Below are positions 1 through 64,000 of a DNA stretch of 64,000 nt, piece by piece. Under the pieces are notes generated by a model. It was not told the DNA's origin and did no database searches. It saw only the letters and a list, made by a program, of their open reading frames with translations. This DNA is from a bacterium (GTDB taxonomy: Bacteria > Oederibacteriota > CAKKQC01), in assembly GCA_919901855.1 (NCBI GenBank), contig CAKKQC010000038.1, positions 105,298 through 169,297 of the forward strand. Reading direction: 5' to 3'. Position 1 is the stretch's first letter. Each line of letters starts with the position of its first letter. The position numbers and the translations under genes are program-made.

Positions 1-1
1 G

Positions 2-559
2 AGCCTTACTTACGCGTTCGGGCCGACCGCCGGGGAGTTCGCGGACCGGGTGGCGGCTGAGCGCGCGGCCGAGCCGCCGCCGGTCGATGTTGCGCCCGTG
101 GCGGCTCCGGCGCCGGTCGCACCCGTGGCTACGCCGCGGCCGGGGTCCCAGCGGCCAACGCTCGCGGTAGCGCAGTTCGACTCGCAGGGCGTGTCCGCGA
201 GCGACGCGGCCGTGATCGCGGACATGATCCGCAACGAGCTGGTGAAGCAGGGATCGCTGGACATCGTGGAGAAGGCCAACATGGACAAGGTCCTCGCCGA
301 GCAGTCCTTCCAGCAGAGCGGATGCACCTCGCAGGAGTGCGCGGTCAAGCTCGGCAAGATCCTGAACGTCCGGTACCTCGTGGTCGGGAGTTTCGGCAAG
401 TTGCTCGACCAGTACGTCCTGAGCTTCCGGGTCGTCGAGACCGAGACCGCCAAGATCGTGTATTCCGACGACGCCAAGGGGCTGTCCACCCAGCGCGACG
501 TCGCCGACGCGGTGACCTCGCTCACCAAGCGGCTGGCCAAGGCCATCGCGCGGCGGTAG
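2..559 (+). CDS. Outer-membrane PorV-like barrel with CsgG-like C-terminal domain (5-prime partial)
   Basis: The reading frame is open from the left edge, so only the last 185 residues are present. It begins with the closing barrel strand (SLTYAFGP), which matches SLTLAFGP near residue 290 of the protein at 6568-8019. A Pro/Ala-rich linker (about residues 25-50) follows, then a domain of about 130 residues of the CsgG/TolB-N/FlgO-like type (TLAVAQF, a GCTSQECAVKLGK motif, VVGSFGKL). The two domains are nearly identical at protein and DNA level, so these are recent paralogues. By analogy the missing part should hold a signal peptide and a PorV/UPF0164 barrel, and a giant exoprotein gene probably lies upstream. 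The domain family is assigned from motifs, and the partner gene is inferred. Confidence 0.75.
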   Translation, partial: SLTYAFGPTAGEFADRVAAERAAEPPPVDVAPVAAPAPVAPVATPRPGSQRPTLAVAQFDSQGVSASDAAVIADMIRNELVKQGSLDIVEKANMDKVLAEQSFQQSGCTSQECAVKLGKILNVRYLVVGSFGKLLDQYVLSFRVVETETAKIVYSDDAKGLSTQRDVADAVTSLTKRLAKAIARR

Positions 560-655
560 GGAAGCGCGCCCGCGAGCGAAAAGCCTTGCCCTGCGCCATC
601 CGGCGCGTTGCGTCATGGGAGGGCCTGACGGTGATCATGCCGGCGCCTGATGTGG

Positions 656-661
656 TACCAT
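656..661 (+). promoter_or_regulatory. Putative -10 box TACCAT of the kelch exoprotein gene
   Basis: TACCAT ends 9 nt before the GTG at 671, matching the -10-to-start spacing of many genes in this window. It favours the GTG over the ATG at 650. No clear -35 box is seen. Confidence 0.3.
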
Positions 662-670
662 CCAGCAATC

Positions 671-3600
671 GTGCCAAAGGGTCGCGCCAGTACGGGTAAT
701 CAGCGGGACTGCCGGACGGGACTTGGCGCCCGGCTACGCCGGACCTCCGCGGGTTGCCTCGCGCTCGGTTCGCTGGCCGCCGCCCTCTATCTGCCGACAC
801 CCGCTGCCGCGACGGATCCGACATGGTCGACGGTGGCGCCGATGCCCACGGCCCGCTGGCTTCTGGCCTCCGCGAGGATTGGAGGTACGGTTTACGCGAT
901 CGGGGGCTCGCCGAGCAGCGGGTATCTCGCCACGGTCGAAGCCTACGATCCGGCGACGAACACGTGGGCGACGAAGACCCCGATGTCGGGAGGTCGCAGC
1001 GGACTGGCTGCCGTTGCCATCGCCGGGACGATCTATGCCGTAGCCGGCGACAACGGATCCCGCCTGACCACGGTGGAGGCGTACGACGCGGCCACGAACA
1101 CGTGGGTCGCGAAGACGAACCTGCCGGGTTCCACTCGGGCCTTCTGTGCGGTTGCCGCCGTCGGCGGGACCGTCTTCGTCATGGGAGGGGAAAACAACGG
1201 TCCCATCCTTTCGACCGTGCAGGCCTACGATCCGGTCACGAATACCTGGGCGACCAAGGCCGCGATGCCGGCCGCGCGATGGGGTCTAGCCGCGGCGACG
1301 GTCGGCGCCACCATCTACGCGATCGGGGGAGTCAGCGGCACCATGATCCTGACGACCGTCGGGGCCTATGATCCCGCGACCGATACCTGGACCACGAAGG
1401 CGGACATGCCGACGGCACGATACGACCTGAAGGTCGTGGTGGTGGGAGGAACGGTCTTCGCCGTCGGCGGCACGAACGGCACCTGCCAGACAGCCGTGGA
1501 GGCCTACGATCCGGCGACCGACACGTGGACGGTCATGTCCCCGACGTCGCTCGGGCGGCAGGGCGCTGGAGCGGAATCGGTCGGGGCCACCATCTACGTG
1601 ATGGGGGGCACGACGACGTCGGGGGGGGCGGGCGGACTGCAGTCGTCGATGGAGGCGGGCTCCGTGGCGGGGTATTCCGCGCCGGCCGGCCCGCCGTATC
1701 CGAACTGGGTGCCGCGAGCGAGCGCGAATGCGGTGTCCTACCAGCGTGGCGGCGTCGCGGTGGGCGCGACGTTGTACCTGCTTGACGACGCCGGCAATCT
1801 CGAGTCGTATAATCCGGCCACGGATTCCTGGACGACGCGGGGGCCTGTGCCGTTCCCGGGAACCCTCTACGGCATTGCTTCCATCGGCGGGACGATATAC
1901 GTCACGGGCGGGTACAGCGGCACGTACCTGAACTCCCTGTACGCGTACGACACCAACACCGGGACATGGTCGACCAAGGCCAGCATGGCGGGGGCCCGGA
2001 ACGTGGTGGGGGCGGTGGCGGTGGGCGGGAGCCTGTACGCCGTCGGCGGAGGCAGAGGTTCCGCCGTGTCCGATCTCGAGGTGTACGATCCCGCGACCGA
2101 CACGTGGACGACCAAGGCGAGCCTGCCGGTGGCGAAGTCGGTATACGGAGGCGTCGCGGCGGTGGGCGGAACGATCTACGCGATTTCGGGATTCGAACCG
2201 GTGTTGCTGGTCGATACCGTCTACGCGTACGACACCGCGACGGATACGTGGACGACGAAGGCGCCGGTCCCCACTCCCGTATATGCCCATTCGGCGGTCG
2301 CGGTATACGGACGCATATACGTTGCAGGCGGGATCGACGTGAATGGACACACGACCAACTACGTGGATTCATACGATCCGGCGACTGACACCTGGACTGT
2401 CGGTCGCGGCATGGGCACGCCGCGCGAATACCTCGGTATGGCGGCGATCGGGAATACCATCTATGCAGTGGGCGGGGGGTACTCGGGTGCCCTTTCATCG
2501 CTAGAAGCCGGATGGGTACCGGGCGATCAGGCAGGGTCCGTCGCTTCTCTCAAGGCGGCGCTGTCGGTGAGCCCGGCGGTGTCGGCGACTGGGCAGACGG
2601 TGACTGTGCGGCTCACGGTGACGAACACGGGGACGGCGGCGGCGACGGGTGTGACCCCCGTGATCCAGGTGACGTCCGGGGGCTCGTCCGTGGCATTCGC
2701 GTCCGGGCCGGTGCCAGCCAGCGTCGGAAGTCTCGCCGGGGGATCATCCGCGACCTTCGTCTGGACGTATACCGCGGTGACCTGCGGCACGGCGAAACTT
2801 TCGGCGACGGCTACGGGGACGGATTCAGGAGGAAGCGGGGCGATCTCGGCTTCGTCGTCCGGCTCGGCCGTCGTCGTGGGACCGTACCTTACCTGGGCCG
2901 CGGGGGCGTCGATGGGCACGGCGCGGCAGTACGTGGCCGGGGCCGCGGTAGGTGGGACGGTCTACGCGCTGGGCGGGAACCTGGGCACTCCTCCGGGGCT
3001 CGCCTCTGTCGAGGCCTATGATCCCGCGACGAACACGTGGACGCCCAAGGCGGCGATGAACGCCGGTCGGAATAATCTGGCCGCGACCTCCGCCGCCGGC
3101 AAGCTCTATGTGATCGGAGGATACGACAACGGGACGTCTCTCGCGAGCATGGAAGTCTACGATCCAGCGATGAACATGTGGACGACGAAAGCTCCCATGT
3201 CTGCTGCGCGCTTTGGTCTCGCCGCCGCGACGGTGGGCGGAACGGTCTACGCGGTTGGCGGCGCCGATTCGGGGGGCACCTATGTCGCAACGGTGGAGGC
3301 GTACGATCCGAACACGAACACGTGGACGACGAAAGCCTCCATGCCCGCGGCGGTCATGAATCCCGGAGCGGTCGAAGTGGGCGGTACTGTCTATGTGATC
3401 GGGGGGACGACGGTAGCGAGCAGTGCTACGGCGGCGGTGGAGGCCTACGATCCGGCCACGAACACCTGGACTGCCAAGGCCTCTCTGCCGACGGGCAGGT
3501 CGTGGCCCGTGGTGTTCCCGGCGGCGGGGAAGATCTACGTGGTCGGCGGATATGACGGCGTTTCATATGTTTCCTCGGTCGCCGTCTATGATCCCGCGAC

Positions 3601-6568
3601 CGACGCCTGGACGACCGCCCCGTCCATTTCCGTGGCGAGAACGGTTCATGGAGGGGCGACCGCTGATGGAGTGGTCTACGTCTTTGGCGGCAGCAATGGT
3701 GGAGGTCTGTATTCACTGGAAGTGGGCACCCTCGGTTGCACGCCGTCTCCATCCGCTCAACTCGCCGCGGCGCTCTCGGTGAGCCCGGCGGTGTCGGCGA
3801 CGGGGCAGACGGTGACCGTTCGGCTCACGGTGACGAACACGGGGTCGGGGGTGGCGAACGGCGTAACGCCCGTGATCCGGGTGAGCGCGGGGGCTTCGCT
3901 CGTGACGCTGGCGACCGGGCCTATTCCGGCCAGCGTTGCCAGCCTGGCCGCGGGGACGGCGACCAACTTCGTCTGGACGTACACGACGTCCACGAGCGCG
4001 GGCGGGGCGGTCGAGTTCTCGGCCACCGGTTCGGGCACGGATGCGGGCACGGCGGCGTGGTTGAGCGCGCAGGCGACGGCGGGGCTGACGGTCAGCACGC
4101 CGCCGGGGACCATCACCTGGGTGACGCGCGCGCCCATGCCCACGGCCCGTCAGTCTCTTGCCACCTCGGCCGTGGGCGGCACCATCTATGCGATTGGAGG
4201 ATATGACGGATCATCAATTGTGGCGACGATGGAGGCCTATGGTTCTTCAGCCAATACCTGGAACACGAAAGCTCCCATGCTCACAGCTCGTCAGGCTCTC
4301 GCAGCTGCCACGCTGGGCAGCACGATCTATGCGATTGGGGGAGCCAGCCCCAATGAAATCGCGACAGTGGAGGCATACGATCCTGCGACGAACACTTGGA
4401 GCGCGAAAGCTCCGATGTCCACGGCCCGCTTTTCTCTCGCAGCTGTGGCGGTGGGTGGCAAGATCTATGCGATGGGAGGACAAGCGAACGGCTGCGTCAT
4501 CAGTTCAGTGCTGGAGGCGTATGATCCCGCGACGAATTCGTGGACTACAAGAGCCAGCATGCCCACGGCTCGTGGCAGCCTGGCCGCCGCCGTAGTGGGT
4601 GGCACCATCTACGCGATCGGAGGAACTGCATGCGGCCCGAGTCTTGCCACGGTGGAAGCGTATGATCCTGCGACGAATTCGTGGACCACGAAGGCCAGCA
4701 TGCCCACGGCTCGGCAGGGCCTGGTCGTTGCCGTAGTGGAGGACATCATCTACGCGATTGGGGGATTCGGCGCGTCCAATCTGACTACGGTCGAGGCGTA
4801 CGATCCCGCGACGAATACCTGGACGGCCAATGCTTCGATGCCCACAGCCCGCGCGAACTTGGGAGTCGGGGTGGTGGGTGGCACCATCTATGCGATCGGG
4901 GGACAGAACGGGTCACCCCTGGCGACAGTGGAGGCGGGGTACGTGGGGGCCTATGTCCCGCCGGCGACGAGTGCCTCACTCGCCGCGGCGCTGTCGGTGA
5001 GTCCGGCGGCGTCGGCAACAGGGCAGACGGTGACCGTGCGGCTTACGGTGACGAACACGGGGAGCGGCGCGGCCAATACCATCGTCCCGGTGATCCGCGT
5101 GAGCACCGGGGCGTCCCTCGTGACGCTGGCGACCGGGCCGACGCCGGCTAGCGTGGCCAGCCTCGCCGCGGGTACCGCGACCAACTTCGTCTGGACCTAC
5201 ACGACGTCGACGACCGCGGGCGGGACGGTTCAGTTCTCGGCGACAGGATCGGGCACGGATGTGGGCTCCGCAGCCGCGCTGAGCTCGCAGGCCACCGCCG
5301 GGCTGACGGTCAGCATGCCGCCCGGGACGATCATTTGGTCCACGCGCGCGCCGATGCCCACGGCTCGCATGTACTTCGGTGCCGCGACGGTCGGCGGCAC
5401 GCTCTATGCGATCGGCGGTTCGAATACCGGAGGCTACGAAATGGCGACGGTGGAGGCGTACGATCCTTCCACGAACTCGTGGACCACCAAGGCGCCGATG
5501 CCCACGGCCCGCAGGTACCTCGCTGCCGTGGCGCTTGGAGGGCTGATCTATGCCATCGGGGGCGATGTCTACGCGTCGCCATTCCGCTACGCGACGGTGG
5601 AGGCCTACGATCCTGCCACGGACACATGGACGACCAGGACTCCCATGCCGTCGGCCCGCGGGGCGCTTGCCGTGGCGGTGGTGGGCGGAACGATCTATGC
5701 GATTGGCGGGTTCAATCCCGGCGCGCTTTCGACGGTGGAGGCTTATGATCCGGCAACGAACACATGGACGGGGAAGGCGGCCGTGCCCACGGCTCGTACC
5801 GGCCTGGCAGTTGCGGCCGTGGGCGGCTTGATCTATGCGATCGGGGGAGACAACGGGTCAGCCTTGGCGACGACCGAGGCATACGATCCGGCCGCGAATA
5901 CTTGGACTACCAAAGCTCCCATGTCGACGGGCCGGGGAAACATCCTTGCAGCCGTGTCGCTGGGCGGCATCATCTACGCGATGGGGGGAGCCACCGGGAT
6001 CGGCGCGACTGTTACGGTGGAAGCGTACGATCCGGGCGCGAACTCGTGGACTGCCGAGGCCCCCATGTCCGCGCCTCGTTATGGTCTTGCGGCGGCGGTG
6101 ATCGGTGGCACTATCTACGCGATAGGGGGATATGACAACATCCCGGTAGCACTCGCAGTGCTGGAGGCGGGGTACGTGGGGGCCTATGTTCCACCGGCTG
6201 GCGGTGGAACCGGCCCCGGCACCGGGACGACGACGGAGCCCGTGAAGCCACCTGCGGCGGACAAGGTGGGGAAGGGCTCGATGCTGGCGGCGCCGAACGT
6301 GCTGGACCCCGGCGATCCCGCGAGCAAGGTCGTGTTCACGTTCAAGGGCAACGCGGGCGGGCACGTCGACGTCGACATCTACGACGAGATGGGCCTGCAC
6401 TTGGGGACGCTCAAGGGCACGGTGAACGGGACCGGGACGGGCACGATCACGCTGGACACGCTCGTACTGAACGGGCGCAAGCTCGGCACCGGCGTGTACT
6501 GGGCCGTGGCGCAGGGTGGCGGGGTGAACGCGAAGCGGCAGTTCGCGGTCGTGCGGAGGAAGAAATAA
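671..6568 (+). CDS. Giant secreted kelch-propeller / CARDB exoprotein with FlgD-like C-terminus
   Basis: About 1965 residues. An N-terminal signal peptide (Arg-rich n-region, hydrophobic core, TPAAA cleavage region) precedes 30 kelch motifs of about 48 residues (MPTAR...GGTIYAIGG...VEAYDPATNTWTTK). They group as five six-bladed propellers at roughly residues 52-345, 346-620, 740-1025, 1150-1430 and 1555-1855. CARDB-like Ig domains (VRLTVTNTG...FVWTYTT) separate propellers 2/3, 3/4 and 4/5. The last 95 residues (APNVLDP...VDIYDEMG...LGTGVYWAV) resemble the FlgD-Ig/type IX sorting-domain fold. A GTG at 671 sits 9 nt after a TACCAT box, the leaderless pattern seen elsewhere here; an in-frame ATG at 650 would add 7 residues. 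The stop overlaps the next start (TAATG). Likely a surface or secreted binding protein; its ligand is unknown. Confidence 0.85.
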   Translation: MPKGRASTGNQRDCRTGLGARLRRTSAGCLALGSLAAALYLPTPAAATDPTWSTVAPMPTARWLLASARIGGTVYAIGGSPSSGYLATVEAYDPATNTWATKTPMSGGRSGLAAVAIAGTIYAVAGDNGSRLTTVEAYDAATNTWVAKTNLPGSTRAFCAVAAVGGTVFVMGGENNGPILSTVQAYDPVTNTWATKAAMPAARWGLAAATVGATIYAIGGVSGTMILTTVGAYDPATDTWTTKADMPTARYDLKVVVVGGTVFAVGGTNGTCQTAVEAYDPATDTWTVMSPTSLGRQGAGAESVGATIYVMGGTTTSGGAGGLQSSMEAGSVAGYSAPAGPPYPNWVPRASANAVSYQRGGVAVGATLYLLDDAGNLESYNPATDSWTTRGPVPFPGTLYGIASIGGTIYVTGGYSGTYLNSLYAYDTNTGTWSTKASMAGARNVVGAVAVGGSLYAVGGGRGSAVSDLEVYDPATDTWTTKASLPVAKSVYGGVAAVGGTIYAISGFEPVLLVDTVYAYDTATDTWTTKAPVPTPVYAHSAVAVYGRIYVAGGIDVNGHTTNYVDSYDPATDTWTVGRGMGTPREYLGMAAIGNTIYAVGGGYSGALSSLEAGWVPGDQAGSVASLKAALSVSPAVSATGQTVTVRLTVTNTGTAAATGVTPVIQVTSGGSSVAFASGPVPASVGSLAGGSSATFVWTYTAVTCGTAKLSATATGTDSGGSGAISASSSGSAVVVGPYLTWAAGASMGTARQYVAGAAVGGTVYALGGNLGTPPGLASVEAYDPATNTWTPKAAMNAGRNNLAATSAAGKLYVIGGYDNGTSLASMEVYDPAMNMWTTKAPMSAARFGLAAATVGGTVYAVGGADSGGTYVATVEAYDPNTNTWTTKASMPAAVMNPGAVEVGGTVYVIGGTTVASSATAAVEAYDPATNTWTAKASLPTGRSWPVVFPAAGKIYVVGGYDGVSYVSSVAVYDPATDAWTTAPSISVARTVHGGATADGVVYVFGGSNGGGLYSLEVGTLGCTPSPSAQLAAALSVSPAVSATGQTVTVRLTVTNTGSGVANGVTPVIRVSAGASLVTLATGPIPASVASLAAGTATNFVWTYTTSTSAGGAVEFSATGSGTDAGTAAWLSAQATAGLTVSTPPGTITWVTRAPMPTARQSLATSAVGGTIYAIGGYDGSSIVATMEAYGSSANTWNTKAPMLTARQALAAATLGSTIYAIGGASPNEIATVEAYDPATNTWSAKAPMSTARFSLAAVAVGGKIYAMGGQANGCVISSVLEAYDPATNSWTTRASMPTARGSLAAAVVGGTIYAIGGTACGPSLATVEAYDPATNSWTTKASMPTARQGLVVAVVEDIIYAIGGFGASNLTTVEAYDPATNTWTANASMPTARANLGVGVVGGTIYAIGGQNGSPLATVEAGYVGAYVPPATSASLAAALSVSPAASATGQTVTVRLTVTNTGSGAANTIVPVIRVSTGASLVTLATGPTPASVASLAAGTATNFVWTYTTSTTAGGTVQFSATGSGTDVGSAAALSSQATAGLTVSMPPGTIIWSTRAPMPTARMYFGAATVGGTLYAIGGSNTGGYEMATVEAYDPSTNSWTTKAPMPTARRYLAAVALGGLIYAIGGDVYASPFRYATVEAYDPATDTWTTRTPMPSARGALAVAVVGGTIYAIGGFNPGALSTVEAYDPATNTWTGKAAVPTARTGLAVAAVGGLIYAIGGDNGSALATTEAYDPAANTWTTKAPMSTGRGNILAAVSLGGIIYAMGGATGIGATVTVEAYDPGANSWTAEAPMSAPRYGLAAAVIGGTIYAIGGYDNIPVALAVLEAGYVGAYVPPAGGGTGPGTGTTTEPVKPPAADKVGKGSMLAAPNVLDPGDPASKVVFTFKGNAGGHVDVDIYDEMGLHLGTLKGTVNGTGTGTITLDTLVLNGRKLGTGVYWAVAQGGGVNAKRQFAVVRRKK

Positions 6569-8019
6569 TGTTCCGCGCGCTGATCGGGTTCGCGTTGGTC
6601 GCGCTCGCCGGTACGGCCCGCGCCGAAACCGCGGCGGGGGCGGCCATTCTCAACGTGCCGCTGTCCGTCCGGCAGGCGGGCATGGGTGGCGTGAGCGCCG
6701 GGGGAAGCGACGTCATGCGGGCGTGGAGCAACCCCGCCCTGCTCGCGGGCCAGGAGCGGCGCGGCGAGCTCGCGCTCGGCGGCGGTTCCATGTTCGGCGG
6801 CACGCAGTCGACGATGGGGTTGGGGATCGGCTGGATGCTCACGCCGGGCTGGACGCTGGGCGCGGTGGCGATGTCCTATTCCGCCGGGTTCGACGAGCTC
6901 AACGCCGCGGGAACGGCGGCCGGCGCCCACATCGACCGATCCGTGCAGTCGGGCGGGCTGGTCACGGCCGTCCGGCTCGGGCCCGCGGCGCTCGGGATCG
7001 GGTTGCGCGGGGTCTCGGATGCGCTCGCGGGAAACACTGCGACGACCGGGGCCGCGGACGCCGGGCTCTCGCTCGGAGTCGACGGATTCGGGGCCTCGGT
7101 CGCGATCCGGAACGTGGGCGGGGCGCTGCGGGCGGAGGCCGCTAGCGGGCCGGGCGGCGACTCTCTGCCGCAGGAGCTTCGCGCTGGAGCGTCGTATCGG
7201 CTGGAGCCGATGCGGATGGCCGGGGGCGTCGAGTATGCGGCCGTGGCGGGGCGCGATCCCCGGATCGGCGCGGGGGTGGAATGGTGGCCGGCGGCAGCGC
7301 TGGGACTGCGGGCGGGAGTCGTCACGGGCCAGCCCATGCAGATCACGGCGGGACTGTCGGCGGCGGTGAAGGGATACTCGGTCGACTACGCGCTAACGAC
7401 CCACGTGCTCGGCGCGACGCACCGGGCGAGCCTGACGCTCGCCTTCGGACCGACGGCGCCCGAATTGGGAACCGTCCAGGCCGCCGCGAGATCGGCGCGG
7501 GAAGCTGAATTGGCGATCGCTGCTGCCGCGGAGCCCGCGCCGGTCGCTCCCGCGCCCGTGGTGCAGGCAGCTCCGCCGATTGCGACTGCGCCGGCACCGC
7601 GCTCATCGGGCCGGTCGACGCTCGCGGTAGCCAGCTTCGATCCCCAGAACGTATCCGCGGGCGACGCGGCCGTGATCGCGGACATGTTCCGCAGCGAGCT
7701 CGTGAAGGCGGGGCGGTTCGACGTCGTCGAGAAGGCGAACATGGACAAGGTGCTTGCCGAGCAGTCCTTCCAGCAGAGCGGGTGCACGACCCAGGAGTGC
7801 GCGGTCAAGCTGGGCAGGGTCCTGAACGTGCGCTACCTGATCGTGGGCAGCTTCGGGAAACTGCTCGACCAGTACGTCGTGAGCTTCCGGATGGTCGAGA
7901 CCGAGACGGCAAAGGTCGTGTTCTCGGACGACGCCCGCGAACTCTCGAGCCAGCGCGACGTCTACAAGGCCATCACGGCGATGACGGCCAAGCTCGGCCG
8001 CGCTTACGGCTCGAAGTAG
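6568..8019 (+). CDS. PorV/UPF0164-like outer-membrane barrel fused to CsgG-like domain
   Basis: 483 residues with a signal peptide (cleavage near GTARA). Residues 25-300 show the PorV/PorQ pattern: a VRQAGMGGVSAGG...AWSNPALL opening, alternating amphipathic strands, and a closing SVDYALTTHVLG...HRASLTLAFG. A Pro/Ala linker (about 300-350) leads to a CsgG/TolB-N/FlgO-like periplasmic domain with a CTTQECAVKLGR motif. The start shares one base with the stop of the kelch exoprotein (TAATG), so the pair is translationally coupled. Known PorV proteins bind the C-terminal sorting domains of type IX cargo. I infer a dedicated export or surface-anchoring partner for the exoprotein upstream. No PorU or gliding-motility genes are in the window. 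Confidence 0.8.
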   Translation: MFRALIGFALVALAGTARAETAAGAAILNVPLSVRQAGMGGVSAGGSDVMRAWSNPALLAGQERRGELALGGGSMFGGTQSTMGLGIGWMLTPGWTLGAVAMSYSAGFDELNAAGTAAGAHIDRSVQSGGLVTAVRLGPAALGIGLRGVSDALAGNTATTGAADAGLSLGVDGFGASVAIRNVGGALRAEAASGPGGDSLPQELRAGASYRLEPMRMAGGVEYAAVAGRDPRIGAGVEWWPAAALGLRAGVVTGQPMQITAGLSAAVKGYSVDYALTTHVLGATHRASLTLAFGPTAPELGTVQAAARSAREAELAIAAAAEPAPVAPAPVVQAAPPIATAPAPRSSGRSTLAVASFDPQNVSAGDAAVIADMFRSELVKAGRFDVVEKANMDKVLAEQSFQQSGCTTQECAVKLGRVLNVRYLIVGSFGKLLDQYVVSFRMVETETAKVVFSDDARELSSQRDVYKAITAMTAKLGRAYGSK

Positions 8020-8040
8020 CTCGGCTCACTCCGGCCCTGA

Positions 8041-8046
8041 TATGAT
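8041..8046 (+). promoter_or_regulatory. Putative -10 box TATGAT of the Uma2 gene
   Basis: TATGAT lies 15 nt before the ATG at 8062, predicting a leader of only about 8 nt. There is no Shine-Dalgarno sequence. Confidence 0.35.
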
Positions 8047-8061
8047 GGGGTCGAGATAACG

Positions 8062-8613
8062 ATGCTGAAGCTCAAGCCGCGCAAGACCGTTGACGACTAC
8101 ATGAAGCTTCCGGAGGGCACGCTCGCGGAGCTGATCGAGGGAGAACTGTTCATGACGCCATCCCCCAAGTCCGTTCACCAGGAAATCGTCGAGGAGCTGT
8201 ATTCCGCCCTGCGTCAATTTGTCCGCGCGGGATCGCTCGGTAGGGTCCGGCTTGCTCCTCTCGACGTCCACCTCCCATCCGGCGACATCGTTCAGCCGGA
8301 CATCCTGTTCATCCGGACCGCCAACCTCGGCATCGTCCAGGACTGGATCCGGGGCGTTCCCGATGTGCTCATCGAGGTGGTCTCGCCGGAGCATCCCGAG
8401 CGCGACCGTCTCGTCAAGCGTGGTCTGTATGCCCGCAACGGCGTTTCCGAGTTCTGGATCGTGGATCCCGCGACGCGCACCGTCGAAGTCCTCGTCCTGG
8501 ACGGACCCGCCTACGCTTCGCATGGCTATTTCGACAGTGCCGACGCGCTGACCTCGCCCGCATTCGCCGGCCTGTCCCTGCCCCTCGCCGAGATATTCCC
8601 ACCGCAACCGTAG
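8062..8613 (+). CDS. Uma2 family (DUF820) putative restriction endonuclease-fold protein
   Basis: 183 residues, the usual Uma2 length. The family has a PD-(D/E)XK nuclease fold. Visible landmarks are the N-terminal EGELFMTPSP segment, the acidic PDILFIR motif (about residue 75-81) and IEVVSPEHPERD (about 97-108) followed by KRGLYARNGVSEFWIVDP. These supply the expected D...E-x-V active-site pattern. Uma2 genes are abundant in cyanobacteria and in several uncultured phyla, but their biological role is not settled. This copy stands alone between the barrel gene and a convergent unknown gene, whose stop lies 14 nt beyond its own. The fold call is firm; a nuclease function is inference. Confidence 0.85.
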   Translation: MLKLKPRKTVDDYMKLPEGTLAELIEGELFMTPSPKSVHQEIVEELYSALRQFVRAGSLGRVRLAPLDVHLPSGDIVQPDILFIRTANLGIVQDWIRGVPDVLIEVVSPEHPERDRLVKRGLYARNGVSEFWIVDPATRTVEVLVLDGPAYASHGYFDSADALTSPAFAGLSLPLAEIFPPQP

Positions 8614-8627
8614 GCGGTCGAGGCCCC

Positions 8628-9737
8628 CTACTTCATCCTGACGAAGTGGAGCATTTTCGGTTTCTTGCCGTCCTCGTCCATCTCGGTCACGAGGAAGTAG
8701 AACCGGCCCCGCGCGTCGATCTGGATGGCGCGGTAGGTGCCCGCGATGTTGAGCCCGATCTTGGAGCCGTTCAGGAGGGCGCCGTCGGGGCCGAACCGCA
8801 GGCACCAGATCTCCTCGCTCATCGCGCTCACGATGCAGATCCGGCCCAGGCAGTCCACCTGCGCTAGTGCGGGGGCGGCGAACCCGCCCGAGGTCATCGG
8901 GCGGCAGGAGGCGTTGAGCTCGAGGAGGCCCGGCCGGGGATTGCCGCGCTGCCAGATCGGCACGCTCTGGTAGCTGCCGAGCTCCTCGGGGTGGTCGCCG
9001 ATCGGACCGATCGCCCAGTGGCCCTTCGTCCCGCCCACGCACTCGTACCAGTAGGCCTCGATCGGAGTGGCGCTCACTACCTTGCCGGTGGCGAGGTCCA
9101 GCCGGGCGGCGTCCAGCGGCGAGTTGGCGTGGAACAGCATGTAGAGATCGTCGTCGCGGTAGCGCAGGACGATGGGCACGTTGATGGCGATCGGGTACCG
9201 GCGGTGCATGCGCCAACCGTCGGTGGCGCGCTTGAGCACCCAGATCTCGCGCTTGTTGCCGGGGCCGGCGACCGGCACGGCGAGCCGGTTCTCCTCCGAA
9301 AGCGCGGGGGAGCCGAACCGCGCCCACCCCTCGTCGTAGAGGCCGAGGCGCACGGCGTCCGCGATGTCGCGCTTCGCGATGATCACGCGCCCCGCGTCCT
9401 CGTTGGTGACGATGCAACCCGGGATGGAGCAGTACTCGAGTTCCGCCGCGAATTGGAAGCCCTGCTGGACCGTCGAGAGCGTGATCGCGTTGAGCCACCG
9501 GCCGAAGGGGATGACCCCGAGGTCCTCGGTCTCGAGCGGGGTGGCGGTCAGGGGGTCGCCCGAGAGCCTGATCTCGAACGAAGGGGCGATGGCGGCCCGG
9601 TCGAGCATGAGGGTGGAGCCGGGAGCTCCCGCCTGCGGCATCCCGCCGTTCGGGGTGCCGGGCTTCACGACGACGGGGGCGCCGGCCGAGGCGACCGCAC
9701 AGGCTGACGCCGCAAGGAAGGCCAGGATCGTCTTCAT
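8628..9737 (-). CDS. Secreted protein of unknown function
   Basis: 369 residues. The first 20 residues form a signal peptide (MKTILAFLAASACAVASAGA). No named family is recognised. The mature part holds recurring beta-strand segments such as EIWVLKRATDGWRMHRRYP, LRYRDDDLYMLFH, QVDCLGRICIV and QIDARGRFYFLVTE. They look like degenerate blades of a beta-propeller, with several cysteines that could form disulfides in the periplasm. A start at 9737 is preferred over far-upstream alternatives because it begins exactly at the signal peptide, has a purine-rich GGAGC just before the ATG, and lies 12 nt after a TATCAT box. The gene is divergent from the QueD-like gene. Confidence 0.7.
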   Translation of the reverse strand: MKTILAFLAASACAVASAGAPVVVKPGTPNGGMPQAGAPGSTLMLDRAAIAPSFEIRLSGDPLTATPLETEDLGVIPFGRWLNAITLSTVQQGFQFAAELEYCSIPGCIVTNEDAGRVIIAKRDIADAVRLGLYDEGWARFGSPALSEENRLAVPVAGPGNKREIWVLKRATDGWRMHRRYPIAINVPIVLRYRDDDLYMLFHANSPLDAARLDLATGKVVSATPIEAYWYECVGGTKGHWAIGPIGDHPEELGSYQSVPIWQRGNPRPGLLELNASCRPMTSGGFAAPALAQVDCLGRICIVSAMSEEIWCLRFGPDGALLNGSKIGLNIAGTYRAIQIDARGRFYFLVTEMDEDGKKPKMLHFVRMK

Positions 9738-9749
9738 GCTCCTGGCTCC

Positions 9750-9755
9750 ATGATA
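9750..9755 (-). promoter_or_regulatory. Putative -10 box TATCAT of the secreted unknown gene
   Basis: Read on the minus strand, TATCAT ends 12 nt before the ATG at 9737, giving a very short leader that includes GGAGC. It lies back to back with the queD-like -10 box at 9768-9773. Confidence 0.35.
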
Positions 9756-9767
9756 CCCCGGGCACGT

Positions 9768-9773
9768 TACAAT
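9768..9773 (+). promoter_or_regulatory. Putative -10 box TACAAT of the queD-like gene
   Basis: TACAAT ends 9 nt before the ATG at 9783. A transcript starting about 7 nt downstream would be essentially leaderless. Confidence 0.45.
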
Positions 9774-9782
9774 ACTAACGTC

Positions 9783-10184
9783 ATGTACACGGTCATCCGC
9801 GAGATCCACTTCAGCTACGGCCACCGCCTCCTCGAGTACGCGGGCAAGTGCCGGCATCTGCACGGGCACAACGGCCGCATCGAAATCGAGATCCGGGGCG
9901 ACGCGCTCGATCGGCTGGGCATGGTCCTGGATTTCGACGAGATCAAGAGGCGGGTGGAGCAGTGGATCAACTCCACCATGGATCACAGGATGCTGATGTC
10001 GGCGAAGGACCCGCTCGCGCCGTTCCTCAAGGAGCAGGGGGAGCCGCTCGTTCTCCTCGAGGGGAACCCGACCGCCGAGAACATCGCCCGGATGGTGTAC
10101 GAACACGCCAAGGCCGAGGGGCTTCCGGTGGTGTCCGTCCGCCTCTGGGAAACCCCGAACTCCTCCGCGACCTACTCCGAGTAG
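9783..10184 (+). CDS. 6-pyruvoyl-tetrahydropterin synthase / QueD family protein
   Basis: 133 residues, close to the family length. The zinc ligands are visible as His in FSYGHRL and the two His of CRHLHGHN, and the same CRHLHGHN segment carries the catalytic Cys. GMVLDFDEIKRRV and a C-terminal LWETPNSSATY, which supplies the substrate-anchoring Glu, complete the fold. QueD makes 6-carboxytetrahydropterin for queuosine and 7-deazapurine synthesis; PTPS makes 6-pyruvoyl-tetrahydropterin. No queC, queE or folE is nearby, so the exact reaction is left open. The ATG at 9783 is chosen over an in-frame ATG at 9750 because the TACAAT box lies between them. A long palindrome starts 7 nt after the stop. 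Confidence 0.85.
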   Translation: MYTVIREIHFSYGHRLLEYAGKCRHLHGHNGRIEIEIRGDALDRLGMVLDFDEIKRRVEQWINSTMDHRMLMSAKDPLAPFLKEQGEPLVLLEGNPTAENIARMVYEHAKAEGLPVVSVRLWETPNSSATYSE

Positions 10185-10190
10185 CCCTCT

Positions 10191-10252
10191 TGGGGCCATA
10201 CTTAACAAATTAACATTCGCCGGCGAATGTTAATTTGTTAAGTATGGCCCCA
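10191..10252. repeat. 62-bp perfect palindrome (element P1), GGGGCC-ended
   Basis: Two 30-nt arms starting TGGGGCCATACTTAAC are perfectly complementary around CG. The AT-rich arms stand out in a GC-rich genome. It sits between the convergent queD-like and Gfo/Idh genes. A near-identical copy lies at 49695-49752. A 13-bp segment (GGCCCCAGAGGCT) at its right end is repeated in tandem at 10246-10270. Confidence 0.9.
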
Positions 10253-10273
10253 GAGGCTGGCCCCAGAGGCGTC

Positions 10274-11260
10274 CTAGAGGCGGATCTTGACGGGCTTGCC
10301 CGAGTCGGCCGCGCGGAACGCGGACTGCGTCAGCGCGGTTACCAAGAGGCCGAACTCGCCGGGCACCTCGTTGGAGCCTTCGCCGCGGACCGCCTTCACG
10401 AATCCCGCGGTCTGGTCGTGGTAGTTGCCGAACGACTCGCCCTTCATCCTGATTCCGCTCTCGACGACCGTGAGGTCGCCGTTGAGGTACGCGATCGTTC
10501 CCTTGTCGCCGGCGAGCACCAGGTACTCCCAGAAGCCCGGCGTGTTGCCGCAGATGTTGATCGACCACACGACGTCCTTCTCGAGCCGTACCGTGGTCGC
10601 CGAGTTGATGTCCACCTTCACGTCGCACTTCTCGACGTTGGAGTACACCTCGACCGGCTTGAGCCCCGAGATCCAGAGCGCGATGTCGATGACGTGGCTC
10701 CCGGAGTCGTTGAGCTGGCCCCCGAGCGAAGCCTTCGGGTCGTGCCGCCAAGATCCGCGGCACCCCTCGAGCCAGCCCTGGCCGAGCGCGGAGCAGATCG
10801 TCTGGAGCTTCCCGATGCGCCCGTCCTGGACCAGCCGGCGCATGTACCGGAACTTGGGGTCGAAATGGCGTTGGTACGAGATCATCAGGGTCTTGCCCTT
10901 CTTCTTCGCAAGCGCGATGCAGGTCTTCGCCTGCGCGACGGACCCCACGAAGGGCTTCTCGACCAGGACATGGCAGCCCGCGTTGAGGGCGTCCACGACC
11001 TGGGGGTAGTGGTCGACGTGGCGGGAGGCGATGATCACGGCATCGACCCGGGAATCCCGGAGGAGGTCGCGGTGGTTCGTGTACGTCGAGGCCTGGGCGA
11101 GGTGCTGGAACCGCTTCTTCGTGTTCTCGATACTCTTCTCCGAGGTGTCGGCCAGCGCGCCGACCGTGACCCCCGCGATCTTCTGGAGATTGCCGATATG
11201 CCAGCCCATGATGCCGCCGCAGCCGATCAGTCCGAAAGTGAGGTCCTTGCTAGCCGCCAT
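10274..11260 (-). CDS. Gfo/Idh/MocA family NAD(P)-dependent oxidoreductase
   Basis: 328 residues. The Rossmann dinucleotide motif GLIGCGGIMG (residues 9-18) is followed by ADTSEKS, which resembles the acidic end of beta-2, and by the family lysine in HVLVEKPFVGS (about residue 95), the catalytic EKP motif. The C-terminal half has the Gfo/Idh beta-sheet domain (QLNDSGSHVIDIALW). Members oxidise or reduce sugars, inositols and similar polyols; the substrate cannot be told from sequence. The start at 11260 has a Shine-Dalgarno GAGGAGG about 10 nt upstream, unlike most genes here, so this transcript is leadered. It is divergent from the FNR-like gene. Confidence 0.88.
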   Translation of the reverse strand: MAASKDLTFGLIGCGGIMGWHIGNLQKIAGVTVGALADTSEKSIENTKKRFQHLAQASTYTNHRDLLRDSRVDAVIIASRHVDHYPQVVDALNAGCHVLVEKPFVGSVAQAKTCIALAKKKGKTLMISYQRHFDPKFRYMRRLVQDGRIGKLQTICSALGQGWLEGCRGSWRHDPKASLGGQLNDSGSHVIDIALWISGLKPVEVYSNVEKCDVKVDINSATTVRLEKDVVWSINICGNTPGFWEYLVLAGDKGTIAYLNGDLTVVESGIRMKGESFGNYHDQTAGFVKAVRGEGSNEVPGEFGLLVTALTQSAFRAADSGKPVKIRL

Positions 11261-11313
11261 GTTCGTGTGCCTCCTCGAGTGGGGGCCGGTTGGCCCCGGT
11301 TGAACCGATATCG

Positions 11314-11319
11314 TACAAT
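11314..11319 (+). promoter_or_regulatory. -10 box TACAAT of the FNR-like gene, with TTGGCC as possible -35
   Basis: TACAAT ends 6 nt before the ATG at 11326. A possible -35 (TTGGCC, 11290-11295) is 18 nt upstream. The arrangement predicts a leaderless mRNA. Confidence 0.5.
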
Positions 11320-11325
11320 ACGCGC

Positions 11326-12039
11326 ATGCCGGACAACTACACCGCCGTCGCGACGAAGATCATCCCCGTCACTCCCGAGGTATCGAGGTTCCTGTTGAAG
11401 CTCGAGGGTCCCAAGCCGCTGTCCTTCAAGGCGGGTCAGTTCCTCATGATCGACCTGACCCAGCCGGACGGGACGATCGTCCACCGGGCGTACTCCGTGG
11501 CGTCGGCGCCCGACGAGCAGCCGGTCGAGCTGATCGTCGAGCACGTCGAGGGCGGCCGAGTCACGTCCTTCCTCTTCCACGAGCTCAAGGAGGGCGGCAG
11601 TTTCCCCGTCCGCGCCCCGTTCGGGCCTTTCTCGATGAGGGAGCCGCTCCCGCCGAAGCTCCTGTTCGTCGCGACCGGCACCGGCATCGCGCCGATCCGG
11701 AGCATGATCCGGTCGCTCTACCGGTCGGGCGAGGGGAAGAAGCACCAGGTCACGCTCATCCTGGGCATCCGGTACGAGGACCAGATCCTGTATGACGACG
11801 AGTGGAAGGCCCTCGCGGCCGCCAACGACTTCATATACATCCCCACGATCAGCCGGCCCCGAACCCCGGCCTGGAAGGGCGAGGTCGGGTACGTGCAGGC
11901 GAAGGCGGAGAAGTACGTGACCGACCCGGCGGGGCTCGCGGCTTACGCCTGCGGCAGCCGGGCGATGACCACCGACCTGGGTGGCGTGCTCACGGCCAAG
12001 GGGTTGGCCAAGGACGGGCTTCACTTCGAAGTCTGGTGA
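11326..12039 (+). CDS. Ferredoxin-NADP reductase-like FAD-binding oxidoreductase
   Basis: 237 residues. An N-terminal FAD-binding beta-barrel ends in RAYSVASAP (about residues 60-68, the RxYS flavin motif). A nucleotide-binding lobe follows with ATGTGIAPIRSMI (about 117-129), LGIRYEDQILYDDEW, and the C-terminal CGSRAMTTDL and aromatic tail FEVW. This is the plain FNR/flavodoxin-reductase two-domain core; there is no 2Fe-2S domain. It should move electrons between NAD(P)H and an unidentified ferredoxin or flavodoxin. The ATG at 11326 is chosen because it follows a TACAAT box by 6 nt. Confidence 0.85.
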   Translation: MPDNYTAVATKIIPVTPEVSRFLLKLEGPKPLSFKAGQFLMIDLTQPDGTIVHRAYSVASAPDEQPVELIVEHVEGGRVTSFLFHELKEGGSFPVRAPFGPFSMREPLPPKLLFVATGTGIAPIRSMIRSLYRSGEGKKHQVTLILGIRYEDQILYDDEWKALAAANDFIYIPTISRPRTPAWKGEVGYVQAKAEKYVTDPAGLAAYACGSRAMTTDLGGVLTAKGLAKDGLHFEVW

Positions 12040-12049
12040 ACCGGCGTCC

Positions 12050-12095
12050 TGTCAGAATCATGGACGGGATGTGAGGACCTGACACCCTTCTGACA
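12050..12095. repeat. Inverted repeat TGTCAGAA / TTCTGACA
   Basis: Perfect 8-bp arms (12050-12057 and 12088-12095) enclose 30 nt in the gap between the FNR-like gene and the giant exoprotein gene. It could be a 3-prime hairpin or an operator. The rest of the 119-nt gap shows only a TAGGCT box. Confidence 0.4.
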
Positions 12096-12145
12096 TCGCG
12101 CCGGGAATTGTGACCGCCGTCATACTTCCGAATACCGGTCCCGCG

Positions 12146-12151
12146 TAGGCT
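12146..12151 (+). promoter_or_regulatory. Putative -10 box TAGGCT of the giant CARDB exoprotein gene
   Basis: TAGGCT fits TANNNT and ends 7 nt before the GTG at 12159. No Shine-Dalgarno sequence is present. The hexamer is weak apart from its spacing. Confidence 0.3.
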
Positions 12152-12158
12152 GACGGCC

Positions 12159-15100
12159 GTGGGGAGCCCCATCAGAAAGATCCTGACCGCGGGTGTCACC
12201 GTGTCCGCCCTGGCCCTTACGGCGGGCGCCGCGCGTGCGATCACGCCGAACCTGGACTGGTCCGTCACGTGGAGCCAGACCTGGGGCGGCGACGACCTCT
12301 TCATCGGGAGCGCGACCGACGCGACCGGCAACACGACCGTCCTCGCTTACAACCCTGGCGGGGAGGGTGGCGGGCCGAACAACGACACCGGCTACAAGCT
12401 GCTTTCCTACAACGCTTCCGGCCAGCTCACCTCGTCCGTTGCGCTCAAGGGGTCTGACAACGGCGGGGGGGGGCAGCTCTACTCCATGGCGATCGACCCG
12501 GCCGGCAATGTCTACGTGACCGGACAGCGGTACCAGAACGGCGGCGGGGGCCAGCTCTACGCGGCCCGGTACGATCCAGGGACGGGCGACCTCGTGTGGG
12601 AGGGGACGTACATGCCCGGCGGGCCGAACTACCCGCGGGGGAATGCGATCGCGTTCGACGGCGCCGGGAACGTGTACGTGGGGGGCTGGGCCCAGAACTA
12701 CAGCGGCGGTCCGATGGGCAACAACAACTTTGGGCTTATCGCCGAGTTCTCGCCCGCGGGGACGCTCGTCTGGGCCACGTCGATGACGGGTGCCCAGTAC
12801 GGGACGTCGATCGCCGTGGACGGGTTCAACAACGCGTACCTGGTGGGGACCACCATGGACAACGGCGGCGTCGGGGGCGACAAGGCCCTCGTCATTACCA
12901 AGTACGACGCCTCGCACAACATCGTATTCAGCCGGACCTACGCGGTCGCCCCGCCCGAGCTCGAGGAGGCGGTGGCCGTCTTCAACTCCTCCAACAACTC
13001 ACTCTTCGTCGCGGCCGGGGGCTCCTCCCCCCTGATCGTCGACCGGATCGACGGTGACACGGGCGACGTGATCGCCGAAGGCGTATGTTCCGCCCCGTAC
13101 ACGAAGGTCCAGATCGGCGGGATGGCGGTCGACGCCGCCGGGAACGTCTACGTGGCCTTCGACTATCCCACCGGGCCGACCGCCGCGTTCGGGTTGATGA
13201 AGTTCGACGCCACGCTGGCGGAGGCGCCGGGCTGGCCGGTCACCTGGGCGTCGGGCAAGGACGACGGGGGATCGCAGTCCGGGCAATGGCCCGCCGTGAA
13301 TGTCACCGTGGACGGATCGGGCCGCGTCTTCCTGGCGGGCGGGTCCGTGGTCGGGTGCTCGAGCCTCCTGCCGGGCACGAGCGACCTCGTGCTCCAGCGG
13401 TACGCGTCGGACGGCACGTCCGCGTGGACCCGCGTGTACGACAGCGCGGCCGGCGCCGGGGTCGGTAGCGCGGTCAGTGACGCGAGCGGGAACGTGTACG
13501 TCTCCGGCCGGACCGGAAAGGCCCTGACCCTGCGGTCGTACGATCCCGAAGGGGCCTTGAGGTGGCAGGCCGCTTACACGTCGACGGACTTCTGCAACCT
13601 CTATCCGACCGGTCTGGCGGGCGGCATGGGCGGGGTCGTGCTCATCGCCCAGGCCACCATGCAGTCGCCGTTCTCCGGCGGCCGGCGCGGCACCCTCATC
13701 ATCATCTACGACACGGCCGGGAACCGGCAGGCCGTTTACGACATCTTCGACCCCGGCAGCGAGCTCGTGCTCGGACCGGCGGCGGCGGACGGGTCCGGGA
13801 ACCTGTTCGTGGCGGGACGCGTCTCCAGCAGCGGGCCGAGCTCCGCCATGGCCGCGAAGTTCGGCTCGGGCGGACCGGAATGGCAGACTATGATCAGCAT
13901 CCCCGGCGGCGGGGAGGCGGATGTCAACGGGCTCGACATCGACTCCGGCGGCAACGTCTACGTGACCCTGACGCAGAGGTCCGACGGCGGCGGAGGGAAC
14001 GAGCAGGGCTACCTCGTCAAGATCAACTCGACCGGGTCCCAGGTATGGTCGGTCAACCCGGGAACCGGCATAGCTCTGAATACAGTCCGCAACGTCGGGT
14101 TGTACGTCTACGCTTCCGGTTACTCGTTCAACATGTCGCTGGGCACGATCCTGGGCCACCTCCTCAAATACGACCTCGACGGCAACCTGGTGTGGCAGCA
14201 GACCTACGACAGCGGGAGCCAGCCCGCGCAGGCCTTCTTCGGCGGGATCGGCGCGGACGAGCAGGGGAACGTCTCGGTATCGGGTCTGATCGGCACTTTC
14301 TCAGGCGAGTCCGGCAACTTCGACGTCCTGACCGTGTCCTACTCGCCGACCGGGTCGGTGCGGTGGGTGAAGACCTGGGACTCGGGCAGTCCCAACGACT
14401 TCCCGCGCGGGCTGGCCATGGGCTCTACCTACATCGCGGCCGACAACGGCGTCTCGGGCATCCTGCTCAAGTACACGGAGCCCTTCGCGCGGCTCCAGGG
14501 CGCGATCTCGGCTACGCCGTCGCCGGCCCCGATCGGCTCGTGGGTCGAGGTCGTGCTCACGGTCACGAACACGGGGAACCTCGACGCGGACGCGGTCACG
14601 CCTACGCTCGACGTGACCACGGGCGGCTTGCTGGTCACCCTCATGGCGTCCCCGGCCGGGCCGGTTTCGATCCCGGCGGGCGCGACGCACCTGTTCGCGT
14701 GGACGCTCAGCATCGGCGGGAGCGGGATCGTGGGCGGCACCGGGAGCGCGGTGGGAGTAGAGTCCGGAACCGGCATCGTGCGAAGCGCCTCCAGCTCCGG
14801 CGGCTTCATCACCGGCGTCCGCCTTGTCTCCGCGCTCACGACGACGCCCGATCCGCTGGGCGGCTTCCCGGGAGCGTGGTTCACGGCGTTCCTGACCGTG
14901 TCCAACACCGGGGCGTCGCCCGCGACGCTGGTGACGCCCGCGCTCCAGGTCAACGCGGGCACGGCCGTGACCGAGCCGATCCTGGGGCCGGTGCCGGCGG
15001 GGCCGGTCACCGTGAACCCCGGGGCGTCCGTGACCTTCGCCTGGACGCGGTCGGTGACGGGGCCGGGCTCGCTGAGCCTGACGCTGACGGCGACCGGCCA

Positions 15101-18100
15101 GGACCCCGTGGGTGCCGTCCAGCAGACGGTACAGGTGGAGGAGGGCTCGGTCGGGTTCGGCGCGGCCTTGCTCTCGGCGTCCCTCGCGGCCTCGCGCGTG
15201 GCCGCCGGCATGCCGCTTACCCTCTGGCTCACGGTCACGAACGACGGGGACGCGGACCTGAACGTGCCCGTGCCGGACCTCGGGATCCTGCAAGGGGACG
15301 GCAGCGTCATCGTGCTAATGAGCAGTCCCACGCCGGTCGCCTCGATCCCCCAGCACTCGACCCGGACGTGGGTGTGGATGTACGACACGGTCGGGCCGGG
15401 CCCGGTGGATTACACCGTCACGCTCTCGGGCACGGAGGCCTTGAGCGGGATGACCCGATGGGTGGCGACCTCGCTCGCGACGACCGTCGGGCCCCCCGAG
15501 CTGGCCTCGTTCCTCTGGACGGATCCGCCCCTGATGTCGCTGTTGGCGGGGCAGACGGCGACCGTGTACCTCGCGGTCTCCAGCACGACGCCCAACGCCG
15601 TGAACGGGCTGACTCCGGGCCTCGATATCAACTCGGGTGGGGCCAACCTCGAGGTCGTCTCTGGTCCCATCCCCGCGTTCGTGGCTTCGCTGCCCTCCAT
15701 GGCCGCGACGGTCTTCGCGTGGACGGTCTCGGTCACCGGCCAGGGTGCCGTCGACTTCACCACCTGGGCCGGCGGCGTGGACGCCTCGACCGGGGTCGAG
15801 GTCGCGACCCGCCAGTCCTGGAATGGTCAGGTCGGGTACGGGATGGCCTCGCTCGCGGTCGCGCTGTCGGTCCAGGCCTGGTCGGAGAACTCCTACCCCG
15901 CCCTCGTGACGCTGACGGTAACGAACACGGGCAGCGGCACGGCGACCGGTGTCACCGCGAACCTCGTGAAGGACAACTACGATTGGGCGGCCTCCGGGCC
16001 GTCATTCAACGGGCCATTCGGGCCGCAGTCGATCCCGCCCGGCGGCTCCCTGTCCTTCTCGTGGAACCTCACGCCGAACGGGGGCGGGTGGTCGATCCCG
16101 CTCTCGATGACCTTGACGGGTCAGACCGCCGGGAACGGCATCCCGCTGAGCGCGTACGCCACGGGCACGCTCGTGACCTCGTGGGGGCCGCAGACCCGGG
16201 CGTCCGTGTCCCTCTCGAAGAACTACCAGCCAGTAGGTTCGTGGGTCGACGTCGTCATGACAGTCACCAACGTGGGGACCGTCCCGGTCGTCTCGACGAC
16301 GCCCTTCCTGAACCAGACCACGGGGCCGTCGGCGCCCGTCATCTCCGGGCCCCTGCCCGCGGGATTCTTCGATCTGCTGCCGGGGCAGAGCCGGTCCTAC
16401 ACGTGGACCCTCTCGATCAGCGGGAGCGGACGCATCGTGTGGCAGGCCCACGCGGAGAGCCGCGACCCGATCTCGGGGAACACGAACTGGTCCGACTGGC
16501 CCTGGCCGGAGGCCGTGTTCGACGGCGAGCTGGTTTCGAGCCTCGTCCTCGTTCCGCCGCCCGACGCCTCGATTCCGGGCGACGTCTACACCGCGTACCT
16601 GACCGTGACGAACACGGGGGCGGGGACGCTGACCGGTCTGACCCCTTCGCTCACCATGTTCTTCGGTCCCGTGGAAGTGCGCACGGGTCCGGAGCCCGCG
16701 GCTCTGGGGGCCCTCGCGGCCGGCTTGTCGCAGACGTTCGTGTGGACGATCACGGTCAACGGCACGGGGTTCTCGGGTCAGACCTACAACGTCGATGCCA
16801 CCGACGGGGCCGCGCTCCCGGTGCAGACGAACCAGTCGTTCTGGGGCGGGGTGGGCAGCGGGGCCTCGGTGCTCAACGCCGCGGTGTCGGCGAACCGGCC
16901 GGTGTCCGGCCAGCAACTCCGGCTCGCGCTCACGGTCACGAACACGGGGAACATCGCGTGCCAGAACCTGAACCCGAACCTTTCGATGTACTGGGGCCCC
17001 GGGACCCCGAACCTCCAGTACGTCGCGGGTCCGACGCCGCCGGGCGGGGGATCGATCAGCCCCGGCGGATCGATCACGTTCGAGTGGACGTACAGCACCC
17101 AGGGCTGGGGGTCGATCGCGTACTCGCTGACGGTGAACGGCCAGGACGCCGTGAGTTTCAACGCGCGGATGGCGGGGGGCACCGCGATTGCGACCGTGGA
17201 TCCGCCCCCGCCCTCCGTGCTGGCCGTTTCGGTGGCGGTCTCGTCCACCCTGCCGACCGTGGACGATGTCGTCCAGATCTGGGTCACGGTCTCCAACACG
17301 GGGGTCGGGGCGTCGATGCGGAACGTGAACGCGAACCTCAACTTCAACAACGGCTTCTCGCGGATGGCCTACGTGAGCGGTCCGGTCCCGTCCACGGGCG
17401 GGACCATCAACTGGCCGGGGAGCATCACGTACGTCTGGACCTACACGGCCACGGGGGCGGGGTCGGTCGGGATCGGGGTCCACGCCAACGCCGAGGATAA
17501 CGGGCCCGGCGGGTGGATGGACGAAAACGTCAGCGTCAATCTGGAGATAGCCGGGCCGTCCGCGGAGCTGGTGTCCGCGCTCGATGCCTACCCGAATCCG
17601 GGCTTCGCCCTCGCCGGAGAGACGTTCACGGTCTACATGACGGTCACGAACACGGGCCGGGTGGCGGCGAACAATGTGACGCCCTCCTTCCAGGCCAACG
17701 TGGGGACCGGCGTCGTCGAGCTGCTGGACGCCTCGAGCCTTCCGATCTCCCTCGCCCCGGGATCGGGGACCACCTTCCAGTGGACGCTCTCGCTGACCGG
17801 GGCCGGCATAGTCAACCTGACTTTCACGGCAACGGGAATCGACGCCGATTCCGGTCAGCCGGTCACGACCACCCAGCTCGGCGAGGGCATCATCGGGTAC
17901 GGCCGGTCGAACATCGACATCTCGAGCGATGCGCCCGCGGTCCTGTCCGGCGAGATTCTGACGATCGCGGTCACGGTCACGAACTCCGGGAACAACACGC
18001 TCCTGTCGGCCACCGCGTACATAGGCGTGACCGGCGGGGCCAGCGAAGTGCAGCCGCTGACCGGGCCCATGCCCGCCAATCTCGCGGCCCTGCCGCCGGG

Positions 18101-21100
18101 TGGGACGACGACCTTCGTGTGGACCTACTTCGCGACCGGCTCGGGGGCGGTGAACTATAGCGTTTTCGTCATCGGCACCGACGCCGGCAGCGGGTATCCG
18201 AACGGCGCGGGTGCGTCCGGGACCGCGTATATCACCGCGACCGCGCGGCTCGAGGCTTCGCTGGCCGTGGTGCCGAACCCGGCCCAGCCGGGCAGCGACG
18301 TCCAGCTCGTCCTCACGCTCACGAACGTGGGCGGGTTGACCGCGCTCTCGGTCTCGCCGTACATCGCGGCGACCGCGGGGGCGGCCCTCGTCACGCTCAA
18401 GTACCTGGTGACCCCCTCGGGGCCCGTGGACCTGGCGCCGGGCGCGTTCCAGTCGTTCACGTGGACGTACAGCGTGAACGGGTACGGGCTGGTCTCGTTC
18501 ACGTCGTCCGGGGTGGGAACGGAGCAGGGCTCGGGGACCCCGCGGGCCGGGGTCGCGACGGCCGTCCTCTCGTCCGGCGCGCACCTCGTAACGGAGCTGA
18601 ACGCCAACCTGACGCAGTTCACGGGACCGGGGGACACCTTCACGATCTGGCTTACGGCCACGAACGACGGCGCGAACGCGGCGAACAACGTGCTGCCCTG
18701 GACCCAGCTCAACATCGGCGCGTCCGGGCTCGAGCTCCAGACCGGCCCCCTGCCTCCGGGCCCAGCCACGGTTGCCCCGGGCAGCTCGACCACGTTCGCG
18801 TGGGTCTACAAGGTCCTGGTGCCGGGGTACATCGACTGGACGTTCACGGCGACGGGCTCCGACGCGGTCTCGGGGGCGCCGCTCGTCTCCACCTATCACA
18901 TTCAGGGCCCTCTCGGGTACGGCGTCGGGTCCCTCGATGCCGCGCTCTCGGCTCCGGCGGCCTGGACGGGCCAGCTCCTCAATGTCGTCATGACCGTCAC
19001 GAACGCAGGGACCGACGGCGTCCTGGGCGTGGTCCCCGTCCTTTCCGCGATCACGGGCGGCGGCGTCCTCGGCCCCATGACGGGGCCGTCCCCCGCCGGG
19101 CCGGTCACGATCCTCGCGGGCGCCACCGCGTCCTTCACCTGGACGTTCACGCCGACGGGATCGGGCCCGGTCGTGTTCACGGCGACCGTCTCCGGCATGG
19201 ACGTCGGGACCTACCAGCCGCGCCTGGACGTCACGGGGCTCTCCCTCGCGGTCGCGACCCCGCCGCCGGCCACCCTGGCCTCGGCGCTCACGATCACGCC
19301 CGGGTTGCCCCTGCTTGGGCAGGGGGTCACGATGGCCCTGACGGTCACGAACACGGGCGTCGTGCCCGTGAACGGCCTCTCGCCGTCGCTCGCGATCACG
19401 GCCGGGGCTTACCTGCTTAACCCGACCGGCGGACCCGTGCCCGCCGGCCCCGTGGTCCTCGCGCCCGGGGCGTCCGTGACCTTCGCGTGGACCGCGGACA
19501 CGATATCGTGGGGCCAGGTGGCGATGACCGCGACGGCCACCGGCACCGACGGGTTCACGATGGCGCCGCTGCTGACCGCCTCGTCCGCGTCGACGATCGT
19601 ACGGCTGAACGGAGGCCAGCTCCTGTCCGGGTTCACGTTCACAACCAATCCGGTGGGGCTGGTCCAGGGCCAGACCTTCGAGGTCAACGAGTGGGTCATC
19701 AACGTCGGCGCGGACGACATCACGGACGTCACTCCGGTGCGGCAGTTGAACGTGAACGGGGCGGGCCTCACGCTCGTCTCGAGCACACTGCCGGCGAGCG
19801 TCGCGCTCCTGGCGCCGCTTTCGGTCACGGCCTTCTCGTGGACGTTCTCGGTCACAGGCCAGGGGGCGTTCGACATGACGATCACGGCCACGGGGACCGA
19901 CGCGGTCACATCCCAGCCGGTGATCTCGGCGACCGGATTCAGCGGCGTGACCGGCTGGGGTGCCGGGTTCCTCGTGGCGACCATGTCGACGACGGGGGCC
20001 GCGGTCGGCCAGCCGTTCACGGTCACGATGACGGTGACCAACGTCGGGAACGACGGGGTGAACTCCGTCGCCCCGTCGCTCTCGGTCGTCTCCGGGGCCG
20101 CGCTGGTTACCTACGTCTCCGGTCCGACGCCCCCGGGGTCCGTGGCGTTGGCGACGGGCGACGGAACGACCTGGAGCTGGGTCTACACCGCGAACGGCGT
20201 GGGCGCTCCCGTGTTCCAGTGCACCGCCGCGGGCACCGACTTCGGGAGTAACGCGCCGCGGTCGGTCACGGCCACGGTGGCGCCGTCCATCCGTCCGGCG
20301 GCGCGGCTCGTCGCGACGCTGACGCTGAACCCGGCCTCGGCGCAGGTGGGGTGGTGGACGAACGCGGTTCTGCAGGTATCCAACATCGGCGCGCTGGGCG
20401 CGACCGGGGTGGCGCCGTTCATCGACCTCAACTCGGGGTCGGCCCTGCTCGCGGCCGAGCCGCCGGCGCCGGTCCCGCAGGACATCCCGGCCGGCGCGTC
20501 GAGATTCTTCACCTGGACGTACTCCGTGAGCGGCAGCGGGATCGTGACCTTCACGGCGACCGGCATCGGCGCCGAGGCGGGGACGGGCGCGGTCCGGCTC
20601 GCGAGCGCCGCGGCGGCGCTGTATCCCCAGCTCCTCTCCGCGCTCGTGGTCGATCCTCCGATCGGGAGCGTGAGCACGGGCGGCACCTTCGCCGTGCATC
20701 TCACGGTCACGAACGCGGGAACCGCCGACGTGACCCTCGCAACGCCGTACGGCCAGGTCAACGCCGGGGGTTCGGGCACGGTCTCGCAGGTCGGGGGCAT
20801 CGTCCCGCCCGGGCCCATGACGCTCGTCGCAGGCGCCTCGCAGACCTTCGTCTGGAACTTCAAGGCCGACGCCTCGGGCCCCGTGGACTTTTCGTTCACG
20901 GTGACCGGGCAGGCCGGGGGGCTCGACGTGGTCACGCGGCGGCTCGCCTCGGGCACGATCGGGTACGGCGCCTCCGCGCTGACGGCGTGGATGACCGCGA
21001 CGCCGGCCCGGGTCGGGCAGATGACGACGGTCACGCTGAGCGTGAGTAACTCCGGGAACGACAAGACGTACTCCGAGGTGCCGTCGATCGCGGTCACGCA

Positions 21101-24100
21101 GGGCGCTGCGCGCGTGCTGGCCGCCGGCGGACCCGAGCCGGCCGGGCCGTTCGGGATCCTGCCGGGCGCGACCCGGGCCGTGAGCTGGACGTTCAGCGCG
21201 GTGGGGACGGGGGCCGTCACGTTCTCGGGCGGGATGGACGGCTTCGACTTCGGGACGGACGCACCCAACTCGGCGAGTGCCGAGATCTTCCTGACGGTGA
21301 CGCCGCCGCCGGCCGTGCTCACCGCGGCCGTGCTGGTCAACCCGCCGGTCGCGTACGTGGGTGGCGCCGTGAACGTCTACCTCTCGGTGACCAACGCCGG
21401 GGGCGTGAACGCCACCGGCGTCATGCCGGCCCTCCAGGCGAACGGCGGGCTCGTGACGCCGGTCGCGGGACCGGTTCCGCTCGGGCCGCTCGTCATCGGC
21501 CCGAACAGCCAGAGCTACTTCGTGTGGACCTTCTCGGCGGCCGGGGCGGGCTTCGCCTCCTTCACGGGGACCGCCACGGGGTTCGACGTCGCGACGAGTT
21601 CGACCATCACGGCATCGGGAACGGCCGGGATCACGATCCTGCCGGGCGCGTCCCTGGTCGCGTCCATGACGGCCGACCTTGGGCCCGCCTCCACGGGGAT
21701 GTGGACCCGCGTCTATCTCACGGTGACGAACACGGGGTCCGCCGCCGCGAACGGGGTGGCGCCGGCGCTCCAGTTCAACACCGGCGGGGCCCTCGTGGCG
21801 ATCGTGAGCGCGCCGGCTCCCGCGACGGTCGGGGGAGGCGCGAACCGTACCTTCGCCTGGACGCTCTCGGTCAACGGAGGCGGCGTGATCGGGATTACGG
21901 CGACGGCGACGGGCACCGACGCGGCCTCGGGTTGGCCGGTGTCCGCGAGCGCGTCGGGCGGTCTGACGACCGCGAACGGGGCGACGCTCCTGACGTCGCT
22001 CGTGGTCGTGCCTCCCGTCGCGACGCCGGGGTCCTGGATCGAGGTCCGCCTGTCCATCACCAACACGGGGACGCCCGGCGCCAACACCGTGACGCCCGCG
22101 CTCTCGGTCCTGGGTGCCGCGGGGCTGGTGGAGCCGATCGGGAGCGTGAGTCCCGCCGGGCCGCAGACGATTCCGGGCCTGGGTAAACTCACCTTCGTAT
22201 GGACGTTCTCGGTCTCGGGCGCGGGTTCGGTCGTGTTCTCCGCCACGGCCTCCGGGACGGACGCGTTCACGGGTGTGCCGGTGAGCAGCGCCGCTTCGGC
22301 CGGGTTTGCGGGCGCGATCGGCGCGGTACTGGCGGCTTCGGTCGCGATCGCGCCGGCGTCCCCGTCGGTGGGCCAGTGGGCCCAGGTCGCGCTGACCGTG
22401 ACCAACGTGGGCGCGGCGAATGCGACCGGCGTGTCGCCCGACATCCAGCTCAACGCGGGCGCGGGGCTCGTGGTCGCGCAGGGGGCCGTCGCGCCGGCGG
22501 GGCCCCAGCTCCTCGTGCCGGGCGCCGCGGTCACGTTCGTGTGGACGTACTCGGTTTCGGGCGCGGGGACCCTGAACGTCACCGCGACCGCGACCGGCAC
22601 CGATTCCGCCACGGCGAACCCGGTCGCCGTGGTGGCTTCGAAGACCGGGGTCCTGCGTACGGCCTCGCTGCTCGCGGCCGCGCTCGCGACGAGCTCCTCT
22701 CCCGCGTCGATCGGCCAGTGGATCCGGCTGGCGCTGACCGTGACCAACACGGGCGGGCAGACCGCGAACGGCGTCACGCCCGTCGCGGTGCCCCAGGTCA
22801 ACATCGGGGCGGCGCGCGTGGAGTTCATCGCGGGGCCGGTGCCGGCCGGGCCGGTCACGCTTGTACCGGGCGCCGCGCAGACCTTCGTCTGGACCTTCTC
22901 GGCGTCCGGCGCCGGGGCGGTCGAGTGGACGGAGACGGCGGCTGGGACGGACGGGGGAACGGGATCGCCGGTGGCCGCCGCGGCGACGGCGGGTCAGACG
23001 ATCCAGGCGGCGTCGACCCTCGTCGCCGGGATCGCGGTCTCGCCGCCGACGGCGTCGGTGGGTGAGTGGGTCACGATCGCGCTCACGGTGACGAACGCGG
23101 GCGGAGTGAACGCGACGGGGGTGACTCCCGCGTCCACGCCCCAGTTCAACGCGGGGGCGGGGCTGGTCGTGTTGAAGACCGGCCCGCTGCCGGCGGGCCC
23201 GGCGCTGCTGACGCCGGGGTCCTCGACGACGTTCGTCTGGACCTACTCGGTCTCGGGGGCGGGCGTGGCAACGATGACGGCGACGGCTTACGGCACCGAC
23301 TCGGGGACCGGGTTCCCCGTGGCGGCTGCCGCCTCGGGCGTCCTGCCCGTGGGCGCCAACCTCGTCTCCGTCCTGACGGTCCTGCCGTCGCCCGCCTCGG
23401 TGGGGCAGTGGATCCAGGTCGCCCTCTCCGTGACGAACACGGGCGGGGTGAACGCGACGGGGGTGGGGCCGTACCTGTCCGTCAACTCGGGCGGCGCGCT
23501 CGTGACGCTCATGAGCGCGGCGGCGGGTTCGCTGACGCTCGCGCCCGGGACGGGCACGACGTTCTCGTGGACGTACTCGGTGTCGGGCGCGGGCACGGTT
23601 GAGTTCACGGCGACGTCCGTGGGAACCGACAGCGCCACGAGTGGCGCCCTCGTGACGGCCAAGACGCAGTCGGATTCTCTGCTGGCGGCCTCGTCGCTCG
23701 CGGCGGCGCTCTCGACGAGTCCCTCGCCCGCGTCGGTGGGGCAGTGGATCGCGGTCTCGCTCACGGTGACCAACACCGGCGGGGTGAACGCGAACTCGGT
23801 GACGCCGGTCGCCACGCCGCAGGTTAACGTGGGGGCGGCGCGCGCGACCTTCCTCTCCGGGCCCCTGCCGGCGGGGCCGGTTACGCTGGCGCCGGGCGTG
23901 GCGCAGACCTTCGTCTGGACATTCTCGGCCGCGGGCGCGGGGGCCGTGAGCTGGACGGCGACGGTGACGGCCACGGACGCGGGTAACGGCCAGCCCGGGG
24001 CGGCCACGGCGACGGCGGGCCAGACGCTCCTGGCGGGTGTCTCGCTTGCGAGCGTCGTCTCGGTTTCGCCGCCGACGGCGTCGGTGGGCGATACCGTGAC

Positions 24101-27100
24101 CCTCGCGCTGACGGTGACGAACACGGGCGGAGTCGACGCCACGGGGGTGACGCCGTCGGCCATGCCGCAGTGGAACTCCGGCGCCGGGCTCGTGCTCTAC
24201 TCCAAGGGCCCCCTGCCGCCCGGACCGGCGACTCTGGCGCCCGGATCATCGACGACGTTCATCTGGACTTACACGGTCACCGGGGCCGGGATCGCGACGC
24301 TGACCGCGACCGCCTACGGCACCGACTCGGGGACCGGGTTCCCCGTGGCGGTTGCCGCCTCGGGCGTCCTGCCCGTGGGCGCCAACCTCGTCTCCGTCCT
24401 GACGGTCCTGCCGTCGCCCGCCTCGGTGGGGCAGTGGATCCAGGTCGCCCTCTCCGTGACGAACACGGGCGGGGTGAACGCGACGGGGGTGGGGCCGTAC
24501 CTGTCCGTCAACTCGGGCGGCGCGCTCGTGACGCTCATGAGCGCGGCGGCGGGTTCGCTGACGCTCGCGCCCGGGACGGGCACGACGTTCTCGTGGACGT
24601 ACTCGGTGTCGGGCGCGGGCACGGTTGAGTTCACGGCGACGTCCGTGGGAACCGACAGCGCCACGAGTGGCGCCCTCGTGACGGCCAAGACGCAGTCGGA
24701 TTCTCTGCTGGCGGCCTCGTCGCTCGCGGCGGCGCTCTCGACGAGTCCCTCGCCCGCGTCGGTGGGGCAGTGGATCGCGGTCTCGCTCACGGTGACCAAC
24801 ACCGGCGGGGTGAACGCGAACTCGGTGACGCCGGTCGCCACGCCGCAGGTTAACGTGGGGGCGGCGCGCGCGACCTTCCTCTCCGGGCCCCTGCCGGCGG
24901 GGCCGGTTACGCTGGCGCCGGGCGTGGCGCAGACCTTCGTCTGGACATTCTCGGCCGCGGGCGCGGGGGCCGTGAGCTGGACGGCGACGGTGACGGCCAC
25001 GGACGCGGGTAACGGCCAGCCCGGGGCGGCCGCGGCGACCGCGGGCCAGACGATCCTGGCCGGCGTCTCGCTTGCGAGCGTCGTCTCGGTTTCGCCGCCG
25101 ACGGCGTCGGTGGGCGACTGGGTCACGATCGCGCTGACGGTGACGAACACGGGTGGCGTGAACGCGACGGGGGTGACTCCCGCGTCCGCGCCGCAGTTCA
25201 ACGCGGGGGCGGGGCTGGTCGTGGTCCAGAACGGCCCCCTGCCGCCGGGCCCGGCCCTGCTGGTGCCGGGGTCCTCGACCACGTTCGTGTGGACGTACTC
25301 GGTATCCGGCGCGGGCGTGGCGACGATGACGGCGACCGCCTACGGCACCGACTCCGGCACCGGGCTGCCGGTCGCGAGCGCGGCCTCGGGGGTCCTGCCG
25401 GTGGGGGCGTACCTGGTCTCGACCCTGGCCGTCGTGCCGTCCCCGGCCTCGGTGGGGCAGTGGATGGCCGTGCGGCTGACGGTCAGTAACACGGGCGGGG
25501 TGAACGCGACCGGCGTCGCGCCGTATCTCTCCGTGAATTCCGGCGGAGCCCAGGTCGTTCAGATCGCGGCGGCGGCGGGGTCGCTGACGCTCGCGCCCGG
25601 GACGGGCACGACGTTCGAGTGGACGTACTCGGTGTCGGGGGCGGGGACGGTCGAGTTCACGGCGACTTCGGTGGGGACGGACAGCGGGACGCTCGGTGCG
25701 ATCGTGACCGACAAGACCTCGTCCGTCAGCCTGCTCACGGCGGCTTCGCTGGCGGCAGCGCTCTCGACGAGCCCGTCACCGGCGTCGGTGGGGCAGTGGA
25801 TCGCGGTTTCGCTCACGGTGACGAACACGGGCGGCGTTGCCGCGTCCGCGGTGGCGCCCGCGATCCAGCTCAACAAGGGCTCGGGGCTCGTGGTCCAGCA
25901 GGGCGCGGTCACGCCGGCGGGGCCGGTCGCGATACCGGCGGGCAACGCGGTCACGTTCGTCTGGACGTTCTCGGCGTCTGGTGCGGGCGCGGTCGAGTGG
26001 ACCGCGACGGCGGCGGGGACGGACTCCGGCACCGGCCACGTGGTCCTGGCGTCCGGGACGGCCGGCCAGACCACGCTTGCTGCCTCGGCGCTGTCCGCGC
26101 TGGTTACGATCTCACCGTCCCCGGCGTCGGTCGGGCAATGGATCACCGTCCTCCTGTCGGTCACGAACTCCGGCGGCGTGGCCGCGAACTCGGTCGGACC
26201 GTTCATCCAGTTCAATCTCGGTGGGGCCCTGCTGGCGCCGATCACGCCGCCGGGACCAGTCACGATCGGCCCGGGTGTCAACGCGGTCTTCGCCTGGACC
26301 TACTCGGTGTCCGGGGCCGGGACCGTGAACTTGACCGCGACGGCGGCGGGGACGGATTCGGGGACGGGCAATCCCGTCGTGGCGTCCGCGTCCGGATCGG
26401 TCGCGATCTCGGCCGGGGCGACGCTCGTTTCGGGGCTGACCGTGAGCCCGGTCGCCGCGTCGATGCCGTCCGTGGGGCAGTGGATGGAGGTCCGGCTGAC
26501 TGTCACGAACACGGGCGGCGTGGCCGCCAATGGCGTCACTCCCGCAGCGTTGCCGCAGGCGAACGCGGGTGGCGCGCTGGTCTCCTGGATCTCCGGCCCG
26601 GCTCCGGCGGGGCCGGTCGTGCTCGCGCCGTCCGCGGCCCAGACCTTCATCTGGACGTTCTCCGTCTCCGGCGCGGGGACCGTCGCGTGGTCCGCCACGG
26701 CGTTCGGGACCGACTCGGGCACGGGTAACGGGGTCGTGACGGCGGGCTACCGGTCGGTTACGGCGCTGGCGGCGCCCGCGCTCGCGGCCGCGGCGTTCGC
26801 GTACCCGACTCCGCGCAACGTCGGCCAGGGCTTCCTCGTGACGCTGACCGTGACCAACTCCGGCGGGGTTGCCGTGAGCGGATTCTCGGTCGGGGCGCCG
26901 CTGCCAACGGGTGTCGCGGCCACGGCGATCGCGGGGCCATTCCCGGCGATCCCCGGTTCCCTCGCGGCGGGTGCGTCCGCGACGTTCACGTGGACCTTCA
27001 CGGGCTCGGTGGCCGGGGCGGTGGCGCTCAGCACGACGGTCGCCGGGTTCGACCCGAACACGGGGGCCGCGCTCGCCGTGATCCCGGTGACCGGCCCGGT

Positions 27101-28475
27101 CACGATCCAGGCGCCGGCGTCCCTCTCGGCGGCCATCGTGGCGTACCGGTCGCCGGTGACCGTGGGGCAGACCTTCCTCGTGACGGTCACGGTCACGAAC
27201 ACGGGCGGATCGACGGTGAATACCATCGACGTCTCGGGGCTGGTGAAGTCCGGCGTGGGGAACGCGACGCCCGTGGCGGGTCCGAACCCGGCCCTGCCGT
27301 TCGCGAGCCTCGCGGGCGGGGCGTCGAAGACGTTCTCCTGGACCTACACCGGCGCCTCACTGGGGAGCCTGACGCTCCAGACCGACGTGTCGGGGCTGGA
27401 TGCGAACACGGGCGCGGCGGTCTCGGCCGGCGTGCAAACGTCGAACGCCGTCCTGGTGCAGATCCCGGCGGTCCTGACGGGAAACTTCACGGTGCCGGCC
27501 CAGCGCGATATCGCCCAGCCGTTCGTCGTCGTCTTGCGGCTCTTCAACACGGGCGGGGCCGACGCGACGGTCCAGACGGTCGCCCTGCCGTTCAGCAACG
27601 CGGCATCGGGGCCGGACGCGGGGCTGGGCATGTGGACGGACGGTCCGTCGCCGTCCTTGCCCGTGACGATCCCCGGCGGCGGTAACCGGATCTTCACCTG
27701 GACCTACACGGGCACCCAGGTGGGCTACGTCTTCCTTTCGACGACGGTCAGTGGGCTGGACGCGAATACGGGGACGGCCCTGGCGCCGGTTGTCTTCGGG
27801 ACGAGCCAGCTTACGATCGTCGACCCGTCCCAGGGCTTCCTGTCGGCGGCTGGACTCGCGGCGCCGGCGCGGGTCAAGAAGGGGGAGCGGTTCACGATCG
27901 CGCTGACGGTGAGCAACACCGGGGCCGGTTCCGCGACTATCACGTCGGTGTCGATCGCCTCGGTCGGCGGGACGGGGTCGTTCTCCGTCGTGAGCGGCCC
28001 GACTCCCACGGTTCCCTTGATCATGGCGACGTCGACCAACGTGGTGCTGACCTGGCAGGTCGAGGCGACCGGGGTGGGGCCCGTCACGGTGCTGGCCTCG
28101 GTCGGCGGCCTGCCGTTGCCGACCAGCATACAGGGGACATTCGACGTCGATCCCGCTGAGGCCTCCGTGACGGTCGCGCAGGGCAAGCTCCTGATCGCGC
28201 CCAACCTGCTCGATCTGGCGCAGCCCGGGGCGTCGATGACGTTCTGGGGCCGGGGCACGCCGGGCGGGACCGTCGAGCTGCGCATCTACGACGCCGCGGG
28301 CGGGTACATGGGCGCGCTCAAGATCGCCCTGGACGCGACCGGGTTCGGGTCCGTGGTGCTCAAGGGTAACCGGCTGGCGGACACCGAGCTCGGCTCCGGC
28401 GTCTACTGGGCGTTGCCCACGGGCGGCGGCGTCTCCGGGCGGCGGCCGTTCATGGTCCAGGGGAGGAAGCACTGA
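12159..28475 (+). CDS. 5438-residue secreted exoprotein: beta-propeller head, about 40 CARDB-like repeats, FlgD-like C-terminus
   Basis: A signal peptide (ILTAGVTVSALALTAGAARA) leads into residues 25-770. These are built of SBBP-like propeller blades (DPAGNVYVTGQRY, DAAGNVYVAF, DASGNVYVSGRTG, DGSGNLFVAGRV). Residues 776 to about 5330 hold about 40 tandem domains of about 110 residues, each with VxLTVTNTGG...TPx...GPxPAGP...FxWTYSVSGAG...ATGTD, typical of CARDB/DUF11-like Ig folds. The last 98 residues (APNLLDL...LRIYDAAGG...LGSGVYWAL) match the FlgD-like tail of the kelch protein. Repeats are most alike toward the C-terminal third, where a 342-residue unit is duplicated almost exactly. The stop overlaps the next gene (TGATG). 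Likely a very long adhesin or surface fibre. The GTG start fits the signal peptide. Confidence 0.85.
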   Translation: MGSPIRKILTAGVTVSALALTAGAARAITPNLDWSVTWSQTWGGDDLFIGSATDATGNTTVLAYNPGGEGGGPNNDTGYKLLSYNASGQLTSSVALKGSDNGGGGQLYSMAIDPAGNVYVTGQRYQNGGGGQLYAARYDPGTGDLVWEGTYMPGGPNYPRGNAIAFDGAGNVYVGGWAQNYSGGPMGNNNFGLIAEFSPAGTLVWATSMTGAQYGTSIAVDGFNNAYLVGTTMDNGGVGGDKALVITKYDASHNIVFSRTYAVAPPELEEAVAVFNSSNNSLFVAAGGSSPLIVDRIDGDTGDVIAEGVCSAPYTKVQIGGMAVDAAGNVYVAFDYPTGPTAAFGLMKFDATLAEAPGWPVTWASGKDDGGSQSGQWPAVNVTVDGSGRVFLAGGSVVGCSSLLPGTSDLVLQRYASDGTSAWTRVYDSAAGAGVGSAVSDASGNVYVSGRTGKALTLRSYDPEGALRWQAAYTSTDFCNLYPTGLAGGMGGVVLIAQATMQSPFSGGRRGTLIIIYDTAGNRQAVYDIFDPGSELVLGPAAADGSGNLFVAGRVSSSGPSSAMAAKFGSGGPEWQTMISIPGGGEADVNGLDIDSGGNVYVTLTQRSDGGGGNEQGYLVKINSTGSQVWSVNPGTGIALNTVRNVGLYVYASGYSFNMSLGTILGHLLKYDLDGNLVWQQTYDSGSQPAQAFFGGIGADEQGNVSVSGLIGTFSGESGNFDVLTVSYSPTGSVRWVKTWDSGSPNDFPRGLAMGSTYIAADNGVSGILLKYTEPFARLQGAISATPSPAPIGSWVEVVLTVTNTGNLDADAVTPTLDVTTGGLLVTLMASPAGPVSIPAGATHLFAWTLSIGGSGIVGGTGSAVGVESGTGIVRSASSSGGFITGVRLVSALTTTPDPLGGFPGAWFTAFLTVSNTGASPATLVTPALQVNAGTAVTEPILGPVPAGPVTVNPGASVTFAWTRSVTGPGSLSLTLTATGQDPVGAVQQTVQVEEGSVGFGAALLSASLAASRVAAGMPLTLWLTVTNDGDADLNVPVPDLGILQGDGSVIVLMSSPTPVASIPQHSTRTWVWMYDTVGPGPVDYTVTLSGTEALSGMTRWVATSLATTVGPPELASFLWTDPPLMSLLAGQTATVYLAVSSTTPNAVNGLTPGLDINSGGANLEVVSGPIPAFVASLPSMAATVFAWTVSVTGQGAVDFTTWAGGVDASTGVEVATRQSWNGQVGYGMASLAVALSVQAWSENSYPALVTLTVTNTGSGTATGVTANLVKDNYDWAASGPSFNGPFGPQSIPPGGSLSFSWNLTPNGGGWSIPLSMTLTGQTAGNGIPLSAYATGTLVTSWGPQTRASVSLSKNYQPVGSWVDVVMTVTNVGTVPVVSTTPFLNQTTGPSAPVISGPLPAGFFDLLPGQSRSYTWTLSISGSGRIVWQAHAESRDPISGNTNWSDWPWPEAVFDGELVSSLVLVPPPDASIPGDVYTAYLTVTNTGAGTLTGLTPSLTMFFGPVEVRTGPEPAALGALAAGLSQTFVWTITVNGTGFSGQTYNVDATDGAALPVQTNQSFWGGVGSGASVLNAAVSANRPVSGQQLRLALTVTNTGNIACQNLNPNLSMYWGPGTPNLQYVAGPTPPGGGSISPGGSITFEWTYSTQGWGSIAYSLTVNGQDAVSFNARMAGGTAIATVDPPPPSVLAVSVAVSSTLPTVDDVVQIWVTVSNTGVGASMRNVNANLNFNNGFSRMAYVSGPVPSTGGTINWPGSITYVWTYTATGAGSVGIGVHANAEDNGPGGWMDENVSVNLEIAGPSAELVSALDAYPNPGFALAGETFTVYMTVTNTGRVAANNVTPSFQANVGTGVVELLDASSLPISLAPGSGTTFQWTLSLTGAGIVNLTFTATGIDADSGQPVTTTQLGEGIIGYGRSNIDISSDAPAVLSGEILTIAVTVTNSGNNTLLSATAYIGVTGGASEVQPLTGPMPANLAALPPGGTTTFVWTYFATGSGAVNYSVFVIGTDAGSGYPNGAGASGTAYITATARLEASLAVVPNPAQPGSDVQLVLTLTNVGGLTALSVSPYIAATAGAALVTLKYLVTPSGPVDLAPGAFQSFTWTYSVNGYGLVSFTSSGVGTEQGSGTPRAGVATAVLSSGAHLVTELNANLTQFTGPGDTFTIWLTATNDGANAANNVLPWTQLNIGASGLELQTGPLPPGPATVAPGSSTTFAWVYKVLVPGYIDWTFTATGSDAVSGAPLVSTYHIQGPLGYGVGSLDAALSAPAAWTGQLLNVVMTVTNAGTDGVLGVVPVLSAITGGGVLGPMTGPSPAGPVTILAGATASFTWTFTPTGSGPVVFTATVSGMDVGTYQPRLDVTGLSLAVATPPPATLASALTITPGLPLLGQGVTMALTVTNTGVVPVNGLSPSLAITAGAYLLNPTGGPVPAGPVVLAPGASVTFAWTADTISWGQVAMTATATGTDGFTMAPLLTASSASTIVRLNGGQLLSGFTFTTNPVGLVQGQTFEVNEWVINVGADDITDVTPVRQLNVNGAGLTLVSSTLPASVALLAPLSVTAFSWTFSVTGQGAFDMTITATGTDAVTSQPVISATGFSGVTGWGAGFLVATMSTTGAAVGQPFTVTMTVTNVGNDGVNSVAPSLSVVSGAALVTYVSGPTPPGSVALATGDGTTWSWVYTANGVGAPVFQCTAAGTDFGSNAPRSVTATVAPSIRPAARLVATLTLNPASAQVGWWTNAVLQVSNIGALGATGVAPFIDLNSGSALLAAEPPAPVPQDIPAGASRFFTWTYSVSGSGIVTFTATGIGAEAGTGAVRLASAAAALYPQLLSALVVDPPIGSVSTGGTFAVHLTVTNAGTADVTLATPYGQVNAGGSGTVSQVGGIVPPGPMTLVAGASQTFVWNFKADASGPVDFSFTVTGQAGGLDVVTRRLASGTIGYGASALTAWMTATPARVGQMTTVTLSVSNSGNDKTYSEVPSIAVTQGAARVLAAGGPEPAGPFGILPGATRAVSWTFSAVGTGAVTFSGGMDGFDFGTDAPNSASAEIFLTVTPPPAVLTAAVLVNPPVAYVGGAVNVYLSVTNAGGVNATGVMPALQANGGLVTPVAGPVPLGPLVIGPNSQSYFVWTFSAAGAGFASFTGTATGFDVATSSTITASGTAGITILPGASLVASMTADLGPASTGMWTRVYLTVTNTGSAAANGVAPALQFNTGGALVAIVSAPAPATVGGGANRTFAWTLSVNGGGVIGITATATGTDAASGWPVSASASGGLTTANGATLLTSLVVVPPVATPGSWIEVRLSITNTGTPGANTVTPALSVLGAAGLVEPIGSVSPAGPQTIPGLGKLTFVWTFSVSGAGSVVFSATASGTDAFTGVPVSSAASAGFAGAIGAVLAASVAIAPASPSVGQWAQVALTVTNVGAANATGVSPDIQLNAGAGLVVAQGAVAPAGPQLLVPGAAVTFVWTYSVSGAGTLNVTATATGTDSATANPVAVVASKTGVLRTASLLAAALATSSSPASIGQWIRLALTVTNTGGQTANGVTPVAVPQVNIGAARVEFIAGPVPAGPVTLVPGAAQTFVWTFSASGAGAVEWTETAAGTDGGTGSPVAAAATAGQTIQAASTLVAGIAVSPPTASVGEWVTIALTVTNAGGVNATGVTPASTPQFNAGAGLVVLKTGPLPAGPALLTPGSSTTFVWTYSVSGAGVATMTATAYGTDSGTGFPVAAAASGVLPVGANLVSVLTVLPSPASVGQWIQVALSVTNTGGVNATGVGPYLSVNSGGALVTLMSAAAGSLTLAPGTGTTFSWTYSVSGAGTVEFTATSVGTDSATSGALVTAKTQSDSLLAASSLAAALSTSPSPASVGQWIAVSLTVTNTGGVNANSVTPVATPQVNVGAARATFLSGPLPAGPVTLAPGVAQTFVWTFSAAGAGAVSWTATVTATDAGNGQPGAATATAGQTLLAGVSLASVVSVSPPTASVGDTVTLALTVTNTGGVDATGVTPSAMPQWNSGAGLVLYSKGPLPPGPATLAPGSSTTFIWTYTVTGAGIATLTATAYGTDSGTGFPVAVAASGVLPVGANLVSVLTVLPSPASVGQWIQVALSVTNTGGVNATGVGPYLSVNSGGALVTLMSAAAGSLTLAPGTGTTFSWTYSVSGAGTVEFTATSVGTDSATSGALVTAKTQSDSLLAASSLAAALSTSPSPASVGQWIAVSLTVTNTGGVNANSVTPVATPQVNVGAARATFLSGPLPAGPVTLAPGVAQTFVWTFSAAGAGAVSWTATVTATDAGNGQPGAAAATAGQTILAGVSLASVVSVSPPTASVGDWVTIALTVTNTGGVNATGVTPASAPQFNAGAGLVVVQNGPLPPGPALLVPGSSTTFVWTYSVSGAGVATMTATAYGTDSGTGLPVASAASGVLPVGAYLVSTLAVVPSPASVGQWMAVRLTVSNTGGVNATGVAPYLSVNSGGAQVVQIAAAAGSLTLAPGTGTTFEWTYSVSGAGTVEFTATSVGTDSGTLGAIVTDKTSSVSLLTAASLAAALSTSPSPASVGQWIAVSLTVTNTGGVAASAVAPAIQLNKGSGLVVQQGAVTPAGPVAIPAGNAVTFVWTFSASGAGAVEWTATAAGTDSGTGHVVLASGTAGQTTLAASALSALVTISPSPASVGQWITVLLSVTNSGGVAANSVGPFIQFNLGGALLAPITPPGPVTIGPGVNAVFAWTYSVSGAGTVNLTATAAGTDSGTGNPVVASASGSVAISAGATLVSGLTVSPVAASMPSVGQWMEVRLTVTNTGGVAANGVTPAALPQANAGGALVSWISGPAPAGPVVLAPSAAQTFIWTFSVSGAGTVAWSATAFGTDSGTGNGVVTAGYRSVTALAAPALAAAAFAYPTPRNVGQGFLVTLTVTNSGGVAVSGFSVGAPLPTGVAATAIAGPFPAIPGSLAAGASATFTWTFTGSVAGAVALSTTVAGFDPNTGAALAVIPVTGPVTIQAPASLSAAIVAYRSPVTVGQTFLVTVTVTNTGGSTVNTIDVSGLVKSGVGNATPVAGPNPALPFASLAGGASKTFSWTYTGASLGSLTLQTDVSGLDANTGAAVSAGVQTSNAVLVQIPAVLTGNFTVPAQRDIAQPFVVVLRLFNTGGADATVQTVALPFSNAASGPDAGLGMWTDGPSPSLPVTIPGGGNRIFTWTYTGTQVGYVFLSTTVSGLDANTGTALAPVVFGTSQLTIVDPSQGFLSAAGLAAPARVKKGERFTIALTVSNTGAGSATITSVSIASVGGTGSFSVVSGPTPTVPLIMATSTNVVLTWQVEATGVGPVTVLASVGGLPLPTSIQGTFDVDPAEASVTVAQGKLLIAPNLLDLAQPGASMTFWGRGTPGGTVELRIYDAAGGYMGALKIALDATGFGSVVLKGNRLADTELGSGVYWALPTGGGVSGRRPFMVQGRKH
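23290..25116 (+). repeat. Intragenic higher-order direct repeat, period 1026 bp
   Basis: Bases 23290-24006 recur at 24316-25032 with one difference noticed by eye (GGCTGCC/GGTTGCC near 23334). Weaker identity continues to about 24090/25116. The period is 342 codons, or three CARDB-like domains, so it is an in-frame duplication of a three-domain block. Near-perfect DNA identity implies a recent duplication or gene conversion. Confidence 0.85.
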
Positions 28476-29866
28476 TGCGCCGGATGCTGGCCCTTCTCCT
28501 GGCCGTGACCGCCGGGCGCGCGGTCGCGACGTCGACGGCCAAGCCGTTGAACCTGCCGATGAGCGTCCGCCAGATGGGGATGGGCGACGTCAGCGCCGCG
28601 GGCGCGGACACGCTCCGGGCATGGAGCAACCCCGGCATCCTGGGCTGGCAGGAGTCCCGCGGCGAGGTCGCGATCAACGGGTCGTCCCTGTTCGGCGCCG
28701 AGGCCACGACGATGGGATTCGGCGCGGGCTGGGCGTTCACGCCCGAGATCACGGGCGGCCTCCTGGTCTCGACCTACTCGGTTTCGTTCGACCAGGTCGA
28801 CGCGACGGGCGCCTCCACCGGGGCGGCGCTGTCCCAGCGGTCGATGGCCGTCGGGCTCGGCGGCGCGTACCGCAGCGGCGTAATTGCGCTTGGCGCCACG
28901 GTCAAGTTCGTCTCGGATTCCGTGGGCGCGATCGGGGCGTCCTCCGCGGCCGCCGACATCGGGCTGGCCGCCAGCACCCCCAACGGCGTCAGGGCCGGGC
29001 TCGCGTACCGCAACATCGGGGGCACGCTCGGGACCCCGGTGGTCGCGGGCATCTCGACCGACGGCATGCCGGGGGAGTTCCGCGCCGGGGTGGCCTACGC
29101 CTACGCGCCGCTCAAGCTCACGGGTGGCGTCGAGTACTCGATGCCCGTCGACGCGGACGCGCGGGCGGGGCTCGGCGCGGAGTGGTGGCCGGTGCCGATG
29201 GTGGCCCTGCGCGCCGGGATGTCCGGCCTCCAGGCGACCCAGCGCCAGCTCACGTTCGGGCTCTCGGCGGTTTTCAGCGGCATCGGACTCGACTACGCGC
29301 TCGGCAGCCATCCGCTGGGCCCCGTGCATCGGTTCAGCCTCTCGTACCTGTTCGGCGCCTCGGCCCGGTCGGAGACCTCCGCCGCCGAACCGGCGCTGGC
29401 GGAGGCGCCGGCCGCGCCGGCCCCCGCTCCGGCCGCCATGGCCCCGGCCCCGAAGCGGACTGCGGCCGCCCGCAAGGTCGCGGTGGCGCCCTTCGCGTCG
29501 GCCGAGCTCTCCGACGTCATGGACGCGGAGTCGGTCGCCTCCGAGCTCCGGACGGATCTTGGCCGGCGGGCGACCCTGTACGTGCTCGCGCCGAAATTGG
29601 TCGAGGCCGCGGCGAACGGACGGGGCATGCCCCGCCGGTGCACGACCGAGGACTGCGCGGTCCAGTTGGGCAAGGCCCTCGCGGCCGACGGCGTCGTCCT
29701 CGGCGCCTACGAGAAGATCGGGGGATCGACCGTGCTGAACCTCCGGCTGGTCACGGTCGCCTACGGCGACATCCTGGTCAACGAGACGGTGAAGTGCGAC
29801 AGCGAGGAAGGGATCCGGGCCGCCCTGGGCGCCTTCGCCGGCCGCGTCGCCAAGGCTCTCAAGTAG
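28475..29866 (+). CDS. PorV/UPF0164-like outer-membrane barrel fused to diverged CsgG-like domain
   Basis: 463 residues with a signal peptide (LLLAVTAGRAVA). The barrel (residues 25-300) has the same landmarks as the protein at 6568: MSVRQMGMGDVSAAG, AWSNPGIL, GLDYALGSHPLGPVHRFSLSYLFG. An Ala/Pro linker (about 305-330) joins a CsgG/TolB-N-like domain (KVAVAPF, RCTTEDCAVQLGK, VVLGAYEKIG) that keeps the C-T-x-(D/E)-C-A motif but has diverged from the other two copies. It overlaps the 5438-residue exoprotein gene by one base and presumably serves it, as a secretion or anchoring partner in the outer membrane. The stop codon touches palindrome P2. Confidence 0.8.
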   Translation: MRRMLALLLAVTAGRAVATSTAKPLNLPMSVRQMGMGDVSAAGADTLRAWSNPGILGWQESRGEVAINGSSLFGAEATTMGFGAGWAFTPEITGGLLVSTYSVSFDQVDATGASTGAALSQRSMAVGLGGAYRSGVIALGATVKFVSDSVGAIGASSAAADIGLAASTPNGVRAGLAYRNIGGTLGTPVVAGISTDGMPGEFRAGVAYAYAPLKLTGGVEYSMPVDADARAGLGAEWWPVPMVALRAGMSGLQATQRQLTFGLSAVFSGIGLDYALGSHPLGPVHRFSLSYLFGASARSETSAAEPALAEAPAAPAPAPAAMAPAPKRTAAARKVAVAPFASAELSDVMDAESVASELRTDLGRRATLYVLAPKLVEAAANGRGMPRRCTTEDCAVQLGKALAADGVVLGAYEKIGGSTVLNLRLVTVAYGDILVNETVKCDSEEGIRAALGAFAGRVAKALK

Positions 29867-29923
29867 GGACGTACTTTCAATTCTGCGATTCCCGGGGGAA
29901 TCGCAGAATTGAAAGTACGTCCC
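29866..29923. repeat. Palindrome P2, GGGACGTACTTT-ended, 28-nt arms
   Basis: Perfect 28-nt arms around a GG centre. The first base is the last base of the barrel gene's TAG stop. It lies between that gene and the cysS promoter, both on the plus strand. There is no T-tract on either side. Confidence 0.9.
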
Positions 29924-29937
29924 CTCCCGCCCTTCGC

Positions 29938-29943
29938 TAGAAT
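29938..29943 (+). promoter_or_regulatory. -10 box TAGAAT of cysS
   Basis: TAGAAT ends 7 nt before the ATG at 29951, which decides that start over ATGs at 29909 and 29942. A leaderless mRNA is predicted. Confidence 0.5.
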
Positions 29944-29950
29944 GGCTCCC

Positions 29951-31338
<1,388 letters not shown>

Positions 31339-31342
<4 letters not shown>

Positions 31343-32082
31343 GTGCCGTGCTGGCCGGCCGGCGCGCGGTGCTCGAGGCGTTGCGCGTGGGAGCCGGCCG
31401 CGTGACGCGCGTGTACCTGCTGGAGGGCGGCCGGGGCGGCATCCTGCGCGAACTCCACGAAGCGGCCGCATCGGCCCGGGTGCCCGTCGAGGAGGCGCCC
31501 CGCGAGATGCTCGACCAGCTCGCGGAGGGCCGGCCGCACCAGGGGGTGGTTGCGCTCGCGGCGTCGGCGGGGGCGCCCACGCTCGACGACGTGCTCCGGC
31601 GTGCTAGGGACCAGGGGGAGGCGCCGTTCATCGTCGTCCTCGACGAGATCAAGGACCCCCAGAACGCGGGCGCCATCGTGCGGACGGCCGAGTGCGCGGG
31701 GGCGCATGGGCTGGTCATGACCGAGCGGCGGAGCGCCCCGGTCGGACCGGGTATGGAGCGGTCGTCGGCGGGCGCGATCGAGCACCTCCCCGTGGTCATC
31801 GTCGGGAACCTGCGGCAGGCCCTGGACCGGCTCAAGGAGGCCGGGGTTTGGGCGGTGGGGGCGGACATGGCGGGGACGAAGGCGCACACGGATGCGGATT
31901 TCGTGCGGCCCGTCGCGCTGGTCCTGGGCGAGGAGGGCAAAGGCCTGCGGGACCTCACGAAGAAGACGTGCGATGACCTGGTGCGGATCCCGATGAAGGG
32001 GAAGATCGGTTCCCTGAACGTCTCCGCCGCCGCCGCCGTCCTGTGCTTCGAGGTCGTTCGCCAGCGCGGCTTGGTAAGATAG
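31339..32082 (+). CDS. rlmB: 23S rRNA (guanosine-2-prime-O)-methyltransferase RlmB / TrmH family
   Basis: 247 residues from a GTG that overlaps the cysS stop (GTGA). An N-terminal L30e-like substrate-binding domain (residues 1-75) has GRRAVLEAL and GRPHQGVVAL. The SPOUT catalytic domain carries motif 1 DPQNAGAIVRTAE, motif 2 LVLGEEGKGLRDL and motif 3 IPMKGKIGSLNVSAAAAVL, whose deep trefoil knot binds S-adenosylmethionine. It methylates the 2-prime hydroxyl of a guanosine in 23S rRNA (G2251 in E. coli). Pairing with cysS is common in bacteria. The substrate is inferred from family and context; other TrmH relatives modify tRNA. Confidence 0.92.
32075..32080 (+). promoter_or_regulatory. Putative -10 box TAAGAT of the HicB-fused giant gene
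   Basis: TAAGAT overlaps the last codons of rlmB and its final T is the first base of the rlmB TAG. It ends 8 nt before the GTG at 32089. Confidence 0.4.
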
Positions 32083-32088
32083 ACGACG

Positions 32089-35000
32089 GTGAGTCCTCCG
32101 ACGCCGCAGGAGCCTGAGACCGAAGCGCTCGTCCTCCACTTCAAGGCGCTCGTGAAGCGCGACGCCCGCGGCCGGTTCCGGGCCGTCGCCCCCGATTTCC
32201 CCGCCGTGGCCGTGACCGGCGACACCCAGGAGGAGGCGCTGGGCGCCCTGGAGGGCGCTATCCAGAAGCACCTCGCCGCGACGGCCGCGATCGCGCTCGA
32301 GACCGTCCACGAGGAGCCCCTCGGGTTCGTGCCGTACGGCGCGGTCGCCCTCGGCGACCAATTGTGCATCGGGACGAACCTCGACATCGTGCTCATGAGC
32401 GAGAGCGGCGCGCGCGGCGGCTGGCGGCGGTCCCACGTGACCCAGCAGGCGACCGAGTTCCTGCTGGTCGCGGACGGCGAGAGCACGGAAGATCCCTTCG
32501 GCGGCGAGCAGGAGACCACGCAGGTGCAGGCCCTCGCCGTGTTCTCCTCCCCGGACGCGGACGCCGCGCTCTACGCCGGCACGAACCTCAAGGGCCTCGT
32601 GTACGTGCTCGAGGGCGACGAGTGGCGGCCCGCCTTCTCGACCAGCGAGGAGCAGGTCCACGCGCTCACGGTTTTCGGCGGTTCGCTCTACGCGGGCACG
32701 TCCCCCTCGGGCCGGATAGTCCGCTGGGACGGCCGGCACGCGGAGATGGTCCACCAGGCGGGCCAGATCGGGATCACGGCGCTCGCCGAGTTCAACGGGG
32801 CGTTGTACGCGGGCACGTACCCCGACGGGCTCGTGCTCCGGAGCGAGGACGGCGAGCTCTGGGAGATCGTTTGCCGCACCAGGTCGAAGCTCGTGAACAA
32901 GCTGTGCGCCGGGCCGGGCCACCTTTACGCGGCGTGCAGCCACCCGGCGGGCGGCGCGATCTTCCGCACGGCGGACGGCGGGGAATGGGAGCGGTGCTTC
33001 TTCAGCGAGAAGGACGTCAACGTCTACGCGCTCGAGAACTTCGGCGGGCGCCTGTTCGCGGGTACGGGCGAGGCGGGGCGGCTGTTCGTGAGCCGGGACG
33101 GCATGGACTGGGAGGTCGCGCTCCAGTCCACGGAGGCGGCGCTGCGCGTCGTGGCAGCTCACCGGGGCCGGCTCTACCTCGGGTGCGAGCGCCGCGGCCT
33201 GGTCCTGCGCACGTCGGGGACCGAGGCCGCGCAGCCCGTCATCCGCGACCTCGTCGCTTCCACGGTGTCGAGTTCCCGCGCGGTCCTCGAGTGGGCGACG
33301 GACGTGCCGTGCAGCGCCCTCGTCCAGTACGGGTCCGGCGCGGTGCGGGACATGACCGCGAGCAACCCCACGCTCTCGCGCAAGCACCGGGTCGTGCTCG
33401 AGGGCCTCCGGGCGGGGACGAAGTACAGCTACATGATCACGGCGCGCAACGCCGAGGGTGCCGAGGCCGTGCGCGTTGCGGAGGACGGGTTCTCGACGCC
33501 GGTCATGGCGGCGCCGGCCGTATCCTCGGCCACGCACCCGGAGGATGCCCGCTGGTACGCCTCCCGCGACGTCGACCTCAAGTGGGAACCGCTGGCCGGC
33601 GCGGCGAAGTACCTGGTGCGGTTCGACCCCCAGCGGATCACCCGGCTAAGCGCCGCTGACCTCGCGGTAACGGCGTGCGAGTTCCACGCCTCGGCGGAGG
33701 GGGACGGCGTTTTCTGGTTCGCCGTGGCGGGTGTGGACGAGGCGGGCAACGTCGGGGATGTCGCCATCCGGCCGGTGCAGGTGGACACGACCGTCACGAT
33801 GCCGCAGGCGTCCTCGCCGACCCACCCGGAGGCCGAGCGGTGGTACGGGACGGCCGTGGTCGAGGTGGAGGCGCTGGGATCGGATCTCCATTCGGGTCCC
33901 GGCGGGTTCCTGTTCGCCATCGGCCGGGTGGGCGAGGCCTGGGAGCACCTGGCCTTCCAGCCCGTGCTGACGGTCGAGCCCGGGCCGGACGCGCACGCGA
34001 AGTGGGCCCTGCCGCGGCTTCCGGACGGCCCGTGGGAGGTCTACGTCAGGTTCCGGGACGCGGCGGGCAACGAGAGCTCGCCCGCGGCCCTCCGGGTCCA
34101 GATCGACACCGCGCCGCCCGTCATCGCGCTCGAGACGGCCCCCACGGTCGCGAAGGCCGGGGAGGTCGAGCTCAAGTGGTCCGCCCGCGACGAGCGCAGC
34201 GGCATCGGCCGCGTGTCGGTCCAGCAGCGACACGGCGGCGGCACGACCACCGGCGACTGGGAGACGATCTACGAAGGCAAGGCCCAGTCGGTCAAGGTCG
34301 AGGGCGCGGACGGCGACCAGATGTGGTATCGCATCCTGGCCGAGGACCGCGCGGGGAACGAGGCGGCCGCCGAGACCCACCACCCCGTCCTCTTCGACGG
34401 GTCGCCGCCCGCTCCCGTAACGGCCCTCGAGGTCAACAGCCTGACGGGCGGCGACATCCTCCTGCGCTGGGCGCCCGTAACCGACCAGTACAGCGAGGTC
34501 GTTCGCTATCATGTCCACCGCTCGACGGAGGAGGGGCGGCTGGGACTCCGGATCGGGACCGTGGCCGCGGCCGTGCTCGAGTACATGGACGAGGGCACGG
34601 GGCTCGCGCACGCCGGCCGGTACCTGTACCGCATCTGCGCCGAGGACGGGGTCGGGAACGTGGCCGAGGAGGGTGTGACGGTCGCGGCGGTTTCCGACAA
34701 GGAGGCTCGTCCGCCGGTCGTCGTCTCGAAGACGCATCCGGCCGACGAGTGGACGACCCTCACCGAGGCCGTGCTCGAGTGGGAGGCCCCCCAGGACGAC
34801 ACCGGGGTGCGCGAGTACCTGTGGCGGCTCGACCGGAACCCGTCCAGCTCCCTCGTCAAGGGAGTCGACGCGGCCCTGCTCGCGCCGCCGCTCAAGATCG
34901 CGAAGTTGCTCGACGGGCTCTGGTACGTGCACGTGGCGACCGTGGACGGAGCCGGAAACGTCAGTCCGGCCGCGCACTATCCGCTCCGCGTCGTGACCCG

Positions 35001-38000
35001 TCCGCCCCACGCGCGGCTCAAGCCCCTGCCGTCGCTCGTGAACTCGAGGAAGCTCCGGCTCGAGTGGGAGGCGGAGGAGGGCGTCGTCGGGGTCGCGATC
35101 GGCGTGCGCGAGGGCGGGGTCCAGGCGTGGCGGACCCTCCACGATCGCATCGAGGGTCGCGGCCGCGAGGTCGAGGTCGAGGGCGAGGGCGTGTACGAGT
35201 TTTCGGTGCGCGCGTACGACACGTTCGGCCGGCAGGGCATCTGGGAGGAGGGTCAGGTCACCCTCATCGACACGACGCCGCCGCTCGAGGTCCCCGCCGT
35301 CGACGCGAAGTCGCTCGCCGGCGGCCGCATCCAGGTCGAGTGGGAGCCGAGCTGGGACGAGCTGGCCGGGCTGGCGTCCTACCGGGTGCTGCGCCAGCGT
35401 GCCGGGGCCGGCGGCGCCGAGGGGACCGGACGCTGGGACCCCGTGGCCGAGATTCCCGCCGCCGACGACACCGTGTGGGTGGACGAGTGCGCGAACATCG
35501 AGGACGGGACGCGGCTGCTCTACACGGTCTGGCCCGTGGACGCGGCCGGCAACATCCTCGAGCAGGGCCCCGCCTCCGACGCCGTGTGCGACCGCTCCGC
35601 CCCCCTGCCGCGGCTGGTGGCCAAGTCGCATCCCGACCCCGCGAAGTTCTACGCCGCCCGCAAGGTCGAGGTGCTCTGGGACGCGGGGGAGGACCCCTCC
35701 GGCGTGGCCGGGCTCGTGGTCGAGCTCAACGCGATGCCGGGGACGATCCCGAGCCCCGAGGCTCTCGCGCCCCGCGAGGAGCGCACGCTCAGTTTCGACC
35801 TGCCCGAGGACGGCCGGTGGTACCTGCACGCCCGGACCCTGGACCGGGCGGGCAACGCGAGCGATACCGTGCACCTCTCGATCCAGGTGGACACCCGCGT
35901 CGATCCGCCCACGGCGTCCTTCGCGCAGGACCCGTTTCTGGAATGGCAGAGCGGGGGCACGGTGACCGTGGTGATGAAGCCGCCCGACGACATCTCGGGC
36001 GTGCCTGCCTTCTGGTGGGTGCTGGACCAGATGCCGGGTACGGCTCCGGACCGCCTCAACGCCACCCGGCACCTGTCGACGGCGCTGAAGCTCTCCCCCA
36101 AGGCCGCGGGCGTCTGGTACGCGCACCTCGCGGCCGAGGACGGCGCGGGGAACATCTCGACGCCCGTGCACCTCGCCATGCGGCTGACGACGGGGCTGCC
36201 GATGCCCCACATCACCCGGGCCTCGCATCCCGAGGGCCTCTGGAGCCAGAAGCGCGAGGTCGAGCTGGCCTGGGAGGTCGGCGAGAGCGCGGGGATCGGG
36301 TTCGTGTGGTGGCTGGCTCCGAAACGGGAGGAGGACCCGCCCGCGGGCGCGATGCGCATCAACCAGTCCCGGCTGAAGTTGAACGTGGACGAGGGGATCC
36401 GGTACCTGCACATCGCGGCCGCGGACGACCTGGGCCGCCGGTCGGCTCCCGTGGCGTACCAGCTCCGCGTGGACGCGACGCCGCCCGACCTGTCCGTGCG
36501 CTGCCTCTCGCATCCCAAGGGCCGCTGGTCTTCGAAGCGCCGGGTCCAGTACTCGGTCGAGGCCGCCGACACGCACTCGGGGATTGCGCGCGTCGAGCTG
36601 GCCCTGACCGCCTCGGGGACGCGGCCCGAGGTCTGGGAGCTTGCCCTCGGCACGGACGGCGAGCGCGAGGTGCCGGGCGAGGGGGCGTGGACGCTGTGGG
36701 CCCGCGCCGTCGACCTGGCGGGCAACATCTCGCCGCTGTCGGGCTGGGAGATCATGGTGGATCTCGAGGCGGCGCCCCCGGGGGTGTTCTCGCCGACGCA
36801 CCCCGACGGCATCTGGACGAACGCGACCGACGCGGAGGTCTATCTCCTGCCGGGCGAGGACCTCGCGGGCGTCGCCGAGTACTCGCTCGCGTTGTTCCAG
36901 GCCGGCGAGGAGATTCCGCCCGCGCCGCCCCCCGACGCGATGAAGACGTCCGAAGACTGGCACCGGTTCACCCTCGCGGGCCACGGGCGCTGGACGGTCG
37001 CGGCGTGGGCGAGGGATGTCGCGGGCAACGTGTCGCCGCCGTCGCGGGCCATCCTCCTCGTGGACACGGTCACGCACGCGCCCGGGGGATTCGTCGTCGA
37101 GCCGCCCGCCGAGGGGGGCTGGATCAGGTCCCGGGACGTCCTCGTGTTCTGGAAGGTGCCGGAGGAGATCTCGGGCGACCCGGCGGGGTATCTCTGGACG
37201 CTCGACGAGTCGCCCACGACCCTGCCCGCTCCCGGCAGTTCGGGAGTCGCCGCGATCCCCGAACTCGATCTCGGGGACCTTGGCGATGGCGTGCACTGGC
37301 TGCACGTGCGCACCATGGACATGGCCGGGAACCTCTCGGAGGAGGCCGCGCACGTCAGGCTCGCGGTCGACGCGGAAGCCCCGGTGCTCACCCTCGCCTG
37401 CCCCGAGGCCGCGAAGGGATCGTGGATCCGCGGACGGAAGGTGAGCCTCCGGGCGTCCGGCGAGGACCGGGTCTCGGGGTTCACGGGCTGCCTCTGGACG
37501 CTGCACGCCGAGGGCGAGGAGGCGCCGGACATCCTCCAGGGGCGGTGGAAGGAGGAGCCCGAGTGGAGCGTCGAGGTGCCGCGGGACGGCACCTGGATCG
37601 TGACGGTCGCGGCCATGGACGGGGCGGGCAACGTGTCCGACCCGGCGCGGCTCACCGTCCGGCTGGACGCCGAGGCGCTGCCTCCCCTGGGGCTTCGTTC
37701 GACTTCGCACCCCGAGGCCGGGCGGTGGTACCCGGGCCGCCAGCTCGAGGTCGCCTGGGAGGCGCCCGCGGACGCTTCGGGGCTCAAGGGCTTCCGGTGG
37801 GCGCTCGTCCGGGGCGGTGAGCCGCTCGGAGAGCCGGCCGGCTGGACCCTGGCCGTCAAGCCCGGGATCGCGACCCTCCTGCCGGAGGACGGGAAGTGGC
37901 TGGTCGGAGTCGTGACCGAGGACGCGGTGGGCAATCTCTCGGCGCCCGTCACGGTCGAGGTCATGGCCGACACCACCGTGGCGTCCCCCCGGCTGGTTAC

Positions 38001-39381
38001 CCCGACGCATCCGAACGCCGAGGTCTGGTACGCCGAGACCCAGGTCGCCATCGCGGTCGAGGCCGCGGATGAAGCATCCGGCCTGGCCGAGGTGCTCGTG
38101 GGGCCCAGCCGGACCGCCCAGCCGGACGCGGAGGCCCTGCGGCCCATTGAGGCGGGCACGGCTACGATCAACCTCGAGCGCGGAGCCTGGTGGATCCACG
38201 CCGTGGCCGTGGACCGGGCGGGGAACCGCAGCGCTCCTTCGGTGCTCCAGGTCCACGTGGATCCCTCGATCAGCCCGCCGCTCGTGACGTGCGAGACGCA
38301 TCCGGATTCCGAGAAGTGGTACGACAACACCGGGTGCCGGTTCAGCGTCAGTCCCTCGGGCCAGGCGTCGCCGAAGGAATTCCTCTGGGTGTTCGACCAG
38401 ATCGCGGACACCCAGCCCGACCCCGCCACCGCCAAGCGGATGCAGCCGGGGCCCCTGGAGGTCTCCGCGGACTCGTCGGGCGAGTGGTGGCTCCACGTCG
38501 TTACCGTATCGGCCACGGGCGCGCAGGCCACGCAGGCCTCGCACGTGCGGGTGCGCGTCGACGTGCTGCCGCCCGAGTCCCCGGTGGTCCGGTCGAAGAC
38601 GCACCACATGGCGCCGCGGCGGTCGAAGGCGCGCGACGCCGAACTCGAGTGGGACGAGCCGAAGGACGCCTCCGGTATAGCCTCCTACGCCTACACGCTG
38701 ACAAGGCCCGGCCTCCTCGGCGCGAAGACGGCGAAGAGCGGCATCGTGCACCAGCGCAAGGTGAAACTGCCGGGGCTGGAGCCCGGGGCCTGGGAGTTCG
38801 CGGTCACGGCCACCGACCGGGCGGGCCACACGGGGCCCCCGGGCCGGTACGCCATGGCGGTCAGCGATGTCCAGGACCTCTACGTGGTGGTGCGGTCCGA
38901 GAGCTGGCGGGTGGCGCGCGAGAACATCGAGGTCGAGGTCCGGGACCCCGGGAAGCTGGCGAAGAAGCTCAAGACCGGCCACGGCGGAGAAGCCTGGTTC
39001 CGCGAGCTTGGCTACGGGCGCTACGTCGTGTCCGTGTCCCTCCCCAAGCCCAACCCGCCGATCGAGTTCGACGGCATCGACCTCGAGGACGGGGAATCGT
39101 ACATGCGGCTCGAGGTCACGATGGCGGGGATGGCGTGGATGGTCTGCCGCGACGAGCTGCGGCTCTGGGTTCCCAGGATGTGGCTCGACGGCGGCCGGGT
39201 CGAGATCGTGGACGACCGGAACGCGGCGCGGGGGGTGCACCTGCTCCGGGACCTCCCGCGGCGCGGCATCTACCTCGCGTGCGCCCTCCCGCACGACCTC
39301 GTCCGCGGCGGCTTCCAGCTCCTGGGCGGCCCCCTGGCCAAGCTCCAGTGGCCGGTGTTGACGTTCGCGAGGCTGCCGTAG
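32089..39381 (+). CDS. 2430-residue multidomain protein: HicB-like N-terminus, beta-propeller, FN3 and about 18 Ig-like repeats, no signal peptide
   Basis: Residues 10-80 match HicB/UPF0150 antitoxin-like domains (KALVKRDARGRFRAVAPDFP, then GDTQEEALGALEGAIQ). Residues 86-385 form a propeller with blades such as LYAGTNLKGLVYVLEG and LYAGTYPDGLVLRSEDG. A fibronectin-III domain (about 386-475) precedes about 18 repeats of about 95 residues. The best copies read S-x-THP...WY...V-x-L-x-W...SG...DGxWYxHV...DxAGN...VDT. Residues 2260-2430 hold a carboxypeptidase-regulatory-like segment (NIEVEVRDPG...GEAWFRELGYGRYVVSV) and an unassigned tail. The first residues carry no signal peptide or membrane segment, although all the repeats are of extracellular type. 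The GTG start is supported by TAAGAT 8 nt upstream. Function unknown. Confidence 0.8.
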   Translation: MSPPTPQEPETEALVLHFKALVKRDARGRFRAVAPDFPAVAVTGDTQEEALGALEGAIQKHLAATAAIALETVHEEPLGFVPYGAVALGDQLCIGTNLDIVLMSESGARGGWRRSHVTQQATEFLLVADGESTEDPFGGEQETTQVQALAVFSSPDADAALYAGTNLKGLVYVLEGDEWRPAFSTSEEQVHALTVFGGSLYAGTSPSGRIVRWDGRHAEMVHQAGQIGITALAEFNGALYAGTYPDGLVLRSEDGELWEIVCRTRSKLVNKLCAGPGHLYAACSHPAGGAIFRTADGGEWERCFFSEKDVNVYALENFGGRLFAGTGEAGRLFVSRDGMDWEVALQSTEAALRVVAAHRGRLYLGCERRGLVLRTSGTEAAQPVIRDLVASTVSSSRAVLEWATDVPCSALVQYGSGAVRDMTASNPTLSRKHRVVLEGLRAGTKYSYMITARNAEGAEAVRVAEDGFSTPVMAAPAVSSATHPEDARWYASRDVDLKWEPLAGAAKYLVRFDPQRITRLSAADLAVTACEFHASAEGDGVFWFAVAGVDEAGNVGDVAIRPVQVDTTVTMPQASSPTHPEAERWYGTAVVEVEALGSDLHSGPGGFLFAIGRVGEAWEHLAFQPVLTVEPGPDAHAKWALPRLPDGPWEVYVRFRDAAGNESSPAALRVQIDTAPPVIALETAPTVAKAGEVELKWSARDERSGIGRVSVQQRHGGGTTTGDWETIYEGKAQSVKVEGADGDQMWYRILAEDRAGNEAAAETHHPVLFDGSPPAPVTALEVNSLTGGDILLRWAPVTDQYSEVVRYHVHRSTEEGRLGLRIGTVAAAVLEYMDEGTGLAHAGRYLYRICAEDGVGNVAEEGVTVAAVSDKEARPPVVVSKTHPADEWTTLTEAVLEWEAPQDDTGVREYLWRLDRNPSSSLVKGVDAALLAPPLKIAKLLDGLWYVHVATVDGAGNVSPAAHYPLRVVTRPPHARLKPLPSLVNSRKLRLEWEAEEGVVGVAIGVREGGVQAWRTLHDRIEGRGREVEVEGEGVYEFSVRAYDTFGRQGIWEEGQVTLIDTTPPLEVPAVDAKSLAGGRIQVEWEPSWDELAGLASYRVLRQRAGAGGAEGTGRWDPVAEIPAADDTVWVDECANIEDGTRLLYTVWPVDAAGNILEQGPASDAVCDRSAPLPRLVAKSHPDPAKFYAARKVEVLWDAGEDPSGVAGLVVELNAMPGTIPSPEALAPREERTLSFDLPEDGRWYLHARTLDRAGNASDTVHLSIQVDTRVDPPTASFAQDPFLEWQSGGTVTVVMKPPDDISGVPAFWWVLDQMPGTAPDRLNATRHLSTALKLSPKAAGVWYAHLAAEDGAGNISTPVHLAMRLTTGLPMPHITRASHPEGLWSQKREVELAWEVGESAGIGFVWWLAPKREEDPPAGAMRINQSRLKLNVDEGIRYLHIAAADDLGRRSAPVAYQLRVDATPPDLSVRCLSHPKGRWSSKRRVQYSVEAADTHSGIARVELALTASGTRPEVWELALGTDGEREVPGEGAWTLWARAVDLAGNISPLSGWEIMVDLEAAPPGVFSPTHPDGIWTNATDAEVYLLPGEDLAGVAEYSLALFQAGEEIPPAPPPDAMKTSEDWHRFTLAGHGRWTVAAWARDVAGNVSPPSRAILLVDTVTHAPGGFVVEPPAEGGWIRSRDVLVFWKVPEEISGDPAGYLWTLDESPTTLPAPGSSGVAAIPELDLGDLGDGVHWLHVRTMDMAGNLSEEAAHVRLAVDAEAPVLTLACPEAAKGSWIRGRKVSLRASGEDRVSGFTGCLWTLHAEGEEAPDILQGRWKEEPEWSVEVPRDGTWIVTVAAMDGAGNVSDPARLTVRLDAEALPPLGLRSTSHPEAGRWYPGRQLEVAWEAPADASGLKGFRWALVRGGEPLGEPAGWTLAVKPGIATLLPEDGKWLVGVVTEDAVGNLSAPVTVEVMADTTVASPRLVTPTHPNAEVWYAETQVAIAVEAADEASGLAEVLVGPSRTAQPDAEALRPIEAGTATINLERGAWWIHAVAVDRAGNRSAPSVLQVHVDPSISPPLVTCETHPDSEKWYDNTGCRFSVSPSGQASPKEFLWVFDQIADTQPDPATAKRMQPGPLEVSADSSGEWWLHVVTVSATGAQATQASHVRVRVDVLPPESPVVRSKTHHMAPRRSKARDAELEWDEPKDASGIASYAYTLTRPGLLGAKTAKSGIVHQRKVKLPGLEPGAWEFAVTATDRAGHTGPPGRYAMAVSDVQDLYVVVRSESWRVARENIEVEVRDPGKLAKKLKTGHGGEAWFRELGYGRYVVSVSLPKPNPPIEFDGIDLEDGESYMRLEVTMAGMAWMVCRDELRLWVPRMWLDGGRVEIVDDRNAARGVHLLRDLPRRGIYLACALPHDLVRGGFQLLGGPLAKLQWPVLTFARLP

Positions 39382-39391
39382 GAGCCTCCTT

Positions 39392-39517
39392 GGGGACAGT
39401 CTTTGGATCATTGGATTGTCGATCGGATGTCCGCAAGGAGCGACCATGACGCTCCGTGCGGGATCTTCCGGCCGCACCCGCAAGGGCGGACGATCGAATG
39501 ATCCGAAGACCGTCCCC
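39392..39517. repeat. Structured inverted-repeat element P6, GGGGACAGTCTT-ended
   Basis: Outer arms 39392-39420 and 39489-39517 match at 25 of 29 positions. Inside are smaller hairpins, for example GGAGCG...CGCTCC near 39437-39455 and GTGCGG...CCGCAC near 39456-39477. It shares the GGGGAC end with P2, P4 and P5 but is about twice as long, as if it kept an internal segment the others lost. It lies between the giant gene and hpnC. Confidence 0.75.
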
Positions 39518-39637
39518 GCCCGCTCCGAGAACCACCCGGCCTTCGGCATGTGGAAGCGCCGAAAGGGCATGGCGGACCCGGGCGCATTCGTCCGGCGCCT
39601 GCGGGCGCCCCGGCAGCGACGGGCGCGCCTTCGGTGA
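39446..39637 (+). pseudogene. Small ORF with VapB/Phd-type antitoxin C-terminal remnant
   Basis: 63 codons. ATG 39446 has AAGGAG about 6 nt upstream. The C-terminal part, 39527-39613 (NHPAFGMWKRRKGMADPGAFVRRLRAPR by segments HPAFGMW, MADPGAFVRRLR), looks like the toxin-binding tail of Phd/VapB antitoxins, where HPAFGMW and AYVRRLR-like motifs recur. The first half coincides with element P6 and has no DNA-binding fold. The simplest reading is a P6 insertion that replaced the front of an antitoxin gene. The stop overlaps the hpnC GTG (GTGA), so it may still be translated and coupled. No toxin gene is adjacent. Confidence 0.4.
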
Positions 39638-40482
39638 CCGATCTCGGGACCGCGCGCGAGCGGTGCCGGGAGATCGCGCTGCGGCACTACGAGAACTTCC
39701 CGGTGGGGCGGTACGGGGTGCCGAAGGAGCAACAGCCCGACATCCACGCGATCTACGCGTTCGCCCGGATCGCGGACGACTTCGCCGACGAACCGCGGTT
39801 CGAGGGAACCCGGCTCGAGCGGCTCGACGAGTGGGGGGCGAAGCTCGAGGCCGCCGCGAAGGGGGAGGCCGTGGACGAGCCCGTTTTCGTCGCCCTTGGC
39901 GATACGATCAGGCGGCGCGATGTGCCCGTCCAGCTCCTGCGCGACCTGCTAGGCGCGTTCCGGCAGGACGCGGTGAAGCAGCGCTACGAGACCTGGGACG
40001 AGGTCCTCGACTACTGCACCCGGTCGGCGAATCCGGTGGGGCGGCTCGTGCTGTGGGTGACGGACCATCGCGACGGCGCGCTCCTGCCGTATTCGGATGC
40101 CCTCTGCACGGGGCTCCAGCTCGCGAACTTCTGGCAGGACTTGTCCGTGGATCACGCGCGGGGGCGGTGCTACATCCCGAAGGCGGACGCCGTGGAGGCT
40201 GGCGTGGATATCGAGGCGCTTGTCCGGGGGGAATCGCCCGAGGGCATTGCCTCGCTCCTGGATGCGCTCGTGGGCCGCACGCGCGAGCTGTTCGACGGGG
40301 CGTTGCCCCTCCCGCGACGGCTCCGGGGGCTCCTGCGCTACGAGATCGCGGCGACGTGGAACGGCGGCCGGATCATCCTCGAGCGGACGGCGGCGCTCGG
40401 GGCGCGCGCTCTCCAGGTGCGGCCGTCGTTGACGGGAGTGGACAAGATCATGATCCTGGTGAGGGCGCTGAGGTATCCTTAG
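39634..40482 (+). CDS. hpnC: Squalene synthase subunit HpnC (hydroxysqualene synthase-type)
   Basis: 282 residues of the squalene/phytoene synthase fold. The first Asp-rich motif is AFARIADDFADE (about residues 41-52). The second site is LANFWQDLSVDHARGRCYIP (about 160-179), a variant of the usual DxxxD motif. HYENFPVGRYGVP near the N-terminus is typical of HpnC. In the three-step route HpnD makes presqualene diphosphate, HpnC makes hydroxysqualene and HpnE reduces it to squalene. The partners lie 5.8 kb away at 46281-48430. The GTG at 39634 gives the usual length; an upstream GTG at 39550 would add an unlikely Pro/Gly-rich extension. Exact subunit assignment rests on resemblance. Confidence 0.88.
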   Translation: MTDLGTARERCREIALRHYENFPVGRYGVPKEQQPDIHAIYAFARIADDFADEPRFEGTRLERLDEWGAKLEAAAKGEAVDEPVFVALGDTIRRRDVPVQLLRDLLGAFRQDAVKQRYETWDEVLDYCTRSANPVGRLVLWVTDHRDGALLPYSDALCTGLQLANFWQDLSVDHARGRCYIPKADAVEAGVDIEALVRGESPEGIASLLDALVGRTRELFDGALPLPRRLRGLLRYEIAATWNGGRIILERTAALGARALQVRPSLTGVDKIMILVRALRYP

Positions 40483-40488
40483 AGAGAT

Positions 40489-40530
40489 GGGCCTCCGCAT
40501 GCTCAAATGGTTGGAGCAGCGGGCTCATAT
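40489..40530 (+). repeat. Truncated 5-prime half copy 1 of the CAU tRNA
   Basis: Starts GGGCCTC, continues with a D-arm-like segment (GCTCAAATGGTTGGAGC) and ends GCGGGCTCAT, exactly at the anticodon. It differs from the intact gene by a few bases between acceptor strand and D-arm. No 3-prime half follows. Confidence 0.75.
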
Positions 40531-40548
40531 GGCATCATTGGAACAACT

Positions 40549-40632
40549 GGGCCTCCGGCGTCCGTTGCGGAGACGCAACGTACGCCGCGGGCTTGAAGCC
40601 CGTATGCTCAATGGTTAGAGCAGCGGGCTCAT
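40549..40632 (+). repeat. Truncated 5-prime half copy 2 of the CAU tRNA with a hairpin insertion
   Basis: Begins GGGCCTC (40549-40555), is interrupted by about 48 nt holding two hairpins (40557-40586 with a GAGA loop, and 40588-40602), then resumes with GCTCAATGGTTAGAGC and ends GCGGGCTCAT at 40632. As in copy 1 it stops at the anticodon triplet. The D-arm segment is identical to that of the intact gene. Confidence 0.75.
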
Positions 40633-40742
40633 GAGTCGTCCGAAAATCGATGGGCCTCTAGCTCAATGGTTAGAGCAGCGGGCTCATAATCCGTAGGTTC
40701 CGGGTTCGAGTCCCGGGGGGCCCATCGATTTTCGGACGACTC
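40633..40742. repeat. 24-bp perfect inverted repeat enclosing the tRNA gene
   Basis: 40633-40656 (GAGTCGTCCGAAAATC...) is the exact reverse complement of 40719-40742. The arms include the outer base pairs of the acceptor stem, so the precursor RNA would extend the acceptor helix well beyond the discriminator base. Confidence 0.9.
40652..40724 (+). tRNA. tRNA with CAU anticodon (elongator Met or lysidine-type Ile2)
   Basis: 73 nt without encoded CCA. The acceptor stem GGGCCTC/GGGGCCC (one G-U) is intact. So are the D-arm GCTC...GAGC, the anticodon loop CTCATAA on the stem GCGGG/TCCGT (with G-U ends), and the T-arm CCGGG-TTCGAGT-CCCGG. Discriminator base is A. The anticodon reads Met AUG, or Ile AUA if TilS converts C34 to lysidine. 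The first pair G1-C72 argues against initiator tRNA. Two truncated 5-prime half copies lie just upstream. Confidence 0.92.
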
Positions 40743-40773
40743 GCCGCATCGGTAGGTAATGCATTGTTCTACT

Positions 40774-40792
40774 GTGCCGCCTTCGGCGGCAC
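40774..40792. terminator. GC-rich hairpin downstream of the tRNA
   Basis: GTGCCGCC-TTC-GGCGGCAC is a perfect 8-bp hairpin about 50 nt after the tRNA. It has no T-tract, so it would be at best a weak terminator or processing structure. It overlaps one possible start (GTG 40774) of the next gene. Confidence 0.35.
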
Positions 40793-42393
40793 GGGCGGTA
40801 ATCCGTAGGAGAGGGGAGAGGGAGCTGAAGAGCAGGATTCTGATCGCAGGGGTCGGAGCGGTTGTCGCTCTTCACGCGTGGCTGGCGGTGGAGAACCTGA
40901 CCATGGACGGGGACACGCTCCGGCTCGCCGGACAGGTCGCGCAGACGGCCAGCCTGCGCGACGCGTGCTGCCTGCTCGGCCCCAAGACCGTCCTCTATCC
41001 CCTCCAGCCGCCATTCCTGTGGGCCGCGGCTTGGGGCGGCGCCCTCGTCTGGCCCGGCTGGAACCCGCTGTCAGCGGCCCGGCTGGCGACGATCCTCGCC
41101 CTTGTTGCCATCGCGTGGCTCCTCGCCCGCCTGGCCGGGGACGCGGGCGCGGGGCCGGGGGGCCGGGCCGTGGCGGCCGCCTTCCCGTTCTGCTGGCACG
41201 GCTTCTCGTTCCTGGTCGGTTCGTGCGACGACAACGTGGTCACGGACGCCCTCCGGCTCGCGGCCGTTTTCGCGACGACCCGCTGGCTGGCCTCGCCGCC
41301 GGGCGGGCGCCGGCACCTCGTCGCGGGCGCCGCGCTCGGGGGCGCGATGCTCTGGCACTTCCAGTCGGTCCTGCTCTTCCCCGCGGTCGCGATCGCGGGG
41401 CTGTGGGAGTCCGGGCGCGAGGGATCGTCCCGGCGGCGCGAGATCGCGGTGGCGCTCCTCGCCGGGGCCGTCATCTGGGCGGCCGGCGTGGGGGGCTCCG
41501 TGCTCGCCGGCCGCGGTCCGGCGCCGGAGCTTTCGGCTCTCGCGCGGGCCACGGTCGAGAACCACCGCGAAGGCAGGCTCTGGGCTCCGCGCTCCGCGCG
41601 GACCCCGGCGACGCAGGCCGCCGTGGTGGGCGAGGGCTGGAGCCGCATGATCCTCGGCTTCGACTGGCTGAGGCCGGCGGGCGGCGCGGTCGCGGTCGCG
41701 ATGGTTGTGGCGCTGGCGACGATCCTGGGCGTCGGGTGCGCGGTCGTGCTCGCGGGCACCCCGCTGGGGCGGGTGCTGGGCCCGGTCGTCGCGATCCAGT
41801 CCGCGCACTCGTTCCTGTACGAATCAGAGAGCATCGAGCGGTGGGACCTGCCGGTGATGGTCTCGGGGCTCGCCCTCGCCGCCGCCTTCGCCGCGTGCCG
41901 CCGTCGCACCGCGAAGCCGAAGGCTTCGTGGGCCGGGTCCGTCCGCGGACCCGCTGGCTCCGTCCTCGGAGCCGGGGGCGCCGCGCTGGCCGTGGCTCTG
42001 GTCGCCTGCAATGTGACCGCGTACGTACGGTTCGCCCGCGGGGCCGAGTCCGCGTTCCTCGACGTAGTCGAGGGCCGTCGGACGATCGCGGAGCTCAATC
42101 TTGATTGCGTGGGGGCGCACTGGCGGCTCTGCCGCGTGGCGCGCGGGGTCGCGCTCGAGGCCGGGCCCGGGGACGCCTTCGCCGGCATGCTCCAGGCGAA
42201 GGTGCCGGACGTCTTCCACCAGTACTGGCTCACGAGCTGGTGCACGGCCTACCTGATCTGCTACGCCCCCGGGTTCCTCCAGCGGCCGGCCGCGCGCCCG
42301 CTCTGGATCAGCCTCCTCCGCGCCCCGCCGCCATCCCACGTGATCCTGCGTCAGGAGGGATTCGTCTACCTCGCCGCCGCGCGACGCCCCTAG
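40774..42393 (+). CDS. Polytopic membrane protein, GT-C/mannosyltransferase-like
   Basis: About 520-540 residues with roughly ten hydrophobic segments. An N-terminal anchor (ILIAGVGAVVALHAWLAV) is followed by a loop with an acidic pair (TMDGDTLRLAG), the position where GT-C glycosyltransferases carry a catalytic Asp. A C-terminal soluble stretch of about 110 residues ends the protein. The profile recalls ArnT/PMT-like lipid-linked sugar transferases, but no diagnostic motif is certain. The start is unclear: GTG 40774, ATG 40759, or CTG 40825, which has a strong purine tract (GGGAGAGGGAG) in front of it and begins at the membrane anchor. The stop shares CTAG with the convergent DUF6807 gene. 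Confidence 0.65.
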   Translation: MPPSAARAVIRRRGERELKSRILIAGVGAVVALHAWLAVENLTMDGDTLRLAGQVAQTASLRDACCLLGPKTVLYPLQPPFLWAAAWGGALVWPGWNPLSAARLATILALVAIAWLLARLAGDAGAGPGGRAVAAAFPFCWHGFSFLVGSCDDNVVTDALRLAAVFATTRWLASPPGGRRHLVAGAALGGAMLWHFQSVLLFPAVAIAGLWESGREGSSRRREIAVALLAGAVIWAAGVGGSVLAGRGPAPELSALARATVENHREGRLWAPRSARTPATQAAVVGEGWSRMILGFDWLRPAGGAVAVAMVVALATILGVGCAVVLAGTPLGRVLGPVVAIQSAHSFLYESESIERWDLPVMVSGLALAAAFAACRRRTAKPKASWAGSVRGPAGSVLGAGGAALAVALVACNVTAYVRFARGAESAFLDVVEGRRTIAELNLDCVGAHWRLCRVARGVALEAGPGDAFAGMLQAKVPDVFHQYWLTSWCTAYLICYAPGFLQRPAARPLWISLLRAPPPSHVILRQEGFVYLAAARRP

Positions 42394-43532
42394 ACCGGCC
42401 GGGCCTCCGCCCTGGGGGGGAAGGCCCAGTCGAGCCAGCGCTCCGCGACCCGGCCCGAGTTCCGGTCGCCCTCGTGGAGGAAGATCCGGTAGCGGAAGGG
42501 CAGCGACCCGCCCGCGGCAAGCACGTGGGAACCGTCGTTCGACCAGCCCGACTGGTAGTCGTGCCACGCGAACGGGTTCGCCGCGAAGAGGCCGTAGTCG
42601 CGGATGTGCCAGTGCGAGGGGTACCGGAACGCGCGCGGGTGGTCGAGCACGGCGATGCCGACCTTCTTCCCGTCCAGCTCGCCCGAGTAGTCGATCCAGG
42701 GCGCGCGGTGGCCCCAGCTCTCGCCCTCGCCGAGCCCCCCGAGCGCGTGCGCGATGAGCCCAGTCCGGTCGCCCTGGAGGGGTTCCCGGACCCGGATCGC
42801 GCAGATGCCGCCCTCCTTCGTGTCGCCGAACGTGACGTCACCGTGGTTCGCGTGGAACACGACCTCGAGGTCCATGAACCGCCCGCCGGGCACCGACCGC
42901 CACAGCCGGAACGTGCGCGTCTCGTCGACCAGGGGACCGCCCTTGGCCGAGGTCCACGTGAGCGTCTCCTCGAATCCCGCCCACACGGGTCCCTTGTTCA
43001 CCTGCCACGCGAACCCTGAGTGCTTCTGGATGCCGTGCCCCGCGTCCTCGCTCCAGAGGTCGACGCCGTTCACGAGCCCGTGCGCGACCCAGAGGCTGCG
43101 GTGGTGCGGGTGGTCGATCTTCGGCTGCGGGTCCTTCTTCGCCGTGACGTGGCGCGTGAGTTCGGTCTCGCCGAGCTTGACCGGCGAGAAGTACGGCCGG
43201 GCCGGGAGCGGCAGGGGGCTCCGGTCGCCGAAGTGGTACCGGGTGACGAGCGCGCCGTCGGAGAGGAACGTGAGCGTATCGCCGTCCTCCTCCATCGTGA
43301 GCGCCTCGCCCGCGGGCTCGCCTGGCGAGGCGCGCAGGACGGCGGGCTGGCCGGCCTTCAGCTTCCCCGTCACGAGCCACAGCTTGCCCCCCGCGGCCTG
43401 CGCGACGGCGGGACCGCCCAATCGGCCGTCGAACCGGTACGGCCCCTCGGGGGCGCCGGTGGGGAGGTCCACGGACAGGGGCGCGTGGTCGCGGTCGTGG
43501 CGGCCGGGGTCGAGCGAGACTTCAATGGGCAT
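42390..43532 (-). CDS. DUF6807 (PmoA-like) family protein
   Basis: 380 residues. The family signature is visible in RPYFSPV...TRHVTA, then DHPHHRSLWVAHGLVNGVDLWSE (about residues 145-168), and later GAPW/RAPWIDYSG and PRAFRYPSHWHIRDYGLFAANPF. These proteins are common beside sugar dehydrogenases and TIM-barrel isomerases in Planctomycetes-like genomes; a jelly-roll sugar-related fold is expected but the reaction is unknown. The ATG at 43532 has GGAGG 5 nt upstream and is preferred to the GTG at 43538. It overlaps the upstream isomerase gene by 11 nt, so the two form an operon. All signals point to a cytoplasmic protein. Confidence 0.8.
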   Translation of the reverse strand: MPIEVSLDPGRHDRDHAPLSVDLPTGAPEGPYRFDGRLGGPAVAQAAGGKLWLVTGKLKAGQPAVLRASPGEPAGEALTMEEDGDTLTFLSDGALVTRYHFGDRSPLPLPARPYFSPVKLGETELTRHVTAKKDPQPKIDHPHHRSLWVAHGLVNGVDLWSEDAGHGIQKHSGFAWQVNKGPVWAGFEETLTWTSAKGGPLVDETRTFRLWRSVPGGRFMDLEVVFHANHGDVTFGDTKEGGICAIRVREPLQGDRTGLIAHALGGLGEGESWGHRAPWIDYSGELDGKKVGIAVLDHPRAFRYPSHWHIRDYGLFAANPFAWHDYQSGWSNDGSHVLAAGGSLPFRYRIFLHEGDRNSGRVAERWLDWAFPPRAEARPV

Positions 43533-44355
43533 GGGCACCTCCGAAGTGGCGGTTGAGGGTCTCTAGGCTCAGTCGCGCGATTTCCTCCGGCCCGGGTCCG
43601 GGGGCGAAAGTCTCCACCGAAATCCAGCGGTCGTAGCCCACGGCCTTCAGCGCCGCCGCGATCGGGGCGATGTCCTCGTCGCCCATGCCCGGTCCCAGCA
43701 GGTTGGGGTCGTTTGCGTGGAAGTGGTGCAGGTACCGGCCGCCCTCGGCCAGGATGGTCTCCGCCGGCGACTTCGGCTCGGCACCCCGCATGGCCTTGAT
43801 GTCGAGGTGCAGCCGGAAGTTCGCGTGGCCCACGGCCTCGACGAGCCGGACGCCTTCCTCCATCGTGTTGATGAAGTTCGTCTCGACCTTCGTCAGCGGC
43901 TCGATCAGGACCGAGATCCCGGCCGCGCCCGCGGCGACCGAGACCTCGCGGAACACGCGCGTGGCGCGGGCGAAGCCGTCATCGAAGGACTGGCCGGAGG
44001 CGAGATCGCGCTGGGCCGGCGACCCGAAGACCATGAGCTGGCCGCCGAGGTCGCTGCACAGCGAAACCAGGATTCGGAGGTAGCCGGCGGTGCGGTCGAG
44101 CACGGTGTCGTCCGGGCTCGTGATCGAGAGCCCCTGGGTCCTCGCCAGCAGCCAGTGCAGCCCCACGATGTCGAGCCCGGCGTTCTCGTAGGCCTCGCGT
44201 ACTTCGCGGACCTCGGAGGGCTTCATCCTGGTGGGGTCGGGGGAGAGCGTGAAGGGCGCGAGCTCAACGCCGTCGTAGCCGAGGGCCTTGGCCCTGGCCG
44301 CGATGCCGGTCTGGGCCCAGTCCTTGAACATCTCGTTGCACACCGCGAACCGCAT
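43522..44355 (-). CDS. Sugar phosphate isomerase/epimerase (xylose isomerase-like TIM barrel)
   Basis: 277 residues. AP-endonuclease-2/IolE-like barrel: ALGYDGVELAPF near the N-terminus and the metal-ligand segments VLIEPLTKVETNFINT (Glu, about residue 152), NFRLHLDIKAMRG (His/Asp), YLHHFHANDPNLLGPG (His) and WISVETFAPGP (Glu) near the end. Members interconvert keto sugars or inositol derivatives; the substrate is unknown. The ATG at 44355 follows TATAAT by 6 nt, a textbook leaderless start, and replaces a longer ATG at 44430. First gene of an operon with the DUF6807 gene; divergent from ilvB. Confidence 0.85.
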   Translation of the reverse strand: MRFAVCNEMFKDWAQTGIAARAKALGYDGVELAPFTLSPDPTRMKPSEVREVREAYENAGLDIVGLHWLLARTQGLSITSPDDTVLDRTAGYLRILVSLCSDLGGQLMVFGSPAQRDLASGQSFDDGFARATRVFREVSVAAGAAGISVLIEPLTKVETNFINTMEEGVRLVEAVGHANFRLHLDIKAMRGAEPKSPAETILAEGGRYLHHFHANDPNLLGPGMGDEDIAPIAAALKAVGYDRWISVETFAPGPGPEEIARLSLETLNRHFGGAHAH

Positions 44356-44361
44356 CGCCGC

Positions 44362-44367
44362 ATTATA
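44362..44367 (-). promoter_or_regulatory. -10 box TATAAT of the isomerase/DUF6807 operon
   Basis: Perfect consensus TATAAT on the minus strand, ending 6 nt before the ATG at 44355, too close for a Shine-Dalgarno leader. Confidence 0.6.
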
Positions 44368-44424
44368 CTGAGCCGCCCGCTGGCGGGACGATCCGGGGGG
44401 TCTTCGCCGCCTTCGGACGCGTGC

Positions 44425-44430
44425 TAACAT
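44425..44430 (+). promoter_or_regulatory. Putative -10 box TAACAT of the ilvB leader ORF
   Basis: TAACAT ends 9 nt before an ATG at 44440 that opens a 17-codon ORF ahead of ilvB. Confidence 0.4.
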
Positions 44431-44439
44431 AGGTTATCC

Positions 44440-44493
44440 ATGAAGACGACCAGCGAACCCATTCCGTGCCGCGGCCGCGGGAGGGTGTCATGA
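44440..44493 (+). CDS. 17-codon leader ORF coupled to ilvB
   Basis: Translates to MKTTSEPIPCRGRGRVS. Its TGA overlaps the ilvB ATG (ATGA), and the GGGAGG used by ilvB lies inside its last codons. Ribosomes loading on a leaderless mRNA would translate it and terminate on the ilvB start. It has only one Ile and one Val codon, so it does not look like a classical branched-chain attenuator. Reality as a peptide is unproven. Confidence 0.4.
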   Translation: MKTTSEPIPCRGRGRVS

Positions 44494-46241
44494 AGCCCCC
44501 GGCGGCGAAGCCCGCGAAGCCGAAGCGCGACGACGGGCACGTGCGCTCCGGCGCCCGCGTCATCGTGGACGCCCTCGAGGAGCTCGGCGTCGACATCGTG
44601 TTCGGGTACCCCGGCGGCTCGATCATCAAGCTCTACGACGAGCTCACGAGCTCGCACATCAAGGTCATCCTGTCGGGCGACGAGCGGTGCGCCGGCCACG
44701 CGGCCGAGGGCTACGCGCGCGCCACCGGCAAGGTGGGCGTCATGCTCTGCACGTCGGGCCCGGGCGCAACGAACCTCGTGACCCCGCTCGCGGACGCGCG
44801 CATGGACTCGACCCCCGTGGTCGCCATCTCGGGCCAGGTGGCCAGCGCCGTGATCGGGCGCGACGCCTTCCAGGAGGCCCCGATGCAGGCCGCGACCTTC
44901 GCCATCACGAAGCACAACTACCTCGTGACGAAGGCCGGGGACCTCGGCCGCGTGGTGCGCGAGGCGTTCCATATCGCGTCCACCGGCCGCCCGGGCCCCG
45001 TGCTCGTGGACGTGGCCAAGGACGCGCAGGCGGCCATGGTGGACGTCCGCGAGACCTCGTTCGAGTTCAAGCTCCGCGGGTACAATCCCGTGCGGAAGCT
45101 CCACATGAACCAGATCGACCGCGCGATGGAGCTCATCGGGGACGCGAAGCGGCCGCTGCTCTACGTGGGGCAGGGCGTCGTGCTCGCGGACGCGTGGAAG
45201 GAGCTGCGCAAGTTCGTCGAGATCACGGGCATTCCCGTGACCGAGACCCTGCTCGCCAAGGGCGCGTTCCCGGCGTCCCACAAGCTCTGGGTGGGCACGC
45301 TCGGCATGCACGGCGCTGCGTTCGCGAACTACGCCATCCACGAGGCCGACGTCGTGGTCGTGCTCGGGGCGCGGTTCGACGACCGGGTGACCGGGAACCC
45401 GGCCGCGTTCGCGACGCAGGCGAAGTGGATCCAGGTGGACATCGACCCGTCCGAGATCAACAAGAACGTGACGGTGCAGGTGCCCGTGGCCGCCGACGTT
45501 GGTGAGGCGCTCGCCGAGATGGTCAAACGCGCGAAGCCGGGCCACCACGACGGCTGGCACAAGCGCATCGACGAGCTCAAGCGCAAGTTCCCGTACCACT
45601 ACCGGCCGGGGACCGGCGAGATCAAGCCCCAGTACTTCCTCGAGCGGCTCATGGAGGCCATGGGAGGGAAGGGCATCGTGACGACGGGCGTGGGCCAGCA
45701 CCAGATGTGGACGCTCCAGTACTGCCGGTTCGACGAGCCGCGGCGGTACATCACCTCCGGCGGCGCCGGGACGATGGGCTTCGGGCTGCCCGCGGCCGTG
45801 GGCGCCCAGTTCGGGCGCCCAAACGAGCTCGTGGTGGACGTTGACGGGGACGGTTCGTTCGAGATGAACATCAACGAGTTGCGGACCGTGCGCGACAACA
45901 ACCTGCCCATCAAGATCGCGATCATGAACAACCGCATGCTCGGGATGGTGGGGCAGTGGCAGCGGAAGTTCTTCAAGGGGAACTACTCGTCCACGCAGTT
46001 CAACGAGGACATCCCGAACTTCGTGGCCGGCGTGCAGGCCCTTTACGGGGTGCCGGGGAGGCGGATCGCGAAGCGGGACGAGGTGAAGCCCGCCATCGAC
46101 GAGATGATCGGGGCCAGGGGGCCGTTCCTCCTCGACGTCGTGATTCCGAAGGACGAGGACGTGTACCCCATGATCCCGGCCGGCGCGACTATTCATGACA
46201 TCATGCTCGGGGAAGAGCAGGGACACACGCCCCCCGTCTGA
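44490..46241 (+). CDS. ilvB: Acetolactate synthase large subunit
   Basis: 583 residues. This ThDP-dependent enzyme joins two pyruvates, or pyruvate and 2-ketobutyrate, in valine, leucine and isoleucine synthesis. Domain order is Pyr-binding (residues 12-180, GYPGGSIIKLYDEL, catalytic Glu in GDERCAGHAAEGYARATG, then CTSGPGATN), central FAD/Rossmann (about 200-335, VLGARFDDRVTGN) and PP-binding (about 380-560). The last has a GDGSFEMNINELRT...IMNNRMLGMVGQW thiamine-diphosphate/Mg motif. The RFDDRVTGN motif marks a true acetolactate synthase. No regulatory subunit ilvN follows; hpnD comes next with its own promoter. The ATG at 44490 with GGGAGG is chosen over the GTG at 44466. Confidence 0.94.
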   Translation: MKPPAAKPAKPKRDDGHVRSGARVIVDALEELGVDIVFGYPGGSIIKLYDELTSSHIKVILSGDERCAGHAAEGYARATGKVGVMLCTSGPGATNLVTPLADARMDSTPVVAISGQVASAVIGRDAFQEAPMQAATFAITKHNYLVTKAGDLGRVVREAFHIASTGRPGPVLVDVAKDAQAAMVDVRETSFEFKLRGYNPVRKLHMNQIDRAMELIGDAKRPLLYVGQGVVLADAWKELRKFVEITGIPVTETLLAKGAFPASHKLWVGTLGMHGAAFANYAIHEADVVVVLGARFDDRVTGNPAAFATQAKWIQVDIDPSEINKNVTVQVPVAADVGEALAEMVKRAKPGHHDGWHKRIDELKRKFPYHYRPGTGEIKPQYFLERLMEAMGGKGIVTTGVGQHQMWTLQYCRFDEPRRYITSGGAGTMGFGLPAAVGAQFGRPNELVVDVDGDGSFEMNINELRTVRDNNLPIKIAIMNNRMLGMVGQWQRKFFKGNYSSTQFNEDIPNFVAGVQALYGVPGRRIAKRDEVKPAIDEMIGARGPFLLDVVIPKDEDVYPMIPAGATIHDIMLGEEQGHTPPV

Positions 46242-46267
46242 TCCGGGATTCGCCCGGCTCCTTCCGG

Positions 46268-46273
46268 TACACT
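46268..46273 (+). promoter_or_regulatory. -10 box TACACT of hpnD
   Basis: TACACT ends 7 nt before the ATG at 46281; a leaderless mRNA is expected for the hpnD-hpnE-hemL operon. Confidence 0.45.
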
Positions 46274-46280
46274 GGTCCCC

Positions 46281-47099
46281 ATGAACGCCGGGGTCGCCAA
46301 GTCGAACTTCAAGTGGGGCATCCGCCTGCTCCCGCCGGGTCAGCGGGCGGCCGTGACCGCCATCTACGCGTTCTGCCGGGCGGCCGACGACGACGCCGAC
46401 CTCGACCCGTCCAGGGGCAAGGAGGCGATCGCGCGGTGGCGCGAGGAGGTCGCGGCCTGCTACGACGGCTTCCCGAAGCACCCGGTGATGAGGAACCTGC
46501 ACCCCCTGGTCCGGACGCTCAAACTCCGGCGCGAGTACTTCGACATGATCCTCACGGGAATGGACATGGACCTCGCGGGGAAGCGCTACGCGAACATGGA
46601 CGAGCTGCTCGGGTACTGCGACTGCGTGGCCGGGGCGGTCGGCCTGCTCGTCCTGCAGGCGATGGGCCTCCACGAGGACGAGCGGGCGCGCGAGTACTCG
46701 GCGCATCTCTCCTACGGCCTCCAGCTCACGAACATCCTCCGCGACCTGCGCGAGGACGCGGACCGGGGGCGCGTGTACCTGCCGGCGGACGCGATGGCGG
46801 CGTACGGATACTCCGAGGCCGAGCTCCGGAAGGGAGTCGCGAGCGTCGGATTCTTCAAGACCGCGCGGTTCGTCGCGAAGCGGGCGGACGAGGAATTCCT
46901 CAGGGCGCGGGAGGGGCTGGACCCTATGCTGCGCCGCCGCCTGCTCGGCCCCGAGATCATGCGGGAGACCTACGAGGCGCTCCTGCACCGGATCATGAAA
47001 GCAGCCGACCTGTCGCTCGACGGTCATCCGCCGCGCCTGTCGCAGATCGAGAAGATCGTGATCGCGACTGCGACCTGGGTGCACGTCAGGTACCTGTGA
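46281..47099 (+). CDS. hpnD: Presqualene diphosphate synthase HpnD
   Basis: 272 residues of the squalene/phytoene synthase family. Both Asp-rich motifs are canonical: AFCRAADDDADLD (about residues 31-43) and LTNILRDLREDADRGRVYLP (about 152-171). It condenses two farnesyl diphosphates to presqualene diphosphate on the cytoplasmic face of the membrane, the first step toward squalene. The stop overlaps the hpnE start by one base (TGATG). The HpnD rather than HpnC assignment rests on the intact DxxxD motifs and the neighbouring hpnE. Confidence 0.92.
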   Translation: MNAGVAKSNFKWGIRLLPPGQRAAVTAIYAFCRAADDDADLDPSRGKEAIARWREEVAACYDGFPKHPVMRNLHPLVRTLKLRREYFDMILTGMDMDLAGKRYANMDELLGYCDCVAGAVGLLVLQAMGLHEDERAREYSAHLSYGLQLTNILRDLREDADRGRVYLPADAMAAYGYSEAELRKGVASVGFFKTARFVAKRADEEFLRAREGLDPMLRRRLLGPEIMRETYEALLHRIMKAADLSLDGHPPRLSQIEKIVIATATWVHVRYL

Positions 47100-48430
47100 T
47101 GCGGAAGGTGGTGGTGGTCGGAGCCGGGCTCGCGGGCCTGCGGGCGGCCTGGGAGCTGGCGCGCTCGGGCCACGAGGTCACCGTCCTCGAGCGGAAGGCC
47201 GCGGCCGGCGGCCGGGCGGGTTCCGCGCCGGACCCCGAGACGGGGGAGCCGGTCGACACCGGCCAGCACGTGTTCATGGGATGCTACCGTGCGACCAGGG
47301 CCTGGTTCGGGGCGCTCGGCACGGAATCCCTCCTCGCGTTCCAGGACCGGCTGGAGGTGCCGTATCGCCTCCTGGGCGGGGCGACGCGCGGGTTCCGGGC
47401 CGCCCCTTTGCCCCCGCCATTGCACTTGGCCGTCGCCGCGATGACCATGGCCGGGCTCGGCCTGCGCGAGCGGCTGGGGCTCCTGCGCCTTGCCCCGGAT
47501 ATCCTGTTTGCACCAGGCGCCCGCCGCGACCAGGCCACGGTCGCGGTGTGGGAGGACATGCGCGGCCTGCCGAGAGCGGTCCGCGACTATCTTCTCGACC
47601 CTCTCGCGATCGCGGCCGTCAACGAGCCGCCGTCCCGGGCCTCGGCCCTGCCGTTCCTGACCGTCCTGAGAGCGCTGGCCTGGAGCCGGGCGGGTAGCCG
47701 GATCGGGTTCGCCCGCGCCGGGTTGGCGGACCTCTACGTGCCGGCCGCCGTGCGCGCGATCGAGGCCGCCGGCGGGGCGCTCCGGACCGGTGCCTGGGCC
47801 GCCCGCCTGGTCGTGCGCGACGGGCGGGCCGCCGGCGTCGAGCTGGCCGGGGGCGAGACCGTGGAAGGCGACGCCGTGGTCGCGGCCGTCCCGCCGTGGG
47901 ACCTCGCCGCGCTCCTCGGCGACGGCCCCGGAAGCGCCGAGCTGGCGCGCGCGACGAAAGGTTTCGAGGCATCCCCGATCGTGACCGTGCACCTGTGGTG
48001 GGACTCTACGGTGCACCCCGGAGCGTTCAGCGGGCTGCCGGACGGGCCGTTCCAGTGGGTGTTCAACCGCACGGCAATAGTTGGTCCGGGCAACTCCGGC
48101 CACGAGCAACTGTGCGTTGTCCGCAGCGGCGCGCGCGAGCTCCTGGGACGCAAGCCCGACGAGCTTGCCGAGCTCGCGGCCGGGGACCTGCGCCGGCGGC
48201 TCCCGGCCGCCCGGGACGCCCGGGTCTTGCGGGCAAGGACGGTGTGGGAGACGAAGGCGACGGTCTCGCTCACGCCCGGAAGCGACTCGCGCCGCCCCAT
48301 GGCGGCCACGCCGGTCCGCGGGTTCGTGCTCGCCGGGGACTGGACCCGGACTGGGCTGCCCGCGACGATCGAGGGCGCGGTCGTGAGCGGCGAATCCGCC
48401 GCCCGGGTCGTGTTATCCTTGTTCCAATGA
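47099..48430 (+). CDS. hpnE: Hydroxysqualene dehydroxylase HpnE (FAD-dependent amine-oxidase fold)
   Basis: 443 residues. The N-terminal FAD motif VVVVGAGLAGLRAAWELARSG (about residues 4-24, GxGxxG) is followed by VLERKAAAGGRAGS. The C-terminal flavin motif is FVLAGDWTRTGLPATIEGAVVSGESAA (about 410-436), the pattern of the phytoene desaturase/HpnE group. Interior VDTGQHVFMGCYRAT matches HpnE. It reduces hydroxysqualene to squalene. It overlaps both hpnD (1 nt) and hemL (4 nt, ATGA), so the three genes are translated as one unit. Confidence 0.9.
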   Translation: MRKVVVVGAGLAGLRAAWELARSGHEVTVLERKAAAGGRAGSAPDPETGEPVDTGQHVFMGCYRATRAWFGALGTESLLAFQDRLEVPYRLLGGATRGFRAAPLPPPLHLAVAAMTMAGLGLRERLGLLRLAPDILFAPGARRDQATVAVWEDMRGLPRAVRDYLLDPLAIAAVNEPPSRASALPFLTVLRALAWSRAGSRIGFARAGLADLYVPAAVRAIEAAGGALRTGAWAARLVVRDGRAAGVELAGGETVEGDAVVAAVPPWDLAALLGDGPGSAELARATKGFEASPIVTVHLWWDSTVHPGAFSGLPDGPFQWVFNRTAIVGPGNSGHEQLCVVRSGARELLGRKPDELAELAAGDLRRRLPAARDARVLRARTVWETKATVSLTPGSDSRRPMAATPVRGFVLAGDWTRTGLPATIEGAVVSGESAARVVLSLFQ

Positions 48431-49707
48431 ATACCAACCGGAAACTCATGGCCGAGGCGCGCCGGCATCTCGTCGGTGGCGTGAACAGCCCCGTCCGCGC
48501 GTTCGGCGCCGTCGGCGGCACCCCGCCGTTCATCGTGAGCGGCCGGGGGGCGCATCTGCGGGACGCCGCCGGCCGCCGGTACCTGGACTTCATCGGCGGC
48601 TGGGGGCCGCACCTGCTCGGCCACTCCCCGGCGCCGGTCGTGGCCGCCGTCCGGCGCGCGGTCGGACGGGGCACCAGCTACGGGATGCCGACTCCGGTCG
48701 AGGCCGAGCTGGCCGCGCTCGTGAAATCCGCCCTGCCCTCGGTCGAGAAGCTGCGGTTCGTGAACTCCGGCACCGAGGCGACGATGAGCGCGATCCGGCT
48801 GGCCCGGGCCGCGACCCGCCGGGACCTGGTGGTCAAGTTCGACGGCTGCTACCACGGCCACTCGGACGGCCTGCTGGCCGGGGCGGGATCGGGGCTCGCG
48901 ACCTTCGGCATCCCGGCGTCCGCCGGCGTGCCGAAGGCGTTCGCGCGGCTCACGCTCACGATACCGTTCAACGACGTGGCCGCCCTGGAGGACGTGTTCC
49001 GCCGGCAGGGACGTACAATCGCCGCCGTGATCGTCGAGCCCGTCGTCGGGAACATGGGCGTGATCGTCCCGCGCCCCTGGTATCTGGATTCCCTGCGGAG
49101 GATCACGAAAAGCCACGGTGCCCTGCTGATCATGGACGAGGTCATGACCGGGTTCCGCGTCGCCTGGGGCGGGGCGCAGGTGCGGGACGGGATCCGGCCG
49201 GACCTCACCACGCTGGGGAAGGTGATCGGGGGAGGCTTTCCCGTCGGGGCCTACGGCGGACGGGCCGACCTCATGGGGCTCGTGTCACCGGAGGGGCCCG
49301 TCTACCAGGCGGGTACGCTCTCCGGCAACCCGGTCGCGATGGTGGCCGGACTCGCGACGCTCCGCGCGCTCGCGAAGCGCGACTACGACGCGTTGGCGCG
49401 GACGACGGCTTCGTTCTGCGCCCGGCTGCGGGCGGCGGCGCTTCGTTCCGGGGCGGAAGTCTGGATCGGGGAGACGTGCGGCATGTTCACGATCTTCTTC
49501 ACGCGGGGCCCGGTGTGGAACGCCGCGGACGCGCGCAAGTCCGACACGCGCCGGTTCCGCCGGTTCTTCCATGCGATGCTCAAGGCGGGCGTGCTCCTGC
49601 CCCCGTCGCAGTTCGAGGCCGCGTTCCTCGGGTTCGCGCACACGAAGAAGGACCTCGATTACGCGGTGACCGCCGCCTCCTCCTCCTTCCGGGAGGGCCA
49701 TACTTAA
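48427..49707 (+). CDS. hemL: Glutamate-1-semialdehyde 2,1-aminomutase
   Basis: 426 residues. This PLP enzyme converts glutamate-1-semialdehyde to 5-aminolevulinate in the C5 heme pathway. Landmarks are the N-terminal HLVGGVNSPVRAF, NSGTEATMSAIRLAR (phosphate binding), DGCYHGHSDGLL, MDEVMTGFRVAWGG (Asp that pairs with the PLP ring nitrogen) and the Schiff-base lysine in TTLGKVIGGGFPVGAYGG. Its ATG overlaps the hpnE stop (ATGA). The last codons (GHT, stop) lie within palindrome P3, so the element has replaced the natural end of the gene. Coupling of heme and squalene genes in one operon is unusual. Confidence 0.94.
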   Translation: MNTNRKLMAEARRHLVGGVNSPVRAFGAVGGTPPFIVSGRGAHLRDAAGRRYLDFIGGWGPHLLGHSPAPVVAAVRRAVGRGTSYGMPTPVEAELAALVKSALPSVEKLRFVNSGTEATMSAIRLARAATRRDLVVKFDGCYHGHSDGLLAGAGSGLATFGIPASAGVPKAFARLTLTIPFNDVAALEDVFRRQGRTIAAVIVEPVVGNMGVIVPRPWYLDSLRRITKSHGALLIMDEVMTGFRVAWGGAQVRDGIRPDLTTLGKVIGGGFPVGAYGGRADLMGLVSPEGPVYQAGTLSGNPVAMVAGLATLRALAKRDYDALARTTASFCARLRAAALRSGAEVWIGETCGMFTIFFTRGPVWNAADARKSDTRRFRRFFHAMLKAGVLLPPSQFEAAFLGFAHTKKDLDYAVTAASSSFREGHT

Positions 49708-49752
49708 CAAATTAACATTCGCGGGCGAATGTTAATTTGTTAAGTATGGCCC
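49695..49752. repeat. Palindrome P3, second copy of element P1
   Basis: 28-nt perfect arms around GG. The arm sequence (GGGCCATACTTAAC...) is identical to that of P1 at 10191-10252; only the central bases differ. It lies between convergent hemL and the cNMP-binding genes and contains the hemL TAA (49705-49707). Confidence 0.9.
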
Positions 49753-49757
49753 CAAGA

Positions 49758-50201
49758 CTACTCGACTTGGTTGTTGCTGGCTTGGCGCGCGCGGGAGATC
49801 TCGCGCAGGATCGTCGCGATCTGGGGGTTCTTCAGCAGCACGTCGGTGAACGATTCCCGCGCGAGGGTGAACATCTCGCCGTCCTCGATCCCGACCACGG
49901 TGGCCGTGCGCGGCGTGTTGTCGATGAGCGAGATTTCGCCGAAGAACTCCCCGGGCCCGAGCGTCGCCAGGACCTTCTTCCCGAAGAGCTTCTTGCGCGA
50001 GACCTCGACCCGGCCCTTGAATATCAGGTGAAAGAGCTTGCCCGGCTCGCCCTGGCGGATGATCGTCTCGCCCTTGAGGAAGTGGCGGAGGTTGAGGCTG
50101 TGCGCGAGCGTCTCGATCTCGGCGTGGCGCAGGGTCTTGAGGAAGGGCACCGTGTTCAGCATCGTGTGCACCTGCTGGAGCGTTTCGACCGGCAGTTTCA
50201 C
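49758..50201 (-). CDS. Single-domain cyclic nucleotide-binding protein (copy 2 of a tandem pair)
   Basis: 147 residues comprising essentially one Crp-type cNMP-binding beta-roll. The phosphate-binding cassette GEFFGEISLIDNTPRTATV (about residues 85-103) keeps the Gly-Glu and the Arg that contact the cyclic phosphate. There is no helix-turn-helix and no effector domain. It starts 2 nt after the end of the upstream paralogue, so the pair is one operon. Such stand-alone domains may act as cNMP-responsive regulatory subunits of unidentified partners. The link to a second messenger is inferred from the intact cassette. Confidence 0.85.
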   Translation of the reverse strand: MKLPVETLQQVHTMLNTVPFLKTLRHAEIETLAHSLNLRHFLKGETIIRQGEPGKLFHLIFKGRVEVSRKKLFGKKVLATLGPGEFFGEISLIDNTPRTATVVGIEDGEMFTLARESFTDVLLKNPQIATILREISRARQASNNQVE

Positions 50202-50203
50202 GG

Positions 50204-50653
50204 CTACTTGAGGTCGAGGGCCCGGTTCTTCGCCTTCCGGTAGTCGGCCGTGTGCCGGATCAGCTCGCCGATCCCGGGGTTGGCGAGCAGGATCTTCTTG
50301 AAGGCCTCGCGGGGGAGGAAGTAGAGCTCGCCGGCCTCCTCGCCGATGACCGTCGCCGACCGCTTTACGTCGTCGATGAGGGCCATCTCGCCGAAGATAT
50401 CGTTCGACGCCAGCGTCGCGACCCTCTTCTTCGAAAGGAACTTCTCCTTGAACACGCCGACCGATCCGGAGGCCAGGATGTAGAAGGTCTCGCCGATCGT
50501 GTTCTGCTTGATGATGACCTCGCCCGGCATGAAGGGGCGCTTGTCGAGGGCCTTGATGAGCTCGTCGAGCTCGTTGACCTTGAGGTATTCGAGGAATGCG
50601 ATCTTCTTGAGGACGATCCGCAGGTTCGCGATGATCTCGGCGCTGAGTTGCAT
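50204..50653 (-). CDS. Single-domain cyclic nucleotide-binding protein (copy 1 of a tandem pair)
   Basis: 149 residues, similar in layout to the adjacent paralogue: an N-terminal helix pair (FLEYLKVNELDELIKAL), beta-roll strands (PGEVIIKQNTIGETFYILASGSVGV) and a cassette DIFGEMALIDDVKRSATV (about residues 83-100) with the phosphate-binding Glu and Arg. No DNA-binding domain is present. The ATG at 50653 lies 6 nt after TAGAAT, so the mRNA should be leaderless. It is encoded just downstream of a tRNA-Leu gene on the same strand. Divergence between the two copies suggests different roles or a heterodimer, which is inference. Confidence 0.85.
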   Translation of the reverse strand: MQLSAEIIANLRIVLKKIAFLEYLKVNELDELIKALDKRPFMPGEVIIKQNTIGETFYILASGSVGVFKEKFLSKKRVATLASNDIFGEMALIDDVKRSATVIGEEAGELYFLPREAFKKILLANPGIGELIRHTADYRKAKNRALDLK

Positions 50654-50659
50654 AGTACT

Positions 50660-50665
50660 ATTCTA
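50660..50665 (-). promoter_or_regulatory. -10 box TAGAAT of the cNMP-binding gene pair
   Basis: Minus-strand TAGAAT ends 6 nt before the ATG at 50653 and lies 9 nt beyond the tRNA-Leu 3-prime end. Confidence 0.5.
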
Positions 50666-50674
50666 GCAGGGCCG

Positions 50675-50758
50675 TGCGGGCGGAGGGATTTGAACCCCCA
50701 CGAGGTTTCCCCCATCAGGTCCTAAGCCTGGTGTGTCTGCCAATTCCACCACGCCCGC
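50675..50758 (-). tRNA. tRNA-Leu (UAG anticodon)
   Basis: 84 nt on the minus strand without encoded CCA. Acceptor stem GCGGGCG/CGCCCGC is perfect. The loop CTTAGGA carries anticodon TAG at 50722-50724, and the long variable arm is typical of class II tRNA. T-loop is TTCAAAT; discriminator base is A, as required for leucine. The outermost pair of the anticodon stem is a C-A mismatch. Confidence 0.92.
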
Positions 50759-50780
50759 ATCAAGATAACCCTACCACTCA

Positions 50781-52079
50781 TCAAGGCTTCATGAACAGCT
50801 CGATCACCGGCACGGTCACGTCGGGCTTCCTGACCGGCAGCTCCAGCGTGAGCAGGGAGGGCTTCCGGTTCGCCTTCATCGCCCCGTAGCTCTCCTCCGG
50901 TATCCGCTTGAGCATCTTCACTTCGGAGGCATCGTTCAGGAGCTGCGCGTATTCAACCTGGTCCGCCATGTCGTCGAGGTGCAGGTGCCGGAACGGCCAC
51001 GAGTAGACGTGGCAGTAGAGCCGCCGGGTGTCCGGGTTCCACGTGTACCGGCAGTGCTCGGGGCACCGGTACTTGTCCGGGGCCTGGGTGCATCCCAAGA
51101 TCGACCGGCCGTGGCGCTTCATCCACTCGCCCAGGCCGGCAAGCCGGTCGAGAGCCCGGCGGTCGAACTCGCCCCGTCCCGTCGGTCCGACGTTGAGCAG
51201 GAGGTTGCCGCCGCGGCTCACGCAGTCGATGAGCATCTTCACGAGCTGGTCCACGCTCTTCCAGCTTGCCTCGTCCCGGTGGTAGCCCCACGAGCCCGAG
51301 AACGTGTGGCAGGCTTCCCACACCACGGGGCTCCCGTCGACGCGGAGCCACTCCCGGGGCACGTACTGCTCCGGCGTCTTGACGTCCTGGTCGATCTGGA
51401 GCCGGTCGTTGAGGATGATCTTCGGCTGGAGCTTGCGGACGAGCCGGATGAGCTTCTCGCTCTGCCAGACGTCGCGCCCCTTGCCCGGGAACTTCTCCGT
51501 CTTGGGCACGCTGAAGTCGAACCACATGATGTCGACTTTGCCGTGCCGGGTCAGGAGTTCCCTCGTCTGGCCGTGCAGGTATTCGACGTACTTCCGGATG
51601 TCCCGTTTCGCGTCAGCCCTGATGTGGTCCGCGTCGTCCCGCATCGGGTGGCACCCGTCGGTCGTGTAGTGCGGGTGGTGCCAGTCGAGGAGGGAGTGGT
51701 AGAACCCGACCTTGAGGCCGCGTTTCCGGAAAGCCTCGACCATGGGCTTCAGGAGGTCGCGCTTCGCGGGCGTGTTCGTGGCCTTGTAGTCCGTCAGCTT
51801 GGAGTCCCAGAGGCAGAACCCCTCGTGGTGTTTGGTAGTGACCACGAAGTACTTCATCCCGGCGCCGGCCGCCGCCGTGGCCCACGCGTCGGGGTCGTAG
51901 AGGTCGGGGTCGAACCGCTTGAAGTAGCGGTCGTACTCCTCGTTCGGGATCCGCTCGAAGTTCCTGATCCACTCGTGCCGCGCGGCCATGGCGTAGAGGC
52001 CCCAGTGGATGAAGAGTCCGAACCGGTCGTGGGTGAACCAGGCGGTGTCGCCGTCGGTATTCGCGGGCTTCGGTATCAC
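50781..52079 (-). CDS. Alpha-L-fucosidase, glycoside hydrolase family 29
   Basis: 432 residues. It removes alpha-linked fucose with retention. Family landmarks are RFGLFIHWGLYAMAARHEW (about residues 19-37), YFVVTTKHHEGFCLWDSK (about 77-94) and VGFYHSLLDWHHP. The nucleophile Asp is in KVDIMWFDFSVPK, where many members have WFDG. NLLLNVGPTGRGEFD marks the barrel end. No signal peptide, so it acts on imported oligosaccharides unless exported otherwise. The GTG start at 52079 has a Shine-Dalgarno AGGAGG nearby and a TATGAT box 30 nt upstream, so this mRNA is leadered. The C-terminal beta domain seen in many GH29 enzymes is short. Confidence 0.9.
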   Translation of the reverse strand: MIPKPANTDGDTAWFTHDRFGLFIHWGLYAMAARHEWIRNFERIPNEEYDRYFKRFDPDLYDPDAWATAAAGAGMKYFVVTTKHHEGFCLWDSKLTDYKATNTPAKRDLLKPMVEAFRKRGLKVGFYHSLLDWHHPHYTTDGCHPMRDDADHIRADAKRDIRKYVEYLHGQTRELLTRHGKVDIMWFDFSVPKTEKFPGKGRDVWQSEKLIRLVRKLQPKIILNDRLQIDQDVKTPEQYVPREWLRVDGSPVVWEACHTFSGSWGYHRDEASWKSVDQLVKMLIDCVSRGGNLLLNVGPTGRGEFDRRALDRLAGLGEWMKRHGRSILGCTQAPDKYRCPEHCRYTWNPDTRRLYCHVYSWPFRHLHLDDMADQVEYAQLLNDASEVKMLKRIPEESYGAMKANRKPSLLTLELPVRKPDVTVPVIELFMKP

Positions 52080-52109
52080 GTCCAGGCCTCCTGAGTTTGG
52101 GATGACGCC

Positions 52110-52115
52110 ATCATA
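52110..52115 (-). promoter_or_regulatory. Putative -10 box TATGAT of the fucosidase gene
   Basis: TATGAT lies 30 nt before the GTG start, leaving room for the Shine-Dalgarno at 52087-52093. It is one of the few leadered units here. Confidence 0.35.
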
Positions 52116-52130
52116 CCGCTCCTGAATGGA

Positions 52131-52164
52131 AACGGGCCGGGAGCTTGTCGGCCCCCGGCCCGTT
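52131..52164 (-). terminator. Probable intrinsic-type terminator of the DUF3332 gene
   Basis: AACGGGCCGGG pairs over 11 bp with CCCGGCCCGTT around a 12-nt loop, and weaker flanking CTGAA/TTCAG extends the stem. It sits 20 nt past the DUF3332 stop and just upstream of the fucosidase promoter. The minus-strand T-run is only three bases. Confidence 0.6.
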
Positions 52165-52184
52165 CGTTCAGCGCTGAGAGGAGA

Positions 52185-52694
52185 TTACTGCAGAAACTGC
52201 CCCGCTGCGGTGGCCGGATAGGCCGCCACCACGTGCCCGTCGGCGCGGCTGACTTCGATCGTGCCGTCCCCGAGCGTCCTCGACACGAGCTTGTTGCCGT
52301 CCAGAGTGTAGGCCTGGAGGGAACCGTCGGCGTCCGCCCGGATGACGGCCGTCTGGACCAGCACGTTGCTCCGGTAGATCTCGAGCCGGACGGTCTTGCG
52401 ATCCTTGCCCGGTGTGAGCACGGCCTTGATGTCGCCCTGCTCGATCGTCTTCGATTCCATCGCGCTCTTGCCCGTCCAGAACTTGACCGAGTTCAGGACG
52501 ACGGCGTCCACGATCGCGCAAGCCGCGTAGACGGGGATGATGTTGATCACGAGGAACACGCCCTCGTTCATCCACTTGTCGCCCACGCTGCCGTTCCATT
52601 TCCAGAGTTTCTTGGTCAGCTCGAACGGGCCGTAGCATGACGAGGTCATGATTACGACCAGCAGAGCCATGCTGATGAGCGAAGTCCGCTTCAC
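52185..52694 (-). CDS. DUF3332 family probable lipoprotein
   Basis: 169 residues. The N-terminus KRTSLISMALLVVIMTSSCYGPF is a short lipoprotein-like signal with a lipobox Cys near residue 20. It is followed by the DUF3332 signature: LTKKLWKWNGSVGDKWMNEGVFLVINIIPVY (split here as LTKKLWKWNGSVGDKW and FLVINIIPVYAAC), then VVLNSVKFWTG, with one transmembrane helix. The C-terminal half is a small beta domain (KAVLTPGKDRKTVRLEIY). Function of the family is unknown; it is expected at the inner or outer membrane. The GTG start at 52694 is chosen because AAGGAGGG lies 8 nt upstream, removing 13 residues from the longest frame. Confidence 0.82.
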   Translation of the reverse strand: MKRTSLISMALLVVIMTSSCYGPFELTKKLWKWNGSVGDKWMNEGVFLVINIIPVYAACAIVDAVVLNSVKFWTGKSAMESKTIEQGDIKAVLTPGKDRKTVRLEIYRSNVLVQTAVIRADADGSLQAYTLDGNKLVSRTLGDGTIEVSRADGHVVAAYPATAAGQFLQ

Positions 52695-52754
52695 GATGTT
52701 AGCCCTCCTTGGCAAGCTCGTACTGCCAGTCATTATCGTCCATGTTCACGCGGG

Positions 52755-52783
52755 TTGTGCAACCCTCTCGAACATGATACAAA
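52755..52783 (+). promoter_or_regulatory. Promoter of pyk: TTGTGC, 17 nt, TACAAA
   Basis: A -35 TTGTGC (52755-52760) and -10 TACAAA (52778-52783) at the ideal 17-nt spacing. The -10 ends 7 nt before the ATG at 52791. This is the best complete promoter in the window and supports the leaderless reading. Confidence 0.6.
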
Positions 52784-52790
52784 CAAACGC

Positions 52791-54194
52791 ATGAAGCGCA
52801 CGAAGATTGTCGCCACACTCGGTCCGGCCACCATGTCCCGCGGACGCCTGACCGCCCTCATCCGGGCCGGCGCCGACGTGATCCGCGTCAACTCGGCGCA
52901 CACGCCCGACGCCCGGCTCCCGGTCATCGTGGCGCTGGTGCGCGCCTGCGCTCGCCGGGCCGGACGGATCGTCGGGATCCTCCAGGACCTGCCCGGGCCC
53001 AAGATCCGGCTGGGCAAGCTCCGCGAGGGCGGCATCGAGCTGCGCCGCGGCGAGGCCGTGACCCTGTTCCCGGGGGCCTCGGGGGGATCGGCGACCTCGC
53101 TCCCGGTCGCGTACCCGTACCTCGCGCGCGATCTGAAGGCCGGCCACGCCGTCTACATCGCGGACGGGCTCGTCCGGCTCACCGTGGACCGGGTGGCGCG
53201 CACCACGGTCGCGTGCCACGTGGACAACGGCGGCCACGTCACGAGCGGCAAGGGCGTGAACCTGCCCGACACCTCGCTCACGCTCAAGGCGTTCACGGCC
53301 GCGGACCGCCGGCACATGCTAGCCGGAATGCGCGCGGGCGTGGATTTCGTCGGCATCTCGTTCGTCGGGAACCGCGACGACATGATCCGGGTGAAGCGCG
53401 CGGCGCGGGGGCATGGCCGGCCGCCGTTTATCATCGCAAAAATTGAGCGCCGGGAGGCGCTCAAGAACCTGCCGGGCATCCTGGCCGAGACCGACGGGAT
53501 CATGGTGGCGCGCGGGGACCTCGGCGTCGAGATCTCGTTCGCGGACATCCCCGGGGTCCAGAGGCACATCGTCCACGAGGCCCGGCAGGCCGGCCGCCCC
53601 GTGATCGTGGCCACGCAGGTCCTCGAGTCCATGCTCGAGCATCCGCGCCCCACCCGGGCCGAGGCCACCGACGTGGCCCACGCCGTCGCCGAGGGCGTGG
53701 ACGCGATCATGCTGTCGGGGGAGACGTCCATCGGGAAGTTCCCGGTGGAGGCCGTGCGCGTCCTGCACAAGGTGATCCACGCCGCCCAGCCCGCGTTCTC
53801 GCGGGCGCACGAGAAGGAGCGGATCAGGATCACGGGCGTGTCCGACCGCGTCATCCGGGACGTCTGCGACATGGCCGAGGACACGAACGCCCGGGCCATC
53901 GTGGTGCCCAGCCGCAGCGGCCGCACGGTCCTGCGCACTTCGCGCATCCGGCCGTCCGTGCCGGTCCTCGCCCTCGTCCGCGACCACCGCCTCCTGAACG
54001 TCTTCTCGCTGTGCTGGGGCGTGGACGCGCTCTGCCCGGCCCGGCACATCTCGCCGCACGACATGGTGGGCCGGGTTCGCGCGCTCGTGCTCGCGTGCCG
54101 GCACGCCAAGCGCGGCGAGCGCGTGATCGTCGTCAGCGGCGGCCCGGGCGTCCCCGCCGGCGAAACCGGCATGGTCCAGATCGTCCAGATCTAG
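52791..54194 (+). CDS. pyk: Pyruvate kinase
   Basis: 467 residues. It transfers phosphate from phosphoenolpyruvate to ADP in glycolysis. Visible motifs are TKIVATLGPA at the N-terminus, RVNSAHT (variant of the substrate RxNFSHG loop), QDLPGPKIRLGKL, the catalytic Lys/Glu in IIAKIERREAL, MVARGDLGVEI with the metal Asp, and ATQVLESM with the catalytic Thr. The B domain is present but short. The C-terminal domain ends early in GERVIVVSGGPGVPAGETGMVQIVQI. The SAH in place of FSH in the N-terminal loop is unusual. The ATG at 52791 is set by the promoter; a longer frame would start inside the -35 box. Confidence 0.92.
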   Translation: MKRTKIVATLGPATMSRGRLTALIRAGADVIRVNSAHTPDARLPVIVALVRACARRAGRIVGILQDLPGPKIRLGKLREGGIELRRGEAVTLFPGASGGSATSLPVAYPYLARDLKAGHAVYIADGLVRLTVDRVARTTVACHVDNGGHVTSGKGVNLPDTSLTLKAFTAADRRHMLAGMRAGVDFVGISFVGNRDDMIRVKRAARGHGRPPFIIAKIERREALKNLPGILAETDGIMVARGDLGVEISFADIPGVQRHIVHEARQAGRPVIVATQVLESMLEHPRPTRAEATDVAHAVAEGVDAIMLSGETSIGKFPVEAVRVLHKVIHAAQPAFSRAHEKERIRITGVSDRVIRDVCDMAEDTNARAIVVPSRSGRTVLRTSRIRPSVPVLALVRDHRLLNVFSLCWGVDALCPARHISPHDMVGRVRALVLACRHAKRGERVIVVSGGPGVPAGETGMVQIVQI

Positions 54195-54278
54195 GGGTCC
54201 AGGGGAGTCCAGGGAGTCCAGGGGACGCGCTTTAGATTTTAAGATTCTCGAGAATCTAAGAATCTAAAGCACGTCCCC
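54194..54278. repeat. Palindrome P4 with adjacent GTCCAGGG direct repeats
   Basis: Arms 54221-54249 and 54250-54278 (GGGGACGCGCTTTAG... / ...CTAAAGCACGTCCCC) match at 26 of 29 positions with no spacer. Just left of it, GTCCAGGG(G)A is repeated three times (54197-54224). It lies between convergent pyk and the HicB-like gene. Confidence 0.85.
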
Positions 54279-54321
54279 TGACGGTCCGCGATAGCGAGTC
54301 GGCCGACGACGCCCCTTTGGC

Positions 54322-54558
54322 CTACAGTTTGATATCTATCCGGTGGAAGCCGGGGCGGGGCTTCGAGGGGGACTGGGCCTGCTTGCGCTTCTCGGCCAGC
54401 TTGCGGGCGAGCGTGACGCGCAGGTTCTCCTTGAGCCCGTCCATGTCGTCGCCCCAGGTCTCGGACCCGCCGAACCCGGGGATGTAGCCCGCGAAGACGC
54501 CGCGGCGCGGGTTCGACTGGATGTAGGCCGTGTAGCGCTTCGGGCGGGCCGCCGCCAT
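54322..54558 (-). CDS. Small HicB-like domain protein
   Basis: 78 residues. KRYTAYIQSNPRRGVFAGYIPGFGG and WGDDMDGLKENLRVTLARKL follow the HicB/UPF0150 layout: a first strand, YIPGFGGSETWGDD in place of the usual PDLPGCxxxGDT, then an amphipathic helix. No DNA-binding C-terminal domain and no HicA toxin are present. The ATG at 54558 is 4 nt after the stop of the agarase-like gene and it is the last gene of a three-gene operon. HicB-like domains outside toxin-antitoxin pairs are frequent; the role here is unknown. Confidence 0.65.
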   Translation of the reverse strand: MAAARPKRYTAYIQSNPRRGVFAGYIPGFGGSETWGDDMDGLKENLRVTLARKLAEKRKQAQSPSKPRPGFHRIDIKL

Positions 54559-54562
54559 CGCG

Positions 54563-56590
54563 TCAGAGGGCCGGGGGGGCGGAGTAGGGACGCGCCGTGC
54601 CGGCGTGGACATCGAAGATCCGCCCGTGCGACGCGCGCGCGGCCGCGACCATGAGCGGGTATGGCTGGTCCGTGATGTCCACGAACCCGTTGAACGCGGT
54701 CTCGCGGTCGAACCGCCCTGTGACCGGCTCGTCCAGGTACTGGAAGAAGTGCCCGCCCACGAAATACGGGATCGAGGCGAGCCGCTCCGTGTAGTACCGG
54801 TACCCGGCCGCGCGCGCGCGCTGGTCGGCCACGGGCACCGCCGCCGTCAGGAGTCCGCGGTCGAGGCTGTTGTGCCCGTACTCGCCGATGAAGCACGGCT
54901 TCCTCGCCAGCGCGAAGTACCGGTCGAACTCGCCCCGCCACGGTTCGATGTCGTAGTGGTTGAACGACACGACCTCCGAATGCCGGGCGCACGCGGCGAT
55001 GACGTCGTCCGGGCGCGCGCCCTGGTTCAGCCGGCTGCCCAGCACGAGGTGGTTGGGGTCGGCGGCCCGGATGGCCCGGTACCAGCCCCCGTACCACCGG
55101 TCCGCGAAGGCGCCGCGGAACTCGGCCATGTCGCGTTCGGCCGTCCCGGTGCGCACCCCGTCGGCCGGCCAGCGCACGTCGTCCCAGGTGCGCGCGGCGC
55201 CGCCCCATGCGGCGTTCAGGGCCCAGACGTGGCGGTAGCGGCGGCGGAGCGCCCTGATGAGCTCCGCGCGAGCGGAGCGGCGCGGCGGCAGCTCGAGGAC
55301 CCGGGAGGGGAAGTCGTTCCACCCGACTTCGTTCGACAGGAAGTGTCCGACGAGCCAGGGGTTGTACCGGAACACCGAGAGGCTCGCCGCGGCCTTCCGC
55401 GCCTCGTCCTCGAACCCGGGGTCGAAGGCGTCGTGGATCAGCTTGGCCACGAGCGGCGTCCGCATCCCGTCGTAGGAGGGCCCGGTGGAAAAGAACGGAA
55501 GCCGCCGGAACGCGAAGAGCGCGTGGTCGGACCAGTTGCCGATCGACGTGAAACCCCACGCGAGCTGGCGCGCGATCGCGCGGTCCAGGTAGCGGCGGCG
55601 GTAGTCCGGACCCCACTTCCGGATCAGGTTGGCGCGGTAGAGCGAGAGGCCGTGGCGCCAGGCGTCGGCGAACCGTCCCTCCTTCTCCGGCAGTGACGAG
55701 TACGCGGCGAGGACCGCCGGGTCCAGCCGCGCGTCCACGCCGCACGCGACGACGTCCATGCCGGTCGCGTAGTACAGCCGGCCGTTGGGCGCGATGAGCC
55801 ACCAGCGCCCGTCGACCTCCTGGACGCGGAAGTACCCGGACGCGCCCCGCGCGGGCCGTTTCGTCCAGGCGTGGAACTGGTCGCGGTGGGGAAACGCCGG
55901 GCCCCTGGCGAGGGCCAGGGCTTCCCGCCGGTCCGCCCGCCCGAGGTCGCTGTCCCGGCGGGCCTTTCCCGGCCACGCGACCGCCGTGCTCTGCCCCCAC
56001 CGGTCCACCCAGCCCTCGGGCCGGACGGGCTCCTCGAGCCGGAGCGCGTAGAGCCCGATCCGGACCGGCGCCGCCCACTTGGGGTCCTCGACGCCCGCGG
56101 AAGCGATCCGGCCCGTGCGCGGCAGGGCCGTGAGACCGATGCGGATCACGCGGACGCGGCTGGTGTCCAGCAGGCCGGTGGACTCGAGGGCCCCGAGCCC
56201 GGGCTGGCGCGGCCAGCCCCAGGGCGAGCCCCAGGTCGCCGAGTACCGGAGCTGCTGGAGGGGGATCCGCCAGGTCGCGCGGCGGTGCGGCGGCACGAGC
56301 GCGGTGAAGGTCGCGCGCTTCCACCGCGAACTCTCGGCCCTGTTTCCGGCGAGCATGATCTCGACCTTGACCTCGTCGGCGTCCCGGTTCTCGAGGTCCA
56401 CGGCGAGGGTGCGGAACCCGCGCCAGTCCGTGCGGGAGAAGTCCCGGGGAGAGAGGAGTTCCAGCGCGTCCTGCCCGGGCCGGACGAGCCCGAGTTCGAG
56501 GCCGCCGGGCAGCGGGAGGGCCGGGATCTCCTGGCGGGCGGCGAGCCGGAGCAGGTTGGGTGATGCGAACCGGACCAGCGGGGTGTTCAT
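54563..56590 (-). CDS. Agarase-like (GH50-type) TIM-barrel glycoside hydrolase
   Basis: 675 residues. The N-terminal 210 residues form a beta-rich, CBM-like region (GFRTLAVDLENRDADEVKVEIML). A TIM barrel follows with SGYFRVQEVDGRWWLIAPNGRLYYATGMD (start), WGFTSIGNWSDHALF, the probable acid/base Glu in VGHFLSNEVGWNDF (about residue 405), the probable nucleophile Glu in KPCFIGEYGHNS and GHFFQYLDEPVTGRF near the end. This layout is closest to GH50/agarase-type enzymes as I remember them. No signal peptide is present, so the substrate would be an internalised oligosaccharide. It is translated 4 nt after the isomerase gene. Family number is tentative. Confidence 0.7.
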   Translation of the reverse strand: MNTPLVRFASPNLLRLAARQEIPALPLPGGLELGLVRPGQDALELLSPRDFSRTDWRGFRTLAVDLENRDADEVKVEIMLAGNRAESSRWKRATFTALVPPHRRATWRIPLQQLRYSATWGSPWGWPRQPGLGALESTGLLDTSRVRVIRIGLTALPRTGRIASAGVEDPKWAAPVRIGLYALRLEEPVRPEGWVDRWGQSTAVAWPGKARRDSDLGRADRREALALARGPAFPHRDQFHAWTKRPARGASGYFRVQEVDGRWWLIAPNGRLYYATGMDVVACGVDARLDPAVLAAYSSLPEKEGRFADAWRHGLSLYRANLIRKWGPDYRRRYLDRAIARQLAWGFTSIGNWSDHALFAFRRLPFFSTGPSYDGMRTPLVAKLIHDAFDPGFEDEARKAAASLSVFRYNPWLVGHFLSNEVGWNDFPSRVLELPPRRSARAELIRALRRRYRHVWALNAAWGGAARTWDDVRWPADGVRTGTAERDMAEFRGAFADRWYGGWYRAIRAADPNHLVLGSRLNQGARPDDVIAACARHSEVVSFNHYDIEPWRGEFDRYFALARKPCFIGEYGHNSLDRGLLTAAVPVADQRARAAGYRYYTERLASIPYFVGGHFFQYLDEPVTGRFDRETAFNGFVDITDQPYPLMVAAARASHGRIFDVHAGTARPYSAPPAL

Positions 56591-56594
56591 GGCG

Positions 56595-57392
56595 TCATTG
56601 TACTCCCGCCTCGACGAGTTTCCGGACCGCGAGGATGTCGGCCTCCGCGTCCCCGGATTCGGGCGGCAGGCACTCGACCGCGACGAACCCCGCGTACTTC
56701 CGCTCCCGGAGCGCGGCCAGCAGCCGGGCGAAGTCCACGGTGCCCGTGCCGCCCATGACGCTCATCCGCCCCGGGGCCGCGTCCCGGACGTGCACGTGCG
56801 CGGTCCTTTCGAGCAGGAAGTCCGTGGCCGCGGGGGCCAGCCCCTGCATCGCGAAGTGGCTGGGGTCGTAGACGAACCGGAGCCCGGGCACCGCCTTCAT
56901 CAGGGCCCGGATCTGCTCCGGCGTCGCGACGGGGGTGTCGTAGTGGGCCTCGAGCACGAACTCGACGCCCCCCTTCTTCGCGATCGAGAGCATCTCGCGC
57001 GCGCTCGCGGCGACGCGGTCCATCGCCGCCTTCCAGGGGGTCCCCTGCTTGAGGTAGCCGGGGTAGAACGAAGCGATCCGGATGTCCAGCCGCGCCATGA
57101 TCTCCGCCAGTCCGCGCCATTCGCGCAAGCGCTGGGTAACCGCCACGGGCTCCCGGTTGTGGAGGTCGCCGACCGCGGCGTTGAACGTGGCGGCCTTCAG
57201 TCCAAGCGCCGCCAGCGGCTCCGCGATCGTCCTCGCCCGCCCCCCGGGGTCGGCGGCCATCTCGGCTGGCAGGAGCTGCCGGTAGAAGGGGATGGCGACG
57301 AGGTCGGCGTGGGTGAACCCCAGCCGGGCCACCCCGGCCAGGGCGCCCGCGAGGTCCCCCGGGAAACTGACCGTCGAGCAAGCCAGGACCAT
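56595..57392 (-). CDS. Sugar phosphate isomerase/epimerase (TIM barrel)
   Basis: 265 residues. Xylose-isomerase-like barrel with metal-ligand segments FVLEAHYDTPVATPEQ (Glu, about residue 145), RFVYDPSHFAMQG (Asp/His, about 173-185), HVHVRDAAPG (His, about 203) and FVAVECLPPESGD (Glu, about 235). It probably isomerises or epimerises a sugar released by the agarase-like enzyme encoded next. First gene of the isomerase / hydrolase / HicB-like operon. The ATG at 57392 lies 6 nt after TATCCT, so it is preferred over an ATG at 57410. Divergent from the ThuA gene. Confidence 0.83.
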   Translation of the reverse strand: MVLACSTVSFPGDLAGALAGVARLGFTHADLVAIPFYRQLLPAEMAADPGGRARTIAEPLAALGLKAATFNAAVGDLHNREPVAVTQRLREWRGLAEIMARLDIRIASFYPGYLKQGTPWKAAMDRVAASAREMLSIAKKGGVEFVLEAHYDTPVATPEQIRALMKAVPGLRFVYDPSHFAMQGLAPAATDFLLERTAHVHVRDAAPGRMSVMGGTGTVDFARLLAALRERKYAGFVAVECLPPESGDAEADILAVRKLVEAGVQ

Positions 57393-57398
57393 GGCCCG

Positions 57399-57418
57399 AG
57401 GATAGCACATGCTATGAT
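57399..57418. promoter_or_regulatory. Back-to-back -10 boxes with an operator-like palindrome
   Basis: Minus-strand TATCCT (57399-57404) serves the isomerase operon and plus-strand TATGAT (57413-57418) the ThuA gene. Between and overlapping them is ATAGCA-CA-TGCTAT (57402-57415), a 14-bp palindrome placed to control both directions. Confidence 0.45.
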
Positions 57419-57427
57419 CCGGTCACT

Positions 57428-58057
57428 ATGCGTGTGCGGGTGCTGATAGGCGGCAACGACGACTGGCACGACCTGGTCGGGGCGGGGACGATCCTGAAGG
57501 AGGCCCTGGTCGCGGCCGGGATCGAGGCCACGATGCACGTGGGCTGGGGCGAACAGCAGCGGGGCGGGCCGGAGACGTCGGCGCTCGTCATGTACACGAA
57601 CGGGATGCGGATGACGCCGCAGGACCAGGAGGCTCTTTGCGGGCTGGTGGCCGGCGGGCTCGGACTCGTCGCGATCCACACATGCGCGGTCCTGGCCGAG
57701 CCGCCCGAGTTCCACGCCCGATGGCTGGGCCTGATCGGGAACCGGTTCGTCCACCACCCCCCGTTCGCGAGGTTCGGGGTCTCGATCGACCGCGATCACC
57801 CCGTCACGCACGGGGTCGCCGGGTTCGAGATCGAGGACGAGCTCTACGTCACCGAGCCGTGGGGGGAGCCCATGGCCGTCCTCGCGACCGCGGCCTTCGA
57901 GGGCAAGCGCCACCCGATGGTCTCCGTCCGCGAGACCGGCCGTGGGCGCGTCTGCTACCTCGCCAACGGCCACGACGCCCGGGCGCTGCGCAATCCCGGG
58001 TTCCAGTCCCTGCTCCTCCGCGCCGTCCGCTGGTCCTCCGGGGACGTATTTAAGTAA
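57428..58057 (+). CDS. ThuA-like domain protein
   Basis: 209 residues. A ThuA (trehalose-utilisation-like) class I glutamine-amidotransferase-like fold: RVLIGGNDDWHD at the start, LVMYTNGMRMTPQDQEAL, GGLGLVAIHTC (about residues 74-84) and RFVHHPPFARFGVSI, HPVTHGVAGFEIEDELYV. Proteins of this type cluster with sugar oxidoreductases; their chemistry is not established. The last codons (GDVFK) and the TAA stop lie inside palindrome P5. The start ATG is 9 nt from a TATGAT box. Confidence 0.83.
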   Translation: MRVRVLIGGNDDWHDLVGAGTILKEALVAAGIEATMHVGWGEQQRGGPETSALVMYTNGMRMTPQDQEALCGLVAGGLGLVAIHTCAVLAEPPEFHARWLGLIGNRFVHHPPFARFGVSIDRDHPVTHGVAGFEIEDELYVTEPWGEPMAVLATAAFEGKRHPMVSVRETGRGRVCYLANGHDARALRNPGFQSLLLRAVRWSSGDVFK

Positions 58058-58093
58058 TTAAGTTACGCAACTTAATTACTTAAATACGTCCCC
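58040..58093. repeat. Palindrome P5, GGGGACGTATTTAAG-ended, 25-nt arms
   Basis: Perfect 25-nt arms around ACGC. It contains the ThuA stop TAA (58055-58057). Its right end CGTCCCCTCAGG (58087-58098) is repeated in tandem at 58099-58110, reaching the stop codon of the convergent NicO gene. Confidence 0.9.
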
Positions 58094-58105
58094 TCAGGCG
58101 TCCCC

Positions 58106-58765
58106 TCAGGAGAAGAGCCAGTAGATTCCGACGAGGATGGCGGCTGCGCCCGTCGTCGCCATCAGCCCCCGGTAGAGGTCCGTCCCCCGCGCCGCCGCCC
58201 GGCCGGCCAGGTGGCCCAGCGCCTCGCTGAACCCGGCCATCGCCGCCACCGTGCCGATCCCGAACGCGACGAGGTAGGTCGCCCCCTGCGCGAAGGGCAG
58301 CGCCAGCGCGGGCAGAACGCCGAGGATGTGCGAGCTGCCCGCCAGTCCGTGGACCACGCCTACGGCGAACGCGGCGTGGATGTGCGCGTGCGCGACCGCG
58401 GGGGGGGCGTGTCCCTCGTGGAGATGCACATGGACGTGGCCGTGCCCGTCGTGGGTGTGCCCGTGCGCGTGCACGCGTCCCCGCCAGGCCCGGAACAGCC
58501 CCCACGCCCCGATCCCGATCAGGACCAGCCCCACCAGCCGCTCGCTCCACCCCGAGACCCGCTCCACCGGCAGGATGCCGCGCAGCGCGAGCGCGAGCAG
58601 TCCGACCAGGAGGACGCCGGCCACGTGGCCGAGCCCCCAGCGCGCGCCGGTGCGCCAGCCGCCCCGCCCCGCCGCGGCCAGCGGCGCCACGGCGGCGAGG
58701 TGGTCGGGGCCCGAGAGGACGTGGACCAGTCCGGCGAGGAGGCCGCTGAGGACTACGACGAGCAT
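58106..58765 (-). CDS. NicO/UreH-type nickel-cobalt or metal transport membrane protein
   Basis: 219 residues, about six transmembrane segments. The first carries HVLSGPDHLAAVAPL (about residues 15-29), resembling the HxxxxDH metal motif of nickel/cobalt carriers. A cytoplasmic or periplasmic loop rich in histidine (HAHGHTHDGHGHVHVHLHEG, about 98-117) should bind Ni2+ or Co2+. A second His motif (GVVHGLAGSSHILGVLPAL) follows. No nickel enzyme is in the window, so the metal is unknown. The ATG at 58765 lies 7 nt after TATAGT and is preferred over 58774. The stop lies within the tandem flank of palindrome P5. Confidence 0.82.
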   Translation of the reverse strand: MLVVVLSGLLAGLVHVLSGPDHLAAVAPLAAAGRGGWRTGARWGLGHVAGVLLVGLLALALRGILPVERVSGWSERLVGLVLIGIGAWGLFRAWRGRVHAHGHTHDGHGHVHVHLHEGHAPPAVAHAHIHAAFAVGVVHGLAGSSHILGVLPALALPFAQGATYLVAFGIGTVAAMAGFSEALGHLAGRAAARGTDLYRGLMATTGAAAILVGIYWLFS

Positions 58766-58772
58766 GGGAACC

Positions 58773-58778
58773 ACTATA
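58773..58778 (-). promoter_or_regulatory. -10 box TATAGT of the NicO gene
   Basis: TATAGT ends 7 nt before the ATG at 58765 and lies in the 30-nt gap after the GH2 gene. Confidence 0.5.
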
Positions 58779-58795
58779 CGCGAGGGGCTTTGGGC

Positions 58796-61594
58796 TCAGC
58801 CGGCCGAGACGACCGTGGCCGCGCCCGGCTCCAGCCCGTCCGCCGCGGCGCGGATCGTGATCGCGCCCGGGATGAACCCCGTGCGCACCGCCACCCGCAT
58901 GACCCCGCCCTCGGCGGCAAGCTCGCGGTCCCCGGGCGAGTGCCAGCGCAGCCCGTGCGCGGGGTCGGCGTAGAAGTTGTACGACCCCCGCCACGTCGCC
59001 GGCCCGTTCAGGGAGAACCGGATCGCATGGTCCGCGAGCGGGCACCAGACCCCGGCGGCGTCCACGACGGTAACCGTCGCGATCGCGGCGTCGGTCCCGT
59101 TCGCGCGCAGTGGGAAGGGAGAGCCGTCCGGCCCCGCCGCCGCCGGCTCGAACTCGACCCGGAGCCGCCGCGGGTCCCCGGCCGTGACCCGCTCGTCGCG
59201 GCAGACGGGCGCGCCGGCGGCGTCGAGCCCCGTCGCGGCGATAGTCCCCGGCTCCCACCCGACCTCCCCCCAGGTGCACCGCCGCGACCGGGGGTCCGGC
59301 GCCCGCACGCCGAGGCTCCGCCCGTTCAGCGCGAGCTCGACCGCGGGGCAGTTGCTCCACGCGTCCACCTCCTGGACCCCGGAGAGGTTCCAGTGGCTCT
59401 GGAGCGCCACCCCCGGCCGCAGCGGGAACGGCACCCACAGCGCACGCTCGAAGATCCGGTACAGGAGCCTCGGAAACCGGTTGCCGTCGAGCGCGCTGGA
59501 CCCCAGCGAGCGCTGGTTGCGCATCCCGTTGAGGTAGATCGTGTACCCCTCGCCCTGCGTCTCGGCCAGCATCCAGTGGATCCAGCCGCAGGCGCTACCT
59601 TCGAGGTCCTTGAGGTAATCGTCCACGAACCACGCGGCCAGCTCCTTCTCGTGCTCCCAGTCGAACCGGGCGGCGTTGTGGCTGGGCAGTCCGTCCCAGC
59701 GGGCGCCGTAGACCTCGGTGTTGAGCGACGGGGACCCGGGGACCTTGGCGTACGCGTTCGTGTACCCGACGACGATGCGGTCCCCGGGGTTCCAGCCCGC
59801 CTTAGGGTAGCTGTCGCGCGTGAGCACGATCCGCGGCGCGAGGTCGTCCCAGGCGTCGACGACGGCCTTGGTCGTCCCCGGCCAGATGATCGCGCCCTCC
59901 TTCGCGACGCCGTTGTTCGCCTCCCACACCGCCACCGCCGGGTGGTTGCGGAAGGCCACGATCATGTCCCGGTCGTACTCGGGCTTGTACGCGTCCGCGG
60001 GCGCCCCATAGAGCGACCACTCGTTGTCGCCGCTGTCCGCGATCACGAGGATCCCCAGCTCGTCGCACGCCTCCAGGGTAGGCGACGGGGGCGGCACGTG
60101 TCCGACGCGCAGGGCGTTGCCGCCGGCGGCCGCCAGCAGCCGCATGTCGCCCCACTGGAGGGCGGCCGGGACCGCGCTTCCGAGGGCGGGGTAGGCGTTC
60201 CGGTGGCCGAACCCGTTGAGGATCGTCTTCTCGCCGTTGACGTAACAGAAGTCGGCGTCCCAGGTGATGACGCGCAGCCCGGCCGCCCGTTCGACCCGGT
60301 CGGTCTCGCGCCCGTCCACGATCACGCGCTGGACTATCCGGTACAGGGCCGGCTGGCCGTGCGGGCTCGCGTTCGGGAACCACAGCTCCGGGCGGTCGAT
60401 CGTGCCGCCCCCCTCGATGACGGCCACGGCGCCGGCGGGCACGTCCCGGGTCGCGGACACCTCCAGCACCGCGGCTCCCGCGGGATCGAGCACCCGGGTC
60501 TCCAGCGTCGCGGCCACAGCGTCCTCCCCGTCGTTGGCCACCTGGGTCCGGTGGCGGATCTCCGCGCGCTCGCGCGTAGCGGCGACGGTCGCGATGTACC
60601 CGCCCCACCGCCCGCCGGGACCGTGGACGTCGAGGGGGATGTGGACCTCGTCCGTGGCCACGAGCCGGACCGGCCCGACGAGCCCGCCCCAGCCCATGCA
60701 GAACTCCTCGAAGACCCCGAACCCGGGCCAGGTGAAGAAGCCGTGCTCGGCGTTGCCGACGCGGACCGCGATCACGTTGTCGCCGGGCCGCAGGGAATCC
60801 GTGACGTCCACGGTGAACGGGATGAACCCGCCGACGTGCGTGACGTCCCCGGGCTGCGGCACGGCCGTAACCCCCGGCTGGAACCGGCCGTTCACGTAGA
60901 CGGCCGCCCCGACGTTCGCGCCCTCGAAGAGGAGGTGAAACCGCCGCCCGCGGGTCTCCCCGGCGAGCGGCAGGTGCCGGCGGTACCAGCCGGTGGCCCG
61001 CAGGATGGGCGTCTCGCGGCCGTTGAGGTACGTGTCGAGGTCGTTCCAGCAGTGGGGGATTCCGACCCGCTCCCAGCCTGAGTCGTCGGCCCCGGGCTCC
61101 GCGAGCGCGAGGTCGTCCTCGATCCGGGGGTGCGGCCCGAACGCCTCGATCCGGACGACCTCGGGGGCGCCCTGCCACTTCTCGAACTCGACCCGGAGGA
61201 ACCGGGCCTCGACCCCGGCGGAGCGCTCGAACGTGCCCCCGACCACCCGATCGACGAATCCGACCGTGCCCGCGGTGTCCGTGACCTTCTTCTCGATGAC
61301 GGGCTCGGCCTTGACCATCCGGGCCGGGATCGTGGTCCACGCGCCTTCCGTCACGCCGTGGTGGACGGCGAACCGGACCTCCTTGACCGCGGCGCCCGCG
61401 ACGACGACCCGGACGGCCTCAACCCGATGGACGGCCCCCAGGTCCAGGGCATGCGTCCGGCCATCCGCGGGGCCGCCGGCCACCGCCGTCCGCCCGGCCG
61501 CGAAATCCTCCCGCGCCGGGGCTTCGACCAGCCGGAACGCCCACGGCTCCCGGCCGAGGTCCATGACCGAGCGTCTGCCGTCCGAGCGAGCCAC
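58796..61594 (-). CDS. Glycoside hydrolase family 2 protein (beta-galactosidase-like)
   Basis: 932 residues. After an F5/8-type C-like segment (about residues 25-155, ALDLGAVHRVEAVRVVV...RFLRVEFEKW) come the GH2 sugar-binding jelly roll (about 165-330, IPHCWNDLDTYLNGRE, RATGWYRRHLPL, VYVNGRF), an Ig-like domain (about 340-440), a TIM barrel (about 440-720) and a C-terminal Ig-like domain. The probable nucleophile Glu is in SLNTEVYGARW (about 625). Where family members have W-x-x-x-N-E, this protein has AVWEANNGVAKEG (about 555), so the usual acid/base Glu may be shifted or missing. No signal peptide. The GTG start is 3 nt after the esterase stop. Confidence 0.83.
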   Translation of the reverse strand: MARSDGRRSVMDLGREPWAFRLVEAPAREDFAAGRTAVAGGPADGRTHALDLGAVHRVEAVRVVVAGAAVKEVRFAVHHGVTEGAWTTIPARMVKAEPVIEKKVTDTAGTVGFVDRVVGGTFERSAGVEARFLRVEFEKWQGAPEVVRIEAFGPHPRIEDDLALAEPGADDSGWERVGIPHCWNDLDTYLNGRETPILRATGWYRRHLPLAGETRGRRFHLLFEGANVGAAVYVNGRFQPGVTAVPQPGDVTHVGGFIPFTVDVTDSLRPGDNVIAVRVGNAEHGFFTWPGFGVFEEFCMGWGGLVGPVRLVATDEVHIPLDVHGPGGRWGGYIATVAATRERAEIRHRTQVANDGEDAVAATLETRVLDPAGAAVLEVSATRDVPAGAVAVIEGGGTIDRPELWFPNASPHGQPALYRIVQRVIVDGRETDRVERAAGLRVITWDADFCYVNGEKTILNGFGHRNAYPALGSAVPAALQWGDMRLLAAAGGNALRVGHVPPPSPTLEACDELGILVIADSGDNEWSLYGAPADAYKPEYDRDMIVAFRNHPAVAVWEANNGVAKEGAIIWPGTTKAVVDAWDDLAPRIVLTRDSYPKAGWNPGDRIVVGYTNAYAKVPGSPSLNTEVYGARWDGLPSHNAARFDWEHEKELAAWFVDDYLKDLEGSACGWIHWMLAETQGEGYTIYLNGMRNQRSLGSSALDGNRFPRLLYRIFERALWVPFPLRPGVALQSHWNLSGVQEVDAWSNCPAVELALNGRSLGVRAPDPRSRRCTWGEVGWEPGTIAATGLDAAGAPVCRDERVTAGDPRRLRVEFEPAAAGPDGSPFPLRANGTDAAIATVTVVDAAGVWCPLADHAIRFSLNGPATWRGSYNFYADPAHGLRWHSPGDRELAAEGGVMRVAVRTGFIPGAITIRAAADGLEPGAATVVSAG

Positions 61595-61597
61595 GGG

Positions 61598-63163
61598 TCA
61601 GTGTTCCGCCTGCAGCCGGATGAGCAGCTCGTAGCGCTCCCGGACGCGCTCGGGCTCGGCGCGCGTGACGACGTCGATCGTCAACCGCCTTCCCGTCGCG
61701 AACCGCGGCCAATCCGGCAGCCCCGGCCCGTTCGGGTCCCCGGTCCGAATGAAGTTCGCGAAGTAGCCCTCCATCATCCGCGACACCGCGTGATCTTCGG
61801 GCGTCCAGGCGTACGCCTTGTTGAGCGGCAGGTTCCCCAGCGCGTACTCGATCTCGGAGGCATGCGCGGCCCCCTGGGCCCCCGGGCGGGGCCGGGCGAA
61901 CAGGTAGTACCAGGTCGGCTGTCCGCCCGTCCTCGTCGCGAGGTCGAGCATACGCCAGGTCTCGAGCGCGATGAACCGGTCCGACGAGAGGTCCGTGGCG
62001 GCTTCCATCACCGCGTCGTCGCCGGTCGCGGGGTAGAGCCGGAAGACCTCGTCCGCGTCCGCGCCGTAGAGCTTGGCGAGCACCGCCCGGTAGTGCTCGA
62101 CGGTCGGGGAGTCGCCCCCCATGAGCCAGTTCCACGCCCCCTCCGCCGTGTTCGACCCGGCCAGGAGCGGGACTAAAGCCTTCTCGCCGGCGCCCCAGAT
62201 CGCGGCCGGAGGCTTTGGCAGGAACCAGCCGTCCACGCACGGCCGGAACCAGGGCACGCCGGGTTTCCCCGACGCCTCGAGCAGGGAGGTCGCCGGGATC
62301 CTCCGCAGCGCCGCGATCCCCGGGGTGTCCCCGAGTCCGACCCCGGCCGCGAACCGGCTGCCGGCCTGCTCGGCCTCCGCCAGGGTCATCGCGTGCATGA
62401 GCGCCCCGCTCTCGCCGATCGCGCCCGCGAACAGCCCCCGCGACCCCGGGGAGGCCATCTGCGCGCTCACGGACGAGGCCCCGGCGGATTCCCCCGCGAT
62501 CGTGACCCGCGCGGGATCTCCGCCGAAGGCGGCGATGTTGTCGCGCACCCAGACCAGCGCGGCCTGCTGGTCGAGGAGTCCGTAGTTGCCCGAGGCGCCG
62601 TGCGGTGATTCGCGCGAGAGCTCCGGGTGGGCGAGGAACCCGAAGACCCCGAGCCGGTAGTTGACCGTCACCGAGATGATCCCCCGGGCGGCCATGCTCG
62701 CGCCGTCGTACCGGGGCTCGCTCCCGTCGCCGGCCACGAACCCGCCGCCGTAGAAATAGACGAGAACCGGGGTCGAAGCGACCCCCGCAGTTGCGGTGGA
62801 CCCCGCAACTGCGCGGCGCGGCGGCACCCACACGTTGAGGTAGAGGCAGTCCTCGTCCGGGCTCCTCGCCCGGAACCCCATGTCGCCGAAGACCGGGCGC
62901 TGCATCGCGCGCGGGCCGAAGTCGGCCGCCCGGCGGACCCCGGTCCAGCCCCGGGGAGGCTGCGGCGGCTTCCAGCGCAGGTCCCCGACCGGCGCTTCGG
63001 CGAACGGGACCCCCTTGAAGCTCCTGATCCCGGTGGCGCGGTCAGCCGTACCCTCGATAGTTCCGCCCGCGACGCGGACCCGCGTGGAGGCCAGCCCCCA
63101 AGGCGCCAGCAGGGCCGCCGCCAGCGTCGCCACGAGCCGCCCGCCCCGCTTCCCGGTTTCCAT
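61598..63163 (-). CDS. Secreted type B carboxylesterase
   Basis: 521 residues. A signal peptide (GRLVATLAAALLAPWGLAS) precedes an alpha/beta hydrolase of the carboxylesterase/cholinesterase family: EDCLYLNVWVP, oxyanion GGGF, nucleophile Ser in TIAGESAGASSV (about residue 210), acid Glu in SNTAEGAWNW and His in QGAAHASEIEYALGN. It should cleave ester side groups, for example acetyl or feruloyl groups on glycans, outside the cytoplasm. It is cotranscribed with the GH2 gene 3 nt downstream. The ATG at 63163 is supported by TATGAT 7 nt upstream and removes three residues from the longest frame. Confidence 0.88.
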   Translation of the reverse strand: METGKRGGRLVATLAAALLAPWGLASTRVRVAGGTIEGTADRATGIRSFKGVPFAEAPVGDLRWKPPQPPRGWTGVRRAADFGPRAMQRPVFGDMGFRARSPDEDCLYLNVWVPPRRAVAGSTATAGVASTPVLVYFYGGGFVAGDGSEPRYDGASMAARGIISVTVNYRLGVFGFLAHPELSRESPHGASGNYGLLDQQAALVWVRDNIAAFGGDPARVTIAGESAGASSVSAQMASPGSRGLFAGAIGESGALMHAMTLAEAEQAGSRFAAGVGLGDTPGIAALRRIPATSLLEASGKPGVPWFRPCVDGWFLPKPPAAIWGAGEKALVPLLAGSNTAEGAWNWLMGGDSPTVEHYRAVLAKLYGADADEVFRLYPATGDDAVMEAATDLSSDRFIALETWRMLDLATRTGGQPTWYYLFARPRPGAQGAAHASEIEYALGNLPLNKAYAWTPEDHAVSRMMEGYFANFIRTGDPNGPGLPDWPRFATGRRLTIDVVTRAEPERVRERYELLIRLQAEH

Positions 63164-63170
63164 GGGCCCC

Positions 63171-63180
63171 ATCATATAAT
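63171..63180. promoter_or_regulatory. Overlapping divergent -10 boxes of the esterase and peptidase genes
   Basis: Minus-strand TATGAT (63171-63176) ends 7 nt before the esterase ATG; plus-strand TATAAT (63175-63180) ends 7 nt before the peptidase GTG. The boxes share two bases, and only 24 nt separate the two start codons. Confidence 0.55.
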
Positions 63181-63187
63181 GTTGCCC

Positions 63188-63955
63188 GTGAGGCTGCCCC
63201 ACGCCCGGTCGCGCGCGTACGGATGGCTCCCGGACCTCCCGGACGCCCGGGACTGGGTCTTCGCCGCCCGGGCGCCCCGGCGGATGCCGGCCAGGACGGA
63301 CCTGCGCGCCGGGTGCTCGGCCGTCGAGGACCAGGGGGACCTGGGCTCGTGCACGGCGCAGGCGCTTGCCGGGGCGCTCGAGTTCCTCGAGCGGACCCAC
63401 CGCCGGGCCTTCGAGGAACGCTCCCGGCTGTTCATCTACTACAACGAGCGGGTCGTTCTCCACACCGTCCGCGAGGATTCGGGCGCCATGCTCCGGGACG
63501 GGATCAAGACGCTGGCGGCGCAGGGCGCCTGTGGCGAGAAGCTCTGGCCGTACGCGCCCGCGAAGTTCGCTTCCAGGCCCCCGGCGGCATGCTACCGCGA
63601 CGGCTCGCGCCACCAGATCACGGAGTACCGCCGCATCGCGGACGTGGACGGGATGCGGACGTGCCTCGCGGGAGGATTCCCGTTCGTATTCGGCTTCATG
63701 GTGTACGAGAGCTTCGAGACGCGCGCCGTCGCCCGCACCGGGGTCGTGGCCCTCCCGGGCCGGCGCGAGAAGGCGCTCGGGGGCCACGCGGTGATGGCGG
63801 TCGGCTACGACGATGCCGCGAAGCGGTTCCTCGTCCGCAACTCGTGGGGGACGAAGTGGGGGATGCGCGGCTACTTCACCATGCCGTACGCCTACCTGGC
63901 CTCCCGGGACCTCTCTGATGATTTCTGGGTGATCCGCGCGGGCGAGGGCCTCTAG
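63188..63955 (+). CDS. C1A (papain-like) cysteine peptidase
   Basis: 255 residues. The catalytic set is complete: oxyanion Gln and nucleophile Cys in VEDQGDLGSCTAQAL (about residues 45-59), His in GGHAVMAVGYDD (about 200-211) and Asn in VRNSWGTKWGMRGYF (about 219-233). The mature domain starts within 30 residues of the N-terminus, with no signal peptide and no inhibitory propeptide. It resembles the bacterial C1 peptidases encoded as bare catalytic domains. The GTG at 63188 is 7 nt after a perfect TATAAT; an ATG at 63179 would start inside that box. Target unknown. Confidence 0.88.
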   Translation: MRLPHARSRAYGWLPDLPDARDWVFAARAPRRMPARTDLRAGCSAVEDQGDLGSCTAQALAGALEFLERTHRRAFEERSRLFIYYNERVVLHTVREDSGAMLRDGIKTLAAQGACGEKLWPYAPAKFASRPPAACYRDGSRHQITEYRRIADVDGMRTCLAGGFPFVFGFMVYESFETRAVARTGVVALPGRREKALGGHAVMAVGYDDAAKRFLVRNSWGTKWGMRGYFTMPYAYLASRDLSDDFWVIRAGEGL

Positions 63956-63976
63956 CAGGTCGCTGAAAAAACGGTC

Positions 63977-64000
63977 ATGACGACGAGAAAACTGATCGTG
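63977..64000 (+). CDS. Possible start of a further gene (3-prime partial)
   Basis: ATG ACG ACG AGA AAA CTG ATC GTG is open to the right edge. Only eight codons are visible and there is no box or ribosome site, so this is weak. Confidence 0.15.

Follow-up and report, generated by a model that had tools for sequence, protein, structure and literature searches.

The tRNA-Ile2 locus

The window, which is the whole 64,000-nt stretch of DNA that was analysed, contains a tandem tRNA array. The array fills the gap between a squalene/phytoene synthase gene and a 544-aa open reading frame without a Pfam match, after which metabolic genes follow. Direct reading of the sequence gave the order half, half and full gene of tRNA-Ile2, all within 236 bp. 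The features of the locus are the following (positions in the window):

40474–40479, + strand: -10-like box TATCCT, ending 9 nt short of copy 1; probably the native promoter of the tRNA
40489–40528, + strand: copy 1, 5' part of tRNA-Ile2 (GGGCCTCCGCATGCTCAAATGGTTGGAGCAGCGGGCTCAT); ends after the CAT anticodon; D arm mutated
40529–40548, + strand: spacer 1, 20 nt; no local template
40549–40632, + strand: copy 2, also a 5' part of tRNA-Ile2 that stops after CAT; no difference from the full gene in the D arm and the anticodon 5' strand
40556–40605, + strand: two-hairpin insert inside copy 2; 50 nt replacing TA
40633–40656, + strand: left arm of a perfect 24-nt inverted repeat; spacer 2 is 40633–40651
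40652–40724, + strand: full tRNA-Ile2 gene (CAT), of which the genome gave no second copy; CCA not encoded
40719–40742, + strand: right arm of the perfect 24-nt inverted repeat
40774–40792, + strand: hairpin GTGCCGCCTTCGGCGGCAC; fold z = -3.7
40799–40809, + strand: possible remnant of a displaced tRNA 3' half, TAATCCGTAGG; suggestive only

Copy 3 was recognized as a complete tRNA by the Rfam tRNA model (69.8 bits), and ARAGORN gave its anticodon as CAT. Isotypes were assigned by reading of the sequences. The tRNA of the array was predicted to be a lysidine-type tRNA-Ile2 and not a tRNA-Met, because elongator-like and initiator-like CAT tRNAs (L080 and L084) lie elsewhere.

Copies 1 and 2 both end directly after CTCAT, and copy 1 matches the full gene for one A further. 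Copy 2 consists of GGGCCTC, then 50 nt in the place of TA (a net gain of 48 nt), and then GCTCAATGGTTAGAGCAGCGGGCTCAT. The insert, which sits between the acceptor and the D stem, forms two hairpins, and the RNA fold of copy 2 had a z-score of -7.5. The earlier note had described three copies, of which the first two stop at the CAT anticodon and only the third is full, with a 48-nt insertion of two hairpins in copy 2. This description was borne out.

Three exact occurrences of the block GAGCAGCGGGCTCAT were found in the window; when up to 3 mismatches were allowed, the count was nine, against 2.95 expected. Within the 4.68-Mb genome, GGTTAGAGCAGCGGGCTCAT was found at up to 3 mismatches in this array only. 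Membership of the array in a dispersed repeat family was rejected, as no further copies were present in the genome. A search of the genome for further copies of the copy 2 insert returned only chance-level matches, and its classification as a dispersed palindromic (REP-like) repeat was rejected for the same lack of multiple copies. Separately, the window contains five long near-perfect palindromes (10191–10252, 29866–29923, 49695–49752, 54219–54280 and 58035–58098). GGGCCATACTTAACAAATTAACATTCGC is common to two of them, and others have GGGACGT-like ends. We take these palindromes to resemble those of REP-associated transposases.

Position of the probable promoter and absence from relatives

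TAnnnT boxes were present at 29 of the 45 other tRNA genes of the genome, mostly 5–14 nt upstream. The spacing from TATCCT to copy 1 is usual for these genes. The best matches in front of copies 2 and 3 are less good, and the gene therefore appears to have started originally where copy 1 now lies.

In the other searched genomes of this phylum the array was absent, and where tRNA-Ile2 was seen in them, it was a single gene. The only genome of the same family (G001, 83% complete) gave no match to the Ile2 pattern, and a generic half-plus-full pattern found none of this kind in 384 genomes across the domain. For 42 tRNAs at the loci of relatives, upstream matches were limited to one tRNA cluster (L033). 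Viral contigs searched for the CAT array gave one chance match, which had no tRNA.

These results bear on a possible role of the halves as decoys, as half-tRNA RNAs (both proposed in the earlier note) or as a leader controlling tRNA-Ile2. Lying behind a probable promoter, the halves would be co-transcribed, and the region is strongly structured. However, a conserved functional array was rejected by its absence from the other phylum genomes searched; the D arm of copy 1 is mutated, copy 2 is interrupted by its insert, and the length of the 5' piece varies among other tRNAs of the genome. We therefore regard a function of the halves as very unlikely.

No tyrosine recombinase was found on the whole contig, and the intervals between half and full gene, with spacers of 20 and 19 nt, contained neither integrase nor cargo. 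A group I intron, one of the possibilities raised in the earlier note, found no support: no Rfam intron model matched, the only Rfam matches in the window were two tRNAs, and nothing intron-sized is left.

The inverted repeat around the full gene

On both sides of the full tRNA lie the arms of a perfect 24-nt inverted repeat (40633–40656 and 40719–40742). The earlier note does not mention it, nor the -10-like box or the 11-nt TAATCCGTAGG. The segment 40633–40742 had a predicted fold of -72.8 kcal/mol (z = -9.9). At each of the other detected tRNA genes of the genome, such flanking complementarity was at most 8 nt. Spacer 2 is the exact reverse complement of the downstream flank of the tRNA, and the two arms and the start of the tRNA have the 7-nt sequence ATGGGCC in common.

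These features are those expected from the main rival explanation, local template switching in replication with no mobile element. Synthesis would have halted at the anticodon arm, used the flank downstream of the tRNA as an inverted template, and resumed at the start of the tRNA by way of ATGGGCC. This would give a half, an inverted flank and a full tRNA, with copy 1 left from an older event. The near identity of the halves to the full gene also agrees with a local event.

Downstream of the full gene, TAATCCGTAGG (40799–40809) is an exact 11-nt match to the 3' half of the tRNA (shuffle p = 0.004 for any tRNA 11-mer there). It may be all that is left of a displaced 3' half, although the match is only suggestive. 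A full displaced 3' half of tRNA-Ile2 was sought elsewhere in the genome, and none was found.

Half-plus-full tRNA genes elsewhere in the genome

5' fragments were found at four of the 46 tRNAs, with cuts at positions 32, 36, 41 and 44, all in the anticodon arm or just behind it.

The tRNA-Cys gene is preceded at 72 nt by an exact 44-nt 5' copy (positions 1–44), which lies behind a TTGACA..TAGAAT promoter. A 9-nt first copy (GGCGGGATA) seems to be retained at this promoter. At tRNA-Gln, a split 5' half (1–32) with a 64-nt insert in the D loop is followed by 31 nt and then the full gene. The 3' part of a large serine recombinase gene (L313 7632–9503, contig C75) and the full tRNA-Gln gene overlap. 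This overlap is a side observation, to be set against the statement in the Islander paper that tyrosine recombinases are the only ones known to target tRNA genes (PMC4383910).

For tRNA-Ser(GCT), an exact 5' half (1–41) is located at C60:1082–1122, and the full gene follows 8 kb downstream, at C60:9175. The island between them (L305 1082–9265) contains an HNH endonuclease gene and a tyrosine integrase gene (PF00589) that reaches the full gene. It shows, still intact, the kind of element that leaves behind 5' halves with a cut in the anticodon arm. At tRNA-Glu, an exact displaced 3' half (31–72) lies about 0.9 kb downstream of the full gene. In the interval (L314 5290–6239, contig C27), GTGGGGACA repeats lie close to each end and no integrase is evident; it is possibly a miniature or decayed island.

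In the Cys, Gln, Ser and Glu pieces, the block starts at or next to tRNA +1 and ends in the anticodon arm, and the flanks differ. This suggested that the pieces are att copies and not simple tandem duplications. For the Ile2 array, simple tandem duplication was likewise rejected, as the flanks differ between copies. Repeated copying from a cleaved tRNA, another proposal of the earlier note, is not needed, because an att site that restores the tRNA must start near tRNA +1 and end at the crossover. Of the interpretations in that note, integration at the anticodon loop was the best supported, by the tRNA-Ser island with its tyrosine integrase and the half-plus-full arrays of tRNA-Cys and tRNA-Gln.

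The same loci weigh against local template switching. Local templates were sought for the Cys and Gln spacers and none was found; of all the spacers, including spacer 1, only spacer 2 has one. Template switching would also make coincidences of the two ends after CAT and of the starts at tRNA +1 at several loci, and it leaves the 8-kb tRNA-Ser case unexplained. We consider it possible but doubtful as the origin of the array.

An assembly or amplification artefact was also considered. The assembly is a draft of 91 contigs, and short inverted repeats can be chimeric. However, the array is short and lies inside a 169-kb contig, its copies differ by substitutions and the insert, and similar structures occur on other contigs and in other genomes. 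This makes an artefact extremely improbable.

Arrays in other organisms

A pattern of a half, 25–55 nt and a full CAT tRNA was scanned for in 85,000 species. It gave 30 records, of which about a dozen were true tRNA arrays.

In Proteobacteria, arrays of a half, about 33 nt and a full tRNA-Ile2 are the left ends of 7–16 kb islands, several of them just behind rpoD. A tyrosine integrase follows, and then, at the far end, the displaced 3' half, beginning at or nearly at GACTCATAATC. The islands were those of Thiobacillus (L124/L133), Neptuniibacter (L134/L125), Cellvibrio (L135/L126), Hahella (L127/L136, the two ends on different contigs) and Spongiibacteraceae (L128/L137). They carry a whole tRNA-Ile2, about 33 nt from the break, and the two halves of the broken gene are displaced, not rebuilt. 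In carrying a whole tRNA they are like the phages of tRNA-dependent lysogeny (PMC10865867), of which they are a non-phage-like counterpart. A BLAST search with an island end against E. coli genomes, plasmids and phages returned nothing or tRNA matches only.

The inserts in CPR genomes were tiny. In a Curtissbacteria MAG (L091, about 5335–5690), a tRNA(CAT) gene is nested in the anticodon of another tRNA: the outer 5' half comes first, then the inner tRNA between two inverted repeat arms, and then a hairpin and the outer 3' half. The outer halves have a matching acceptor stem. This locus and L119 have the order of the array described here (CTCAT, repeat arm, full tRNA, repeat arm), with perfect arms of 13 and 12 nt, respectively (shuffle p about 0). 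At L101, an inverted repeat around the tRNA was sought and was absent.

The recurrence of this order raised a further alternative, a minimal mobile unit in which a tRNA(CAT) gene lies between inverted repeat arms and is trailed by a hairpin. Such a unit would insert directly behind the CAT anticodon of resident tRNA genes and replace the gene that it breaks. The present array and the Curtissbacteria, Kazan and Kerfeldbacteria cases would be copies of such units. The nested tRNA of L091, which keeps the outer 3' half with a hairpin before it, and the size of the inserts, roughly 120–170 nt, are in line with this. On the other hand, very few cases were found in 85,000 species, the inserts have no sequence similarity to one another, no enzyme is known, and L101 has no such repeat. 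In the present array, moreover, the inner and outer tRNAs are nearly identical. We consider such a unit unlikely. If it were true, the tRNA gene itself would be the cargo that makes insertion survivable, across unrelated phyla.

Two further kinds of tRNA pieces were observed in the course of these scans. In the Bacteroidetes MAG SpSt-1193 (L285, L286 and L100), three tRNAs have half-plus-full arrays, and the D loop of the halves contains paired hairpins. A two-hairpin element is carried by two 5' halves of tRNA-Met, by those of tRNA-Ile2 and tRNA-Phe, and also by a displaced 3' half of tRNA-Phe. It has conserved ends (CCCG..CGAGGATCC..TCGGGA) and variable stems, and occurred only in these tRNA pieces in the 0.4 Mb sampled. 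A GIY-YIG-like open reading frame, recognized by eye, lies behind the tRNA-Ile2 of this MAG. The second kind was seen in viral contigs (L163, L166, L188 and others), as apparent circularly permuted tRNA genes. They run from a 3' half through a short loop to the 5' strand of the acceptor, the D arm and the 5' strand of the anticodon, and lack a full tRNA upstream. Of 80 viral contigs, as many as 37 passed a loose test for this order, several of them falsely. A literature search found no phage report of circularly permuted tRNA genes.

Comparison with known systems

Islands with 5' fragments, tandem islands and partial tRNA genes from integration are established. Among the 3919 islands of Islander, 159 have 5' fragments and 125 are in tandems (PMC4383910). 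The array is like the former in having a 5' fragment upstream of the full gene, in the same orientation and cut at the anticodon, and its two fragments are as in a tandem. In tDNA islands the crossover lies in the anticodon loop, the T loop or the acceptor junction, and the ends of both halves after CAT agree with this. Unlike them, the array has no integrase between fragment and full gene and no island DNA of at least 2 kb; its spacers of 19–20 nt are far below the 2-kb filter of Islander. The inverted repeat around the full gene is a further difference. With neither integrase nor cargo, the array is not an island by strict membership, and looks like the scar of one.

In tRNA-dependent lysogeny, insertion into a tRNA gene through a short core is survivable by means of the same tRNA carried by the phage, and tRNA-Ile2-CAT is among the targets (PMC10865867). 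The array has a full Ile2 gene, possibly brought by an element, beside broken Ile2 halves. In such lysogens the broken gene is not rebuilt and its displaced 3' half lies at the far end, to which only the possible 11-nt remnant TAATCCGTAGG would correspond. In contrast to these Actinobacteria phages, which have an integrase, it has neither a tyrosine integrase nor prophage genes, and its halves are nearly identical to the full gene. In Thermococcaceae and others, too, the integration of elements of about 9–23 kb has produced partial tRNA genes (PMC9897764). Both cases are partial tRNA duplications, whereas the copies of the array lie tens of bases apart and include two halves. What is unusual here is the probable collapsed double scar within 236 bp, the recurrence at several tRNA genes, and the inverted repeat.

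Interpretation of the array

We interpreted the array as a collapsed scar: integrative elements would have inserted at least twice in succession into the anticodon arm of a single tRNA-Ile2 gene. We give this reading a probability of roughly 65%. It was suggested by the copies, with their starts at or next to tRNA +1, ends in the anticodon arm and unrelated flanks, together with the other half-plus-full tRNA genes and the intact 5'-half island in the same genome, and the comparable proteobacterial arrays at the left ends of integrase islands. From these we infer that the halves came from islands and that cargo was lost, as well as how the inverted repeat arose and in which order the events took place.

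Each insertion would have split the resident gene after CAT and left the old 5' half in place with its native promoter. A working gene directly downstream would have been formed with sequence from the element, either a 5' half carried in the att site or a complete copy of the tRNA. The second insertion would have struck the copy left by the first, which would produce the order half, half and full. Later loss of cargo would have left the 20- and 19-nt spacers. Spacer 2 may be a templated insertion that filled a deletion junction at the ATGGGCC microhomology. Besides the microhomology, the exact match of this spacer to the inverted downstream flank points to such a filling. With the halves dead, the palindromic insert in copy 2 would have been tolerated.

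Several observations count against two insertions. The locus has neither integrase nor cargo, and the contig has no tyrosine recombinase. Spacers of 19–20 nt demand the near-total loss of two elements, and the exact inverted repeat requires an additional event. The two sides of the junction have about one base in common, unlike the core of a tyrosine integrase, and the displaced 3' half amounts to 11 nt at best.

The reading as a double scar suggests that an essential single-copy tRNA gene was replaced in place at least twice, with the record of the insertions still readable, and that several tRNA genes of this one genome hold the same kind of record. Such compact arrays escape island finders that demand an integrase and a minimum length. 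The proteobacterial islands suggest that the carriage of a whole replacement tRNA, known from actinobacteriophages, extends to other integrase islands.
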